From: a virus
Length of the DNA: 20,337 nucleotides
IMG/VR virus record: IMGVR_UViG_3300012931_000084
Coordinates: 1-20,337 of that record
Reading direction: 5' to 3' (one strand)
Below are positions 1-20,337 of the stretch, in pieces. The notes under the pieces were generated by a model. That model was not told the DNA's origin. It did not search any database and was given only the letters and a program-made list of their open reading frames with translations. Each line of letters begins with the position of its first letter. Position 1 is the stretch's first letter. Both the position numbers and the translations under genes were made by a program.

Positions 1-390
1 ATCGGAAGATTAACTAAAGACCCTGAATTGAGATACATCCCGGAAAGCCAGAACGCGGTGGCGACGTTTACGCTCGCCGTGGATCGTCCTTTCGCAAAGG
101 ATAAGCAGGCCGACTTCATCCGGATCACTGTATTCGGAAAGCAGGCGGAAAATTGCGAACGCTTCCTTACAAAAGGAAGAATGGCCGCGATCCAGGGAAG
201 ACTGCAGACAGGCAGCTATAAAAACAAAGAGGGCGCTACAGTATATACCACTGACGTCGTTGCTGATCGAGTTGAATTTTTAGAGTGGGGGGATAAGTCC
301 GGCGCAGGGTTTGAGAGGCAGGACGCCAAGGGAGCCCCTGAGATTCCCGAAGGGTTCCAGGCGCTCGAGGACGACGATACGCCTTATTAG
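1..390 (+). CDS. ssb: Single-stranded DNA-binding protein, 5'-truncated
   Basis: This is a phage SSB of the OB-fold family, which coats single-stranded DNA during replication and recombination. The window opens inside the gene: the frame is open from base 1, reading IGRLTKDPELRY, the conserved region just after the first OB strand, so only the initiator and a few residues are missing. The TTG at 28 is internal and is not the start. Typical SSB blocks follow: AVATFTLAVDRPF, then DFIRITVFGKQAENC, then a run resembling the GRLQTGSY-type strand. The C-terminal tail is short and acidic and ends EDDDTPY, where bacterial SSBs usually end DDDIPF, so the partner-binding tip is altered. It lies 13 bases upstream of the initiator gene and is probably in one operon with it. 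Confidence 0.93.
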   Translation: MGRLTKDPELRYIPESQNAVATFTLAVDRPFAKDKQADFIRITVFGKQAENCERFLTKGRMAAIQGRLQTGSYKNKEGATVYTTDVVADRVEFLEWGDKSGAGFERQDAKGAPEIPEGFQALEDDDTPY

Positions 391-403
391 GGAGGGTAAG
401 TAA

Positions 404-1171
404 ATGGGAAATAAAGACCCAGCAGTATTGTTCTACACATCGGATTTTTTAACCGGCGTTTCCGATCTAACTATGGAGGAGCGCGGACAGTATATTACCC
501 TTCTCTGTATGCAACACCAAAAAGGCCATTTATCGGAAAAAACCATATGCTTAGCCTTAGGTTTAATTCCGGTTGACGTTATGAAGAAATTTCAAATAGA
601 CGAAAGCGGACTATATTTTAACGTCAGAATGGACATTGAAACAGAAAAGCGTTCCAAATACATAGAATCAAGGGTTGAAAATGGTAAAAAAGGAGGGAGA
701 AAAAAAAGCACTAGCTTAGCACATGGTAAAGCACATGGAAAGCATAAGGCTAAGCTAGGTGAAAATGATAATGAAAATGAAAATATAAATAAAACTACAA
801 AAAAAGATATAGATAGTTTCTTTGAAGAACTATGGAAACTATACCCGCTTAAAAAAGGCAAGGCAAAAATTAAAGACTCACAAAAATTAATTCTTTATGG
901 AATCGGGATAGATGAATTGTTAAGGGCAATCACACGGTACGACGGGGAGGTAACGGACAAGACATATCTTCAACACGGCAGCACGTTTTTTAACGGGGGG
1001 TATCTGGATTACATAGATGCAAACTACCAAGCAAAACCGAAGCCAAGCGGAAACCCATTCAAGGATAAATTAAAGGGGATGATCGAAAATGAACGAAATG
1101 GAAGTAACGACAGTCATGTCGGCTATCAAGGTGGCCTATCCAAGTTATTACAAAAACCAAACGGAGATTGA
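404..1171 (+). CDS. Phage replication initiator (replisome organizer type)
   Basis: This probable origin-binding replication initiator has 255 residues. The N-terminal part (about 4-75), starting DPAVLFYTSDFLTGVSDL and followed by MEERGQYITLLCMQ, is the winged-helix-like domain shared by DUF1376-type and replisome-organizer proteins. A Lys/Asn/Glu-rich linker (about 95-135) follows. The C-terminal part (about 140-210), with FFEELWKLYPLKKGKAK and then TYLQHGSTFFNGGYLDYID, matches the C-terminal region common to phage replication proteins. The ATG at 404 follows GGGAGGGTAAGTAA. Its end overlaps the G39P-like loader gene, the same initiator-loader order as SPP1 genes 38 and 39. The linker DNA carries short repeats, annotated separately as a possible origin. 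Family level is fairly sure; exact subfamily is not. Confidence 0.75.
   Translation: MGNKDPAVLFYTSDFLTGVSDLTMEERGQYITLLCMQHQKGHLSEKTICLALGLIPVDVMKKFQIDESGLYFNVRMDIETEKRSKYIESRVENGKKGGRKKSTSLAHGKAHGKHKAKLGENDNENENINKTTKKDIDSFFEELWKLYPLKKGKAKIKDSQKLILYGIGIDELLRAITRYDGEVTDKTYLQHGSTFFNGGYLDYIDANYQAKPKPSGNPFKDKLKGMIENERNGSNDSHVGYQGGLSKLLQKPNGD
707..830 (+). other. Candidate replication origin inside the initiator gene
   Basis: The linker region of the initiator gene carries AGCACATGG twice (718-726 and 730-738), a related AGCACTAGC at 707-715 and AGCATAAGG at 741-749, spaced about 11-12 bases. An AT-rich stretch with repeated AATGAA-like units follows at about 760-830. Iterons next to AT-rich DNA inside an initiator gene are the known plan of the lambda ori in gene O and of SPP1 oriL in gene 38. 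The repeats are seen; origin function is inferred. A repetitive Lys/Asn/Glu-rich linker could give similar DNA without origin function. Confidence 0.4.
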
Positions 1172-1439
1172 CGACGCAACCACTCTTTGGACTGAAATGC
1201 TGTCAGACGACGATTCGGTATACATAGCTAAGGCCGTAAAGGAATTTATCAAGACTGACTCAAAGGGATTTCCTCCGGCTATTGGACAGATAAGGACACT
1301 GGCAGCCGATATAAGGCGCGCAGAATGGGAAAAACGACAGCGAGAAATTGACGCATTATCCGAGCCAGAAATAAAGCGAGAGCCAATGCCGGAAGAGATC
1401 AGGGAGAAATTAAGTGTTTTGTTCAAGATGCCGGTATAG
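1089..1439 (+). CDS. Replicative helicase loader/inhibitor (G39P-like)
   Basis: This 116-residue protein resembles the SPP1 G39P family of helicase loaders, which bind the DnaB-type helicase, hold it inactive and deliver it to the initiator at the origin. The visible signature is an N-terminal helical region with AIKVAYPSYYKNQTEIDDA and LWTEMLSDDDS, followed by AVKEFIKTDSKGFPPAIGQI, where the FPP-x-IG block is typical. The ATG at 1089 has AAGGGG about nine bases upstream; an in-frame ATG at 1098 is possible. It overlaps the 3' end of the initiator gene by 83 bases, which implies translational coupling. No helicase gene follows it here, so its partner is either elsewhere in the phage or the host DnaB. 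Confidence 0.72.
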   Translation: MNEMEVTTVMSAIKVAYPSYYKNQTEIDDATTLWTEMLSDDDSVYIAKAVKEFIKTDSKGFPPAIGQIRTLAADIRRAEWEKRQREIDALSEPEIKREPMPEEIREKLSVLFKMPV

Positions 1440-1499
1440 GGATTAGAGATCAGGGGGAATTGAACGGAACGCCCGGGAGGGGAACCGGGTAAATAATCC

Positions 1500-1511
1500 A
1501 AGCTAAGTTTC
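1500..1511 (+). repeat. Intergenic repeat copy 1 (AAGCTAAGTTTC)
   Basis: This 12-base sequence recurs exactly at 2099-2110. In both places it sits 17-24 bases upstream of a start codon and just before the ribosome binding site. A looser version (CTAACTAAGATTTG) is at 3022-3035. Its role is unknown; leader-region regulation or recombination scar are the obvious options. Confidence 0.6.
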
Positions 1512-1534
1512 TAAAATTGAAGGGAGAAATTCAA

Positions 1535-2095
1535 ATGAAAATTGATAAAGAAAAGGATCTTAAAACCTTATGGTATGAGGATGAAAACGGAAATGTAATA
1601 CCAAACGACGAAGAGTATTGTGAGCCGGCAGGCGCAGTTTACCAGGTGTCAAGATTTCCAAAGTCACTTACCACAACCCACCTGAAACTAATAAAGCAGG
1701 AAGACGTTGATAAATGCAAGCATCCGAGAAAATATATCGTTCCTACATACGGCTGGATTGACGGAATTGTCGGGAGAGAATGCAAGCTCTGTCATGGAAC
1801 GCAGACAAAGAAAAAATGGCATTTATGGCCTAAAAAGTGGAACGGTAGCGGAGCGAGAGAGGTTATGGTTGGTCATTCAACATGGAACGATGAAAAGACT
1901 ATCCTCGCAATGGTGAACAGCGGAGATTTCACATTATCAGAGGCGATCATTGTTTATGCGGAGTCATGCGAACGCTGCGTGAATGCTCTGGTTCACAAAT
2001 ACACCAATGGCGAGGACGGTTACGCCGAATACTCCGAAGAATGGCAGAAATGCAATACGTGCTGTAAATTCTGCAAAGATGAAACTGATCAATAG
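1535..2095 (+). CDS. Hypothetical Cys-rich protein, possible zinc binding
   Basis: I do not recognise a family for this 186-residue protein. I chose the ATG at 1535 because GAAGGGAG lies about eight bases upstream; a TTG at 1517 would overlap that site. It has an acidic, Lys-rich N-terminus, then CKHP and a CKLCHG pair (about residues 60-92), and two more Cys clusters, CERC and CNTCCKFC, in the C-terminal third, which could form zinc-binding sites. The C-terminal run AMVNSGDFTLSEAIIVYAESCERC looks helical. It is followed at once by the radical SAM gene, and both genes carry the same 12-base repeat in their leaders. That suggests shared control or shared acquisition, so it could act as a partner of the enzyme, but this is inference. 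Confidence 0.7.
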   Translation: MKIDKEKDLKTLWYEDENGNVIPNDEEYCEPAGAVYQVSRFPKSLTTTHLKLIKQEDVDKCKHPRKYIVPTYGWIDGIVGRECKLCHGTQTKKKWHLWPKKWNGSGAREVMVGHSTWNDEKTILAMVNSGDFTLSEAIIVYAESCERCVNALVHKYTNGEDGYAEYSEEWQKCNTCCKFCKDETDQ

Positions 2096-2098
2096 TCT

Positions 2099-2110
2099 AA
2101 GCTAAGTTTC
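2099..2110 (+). repeat. Intergenic repeat copy 2 (AAGCTAAGTTTC)
   Basis: This is an exact copy of the element at 1500-1511, here placed before the ribosome binding site of the radical SAM gene. The sequence around it reads TCTAAGCTAAGTTTC, so CTAAG occurs in tandem. The third, diverged copy before the methyltransferase gene reads TCTAACTAAGATTTG. Confidence 0.6.
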
Positions 2111-2127
2111 CAGATCAAGGAGAGAAA

Positions 2128-3036
2128 ATGAAACGGATTTTAAGGGTATTCCCGAAAAGAACTTCATACACGCCGGACGACGATATGGTCTACATCGGAA
2201 TGCCGGATATGCTCGTTCCAGATCATGATGAAGTACATATTTCTTGCATTTTCACATGGGACAGGCCATATTGCAGGGAACTTCAATTCCAGTGGCAAGG
2301 CATAACAGATAAGCCGGTTTTGCTGGGTGGTCCGGCGTTTAATTCTCCGGTAAAAGGATTCCAGCAAGGCATGTATGTCAAGAGCAACGTAATTTTTACA
2401 TCGAGAGGATGTAACAACCATTGCGGATTCTGCGGAGTACCAAAACTTGAAGGACCGATTCAGGAATTGCCGATCTACACCGGAAACATCATTCAGGATA
2501 ACAACTTCCTGCAATACAGCCGGGAGCATAAGGATAAAGTCTTTGAAATGTTGAAAACCCAAAAGGGGATCTGCTTTAAAGGCGGTCTGCAAACTTCATT
2601 GATTGACGATCATTTCACAGAAAATATCAGGGCGCTCACCTATAAGCGAGGCAAGAAAGAACATAGCAGAATATCGGAAATATGGCTTGCGTGTGACAGC
2701 GATAATGCAATTGAACCGCTTAGAAAAGCCGTTAAGAAGCTGAATGAAGCCGGATTCGATCAAAGCAAAATTTACTGCTATGCCCTGATCGGTGGAGAGA
2801 ATGCAACCCCTGAGACTATGGAAAAGAATGAAGCTAGATTACAGGAAATATTCCGGATCGGAGCCATGCCGAGAGCGCAGCTATATCAGAATTTCAATGA
2901 TGAAAAAATCCCATACAGTAAGGATTGGACGAGGTTTGAGAAGCAATGGCAGCGGCCGGCAGCAACAAAGGATCATTGTTTAAAAGGTACAAATTTCAAT
3001 GACTTTTATAAAAAAGTAATTCTAACTAAGATTTGA
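2128..3036 (+). CDS. Radical SAM enzyme of unknown substrate
   Basis: This 302-residue protein carries the canonical radical SAM cluster motif CNNHCGFC (Cys95, Cys99, Cys102), whose three cysteines bind a 4Fe-4S cluster used to split S-adenosylmethionine into a radical. It is preceded by NVIFTSRG and followed by VPKLEGPIQELP and NIIQDNNFL, blocks seen in radical SAM proteins with a B12-binding-like N-terminus. The N-terminal part (1-90) includes LLGGP at 65-69, like the Gly-Gly-Pro loop of such domains, but I see no clear cobalamin His motif, so it is probably degenerate. The C-terminal half has IYCYALIGGENATPETMEKNEARLQ, a typical late strand-helix of the barrel. The start at 2128 follows AAGGAGAG. 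The substrate cannot be read from sequence. It is too long for, and unlike, QueE. Confidence 0.85.
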   Translation: MKRILRVFPKRTSYTPDDDMVYIGMPDMLVPDHDEVHISCIFTWDRPYCRELQFQWQGITDKPVLLGGPAFNSPVKGFQQGMYVKSNVIFTSRGCNNHCGFCGVPKLEGPIQELPIYTGNIIQDNNFLQYSREHKDKVFEMLKTQKGICFKGGLQTSLIDDHFTENIRALTYKRGKKEHSRISEIWLACDSDNAIEPLRKAVKKLNEAGFDQSKIYCYALIGGENATPETMEKNEARLQEIFRIGAMPRAQLYQNFNDEKIPYSKDWTRFEKQWQRPAATKDHCLKGTNFNDFYKKVILTKI

Positions 3037-3050
3037 AAGGAGCAGATCAG

Positions 3051-3815
3051 ATGGAGTTGACACACTTAAGTTTATTTACCGGGATCGGCGGCCTTGATCT
3101 GGCTGCTGAATGGGCCGGCTTTCGGACGGTGGGGCAATGTGAATGGGCAGACTATCCAACGAAGGTTTTAGAAAAGCATTGGCCCGACGTTGTTCGGTGG
3201 AGAGACATCAGAACACTCACAAAGGAGAGTTTTTATGAGCGAACAGGATTACATACAGTTGACATTATTTCTGGGGGATTCCCTTGCCAGCCCTTTAGTC
3301 AAGCCGGGCGGCGAAAAGGCGAGGATGATGACCGTTACCTCTGGCCGGAAATGCTTAGAGTTATTTCAGAGATCAGACCGATTTGGATTATTGGTGAAAA
3401 TGTTCCTGGAATCCTCACTATGGGGATCGAGATATGCCTTTCACAGTTGGAACATATTGGGTATTCGGGGGGGGTATTACAGATTCCAGCTTGTGCCGTG
3501 GGGGCAAAATTCCGAGGCGATCGAATCTTCATTGTTGCCTCGTCCAATAGCGAGCGACGGGGAAGCATGGATAAAAGTATCGGCCTCAGCCCCTCAAAAG
3601 AGTATATCGAAATGCTTGATTCGTGGGGCACAAGACAGGACAACCTACCGTTGGATATGGCAGGGTTTTTCGCCGATCCAAGCAGCAGAGTTAAACGAAA
3701 CGATAATGGGATTACCGAAGGGGTACACCGACTTAAAGCTATAGGTAATATGGTTGTACCGCAGCAAGCATACCCAATTTTTAAAGCAATAGCTGAGATA
3801 GAACTCGGCAGTTAG
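3051..3815 (+). CDS. DNA (cytosine-5) methyltransferase
   Basis: This is a C5-cytosine methyltransferase, transferring a methyl group from S-adenosylmethionine to cytosine in DNA. Motif I is LFTGIGGLDLA near the N-terminus. Motif IV is GGFPCQPFSQAG with catalytic Cys79. Motif VI is GENVPG with Glu116. Motif VIII is FRGDRIFIVAS, and motif X is AIGNMVVPQQAYPIF near the end. At 254 residues it is short; restriction-system enzymes usually have 320-400, the difference lying in the target-recognition region after motif VIII. The ATG at 3051 follows GAAAGGAG; an upstream TTG at 3033 overlaps that site. No restriction nuclease is adjacent, so it is an orphan that probably protects phage DNA from host restriction or marks it. 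Confidence 0.93.
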   Translation: MELTHLSLFTGIGGLDLAAEWAGFRTVGQCEWADYPTKVLEKHWPDVVRWRDIRTLTKESFYERTGLHTVDIISGGFPCQPFSQAGRRKGEDDDRYLWPEMLRVISEIRPIWIIGENVPGILTMGIEICLSQLEHIGYSGGVLQIPACAVGAKFRGDRIFIVASSNSERRGSMDKSIGLSPSKEYIEMLDSWGTRQDNLPLDMAGFFADPSSRVKRNDNGITEGVHRLKAIGNMVVPQQAYPIFKAIAEIELGS

Positions 3816-3828
3816 TTGGAGGTAAGTT

Positions 3829-4002
3829 ATGAAAGTCATTGAAATATACAGACGATTAAAAGTTAAGAAAGCAGTAAGAGACTTTGAGCCTATAAGGAGT
3901 CCCGCAATACTGTATAAATGCCCTGTTTGCAGTAGCGATCTTCCCGTATGGATGGTTGGGTTGAAATATTGCTATCGCTGCGGTCAGCGAGTGGAATTTT
4001 AA
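3829..4002 (+). CDS. Small zinc-ribbon protein
   Basis: This 57-residue ORF starts at an ATG behind GGAGGTAAGTT. It has a basic helical N-terminus (RRLKVKKAVRDFE) and two Cys pairs, CPVC at about 34-37 and CYRCG at about 50-54, spaced as in a zinc ribbon. Such proteins bind nucleic acid or protein partners; no specific function is evident. It lies 13 bases after the methyltransferase stop and 29 before the HNH gene, in the same operon-like run. Confidence 0.72.
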   Translation: MKVIEIYRRLKVKKAVRDFEPIRSPAILYKCPVCSSDLPVWMVGLKYCYRCGQRVEF

Positions 4003-4031
4003 CATCTTAGTTTTATTTAGGAGGGGAGTAC

Positions 4032-4394
4032 TTGAAAAAGCGAAAGAAGCTGTCAAAAGCGGAGCGGTGGGAGGTATACGAAAAATGCGCCGGTCATTGC
4101 GCTTACTGCGGAGCACCAATACAGATCAAGGATATGCAAGCAGATCATATCGTAGCTCTTGAGCGTGGTGGTGCAGATACAGTTGACAATATGCTTCCGG
4201 CCTGCCGATCCTGTAATCACTTTAAAAGTGCCAGTACGATAGAGACATTCCGGAGAATGATCGAGGACTGGCCGAGGGTGTTGGCACGGGACAGCATTAC
4301 ATACAAAAATGCCGTACGGTACGGTCTGGTGCTGCCGAACCCAAAACCAATTAAATTTTATTTTGAAACGATGGAGGTACGGAATGAAGATTGA
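4032..4394 (+). CDS. HNH endonuclease
   Basis: This 120-residue protein is an HNH-family nuclease that cuts DNA with a metal ion held by the beta-beta-alpha fold. The core is clear: CAYCG (residues 23-27), ADHIVALERGG with the conserved Asp-His, DNMLPACRSCNHFK with the Asn and the second Cys pair. The TTG at 4032 is the start because AGGAGGGGAG lies just upstream and no better ATG exists. A basic N-terminus (MKKRKKLSKAERWEVYEK) precedes the core. It sits far from the terminase genes, so it is less likely to be the packaging-associated HNH protein. Free-standing homing-type activity or an early role in degrading other DNA are both possible. Confidence 0.85.
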   Translation: MKKRKKLSKAERWEVYEKCAGHCAYCGAPIQIKDMQADHIVALERGGADTVDNMLPACRSCNHFKSASTIETFRRMIEDWPRVLARDSITYKNAVRYGLVLPNPKPIKFYFETMEVRNED

Positions 4395-4671
4395 AGCCAT
4401 AGACAAAATCCAAGGCGAGCTAAACGCCCTGGTGAATGATTTGACAGACGCCTTGATTGGAACACCAAAATTTTCGGAAACCGCGGAATCAGTCTGGGAA
4501 ATTAGTCTGCTGCTTGAAAGCCTAAAAGACGAAATCGAAACGGAGACCAGAGCGGCATATGTTAGCGGGTATGCGGACGGTATCAAGGACGGCAATGAAA
4601 AGCAGATACTAAAAGAACCGGAAAATCAATGCGTGAAAGTGGGCATACGCGGCGGGAGTGAGTTTGTTTGA
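4384..4671 (+). CDS. Hypothetical protein
   Basis: This 95-residue protein is not recognised. The ATG at 4384 follows GGAGGTACGGA and overlaps the end of the HNH gene by 11 bases. The frame is open further upstream to 4309, but that part overlaps the HNH coding sequence and has no ribosome binding site. The protein is mostly acidic and helical (IDKIQGELNALVNDLTDAL, then SLLLESLKDEIETETRAAY), with YADGIKDGNEKQI near the C-terminus, suggesting a coiled-coil or helical bundle. It is probably translationally coupled to the HNH gene. Confidence 0.65.
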   Translation: MKIEAIDKIQGELNALVNDLTDALIGTPKFSETAESVWEISLLLESLKDEIETETRAAYVSGYADGIKDGNEKQILKEPENQCVKVGIRGGSEFV

Positions 4672-4906
4672 TCCTGAGAAGGACGAGCAAATCGGGAAAG
4701 CAGAATTATTTTCATGGTGGGACAGTTGCGGCGTAGACCAATGTATCAGGGAGAAACTTGGACTGACACGACGGAACTTCCCATCACCGGAGGAATTGTA
4801 TCGATGGATAGAGGATTATCAGAACGGATTAGACCTCTGCGATATATGCGAAGGAGCCGATGCAGGATATGACTGCCACATATGCCCCGTTGGGGGTTTA
4901 AAATAA
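4658..4906 (+). CDS. Hypothetical small Cys-rich protein
   Basis: This ORF of about 82 residues has GTG at 4658 and an in-frame TTG at 4664. The TTG has better spacing (about 5 bases) to the GGGAG at 4654-4658 and may be the true start. The C-terminus holds CDIC and CHIC spaced by about ten residues (CDICEGADAGYDCHICP), a likely zinc site. The N-terminal part has WWDSCGVDQCIREKLG and a helix with RRNFPSPEELYRWIEDY. It overlaps the preceding gene by 14 bases. Function is unknown. Confidence 0.6.
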   Translation: MSLFDPEKDEQIGKAELFSWWDSCGVDQCIREKLGLTRRNFPSPEELYRWIEDYQNGLDLCDICEGADAGYDCHICPVGGLK

Positions 4907-4930
4907 TTTCTACTAAGGAGGTAAACCGAA

Positions 4931-5122
4931 ATGAAGTGTAGTGAATGCGAACACGCGAAGAAATACACGAATCATAGAGTCGCAGGAATCGGGGCGTCAA
5001 GCGGGAGACCGCCATTTTGTGAGGATGCTTACATGTGCGAGCATCCTCAAAGCAAGGGGCATTTAAGCAGCTTATGTTTTACGGGAAAAACATGTCCAAG
5101 AACTTGCCCGCTGAAAAAATAA
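4931..5122 (+). CDS. Hypothetical small Cys-rich protein
   Basis: This is a 63-residue protein starting at ATG 4931 behind TAAGGAGGTAAACCGAA, a full ribosome binding site. It has eight cysteines, starting CSECEHAKK, with a middle CEDAYMCEHP and a terminal CPRTCP. The pattern of paired cysteines and a His suggests one or two small zinc sites. It has the same general plan as the next gene, which starts IVPKCKECENY and ends with a lone WCP, so the two may be distant paralogues. Function is unknown. Confidence 0.65.
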   Translation: MKCSECEHAKKYTNHRVAGIGASSGRPPFCEDAYMCEHPQSKGHLSSLCFTGKTCPRTCPLKK

Positions 5123-5152
5123 TGAATAACAGTTTTCTATTAGGAGGGTAAA

Positions 5153-5368
5153 ATGATAGTTCCAAAATGTAAAGAATGTGAAAATTACAGGGAGGGCATG
5201 GGACTTGCCGGTTCGTCAACCGATAGGAGAAGAATGTATCAAGGGCTTGCAAAAGCAAGGTACTGTGTAAATAAAGAAGTTTCATCAGAAGACTCTTTTC
5301 CTGCAATTGAGCTGAATGAATTAAAAACTAGCCCGAAATGGTGTCCCAAGAGACTGCCAAAACAATGA
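5153..5368 (+). CDS. Hypothetical small Cys-containing protein
   Basis: This 71-residue protein starts at ATG 5153 behind TAGGAGGGTAAA. It starts with CKECENY, has a lone CVNKE in the middle, and ends PKWCPKRLPKQ. The charged sequence with four cysteines suggests a small metal-binding protein, and the opening resembles that of the neighbour at 4931. No function can be assigned. Confidence 0.62.
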   Translation: MIVPKCKECENYREGMGLAGSSTDRRRMYQGLAKARYCVNKEVSSEDSFPAIELNELKTSPKWCPKRLPKQ

Positions 5369-5371
5369 TTA

Positions 5372-5387
5372 CTAGGTTGCCACCTAG
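5372..5387 (+). promoter_or_regulatory. Hairpin immediately upstream of a ribosome binding site
   Basis: The sequence CTAGGT-TGCC-ACCTAG forms a perfect six-base-pair hairpin with a four-base loop, ending three bases before GGAAGGAG. Its position between a stop codon and the next ribosome binding site suggests an mRNA processing or translation-control element. There is no U run, so it is not a standard terminator. Confidence 0.4.
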
Positions 5388-5401
5388 GGGAAGGAGATAA
5401 A

Positions 5402-6181
5402 ATGGCAGGAAGAAAGCCAAAGGTGCCAGACGAGCAACTTGCCGAGGTGCTGCGGGACGGACGGTATACCAGTTATTATGCCGTAGCGAATGCGGTCAAT
5501 ATAACGCCGTCGGAAAATTTCACGGAGCGATGCCAGCGACTCGAAAAGAAATTAGGCATTCCGCACAAGGAACGGCGCGGACAGAGGCGGATCAATATTG
5601 ATAAATTGCCCGAAGCGGACGTTGAACCGCCGGAATCGTTGCGGAAAACCGAGCCGGAAGTGCCGACGGCCAAGGCGGTACCGGTCCGGGCCGAAAGGAC
5701 AGTGCCGGTGAACGCAACACATACCGAGGTAACGCCGTTTCGGTTCCGCCCAAAAGAACCAGTCTGCTTTGACGGATACCAGCGCGTAGTCGATGCGGTG
5801 TTACCCGAGAAAATTGCTATGCGGAGAAATTGCGATATGAGGTATATAACCCTCACGGCAGAGGAATATATCGAAAATCCCGGAATTCTGCGCCAGAGCG
5901 AAGAAAAACCGCGCATTACGACCGTTGGCGAGGCGGTTGTGTTAAGGCAAAGGGACGAGGCCAAAGAGTATATACAGGACACCGAAACTGTAGAGACAGC
6001 GAAAAAGTTTGAGCCGTTTGATCTGGAAATGGGCGACAACACGGACACGGTGAAAGAGTTCGGGCCGCTGTTCGAGGACGTGGACTACATAGATGACGCG
6101 TGGGGAACGGTAGAGAAACCGACGGTTGCCAGCAGATTTAAGGGATTTATTGCGAAGTTGAGAGGGGAGGGGAAGAAATGA
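5402..6181 (+). CDS. Hypothetical protein with HTH-like N-terminus, GC-rich
   Basis: This 259-residue protein is not recognised. Residues 1-65 look like a DNA-binding region: a basic start (MAGRKPKVPDEQ), a possible helix-turn-helix (YYAVANAVNITPSENFTERCQRLEKKLGI) and a basic patch (HKERRGQRR). A Pro/Glu/Val-rich linker follows (about 70-105). The C-terminal half is acidic, with YITLTAEEYIENPGIL and FEPFDLEMGDN blocks, and ends basic (KGFIAKLRGEGKK). The coding sequence is visibly richer in GC than its neighbours, chiefly in the linker (about 5620-5770). The ATG at 5402 follows GGAAGGAGATAAA. The stop overlaps the next start as ATGA. A DNA-binding early regulator is a reasonable guess only. 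Confidence 0.68.
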   Translation: MAGRKPKVPDEQLAEVLRDGRYTSYYAVANAVNITPSENFTERCQRLEKKLGIPHKERRGQRRINIDKLPEADVEPPESLRKTEPEVPTAKAVPVRAERTVPVNATHTEVTPFRFRPKEPVCFDGYQRVVDAVLPEKIAMRRNCDMRYITLTAEEYIENPGILRQSEEKPRITTVGEAVVLRQRDEAKEYIQDTETVETAKKFEPFDLEMGDNTDTVKEFGPLFEDVDYIDDAWGTVEKPTVASRFKGFIAKLRGEGKK

Positions 6182-6573
6182 TAGACGAAAAGCGTATAGC
6201 AGAGATACGTGAACGGTGCGAGAAAGCATCACCAGGACCGTGGAATATAAACAACGTGGAGATCGGGAACGGTAAACGAATCTGCTTATTTGAAAATCAG
6301 ATACAGGGTACAGACAATAAACCTGTCGGGGCAACGGATTCAAACGCTGGATTTATTGCCCACGCCCGAGAGGATATCCCGTATCTGTTGGATTGCCTTG
6401 CTGAATCCCAGCGCAGGGAACAGGCGGCAGTTTCGGACATGCAATATATCCATTGCGCCGGTAGATATGGTTGCAGAATATGCCTTAATAACGACGTATG
6501 CAAGTGCCAGGATAGCCATATAGGAAGATGTGATAATTTTGACTGGCGCGGGCCGCAGGAGGTAGAGAAATGA
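6178..6573 (+). CDS. Ead/Ea22-like phage protein
   Basis: This 131-residue protein has the recurring phage pattern IAEIRERCEKASPGPWN at the start, followed after about 50 residues by FIAHAREDIPYLLDCLAESQ. This is the Ead/Ea22-like architecture found in many accessory phage proteins. A Cys-rich tail follows, with CRICLNNDVCKC and RCDNFDWRG, probably a zinc site. The family is widespread in temperate phages but its biochemical role is not established. It is coupled to both neighbours by ATGA overlaps, at 6178 and 6570. Confidence 0.72.
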   Translation: MIDEKRIAEIRERCEKASPGPWNINNVEIGNGKRICLFENQIQGTDNKPVGATDSNAGFIAHAREDIPYLLDCLAESQRREQAAVSDMQYIHCAGRYGCRICLNNDVCKCQDSHIGRCDNFDWRGPQEVEK

Positions 6574-6860
6574 AACCAGAAGAAATAGTCGTACAAATAA
6601 AGTCGACACATCCGCATATAACCGGCACAGACTTGCATCTTCTTTACGCATGTCTGCCGTACATAGAAAAGCAGATACCCCACCAGTTGACCCTTGACGA
6701 ACTGCGGCAGATGGACGGACAGCCGGTATGGAATGGAAAACGAAAGGAGTGGAATCTTGTTTGTAATAGAGGGTTTGGTTTATATCTCAAAAACAGCAAA
6801 GGGAGCGTGTTTAGGGCGGTAGACATGGAGCCGGTCTACGTCCTACCGCCAGAACGGTAA
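6570..6860 (+). CDS. Conserved phage hypothetical protein
   Basis: This is a 96-residue protein coupled to the previous gene by ATGA at 6570, with GGAGG nine bases upstream. Its middle, LTLDELRQMDGQPVWNGKRKEWNLV, resembles a module common in small accessory proteins of Firmicutes phages. After that come short strands (GFGLYLKN, GSVFRAVDMEPVYVL). The function of these proteins is not known to me. Confidence 0.65.
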   Translation: MKPEEIVVQIKSTHPHITGTDLHLLYACLPYIEKQIPHQLTLDELRQMDGQPVWNGKRKEWNLVCNRGFGLYLKNSKGSVFRAVDMEPVYVLPPER

Positions 6861-6872
6861 GGAGGCGAGGCT

Positions 6873-7304
6873 TTGACAAATAGAAGACAAATAAGACTAG
6901 ACAAATACGGAATCAGTAAAAGACGGTACAACGAATTATTAAACTTTTGCATGCAATACGGCGAATGGCAAAAAGAGTTAGAAAACTTTACGGATTCCGT
7001 TAAAAGCCCTTCAATGTCAGGCATGCCGCATAGCCAGACTAACATCACGGAAGACCCTACAGGCGACTTGGCGGTCAGAAGGGCAGAATTACATAGCAGA
7101 TGCGAAATGATTGAACAAACAGCAATACAGAGCCATTCAGACGATTACCAATTCCTTATATGGAACGTCACGCAGGAAGGTGCAGGTTACGATTTCATGT
7201 ACGATTATGCCAGGGTACACGGTGACCAGTTGCCGGTTTGTAGCAGGGGAGAATTTTACCAAATCAGACGGTTATTCTTTTTTCTGCTTGATAAAAAAAG
7301 GTAA
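6873..7304 (+). CDS. Probable RinA-like late transcription regulator
   Basis: This 143-residue protein starts at TTG 6873 behind TAAGGAGGCGAGGC. It opens with RLDKYGISKRRYNELLNFCMQYGEW and continues with MSGMPHSQ, DPTGDLAVRRAEL and CEMIEQTAIQ. The C-terminus is YQIRRLFFFLLDKKR. This order matches RinA-like regulators of clostridial phages as I remember them, which activate late (packaging and structural) genes; the C-terminal part is the sigma-like or HTH segment. Its position as the last gene before the terminase block fits. No database comparison was possible, so ArpU-type or another late-regulator family is not excluded. It would be expected to act on a promoter upstream of terS. Confidence 0.62.
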   Translation: MTNRRQIRLDKYGISKRRYNELLNFCMQYGEWQKELENFTDSVKSPSMSGMPHSQTNITEDPTGDLAVRRAELHSRCEMIEQTAIQSHSDDYQFLIWNVTQEGAGYDFMYDYARVHGDQLPVCSRGEFYQIRRLFFFLLDKKR

Positions 7305-7370
7305 AATTCGTCACCACAGGGACAATGTTTAAGTTTATTATAGTGTTAGTAGAGTTATAGATTATGTCCA

Positions 7371-7527
7371 AATCCTGCCCCTGCCGTGAGTACGGAGTTA
7401 AAATTATTTAGAATTGCCTAAGCAGGGCCGAGGGGCCTAATGACGGGCCGAGTTCTTGAAATTACACTTACAGGGGCAGGATTAACGCGGAACGTACTTC
7501 GGTGATCTTCGGACTCGGAGCCTTAAA
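7371..7527 (+). ncRNA. Candidate structured RNA with 13-bp stem and possible pseudoknot
   Basis: The 457 bases from 7305 to 7761 hold no credible gene except a four-codon ORF near the end. AATCCTGCCCCTG at 7371-7383 is perfectly complementary to 7471-7483. Inside this stem lie a CCGT-GAGT-ACGG hairpin (7384-7395) and two copies of GGGCCGAG (7425-7432 and 7445-7452). CCGAGTTC at 7448-7455 can pair with GGACTCGG at 7511-7518, outside the stem, which would make a pseudoknot. I do not recognise the family; it did not fit twister or tRNA. RNA function is inferred from pairing alone, and the strand is assumed to be that of the genes. No convincing promoter is seen upstream. Confidence 0.35.
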
Positions 7528-7533
7528 TAAATT

Positions 7534-7578
7534 AGAACCGTTAGCGTTCGAATTGAAAAGGCATAGCGGTTCTTTTTA
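7534..7578 (+). terminator. Rho-independent terminator before the first cassette
   Basis: AGAACCG at 7534-7540 pairs with CGGTTCT at 7567-7573, followed by TTTTTATG. The loop is long (26 bases) but holds further short pairings. It lies between the candidate structured RNA and the promoter at 7607, so it would stop transcription arriving from the early region. Confidence 0.55.
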
Positions 7579-7606
7579 TGTCGAAAAAATAACTCGAAAA
7601 TACCTC

Positions 7607-7635
7607 TTGACAGTGTACTGATAGCATGGTATGAT
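7607..7635 (+). promoter_or_regulatory. Sigma-A promoter of cassette 1
   Basis: TTGACA at 7607-7612 and TATGAT at 7630-7635 are separated by 17 bases, an essentially consensus vegetative promoter. Transcription would start near 7642 and give a leader of about 120 bases before the start codon at 7762. It lies directly after a terminator. Confidence 0.85.
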
Positions 7636-7645
7636 AAGGACAAAT

Positions 7646-7679
7646 GAAGCCCCTGACCGCTACCAACGAAACCAGGGGC
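7646..7679 (+). promoter_or_regulatory. Leader hairpin 1 of cassette 1
   Basis: GCCCCTG at 7649-7655 is complementary to CAGGGGC at 7673-7679, giving a GC-rich hairpin right at the predicted 5' end of the transcript. GAAGCCCCTG recurs in the coding sequence at 7810-7819, so the right arm has two possible partners in the same mRNA. The hairpin may stabilise the message or take part in switching. Confidence 0.5.
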
Positions 7680-7705
7680 AAACCTATCAACTACTACCAG
7701 TAATC

Positions 7706-7764
7706 GAGAGGTAAAATGATTATAGCATGAAGCCTCTCGGAAAGTAAAGAGAGGTATGAAAATG
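7706..7764 (+). promoter_or_regulatory. Candidate translational attenuator with four-codon uORF
   Basis: GAGAGG at 7706-7711 serves an upstream ORF of ATG ATT ATA GCA TGA (7716-7730, peptide MIIA). CCTCTC at 7733-7738 follows at once, and a second GAGAGG at 7749-7754 is the ribosome binding site of the main gene (ATG 7762). CCTCTC can pair with either GAGAGG. A ribosome at the uORF stop would cover CCTCTC and free the second site. This is the logic of translational attenuation known from erm leaders; the sequence elements are seen, the mechanism is inferred. Confidence 0.45.
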
Positions 7765-8142
7765 AACGTAACAATGAACAAAGAAAGCAAAAGAATTATC
7801 ACGCTTGAAGAAGCCCCTGCCGCACGAAGAATAATCTCAGACATGAAGGAAGACGAAAGTACAGTAGCGGAATATGCCAAGTACGCCGTAAATGCCGCCT
7901 GCAAAGGATGTTGCCAAGAGATATTTAAGGCAACCGCGACCATTGCTAAAAATCGCAGGATTAACGATCAGTATTTTGAGGGCAGCAAAGACCTTGACGT
8001 ATGGATTGATGCAATAGCGCAAACATCTGACGAATTTTGTGTTATCGGGGCCTACCTTTCAGACATATGGAGTTTAAGCGGTGACGATAGGGAGCAAGTC
8101 GACCATATGTACGTCCGCAGATTTATAGAAAACCGCCAATAG
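7762..8142 (+). CDS. Hypothetical protein, cassette 1
   Basis: This 126-residue protein is not recognised. I prefer the ATG at 7762 because the GAGAGG at 7749-7754 is then seven bases away; the ATG at 7756 is only one base from it. It appears soluble and largely helical, with MKEDESTVAEYAKYAVNAAC, two Cys near the middle (CKGCC), DLDVWIDAIAQTSDEF and a basic end (MYVRRFIENRQ). It has its own strong promoter and structured leader and is followed ten bases later by a ribbon-helix-helix gene, which suggests an autonomously controlled accessory function. Anti-defence protein, toxin or superinfection factor are all possible; no motif decides between them. Confidence 0.75.
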   Translation: MNVTMNKESKRIITLEEAPAARRIISDMKEDESTVAEYAKYAVNAACKGCCQEIFKATATIAKNRRINDQYFEGSKDLDVWIDAIAQTSDEFCVIGAYLSDIWSLSGDDREQVDHMYVRRFIENRQ

Positions 8143-8152
8143 GAGAACCGCC

Positions 8153-8329
8153 ATGCCAACACCACGCCAGAAAGCGAACGACAAGTACAACAAGAAAGCC
8201 TATAAGCAGTATTCCATGAGGCTGAGACCGGAGCTATGCGACGAGATTGAGAGGCTTCGACAAGATCTGAAACTCAGCAAACCAGAACTGGTGAAGTTAT
8301 TAATTGAAACCTACAAAGGACAGTCTTAA
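8153..8329 (+). CDS. Ribbon-helix-helix (Arc-like) regulator
   Basis: This 58-residue protein starts at ATG 8153 behind AGGAGAACCGCC. The N-terminus QKANDKYNKKAYKQYSMRLR, a basic tail then a beta strand, followed by ELCDEIERLRQDLKLSKPELVKLLIETYK as two helices, is the plan of Arc/MetJ-type ribbon-helix-helix DNA-binding proteins, which bind operators as dimers. It ends GQS, and its stop codon lies in the loop of the downstream terminator. Coupled behind an unknown gene with its own promoter, it may autoregulate this cassette or the next. Confidence 0.72.
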   Translation: MPTPRQKANDKYNKKAYKQYSMRLRPELCDEIERLRQDLKLSKPELVKLLIETYKGQS

Positions 8330-8346
8330 CGGGCTGTCTTTTATAT
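8317..8346 (+). terminator. Terminator copy 1 (GACAG-CTGTC type)
   Basis: GACAG at 8319-8323 pairs with CTGTC at 8334-8338 across the loop TCTTAACGGG, followed by TTTTATAT. The TAA stop of the ribbon-helix-helix gene is inside the loop. Very similar hairpins occur at 9117-9136 and 9855-9872. Confidence 0.65.
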
Positions 8347-8385
8347 GTAGCGATTTCCTCCGAAAAAATAATTTAAAAAAAGGGG

Positions 8386-8414
8386 TTGACAACCAAACTT
8401 GATTGTGATAAGAT
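8386..8414 (+). promoter_or_regulatory. Sigma-A promoter of cassette 2
   Basis: TTGACA at 8386-8391 and TAAGAT at 8409-8414 are separated by exactly 17 bases. Transcription should start near 8421, giving a leader of about 40 bases before ATG 8460. A 7-bp inverted repeat overlaps the -10 element and is annotated as an operator candidate. The AT-rich DNA upstream (8361-8381) could add an UP-element effect. Confidence 0.82.
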
Positions 8415-8423
8415 GAAATCAAG
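8398..8423 (+). promoter_or_regulatory. Candidate operator over the cassette 2 promoter
   Basis: CTTGATT at 8398-8404 and AATCAAG at 8417-8423 form a perfect inverted repeat, with 12 bases between, straddling the -10 box. A dimeric repressor bound here would block RNA polymerase. The ribbon-helix-helix protein of cassette 1, the small basic protein of cassette 2 or a phage repressor could be the ligand. Confidence 0.5.
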
Positions 8424-8459
8424 ATAAAGGAGCGGCAACCCCGCAAGGAGGAAACGAAA

Positions 8460-8792
8460 ATGTTAAGCGAGACCATTAAGGCGATCGAGAGCAAAGGCTA
8501 TATTGTAAAGGCGAGCGAAAATAGATGGCTGGGCGAATTAGACGAATCTTGTCCGGTAGTATACGAAATCATTAACCCTGATTGCACAAATGTTTACGGA
8601 GCAAACGGGATTTCCCCCGAAGGACTTGAAGGATGGTTAGAGATCTTGGCTCCGATAATCAACGAAAACGAAAAAATCATTGAAAGCGTTTGGGACGCAA
8701 CGAAAGAAACCAAACGCAAGGCCAACGAAAAGTCATGGGACGACACTTATAACGAGGGCGCAGAGGGTTACAACCCCTATAGGGAGGCTTAA
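8460..8792 (+). CDS. Hypothetical acidic protein, cassette 2
   Basis: This 110-residue protein is not recognised. The ATG at 8460 follows GCAAGGAGGAAACGAAA. It is acidic and has a compact alpha/beta look: MLSETIKAIESKGYIVKAS, VVYEIINPDCTNVYG, then LEGWLEILAPIINENEKI and a hydrophilic tail ending EGYNPYREA. Being first behind a strong, possibly repressed promoter, it should be made at high level. Small size, acidity and position are compatible with an anti-defence protein, but nothing in the sequence proves it. Confidence 0.72.
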   Translation: MLSETIKAIESKGYIVKASENRWLGELDESCPVVYEIINPDCTNVYGANGISPEGLEGWLEILAPIINENEKIIESVWDATKETKRKANEKSWDDTYNEGAEGYNPYREA

Positions 8793-8793
8793 A

Positions 8794-9003
8794 ATGAGAG
8801 AGATCACGTTTTGGATGGCAAGCGACAACACACAAGGTCAGCTTTACACGGCCACAACAGACCTAACAAACATCGTTGATATCGCCAAAAAATTTGGCAG
8901 AGCGGAAGCGGGAGAAATCATCGAGTACAACGGAGAGCGGGCAGGATGGGACAGCCAGTATAAAAAGTACAGGAGGCAATTGGACGATGGCAGATGGCAA
9001 TAA
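8794..9003 (+). CDS. Hypothetical small protein, cassette 2
   Basis: This 69-residue protein starts at ATG 8794 behind AGGGAGGCTTAAA, one base after the previous stop; the longer open frame from 8680 overlaps the previous gene and lacks a ribosome binding site. It reads MREITFWMASDNTQGQLYTA, then a helical LTNIVDIAKKFGRAEAGEIIEYN and a tail with RAGWDSQYKKYRRQL. The beta-alpha-beta look suggests a small folded domain. It overlaps the next gene by 17 bases and is surely co-translated with it. Function is unknown. Confidence 0.65.
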   Translation: MREITFWMASDNTQGQLYTATTDLTNIVDIAKKFGRAEAGEIIEYNGERAGWDSQYKKYRRQLDDGRWQ

Positions 9004-9127
9004 GCACGGCGGCAAGCGCGAAGGCTCCGGCCGAAAGCCCACCGGTCGAAAAAAACGGAACTACTGGATATCAGACGCAGAGCACGAGGCTATAAAAAAG
9101 TTAATAGATCAAATGAGGCAGTCCTGA
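8987..9127 (+). CDS. Small basic DNA-binding-like protein, cassette 2
   Basis: This is a 46-residue protein starting at ATG 8987 behind ACAGGAGGCAATTGGAC. The N-terminal half is very basic and Gly-rich (NKHGGKREGSGRKPTGRKKR), followed by a strand and helix NYWISDAEHEAIKKLIDQMRQS. This matches the first half of small ribbon-helix-helix-like phage proteins that begin with GGKREGAGRK, but the second helix is missing or very short, so the assignment is tentative. It ends RQS with the stop codon inside the terminator loop, as the cassette 1 regulator ends GQS. Confidence 0.6.
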   Translation: MADGNKHGGKREGSGRKPTGRKKRNYWISDAEHEAIKKLIDQMRQS

Positions 9128-9143
9128 GGGGCTGTCTTTTTAT
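9115..9143 (+). terminator. Terminator copy 2 (GGCAG-CTGTC type)
   Basis: GGCAG at 9117-9121 pairs with CTGTC at 9132-9136 (one G-U pair) across TCCTGAGGGG, followed by TTTTTATT. The TGA stop of the small basic gene lies in the loop. It separates cassette 2 from terS. Confidence 0.65.
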
Positions 9144-9172
9144 TGAGCCAGAACACAAAGGAGGTGAGCCTA

Positions 9173-9661
9173 ATGGCTAAAGATACATTAACACCAAAGC
9201 AGGAGAGATACGTCCAGGGCTTATTTTCCGGGCTGAGCCAGAGAGAGGCGTACAAGCAAGCGTATAACTGTGGAGCCATGAAAAACGCAACCATCGACAA
9301 GAGAGCAAGCGAGATAGCGCAAAGGGGGGAGATTAAGGGTAGACTTAAAGAATTGCAAGAAAACCTCGCAGAACGCAACATTTTAACTGTAGAATGGGTG
9401 TTAAACAACCTTAAAGAGGTCGCAGAGCGATGTTTGCAGCAAGAGCCTGTAATGATACGTCAAGGCAACGAAATGGTTGAATCGGGAGAATACCAATTTG
9501 CCTACGCAGGAGCAAACCGATCACTTGAATTAATAGGCAAGCACTTAGGCATGTTTACCGATAAAATGGAACTCACCGGCAAGGACGGTGGGCCAATCAA
9601 GTATGAGGACTGGACTCGTGAGGAACGGCAGAAACGGATCGCAGAGTTGCAAAATAAATAA
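9173..9661 (+). CDS. terS: Terminase small subunit
   Basis: This 162-residue protein recognises the phage DNA packaging site and works with the large subunit. The N-terminus LTPKQERYVQGLFSGLSQREAYKQAY, followed by the helical NATIDKRASEIAQRGEIKGRLKELQ, is the typical Terminase_2-type DNA-binding head. The middle (VEWVLNNLKEVAERCLQQEPVM) would form the oligomerisation core, and the end (MELTGKDGGPIKYEDWTREERQKRIAELQNK) is a usual TerS tail. I chose ATG 9173 because of AAAGGAGGTGAGCCTA before it; a TTG at 9143 lies in the terminator tail. TerL follows after one small gene. Confidence 0.88.
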   Translation: MAKDTLTPKQERYVQGLFSGLSQREAYKQAYNCGAMKNATIDKRASEIAQRGEIKGRLKELQENLAERNILTVEWVLNNLKEVAERCLQQEPVMIRQGNEMVESGEYQFAYAGANRSLELIGKHLGMFTDKMELTGKDGGPIKYEDWTREERQKRIAELQNK

Positions 9662-9713
9662 AACATCATCGCCTTAAATATACATTTTCGGAATAGATGC
9701 GCTAAAATCGGTT

Positions 9714-9848
9714 TTATGTAAACCATTTTATCAGTGGTTTTCGGCAAAAGGCATAAAAATCACCGGGCTAAGACCAAAATCAAAAGCGAACCGAAAAAGA
9801 ACATTTGTTTATTTTCAACGAAAGCGAGAAAATAATATTATGTAAACC
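9714..9848 (+). repeat. TTATGTAAACC direct repeat pair in the terS-terL gap
   Basis: TTATGTAAACC occurs at 9714-9724 and again at 9838-9848. The gap of 234 bases (9662-9895) has no gene. The first copy overlaps a hairpin, AAACCA at 9720-9725 with TGGTTT at 9735-9740. TTTTCGG and its complement also recur in this stretch. It may be a packaging (pac/cos-like) site or a protein-binding region; evidence is only positional. Confidence 0.4.
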
Positions 9849-9852
9849 GCTT

Positions 9853-9878
9853 GAGACAGTCTAACGGCTGTCTTTTTT
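9853..9878 (+). terminator. Terminator copy 3 (GACAG-CTGTC type)
   Basis: GACAG at 9855-9859 pairs with CTGTC at 9868-9872 across TCTAACGG, followed by TTTTTTAT. It is nearly identical to copy 1 apart from two missing loop bases, but no gene ends in it. Confidence 0.68.
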
Positions 9879-9895
9879 ATCGGGAGGAAAAGAGA

Positions 9896-10144
9896 ATGAT
9901 TGAATTTTGTAGAGGATGTATATTTCAAAACGATTGTAAAATGAAAGCGTTTGGAAGTGGAGAATGCAGAAGCTTTATACAACGCAAGCCAGAAGAAAAA
10001 CAGAGGGAACAAATATCAGTAGGGGATGGATGCGAATACTGCAACGAGAGAAATATGCCTCTGTGGTGGAATAACGCAGGGCATCCAACCGAATCGTTGA
10101 TTGAGCCGAAATTCTGCCCAATGTGCGGCAAAAAGATGCCATGA
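9896..10144 (+). CDS. Small zinc-ribbon protein between terS and terL
   Basis: This 82-residue protein starts at ATG 9896 behind GGGAGGAAAAGAGA; the open frame from TTG 9851 overlaps a terminator and is not used. Cysteines come in sets: CRGCIFQNDCK with a later ECRSF, then CEYCNER, and a C-terminal CPMCGKKMP, the last two forming a standard zinc ribbon. The function is unknown; the place between terminase genes suggests a packaging accessory or a late insertion. It overlaps the terL start as ATGA. Confidence 0.72.
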   Translation: MIEFCRGCIFQNDCKMKAFGSGECRSFIQRKPEEKQREQISVGDGCEYCNERNMPLWWNNAGHPTESLIEPKFCPMCGKKMP

Positions 10145-11898
10145 GAACACCGCAGGAAGACGCCGAACTGATCCGCCTATTGGAGATCGAGCAGCGAGAG
10201 AAAAGCAAAACGGACTATAAACTGTTTTCGCGCCGCAACATAAAGATCGTCAACAAGGATGGAGAACGAGTCAACTTTGAGCACAACGAAATCCAAGATA
10301 TTATAAACCGCACCGTCGGGCGCATCAGGGCGGAGGGTAAGCCCGTCAGAATCATCGTCCTAAAGGCTCGGCAAGAGGGAGTCTCAACCAACGAGCAGGG
10401 CCGCATGATCTACAATACTACCACAAACAGCAATCGCACCGGGCTGATTGTGGCGCACCAAGCGCCCACGACGGCGACAATATTTGAAAAAGCCCGATAT
10501 ATGTACAATAACCTTCCGGCCGACGTAAAACCCATGACCAGAGCGTCTAACGCCAGGGAACTGATATTTGATACCCCTACCGGATACACGGGCAAAGATA
10601 AAGGGCTCAACTCTAAAATCAGCATCCAGGTCGCCGGAGATGTAACGATAGGCCGTGGCGATACCGTCTTTTACGCCCATCTGTCGGAATTTGCGCTATG
10701 GCCGTCCCCTGACGGTAAGGAGCCGAAGAAGCAACTGGCCGGAATATTACAGGCCGTACCAAAGACCCAGGACACGGAAGTCGTCATCGAGAGCACGGCA
10801 AACGGATATAATGACTTCAAGGATTTGTGGGACGATGCAGTGCAAGGCCGTAACGAGTGGACTCCTTTATTCTTCGCATGGTGGCACCTGAAAGAGTATC
10901 GGATGCCCTGCGATATCACCGAGTATCAAAAACTCGTTGACAGCTTAAGCCTGAGCCTCAGAAACTACGTTCTGCAGATCAAAGAGACCTACGGCCTGAC
11001 AAAAGAGCAGATCAAGTGGTATGTCTGGACTTTGAAAAACGACTGTAATTCCGACTGGAACATGATGAAGCAGGAGAACCCGACAACCCCGGAAGAGGCG
11101 TTTATCTCTACCGGAAACCCCGTCTTCAACAACGAGAAAATCCAGGCTAGAATCGGACAATTAAGGCAAGAGTACGAAAAGAACGCTCCCAAACGAGGGC
11201 GTTTTTCTTTTGAGTGGAACAATCCCGAAATAATGGACGTTCCGCTGGAAAATACAATCAAATGGATCCCCGACAGAAACGGCTGCATCAAAATGTATGA
11301 AGAGCCGAAACCAGGCTATCCCTACGCGATAGGCGGCGACACCAAGGGCGAGGGTAACGACAAGTTTGCAGGGACAGTCAGAAACAATTCAACCGGCAAA
11401 CGATGCGCCACCCTTCATGGCGAAATGAAAAGCAAAGACTACACCGCGCAGATGTTCTGCATGGGGCATTACTACAACACGGCAGTAATCGGCATCGAGA
11501 TCAACTTTAACACTTACCCGATTGAGCTCTTAACCGATTGGAAATATCCAAGGCAGTATTTACGGCAGAAGATAAACACCCTCGACGAGAAAGTCCAGAA
11601 TCAGTACGGATGGAAAACAGACGGCGCGACAAGACCACTTATAATTGAGCGGGAAATCACGTTGATCGAAGAGAACGTCGACCTATTCACGGACATAGAT
11701 TTTCTGCTTGAGTGCCTGACGTTCGTTTATGACAAAGGCCGACCCGATGCAATGAGCGGAAAGAATGACGACATCTTATTCTCAGACATGATCTGCGAGG
11801 CCGTGGGAGATCAGCAATCCCATCTAGCCGAAGAAGTAGACATAACAGACGAAGACGACTTCGAAGAGAAATACCCTGTAAACAGTTTCTTTAATTAG
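10141..11898 (+). CDS. terL: Terminase large subunit
   Basis: This 585-residue packaging motor ATPase and nuclease cuts concatemeric phage DNA and pumps it into the prohead through the portal. The Walker A-like loop is KARQEGVST (75-83), a deviant form usual in terminases. The Walker B region is VFYAHLSEF with catalytic Glu183. The C-terminal RNase H-like nuclease domain has GGDTKGEGNDKF with Asp400, GIEIN with Glu453 and a late acidic pair at Asp543/Asp544. The ATG at 10141 overlaps the previous stop; an earlier GTG-type start at 10123 would lengthen it by six residues. The length fits TerL proteins of 420-600 residues. Confidence 0.94.
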   Translation: MRTPQEDAELIRLLEIEQREKSKTDYKLFSRRNIKIVNKDGERVNFEHNEIQDIINRTVGRIRAEGKPVRIIVLKARQEGVSTNEQGRMIYNTTTNSNRTGLIVAHQAPTTATIFEKARYMYNNLPADVKPMTRASNARELIFDTPTGYTGKDKGLNSKISIQVAGDVTIGRGDTVFYAHLSEFALWPSPDGKEPKKQLAGILQAVPKTQDTEVVIESTANGYNDFKDLWDDAVQGRNEWTPLFFAWWHLKEYRMPCDITEYQKLVDSLSLSLRNYVLQIKETYGLTKEQIKWYVWTLKNDCNSDWNMMKQENPTTPEEAFISTGNPVFNNEKIQARIGQLRQEYEKNAPKRGRFSFEWNNPEIMDVPLENTIKWIPDRNGCIKMYEEPKPGYPYAIGGDTKGEGNDKFAGTVRNNSTGKRCATLHGEMKSKDYTAQMFCMGHYYNTAVIGIEINFNTYPIELLTDWKYPRQYLRQKINTLDEKVQNQYGWKTDGATRPLIIEREITLIEENVDLFTDIDFLLECLTFVYDKGRPDAMSGKNDDILFSDMICEAVGDQQSHLAEEVDITDEDDFEEKYPVNSFFN

Positions 11899-11906
11899 GA
11901 GGACAC

Positions 11907-12113
11907 ATGGAGATTATTATATTAATCATATTTGCCATATTTATATTCGCCGCTTTCTACAGCGGCTTTTATATTGGCTATTTTAAGCGCGAGGAGAAAC
12001 CGCCGGAGATCATCAAAAAAGACATTATGTCGAAACCGTTCCGACGGATTAAGCCGGAAAAGGAAACAAGACCGACCAAGGAAGAGTTAAAAGCTAACAC
12101 TTTCTACGATTAA
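11907..12113 (+). CDS. Small single-pass membrane protein
   Basis: This 68-residue protein starts at ATG 11907 behind TTAGGAGGACAC. The first 28 residues form one hydrophobic membrane segment (IIILIIFAIFIFAAFYSGF), followed by a Lys/Glu/Pro-rich cytoplasmic tail with RRIKPEKETRPTKEELKANTFYD. Small membrane proteins between terL and portal recur in phages of this kind; their role is not established. Charge distribution predicts the basic tail inside the cell. Confidence 0.75.
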   Translation: MEIIILIIFAIFIFAAFYSGFYIGYFKREEKPPEIIKKDIMSKPFRRIKPEKETRPTKEELKANTFYD

Positions 12114-12124
12114 GGAGGAGCACC

Positions 12125-14179
12125 ATGTTTGGGAAAAAAGACAAAACCGAAAAAGACAATAAGCAGCAGTGCACTCCCGAAGAAAGTAAACTGCTCTACC
12201 TCGTAACCACAAATCAGCAAACAGCCGAGAGTGCCAGAGGGACAAGTTATACCGACTACGATTCGCTCGAATCTGCCGGGGTTGAAACAATATGGGAAGA
12301 CGAATACAAAATGCTCATCGGCGATCAGTGGAGCACGTCGTTTGCCTATAGGACAAGAGCATCCCGTAAAACCCGGCCAAATTCAGTAGACAATTTTATA
12401 TTCCCGGCGATCATGAACGCCAAAGACAACATCTGCGTGAGCACTCCCGAAGTTGTGATAGAGCCAACGGAAGACGGCGACGAAGAACTGGCCGAGAAAC
12501 TTACATATCTTTCGCAATACAATGACGGGATCCACCGGAACAACTTCAAATCGACTTGGAAAAAGATGGTTCAGCAGTTTATCGCATATGGACCGATCAT
12601 CGGAGCCGTGCTATGGGATAACGACTGGATGGGCGGCAGAGGGCCCAACAGATGGATAGGCGACGTCCGGATACTTCACATAGACCGCAGGGATATTTTT
12701 TTCGACCCCGCTATTATCGACCTCGAAGACCGCATGCAGGAGTGTTCTTTCGTCAACAGGAGATTTCGAAAGAAACTCTCGTACATCATGGACAAATGGG
12801 AAAACGGCAAGTACGTCTCCGAGGAAAACAACGAAAATGACCTTCAGGACGAAGGGGGTGACCCGAAACAAGCCTACTTGATCGAGGGATGGCACAGAGG
12901 GCTCCCGGCATTCGTCCCGCCAGAGAAGAAAAAGAAGTTCCTTGAAAAAGCACAGGAGTATTTACCGCCGAGCGCGAACCCTGATCCTTATAAGGCCCAG
13001 GACTACAAAGACATGGCAGAGGGTAAATTAAAGGGCATACACTGCGCCTACGTTGCAAATAATGTGTTTTTGGATTACGAACCATACGTTTATGACGACG
13101 GGCTGTATCCGTTCGTTTATAAGACTTGCTACTACGACGAAAACTCTCCTTACGGATTTGGAGAAATCAGGAATATAAAAATCCCTCAGGTAATGCACAA
13201 CAAAGCTGACGAGATCGAAATCGAAGCTATGTCAAGGCAAGGGCTCGGCGGTCAGTATTACACCAAGGGATCCGTAACCCCAAAGCAGAAAGTTGAGATC
13301 CTCAAAAACAACGGCAAAGGCGGGGAATGGCTTGAAGTAGATAACATTCACGGACTAAAGGAACGGGAGGGCGTTGAGACCCCCGAGTCGCTGATTATTT
13401 ATAAGAACAAAAAGCAGGAGATCATCGAGACCGTTTCTTCCAATACCCCGATTCAGCAAGGACTTTCTCCGGGAGCGAACGTACCATATTCCACAATCCA
13501 GGAACTTGGAGCAAGAACAGACGTAAGGACAAAAGCAAAGGTTGAAATACTCGAAGATTTCCTGATCGATATCAACAAACTCAGAATCAACCGATTTGCG
13601 CAATTCTACACCGAAGACAGGTATTACAGATTAAAGGGGCAGGACGGAAATGCAATCTCAGGAACGTTCAGCAATTCAGAAATGTTCAAGCCCTGGGATC
13701 GTGAAAAGACTGAAACCGAGACCAAGGTTGAGAACTTTGTCCCCGAATTTGACATAAACGTCAAGATCATGGACGAGAAGCCGACCGACAGAAACTACTA
13801 CGTAAACACTGCATTGACAATGTTCAAGGGTAAAGGAATGACTCTGGCAGACTTGTGGTACACGATCGAAGAAGGTAAGTTCCCGAACAAGGACGATATC
13901 TTGGAGCACGTCGAAAACCAAGACGAGGCCGTCATGCTTACTGAGGCGCTGAACAAGATGCAACCCGAACAAAAACAGCAGATAATTCAAATGATTCAGC
14001 AGGCAGTTCAACAACAGTCGCAAAACGACGTAGACGCTTTCCTTGATTCTCTGCCTGACGAACAGCTAGCGCAATTACAGCAACTACCGGCAGAACAGCG
14101 CGACGCTGCGATTAAACAAATGATGGGAGGTGCGCAGAATGCCCAAGGAAATGGAACGCAAACTCAAAGCGGAGGCTAA
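12125..14179 (+). CDS. Portal protein
   Basis: This 684-residue protein would form the dodecameric ring at one capsid vertex through which DNA enters and leaves. The N-terminal region (40-110) has EDEYKMLIGDQWS and RPNSVDNFIFPAIMNAKDNI; the middle has FIAYGPIIGAVLWDND, RDIFFDPAIIDLEDRMQECSFV and PFVYKTCYYDENSPYGFGEI, as in P22-like long portals. The wing and clip part is followed by a Gln-rich C-terminus (about 610-684; QQAVQQQSQNDVDAF and PDEQLAQLQQLPAEQRDA), probably a flexible or coiled tail. ATG 12125 follows AAGGAGGAGCACC. A 42-residue ORF overlaps its end in another frame. Confidence 0.9.
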   Translation: MFGKKDKTEKDNKQQCTPEESKLLYLVTTNQQTAESARGTSYTDYDSLESAGVETIWEDEYKMLIGDQWSTSFAYRTRASRKTRPNSVDNFIFPAIMNAKDNICVSTPEVVIEPTEDGDEELAEKLTYLSQYNDGIHRNNFKSTWKKMVQQFIAYGPIIGAVLWDNDWMGGRGPNRWIGDVRILHIDRRDIFFDPAIIDLEDRMQECSFVNRRFRKKLSYIMDKWENGKYVSEENNENDLQDEGGDPKQAYLIEGWHRGLPAFVPPEKKKKFLEKAQEYLPPSANPDPYKAQDYKDMAEGKLKGIHCAYVANNVFLDYEPYVYDDGLYPFVYKTCYYDENSPYGFGEIRNIKIPQVMHNKADEIEIEAMSRQGLGGQYYTKGSVTPKQKVEILKNNGKGGEWLEVDNIHGLKEREGVETPESLIIYKNKKQEIIETVSSNTPIQQGLSPGANVPYSTIQELGARTDVRTKAKVEILEDFLIDINKLRINRFAQFYTEDRYYRLKGQDGNAISGTFSNSEMFKPWDREKTETETKVENFVPEFDINVKIMDEKPTDRNYYVNTALTMFKGKGMTLADLWYTIEEGKFPNKDDILEHVENQDEAVMLTEALNKMQPEQKQQIIQMIQQAVQQQSQNDVDAFLDSLPDEQLAQLQQLPAEQRDAAIKQMMGGAQNAQGNGTQTQSGG

Positions 14180-14267
14180 GAAAAAAGGCCTGACCGGAGA
14201 AGCCGCAGACAGATACGTCTACGGTACGATGGTCAAGGCTGGTTGGAAGCCAAAGAAAAAGAAATAA
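14139..14267 (+). CDS. Small basic phage protein overlapping the portal end
   Basis: This 42-residue protein starts at ATG 14139 behind GGGAGGTGCGCAGA, inside the portal gene in a different frame, and runs 88 bases beyond the portal stop. It reads MPKEMERKLKAEAKKKGL, then TGEAADRYVYGTMVKAGWKPKKKK. The helical basic start and the GTMVKAGWKP end are a pattern I associate with short conserved proteins next to phage portals. The strong ribosome binding site supports real translation. Function is unknown; a virion or packaging accessory is likely. Confidence 0.7.
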   Translation: MPKEMERKLKAEAKKKGLTGEAADRYVYGTMVKAGWKPKKKK

Positions 14268-14298
14268 GGCGCTTACACAACGTGGTCGCTTTTATATT

Positions 14299-14312
14299 TT
14301 AGAGAGCAGATA
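14299..14312 (+). repeat. 14-bp inverted repeat, left copy
   Basis: TTAGAGAGCAGATA here is the exact reverse complement of 14776-14789. The pair brackets one gene (14338-14769). This copy lies in the leader of that gene, about 25 bases before its start codon and just after a weak hairpin with a T-rich tail (14267-14299). Confidence 0.75.
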
Positions 14313-14337
14313 GAAAGTAAGAAAAGGAGAAAGAAAG

Positions 14338-14769
14338 GTGATAGCTAAATATTTGAATGGAGAAACATGGGGTTATATTGACAACATAAGGCAAGCTGCA
14401 AGCGTGGGACTTGATATCCGGCAAACAGTTACGAATTACGACGAAGAGAGAAACTTTAAGGAAAAAGAGGCAAGGGAAAAGGGGTGGCCCGTTGAGTTTG
14501 ATATTTGTTGCTATGCCGACGGAGAGGAATTTCCCGACGAGGTTAAAATCTCGAACAAGGTATTCTTAAAGGCCACAGAAGGGCAATCGCAATGGGGGCA
14601 TGAAGTACATTGTGAAAACCTTATTGACGGAAGAAAGTGGGAATATCCCGGATCAATTATTTTGCTTTACGTTGAAGGCCATAAAGAGTACGACACGATT
14701 GCATTAATAACCAACCAGAAAGTATTCCTGATGAACGACAAAGGCCAAACCATAGAAAGATTAGTTTAA
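14338..14769 (+). CDS. Hypothetical protein bracketed by inverted repeats
   Basis: This 143-residue protein is not recognised. It starts at GTG 14338 with AAAAGGAG about ten bases upstream. It has an N-terminal strand-helix part (YLNGETWGYIDNIRQAASVGL), a charged helix (YDEERNFKEKEAREKGW), a beta-rich middle (VEFDICCYADGEEFPDEVKI) and a C-terminal sheet (YPGSIILLYVEGHKEY, TIALITNQKVFLMNDKG). It interrupts the usual portal-scaffold order and carries its own terminator. Both facts, and the repeats, suggest a later insertion (moron) rather than a virion component. Confidence 0.72.
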   Translation: MIAKYLNGETWGYIDNIRQAASVGLDIRQTVTNYDEERNFKEKEAREKGWPVEFDICCYADGEEFPDEVKISNKVFLKATEGQSQWGHEVHCENLIDGRKWEYPGSIILLYVEGHKEYDTIALITNQKVFLMNDKGQTIERLV

Positions 14770-14798
14770 AGTGATTATCTGCTCTCTAATCACTTTTT
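14768..14798 (+). terminator. Terminator whose loop is the right inverted-repeat copy
   Basis: AAAGTGATT at 14768-14776 pairs with AATCACTTT at 14788-14796, followed by TT. The 11-base loop ATCTGCTCTCT is wholly complementary to the leader of the same gene (14301-14311). The stop codon of the gene overlaps the first stem bases. Confidence 0.7.
14776..14789 (-). repeat. 14-bp inverted repeat, right copy
   Basis: TATCTGCTCTCTAA is the reverse complement of 14299-14312. It fills the loop and the loop-proximal stem bases of the terminator. I see no target-site duplication outside the pair. Confidence 0.75.
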
Positions 14799-14812
14799 AA
14801 GGAGGCGACATA

Positions 14813-14848
14813 ATGGCAAAGAAGAAGGGCTGCAAAGGCGGCAAATAA
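14813..14848 (+). CDS. Micro-ORF, 11 residues (MAKKKGCKGGK)
   Basis: An ATG at 14813 behind AAGGAGGCGACATA, a full ribosome binding site, opens an 11-residue basic peptide with one Cys. Its TAA stop runs directly into the ribosome binding site of the next gene (AAGGAGGG). It could be a real tiny virion or regulatory peptide, or a translational-coupling device for the gene at 14860. Confidence 0.4.
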   Translation: MAKKKGCKGGK

Positions 14849-14859
14849 GGAGGGTTTCA

Positions 14860-15111
14860 GTGAAAGCGATAGACAGGCTGTTAAAGCTTGATGGCGAAAA
14901 ACTTGAAATATTTAAAATTCTAGACGGAAGCGTTACGGCAATTCAATATGCAGATTGCAACGTTGAAGACGGTTCCTGCATTGTCGGAACGTTTGGACGC
15001 GGTGCGACAGTAGATGAAGCGGCAGAAGATTACTGCAATAAAATATCTGGGAAAACGCTTGTGTTTAGGTTTTATAAAACCACTCAAAAAGAAGTTACAG
15101 TTTTATTTTAA
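14860..15111 (+). CDS. Conserved small phage protein of unknown function
   Basis: This is an 83-residue protein starting at GTG 14860 behind AAGGAGGGTTTCA. It reads VKAIDRLLKLDGEKLEIFKI, then short strands and a helix with TVDEAAEDYCNKISGK, and ends with LVFRFYKTTQKEVTVLF. An alpha/beta fold is likely. The helix motif VDEAAEDYC resembles small early or accessory phage proteins I have seen, but no role is known. It is closed off by terminator-like hairpins before the scaffold gene. Confidence 0.68.
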   Translation: MKAIDRLLKLDGEKLEIFKILDGSVTAIQYADCNVEDGSCIVGTFGRGATVDEAAEDYCNKISGKTLVFRFYKTTQKEVTVLF

Positions 15112-15118
15112 CATATCC

Positions 15119-15192
15119 GGGGGCGGTTTGTATTCCCTCGCATTCCGCCCCGTTTCAAAAGTTTGAAAGCGCTCAATACGGGTGCTTTTTAT
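15119..15192 (+). terminator. Tandem terminator-like hairpins before the scaffold gene
   Basis: GGGGCGG at 15120-15126 pairs with CCGCCCC at 15145-15151, a strong stem without a long U run. Next, AAAGCGC at 15166-15172 pairs with GTGCTTT at 15182-15188, followed by TTTAT, a conventional terminator. Together they separate the small-gene block from the capsid genes. Confidence 0.6.
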
Positions 15193-15251
15193 AATGGGCC
15201 GCAAAACGGCATCGTCCGAACCTCGCCCACAAACGAAAAGGAGAAATACAC

Positions 15252-16034
15252 ATGTTCGAAACAGAACAGGCTGCTAATGCCGCAGTAGCGGACGGACTCG
15301 CCACCCAAGAAGTAACGGAAACCACTGAACAGGTTGAAAATAAATCCGAAACAACGGAGCAAATCACCCAAGAAGAGCAGAAGGAAGACGTTACAAAAAC
15401 AAAGGCTTTCAGCGAAAGACTGAACGTTATGACGCAAAAGGCCAAAGCGGAAGAAAGAGACGCCGTAATCGAAGAAATGTACGGCTCACAGGGCATACAT
15501 ACCTATGCAGAGTATCAAGAAGCCGTCCAAAAACAGCAGGAACAGGAAAGGCAAAACAAACTCATAGAAAACGGAATTGACCCCGAAATTTTAAAAGAGG
15601 CTATTGCTTCCGACCCCGACGTACAGTGGGCCAAGACATTCAGACAAAAGCAGGAAGTTGAAAATTTCAGAAGTCAGGTTAAGGAAGAAAAGGCATCGTT
15701 AAAAGACGAGCCTTATTTTATTGACCTTGAGGCTGAGATTGACACATTGGTCGAGTCGAGTTTGCAAAACGGAAAGTTTGTAGACGTAGGTACTGCCTAT
15801 AGGTTCCTCGTAGGGCAAAACATCAAAGACCTTATCAGTAAATCAAAAGGGCAGACGGAAAAGCAAACCCTCGCCAACGTGCAAGACAGAGCAAACAGAG
15901 GATTAACCGGCGGCAGTGACACCACCAAGGGCGCCGTTGATTATTCCGACGTTGACTTTGGAATGGCAAATGTGTTCGGAAACGATCCAAAGAAAATAGC
16001 CGAACGCATAACAAAAGAAAAAAAGAAAGGATGA
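15252..16034 (+). CDS. Capsid scaffolding protein
   Basis: This 260-residue protein would shape the prohead during assembly and leave it before or during packaging. It is acidic, Glu/Gln/Thr-rich and helical, with long coiled-coil-prone runs (TEQVENKSETTEQITQEEQ, then YQEAVQKQQEQERQNKLIE). The middle has PEILKEAIASDPDVQWAKTFRQKQEVENF, and the C-terminus is basic (PKKIAERITKEKKKG), as expected for the coat-binding end. ATG 15252 follows AAAAGGAGAAATACAC. The order portal, scaffold, coat supports the call. Homology at sequence level is weak, as is usual for scaffolds. Confidence 0.82.
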   Translation: MFETEQAANAAVADGLATQEVTETTEQVENKSETTEQITQEEQKEDVTKTKAFSERLNVMTQKAKAEERDAVIEEMYGSQGIHTYAEYQEAVQKQQEQERQNKLIENGIDPEILKEAIASDPDVQWAKTFRQKQEVENFRSQVKEEKASLKDEPYFIDLEAEIDTLVESSLQNGKFVDVGTAYRFLVGQNIKDLISKSKGQTEKQTLANVQDRANRGLTGGSDTTKGAVDYSDVDFGMANVFGNDPKKIAERITKEKKKG

Positions 16035-16039
16035 ATTTT

Positions 16040-16702
16040 ATGAAAGGATTCGCTTGGTCCGGAAATAAGGCCGGACATAAAAACCCTAATATCAGAAAGT
16101 GTTACGTAGCCGATGCGACTGCAATCGAGCAGGGTGAGCCGATCATCTACACGCAGGGAACTGGCATTGCGCCCATTACTGCGCCGACAGATTTTGACGA
16201 TCCAATTTTTGGCGTATCTGCCGTAGAAAAAGCAGCAAGTGACGGCGTAACACAGATCGACATTGTGGAGGCTTCCCCCTACGACATTTTCAAGTATAAA
16301 TGCTCGAAGGTTTACACCCTTACCGGTGGCAGCACCACAACGGCGGTAGACTCCAGCATCGTGCCGCAGACAGATAATTTCTGGATCGGCGGCGCAATCA
16401 AAATTATAACTTGCGCGGCGGACTCTTCACTTGTTGGTAAGCTTGTGAAGATTTCTGACTCGACCGGATCATCCGGGACGCTCACTCTTGCCGAAACATT
16501 ACCGGCGGCGCTGGCATCTGGCGATACCATTCAGCTTTGCCCGGGATATATGGCAGAGGATTACCTCGGATACGACCTCGATAGCGATTCCATGAACCCT
16601 GATTGGGACGCAATCGGCGGAAACGTTCTGAGAATTTACGATACCAACCCGGACGCAATGGAAATTCGCGTGACCTTTGAACGCCATGCGAACGTGTCTT
16701 AA
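16040..16702 (+). CDS. Probable capsid accessory/decoration protein
   Basis: This 220-residue beta-rich protein lies between scaffold and major capsid genes. I prefer ATG 16040: GAAAGG lies about nine bases before it, whereas ATG 16031 directly abuts that site. The sequence starts MKGFAWSGNKAGHKNPNIRKCYVADATAIEQGEPIIY, has IDIVEASPYDIFKYKCSK, and ends with a strand-rich region (DAMEIRVTFERHANVS). Proteins of this kind in this position usually stabilise or decorate the head. The overlap with the scaffold stop region implies coupling. Confidence 0.68.
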   Translation: MKGFAWSGNKAGHKNPNIRKCYVADATAIEQGEPIIYTQGTGIAPITAPTDFDDPIFGVSAVEKAASDGVTQIDIVEASPYDIFKYKCSKVYTLTGGSTTTAVDSSIVPQTDNFWIGGAIKIITCAADSSLVGKLVKISDSTGSSGTLTLAETLPAALASGDTIQLCPGYMAEDYLGYDLDSDSMNPDWDAIGGNVLRIYDTNPDAMEIRVTFERHANVS

Positions 16703-16720
16703 CGGAAAGGAGTGAGATAA

Positions 16721-17626
16721 ATGGCTTTAACAGAACAACAGTTTGCAAATCTTGAAGGCAATATCAGAGAAACGTTTGATGCATATTTTCAAGACGAAAC
16801 CGACTACATACCCATGCTTTATAACGTGATCAAAGACGAAACGGCACAGTTTACCGATTTCACTGTCGGCGCAGCCGGAAGAATGGCACCGTGGACAGGT
16901 TCCGTGGCGTACGACACCCTCATAAAGGGCTACGAAAAGCAGTACCGGGCAAAGAAATATTCAACAGGCTTGCAGATCGACAAGAATATGGCTGAAGACA
17001 GAGAGTTTCTGGCGATCAAGGCAAGAATAGGCACTATCGCCAACGGCGTTCTCGCAACGCTTCAGTACGACAGCGCAGAAATCTTTAATCAGGCCTTCAG
17101 CACAGATGTTGTTGGCCCCGATTCCGCCGCGCTTTGCTCTGCGTCGCACAAAACCATACCGAGCGCATCGGCACAAAGCAACTCCGGGACAAATGACATT
17201 TCTTATGATGGCATGGAAACGTCTCGTTTGGCGTTGCGCAGCCTGGTCAACGACCGTGGCGACAAAATGCTGGTAAAAGGCGACCTGGTAATCGCCGGAG
17301 AATATTGGGAAGACACATGCAATAAGCTTTTCGGGTCTGACCAAGAAGCGTTTACCGCCGACAACACCAAGAACATTTACAAGGGTACAAAGTTTATTAT
17401 CCATCCTCTGATTGAGGGAAAGAAATGGTTCCTTGTAAACGAAAAACTCATGAAAGGCGGTGCTGGTCTTAACTGGTTCATGCGCCAAGATCCAAGAAAG
17501 CTCGAACGTGACGGCGCACTTGCCGCAGGAGATTTCAATACAGAAATGCTGTCCTGGAAATCCGTCGGAAGATGGGACATTGGTTGGACGAACTTCTTCT
17601 GGTGCTACGGCAACAACCCCGCATAA
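16721..17626 (+). CDS. Major capsid protein
   Basis: This 301-residue protein would build the icosahedral head. It follows the scaffold and accessory genes and starts at ATG 16721 behind AAAGGAGTGAGATAA. The N-terminal helix (LTEQQFANLEGNIRETFDAYF) and the block YRAKKYSTGLQIDKNMAEDREFLAIKA, followed by LQYDSAEIFNQAF, resemble Mu gpT-like HK97-fold coat proteins; GDLVIAGEYWEDTCNKLFG and FLVNEKLMKGGAGLNWFMRQDPRKLERDG fit the peripheral and axial domains. No N-terminal cleavage motif is obvious. A strong terminator follows. Confidence 0.88.
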   Translation: MALTEQQFANLEGNIRETFDAYFQDETDYIPMLYNVIKDETAQFTDFTVGAAGRMAPWTGSVAYDTLIKGYEKQYRAKKYSTGLQIDKNMAEDREFLAIKARIGTIANGVLATLQYDSAEIFNQAFSTDVVGPDSAALCSASHKTIPSASAQSNSGTNDISYDGMETSRLALRSLVNDRGDKMLVKGDLVIAGEYWEDTCNKLFGSDQEAFTADNTKNIYKGTKFIIHPLIEGKKWFLVNEKLMKGGAGLNWFMRQDPRKLERDGALAAGDFNTEMLSWKSVGRWDIGWTNFFWCYGNNPA

Positions 17627-17633
17627 CAAACGT

Positions 17634-17670
17634 AGGGCGCCAGCGACCTACTAACTGGCGCCCTTATTTA
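17634..17670 (+). terminator. Strong terminator after the major capsid gene
   Basis: GGGCGCCAG at 17635-17643 is perfectly complementary to CTGGCGCCC at 17655-17663, extended by one A-T pair, and followed by TTATTTA. It is the strongest hairpin of the late region. Placing it after the coat gene would keep coat transcript levels above those of the genes downstream. Confidence 0.78.
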
Positions 17671-17692
17671 CTCTTGAAAGGAGTGTGTAGAC

Positions 17693-18238
17693 ATGGGAAA
17701 ACCATCTAATTACGGAAGAAATTTCGGATTTAAACGTTCATATTTTGGCGCAGACACAAAAGGTCACGACGTAAAGGCGTTTGGCGATACCACGGGAAAA
17801 TACTTCATGTGGGACGCGTCGGCAAACACGTTTTATGTCGTTGGAGATTTGGATTTGTACGGGCAGTTCTTGAAAGGTTCCAGATTTACAGTAACCTATC
17901 CGCAAGTTGCGGCGGCAGACGTAGCGAAAACGTTCTTTATCGCACCGGCGGCTTGCAAGATCATTTCTGCTTACGAAAGGCATGTTACCGTAGCCGGACA
18001 GGCCGGAACACTGCAGATTGAAAAACTCAACACCGGCGAGGCCCCCGGCGCCGGCGACGAATTGCTTGTTGCGGCGTGGGACTTGCAGAGCACGGCAAAC
18101 ACGCCAGTTACAGCAACGGCAGTTACAACGGCGGCTGGTACGCTGGCGGCTGGTGATGCTCTTTGCCTTAAACTCGCTTCTGGCGCGGCAACATCGTATG
18201 CGCTCGGTACAATAACCGTTACAATGGAATGGCTGTAA
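17693..18238 (+). CDS. Probable virion surface (head decoration/fibre) protein
   Basis: This 181-residue beta-rich protein starts at ATG 17693 behind GAAAGGAGTGTGTAGAC. It opens with GKPSNYGRNFGFKRSYFGADT, has DTTGKYFMWDASANTFYVVGDLDLYG, and then a long Ala/Thr-rich domain (CKIISAYERHVTVAGQAGTL, NTPVTATAVTTAAGTLAAGD) ending TITVTMEWL. The early segment resembles the graft point of head-fibre and decoration proteins. Its place right after the coat gene supports a virion role. Confidence 0.65.
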   Translation: MGKPSNYGRNFGFKRSYFGADTKGHDVKAFGDTTGKYFMWDASANTFYVVGDLDLYGQFLKGSRFTVTYPQVAAADVAKTFFIAPAACKIISAYERHVTVAGQAGTLQIEKLNTGEAPGAGDELLVAAWDLQSTANTPVTATAVTTAAGTLAAGDALCLKLASGAATSYALGTITVTMEWL

Positions 18239-18256
18239 AAGAAGGGAGGGCGCATT

Positions 18257-18757
18257 ATGGGAAATTATTCTCATTGGGCTAAGCCATCAGGCAAAGAAGG
18301 AGTATATGCCGGACCTGTTGGAAGCGAAATTAAAATAGCCGATGCAAACGGTACATTATACAATGCCGGGACTTCGCTCACTCAACCGTCTAACACAATC
18401 TATGTTGATAACGGACGTACAGATACTTACACAGAAGACGGAACCGAACTATATCCATATAAAAGCCTGCAAGACGCGCACGACTCCATCACAGACAGTT
18501 CGGCTACAAACACTTACGAAATCAGCGTTAAACTCGGCTTGCCATATACGGGTAATTTGACTTTATCCGCAGACTATCTGACTATTTCCGGTAACGGAGC
18601 GTCAAAGGGCGCGGGATATACCGGTACGGTAACATCAACTTCGCAACATCTTTGCATCCAATATGTCCACATAAAAGACGGTTCGGTGATCAATCAATCA
18701 CGTGTCGGGCATTTTTGCTCGAATTCAAAGAGACGCGTATGTCCGGCGCAACGCTGA
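18257..18757 (+). CDS. Pectate-lyase-like beta-helix protein, N-terminal part (frame-split)
   Basis: This 166-residue ORF starts at ATG 18257 behind GAAGGGAGGGCGCATT. Its N-terminus (MGNYSHWAKPSGKEGVYAGPVGSEIKIADANG) looks like a capsid-attachment segment. It continues with NTIYVDNGRTDTYTEDG and TELYPYKSLQDAHDSI, the typical start of a right-handed beta-helix. Coils continue to VHIKDGSVINQSRVGHF (about 153), after which the frame becomes atypical (CSNSKRRVCPAQR) and stops. The frame one base earlier carries on with LLEFKETRMSGATLNV, so the two parts look like one protein of about 335 residues split at the T run at 18712-18716. This could be a programmed -1 shift, a true mutation or a sequencing error. 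Confidence 0.65.
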   Translation: MGNYSHWAKPSGKEGVYAGPVGSEIKIADANGTLYNAGTSLTQPSNTIYVDNGRTDTYTEDGTELYPYKSLQDAHDSITDSSATNTYEISVKLGLPYTGNLTLSADYLTISGNGASKGAGYTGTVTSTSQHLCIQYVHIKDGSVINQSRVGHFCSNSKRRVCPAQR

Positions 18758-19263
18758 ACGTAACGGCAACGGGAACTACGGCAGAGAAAAACGACTCTTA
18801 CATACAGGTCACTGGCGACGATAGTCTCTGGCAGAACAACACGATAAACATAACCGGCATAAAAGGTTTCGCGGGGCTGACCGGCGGTGCATATGTATCT
18901 AACACGGTAACGGTAACAGATAGTTATTTCTGCCCTGGTTGTTCATGCGTTGACAGCAACACCGTTAATCTGGAAACGGGTTCCGTAGCAGAATTCTTTT
19001 CAATGTACGCCGTAAGAAATACAATCAACCTTAAAACTGGCGCAACTTTATATGCGGATATTACGTCTTTGGTCGGCGGAAGTGACGCATCCATCGACAA
19101 CACATTAAACAATACTGGCGGCACATTGGTTCGTGCATCAGACTCACAAGTAAGGTCTGCGGCATTGACAGGATTATCTACAGCGACGAATGCGGCAATT
19201 ACCGAAACAGACACGGTATTAATTGCGTTAGGAAAATTGCAGGCACAGATCAATGCTCTATAA
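18739..19263 (+). CDS. Beta-helix structural protein, C-terminal part (frame-split)
   Basis: If made alone, this ORF would start at ATG 18739 with only a weak AAAGAGA upstream (174 residues); its frame is open further upstream, to 18652. It has repeated coils ending in Asn/Thr-rich turns (SGATLNVTATGTTAEK, LWQNNTINITGIKG, SVAEFFSMYAVRNTINLKTGATLY), typical of a parallel beta-helix. The C-terminus is AALTGLSTATNAAITETDTVLIALGKLQAQI, a helical tail common at the ends of phage fibre proteins, where it helps trimerise. It probably continues the gene at 18257 and is a head fibre or other surface protein. Confidence 0.65.
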   Translation: MSGATLNVTATGTTAEKNDSYIQVTGDDSLWQNNTINITGIKGFAGLTGGAYVSNTVTVTDSYFCPGCSCVDSNTVNLETGSVAEFFSMYAVRNTINLKTGATLYADITSLVGGSDASIDNTLNNTGGTLVRASDSQVRSAALTGLSTATNAAITETDTVLIALGKLQAQINAL

Positions 19264-19265
19264 TG

Positions 19266-19285
19266 GGGGACTTCGGTCCCCTTTT
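19266..19285 (+). terminator. Terminator with UUCG tetraloop
   Basis: GGGGAC-TTCG-GTCCCC at 19266-19281 followed by TTTT is a compact, very stable hairpin, two bases after the beta-helix stop codon. The next ribosome binding site follows within five bases, so read-through must supply the gene downstream. Confidence 0.78.
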
Positions 19286-19296
19286 GAGGTGAAATT

Positions 19297-19494
19297 ATGT
19301 TTGATATTAAACCAGACAATAGAATGAGCACGGAGGAAAAACTTCTGTTCAATATACAAGAATTGCTATTAAAAATAACCGGATTACCGCAAACCGAAGA
19401 ACAGTGCGGTGCGGCAAAGCCTGAGACGCCGAAAAAGCAAGCAAGGCCAAAACCAAGAAAGAAAAGAACCTTGAAAGGAGTTGACAAAAAATGA
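19297..19494 (+). CDS. Hypothetical small protein with basic tail
   Basis: This 65-residue protein starts at ATG 19297 behind TGAGGTGAAATT. The N-terminal half (MSTEEKLLFNIQELLLKITGL) is an amphipathic helix; the C-terminal half is Lys/Pro/Arg-rich (KPETPKKQARPKPRKKRTLK). The plan suggests a helix that oligomerises plus a nucleic-acid or protein-binding tail. It is coupled to the next gene by ATGA at 19491. Function is unknown. Confidence 0.68.
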   Translation: MFDIKPDNRMSTEEKLLFNIQELLLKITGLPQTEEQCGAAKPETPKKQARPKPRKKRTLKGVDKK

Positions 19495-19850
19495 GCGGAT
19501 CCATTTTTCAATTAGACAATGTTTATAAAGGTAATGTCATAACGGCACACAGTGCAATTTCGGCCACGGCAACATCCGCGCAAATAGACTGCAAGGGTAA
19601 AAACGCGGTCCTGGTGTCCATTTTAATCACCGGTACGGGTACATGGAAATTCGACATTCAAGGCAGACTTGACGGAAGCGGAACATACATGGATATCTAC
19701 GATAACGCCGATAGCCAACTTACTACAGGCAACTTAACGGCTTCGCGTATGAAGTTATTTGTTGCCATTCCCGACATGATAAAAATAGTCGCCACAGAAG
19801 TAGTCGACGGCGCAACCTGTACCGTAAGAGTCCAGCCAATAAACGTGTAG
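19491..19850 (+). CDS. Probable beta-sandwich virion protein
   Basis: This 119-residue protein overlaps the previous stop as ATGA and has GAAAGGAG 13-20 bases upstream. It is almost wholly beta (KGNVITAHSAISATATSAQI, AVLVSILITGTGTWKFDIQG, GSGTYMDIYDNADSQL, ATCTVRVQPINV), in the style of small phage decoration or collar proteins with a jelly-roll or Ig-like fold. No family can be named with certainty. Confidence 0.65.
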   Translation: MSGSIFQLDNVYKGNVITAHSAISATATSAQIDCKGKNAVLVSILITGTGTWKFDIQGRLDGSGTYMDIYDNADSQLTTGNLTASRMKLFVAIPDMIKIVATEVVDGATCTVRVQPINV

Positions 19851-19859
19851 AGGTGCGAC

Positions 19860-20337
19860 ATGGGATTTATCACTTTAATGACGAGAAAAATAAAAACTGC
19901 GCTCGGAAACGCGCCGACCTTGAGCAACACGATAAACGCCGCGACAGTCGATCTCCAAATCTACGGCGAGACGCTCTGTAAAAAAGCAGTATTTGGAACC
20001 GCATCACTTCGTATCGATGGAATTTCGTCTTTGGCATTTACGGCTGGCGCATCGTTGACAATAGCGGGAACATCAATATCTGCAAATAATATAACTGCAA
20101 CATTATCAACGATAACGGCATATTCCGACCATGTCTATTTGACGTTTCCGGCATCGACGTTTACCGCAGGAGTTTCGGTAGTTGGTACAATCACAGACGG
20201 TACAACCACGCTTGATTTTGCCGTATCGCCCGACTATCCGCAGGTGCTGACTTCGCTAACTAGTTTTGATTACTTTTTGAGAAATAAAAACTTTTTCGTA
20301 ACCCCGACAGCATTGACGGACTATCAGGGTTATACGG
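19860..20337 (+). CDS. Virion protein, 3'-truncated by the window
   Basis: An ATG at 19860 behind GAGGTGCGAC opens a frame that stays open to the window end (159 codons). After an N-terminal region (MGFITLMTRKIKTALGNAPTL) it is rich in Thr, Ala and Ser with alternating strands (SLAFTAGASLTIAGTSISAN, HVYLTFPASTFTAGVSVVG, TTTLDFAVSPDYPQVL), as in Ig-like or fibre-type virion domains. The C-terminal part is missing, so length and function remain open. Confidence 0.65.
   Translation, partial: MGFITLMTRKIKTALGNAPTLSNTINAATVDLQIYGETLCKKAVFGTASLRIDGISSLAFTAGASLTIAGTSISANNITATLSTITAYSDHVYLTFPASTFTAGVSVVGTITDGTTTLDFAVSPDYPQVLTSLTSFDYFLRNKNFFVTPTALTDYQGYT

Follow-up and report, generated by a model that had tools for sequence, protein, structure and literature searches.

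ORF143, a small gene that a phage with a P22-like portal carries between its portal gene and its putative scaffold gene, is rather likely to be a single-gene, moron-like insert with its own Shine-Dalgarno sequence and a weak 3′ hairpin, and the exact 14-bp inverted repeat that encloses it is, on this reading, coincidental and not a trace left by a mobile element. The gene would have been gained as single-gene cargo, would be translated from its own Shine-Dalgarno sequence and would rely for termination on a weak hairpin and the short T-run behind it, while the repeat would be a chance complementarity between the ORF143 leader and the hairpin loop region. The window referred to throughout is the whole stretch of DNA analysed, one IMG/VR record of 20337 bases that is possibly a fragment.

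Gene order and the portal-scaffold interval

The window encodes, in order, a small terminase (Terminase_2 in Pfam), a large terminase (identified by PHROG), a P22-like portal protein, the interval under study, a putative scaffold protein, a head protein and a major head protein, the last recognized by a PHROG match and, weakly, by a Pfam match to gpT. Relatives of the portal were found in two metagenome-assembled genome (MAG) contigs labelled Syntrophomonadaceae and Clostridia, which suggests a host among the Bacillota. The interval and its borders comprise the following features:

12125..14179, + strand, P22-like portal protein gene, bordering the slot upstream (Pfam P22_portal 3e-21, PHROG portal 1.6e-43)
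14130..14267, + strand, Lys-rich small ORF of 45 aa that overlaps the portal end, without family match
14266..14292, + strand, hairpin AAGGCG...CGCTTT followed by TATATTTT, fold -7.3 kcal/mol, likely the terminator of the portal unit
14338..14769, + strand, ORF143, proposed cargo gene, 143 aa, GTG start
14860..15111, + strand, ORF83, second gene of the slot
15166..15188, + strand, second terminator-like hairpin, fold -11.5 kcal/mol, closing the slot
15252..16034, + strand, putative scaffold gene, bordering the slot downstream, its role assigned from its position between portal and head genes and from homologues in the same place in relatives

A variable slot in related phages

The interval was compared across about 30 relatives with recognizable portal and scaffold or head genes, loci on the same or identical contigs having been left out. 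Its length among these non-duplicate relatives ranges from 77 to 1739 bp. In several of them (for example L002, L058, which is L003's contig, L020, L021 and L073) it holds no ORF of at least 30 aa, and in others it carries one to several small genes of varied kinds, none of which, in the roughly 30 relatives, resembles ORF143 or ORF83. The slots of several relatives hold small Lys-rich ORFs, comparable to the one at 14130..14267 in the window. Small slot ORFs resembling HExxH metalloproteases, read from the translations, occur in L007 (1592-1909), L010 (3812-4177) and L014 (4536-4934).

Base composition points the same way. The GC content at third codon positions (GC3) is 0.44 in ORF143, against 0.57 in the portal, 0.55 in the major capsid and 0.62 in the large terminase genes, and that of ORF83, at 0.32, is the lowest of the genes compared; the contrast is only modest for ORF143, because the scaffold gene itself stands at 0.47. 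Since slot content varies among relatives and both slot genes have lower GC3, the view of ORF143 as moron-like cargo occupying a variable slot is supported. The suggestion of an inserted moron made in an earlier note on this DNA thus holds for the gene, whose slot is differently filled or empty in relatives and whose GC3 is lowered, and is not supported where it took the repeat to be the end of the insert. The slot is useful for annotation, and new proteins found there are candidates for accessory functions.

ORF143 and ORF83

The GTG start of ORF143 at 14338 is preceded by AAGGAG, and a scan for sigma-70-like promoters listed no site upstream of the gene. The protein has no homologue by tblastn against phages and plasmids or in scans of IMG/VR and GTDB contigs, and comparisons with Pfam, PHROGs, NCBIfam, PADLOC and the PDB returned no family or solved structure above chance level; an anti-CRISPR chain was set aside, its E value of 0.33 being that expected by chance. 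Structure prediction without an alignment gave an unusable model (pLDDT 42), and a literature search returned nothing on point. ORF83 likewise has no homologue in the relatives. A likeness by eye between ORF83 and a slot ORF of L014 was rejected, BLASTP giving no match.

The inverted repeat and the hairpin behind ORF143

The features at the two ends of ORF143 are as follows:

14299..14312, + strand, upstream copy of the inverted repeat, in the ORF143 leader
14776..14789, - strand, downstream repeat copy, lying in the hairpin loop and upper arms
14768..14796, + strand, weak hairpin where ORF143 ends, with 10 bp of which 2 are G-C, arms 14768-14777 and 14787-14796, loop 14778-14786
14813..14848, + strand, candidate 11-aa ORF MAKKKGCKGGK, read from the sequence, with Shine-Dalgarno AAGGAGG at 14799-14805

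Both 14-mers are exact, as the earlier note had described, and neither recurs elsewhere in the window with up to two mismatches; the same note's statement that they closely bracket one gene is likewise borne out, the single ORF between the copies being that at 14338-14769. Its description of the downstream copy as filling a terminator loop is right as to the overlap with a hairpin and inexact as to the extent, for besides the 9-nt loop the copy takes in part of each arm, 2 nt on the 5′ side and 3 nt on the 3′ side. Were all 14 nt to pair with the leader, the top of the hairpin would therefore open.

The hairpin itself is present, but poor as a terminator. It folds at -7.4 kcal/mol, was absent from the listing of the terminator scan, and in transcripts lacking the leader copy has a mean pair probability of 0.04-0.19. 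Only two of its ten pairs are G-C, and the full stem is followed by two T (five if the last three A-U pairs are left out of the stem) and directly thereafter by the Shine-Dalgarno sequence AAGGAGG, for which reasons it would terminate weakly, if at all. The strong Shine-Dalgarno sequence right behind this weak hairpin is that of the 11-aa ORF; a 22-aa Cys/Lys-rich ORF in the slot of the relative L015 may be compared with this small frame.

How far chance accounts for the repeat

Under a first-order Markov model, an inverted repeat of at least 14 bp within 500 nt is expected in 2% of 20-kb windows; under a second-order model, 0.05 are expected per window at spacings of 100-1000 (at least one in 4% of windows), and two are observed. 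The second, of equal length, lies at 2993-3006 / 3832-3845, each of its arms falling within a coding region. Across 152 kb from relatives, one such repeat was found at spacings of 100-700, a 17-bp pair in L006. The claim that a chance 14-bp match would be very unlikely therefore stands for the portal-scaffold interval alone (about 0.1% over its 1072 bp) and not for the window as a whole, where the probability is 2-4% and a second pair is present. The repeat pair, which was chosen after looking, is unusual for its place and not extraordinary across many scanned windows, and it is probably coincidental. Against coincidence stand the low probability of the event within the slot (roughly 0.1%), the location of both arms outside coding sequence, something a chance origin would not call for, and the strength of the duplex considered below.

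Two side observations concern the other repeats: the pair at 2993-3006 / 3832-3845 surrounds a C5-cytosine methylase ORF, and that of L006 (3355-3371 / 3500-3516) lies just upstream of a second copy of the head protein gene.

Possible long-range pairing in the mRNA

An alternative that we consider unlikely is that the repeat acts as RNA, the ORF143 leader at 14299-14312 pairing with the 3′ end at 14776-14789 in a helix extended by GGTCGCTTTT with AAGGAGGCGAC, the latter including the next Shine-Dalgarno sequence. Such pairing would open the hairpin, with read-through or loss of 3′ protection, mask the next start and couple the two ends of the gene. Folding at equilibrium, which treats the RNA as naked, gives the helix a mean pair probability of 0.96-0.97 in both isolated and longer transcripts and includes it in the minimum free energy fold of 14260-14815. 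The duplex reaches -32.1 kcal/mol, and none of 472 other window stretches binds the 3′ end as strongly, although this superiority follows largely from the 14-nt match itself. Equilibrium folding, moreover, leaves out translation and the co-transcriptional formation of the hairpin, and the folding energy of the whole mRNA is not unusual (z -0.79). Covariation is impossible to assess, as no ORF143 homologue was found. The relatives' slots hold neither such a leader pairing nor a comparable repeat, the longest inverted repeat in the 25 slots of at least 200 bp being 11 bp. The idea that the loop pairs with the leader and links the 5′ and 3′ ends, which the earlier note had raised, is accordingly favoured in silico (about 0.97) and finds no counterpart in the relatives. 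That one RNA helix, joining the leader of a cargo gene to its 3′ hairpin loop and to the next ribosome-binding site, controls both gene ends and the next start is decidedly improbable. The repeat would be of importance in itself only once RNA pairing had been demonstrated.

Possible insertion of a larger or smaller unit

It is rather improbable that the insert is the whole of about 14266-15190, brought in between two similar hairpins through recombination at terminator-like sequences, with the 14-bp repeat incidental; such an insert would hold ORF143, the 11-aa ORF and ORF83. The two hairpin regions do align (AAGGCGCTTACACAACGTGGTCGC-TTTTATA / AAAGCGCTCAATACGGGTGCTTTTTATA), with a score equalled in 1.5% of random 41-mer pairs, and ORF143 and ORF83 both lie below the portal, capsid and terminase genes in GC3; terminator-like hairpins, however, are alike anyway, and the search turned up no close relative whose site is empty.

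Most improbable is that the 14-bp repeat forms the ends of an inserted 491-bp mobile unit, as the earlier note had also proposed, for although it closely brackets one gene of lower GC3 inside a variable slot, it has no target-site duplication of 2-11 bp, no other copy of the pair at a spacing of 448-478 in IMG/VR, no match to the 14-mer with up to one mismatch across the 0.95 Mb of loci that were fetched and nothing comparable in the slots of relatives, ORF143 shows no transposase or other recognized family, and the second slot gene, ORF83, falls outside the repeat.

A conserved element before the scaffold gene

The stretch that directly precedes this gene holds a further feature:

15196..15250, + strand, conserved noncoding element, starting GGGCYGCAAAACGGCNNCGNCCGAACCTCGCC

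Its core of about 45 nt at 15196-15240 (GGGCCGCAAAACGGCATCGTCCGAACCTCGCCCACAAACGAAAAG) is near-identical in six other phage records (MT836592 and the IMG/VR loci L025, L026, L027, L029 and L034), in all of which the element shortly precedes a scaffold-like gene. The portals of the loci that share it have no detectable similarity to that of the window (L013 reaching only E 0.93). In the reading frame free of stops in both the window and L029, the variable positions of the core (NNC GNC) are codon positions 1 and 2 and the third is fixed, which in the alignment speaks against a coding explanation of the conservation. One covarying pair, GC to CG, occurs in the near-identical L029 and L034 and is broken in two other loci, so that a folded structure is at most possible. 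No Rfam family matched 15196-15250, and a search with a model of the scaffold leader gave one partial hit, of 19 bits, in 98 bacterial genomes and none in 398 bacterial genomes. The element could serve the head operon as a regulatory RNA or as a binding site for a protein. In P22, the scaffold protein is autoregulated, and by analogy the element may possibly serve autoregulation by the scaffold protein. It may be a better target for further work than the repeat. Another pre-scaffold leader, GCCCA...GGGCCGYGATACCTCTTRCGTTATAGAGGCAAAA...CCAAGGAG, is shared by L007 (about 1925-2005) and L014 (about 5070-5140).

Comparison with known systems

Three kinds of known system bear on the arrangement around ORF143. 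MITE-like mini-elements are bounded by inverted repeats, and the ORF143 unit resembles them in having a short inverted repeat around a small segment; unlike them, it has no target duplication, second copy or transposase, and it carries a full gene. Intramolecular pairing between 5′ and 3′ untranslated regions (UTRs) occurs in bacterial mRNAs, and the ORF143 leader is likewise complementary to its own gene's 3′ end, the pairing here being a prediction from sequence and folding. Morons, or cargo genes between morphogenesis genes, are familiar from lambdoid phages. ORF143 departs from them in that no sigma-70-like promoter site was found near it, its hairpin is weak and no homologue was found, and it agrees with them in lying between two head genes, in being absent or replaced in relatives, in its shifted composition and in the hairpin at its 3′ end.
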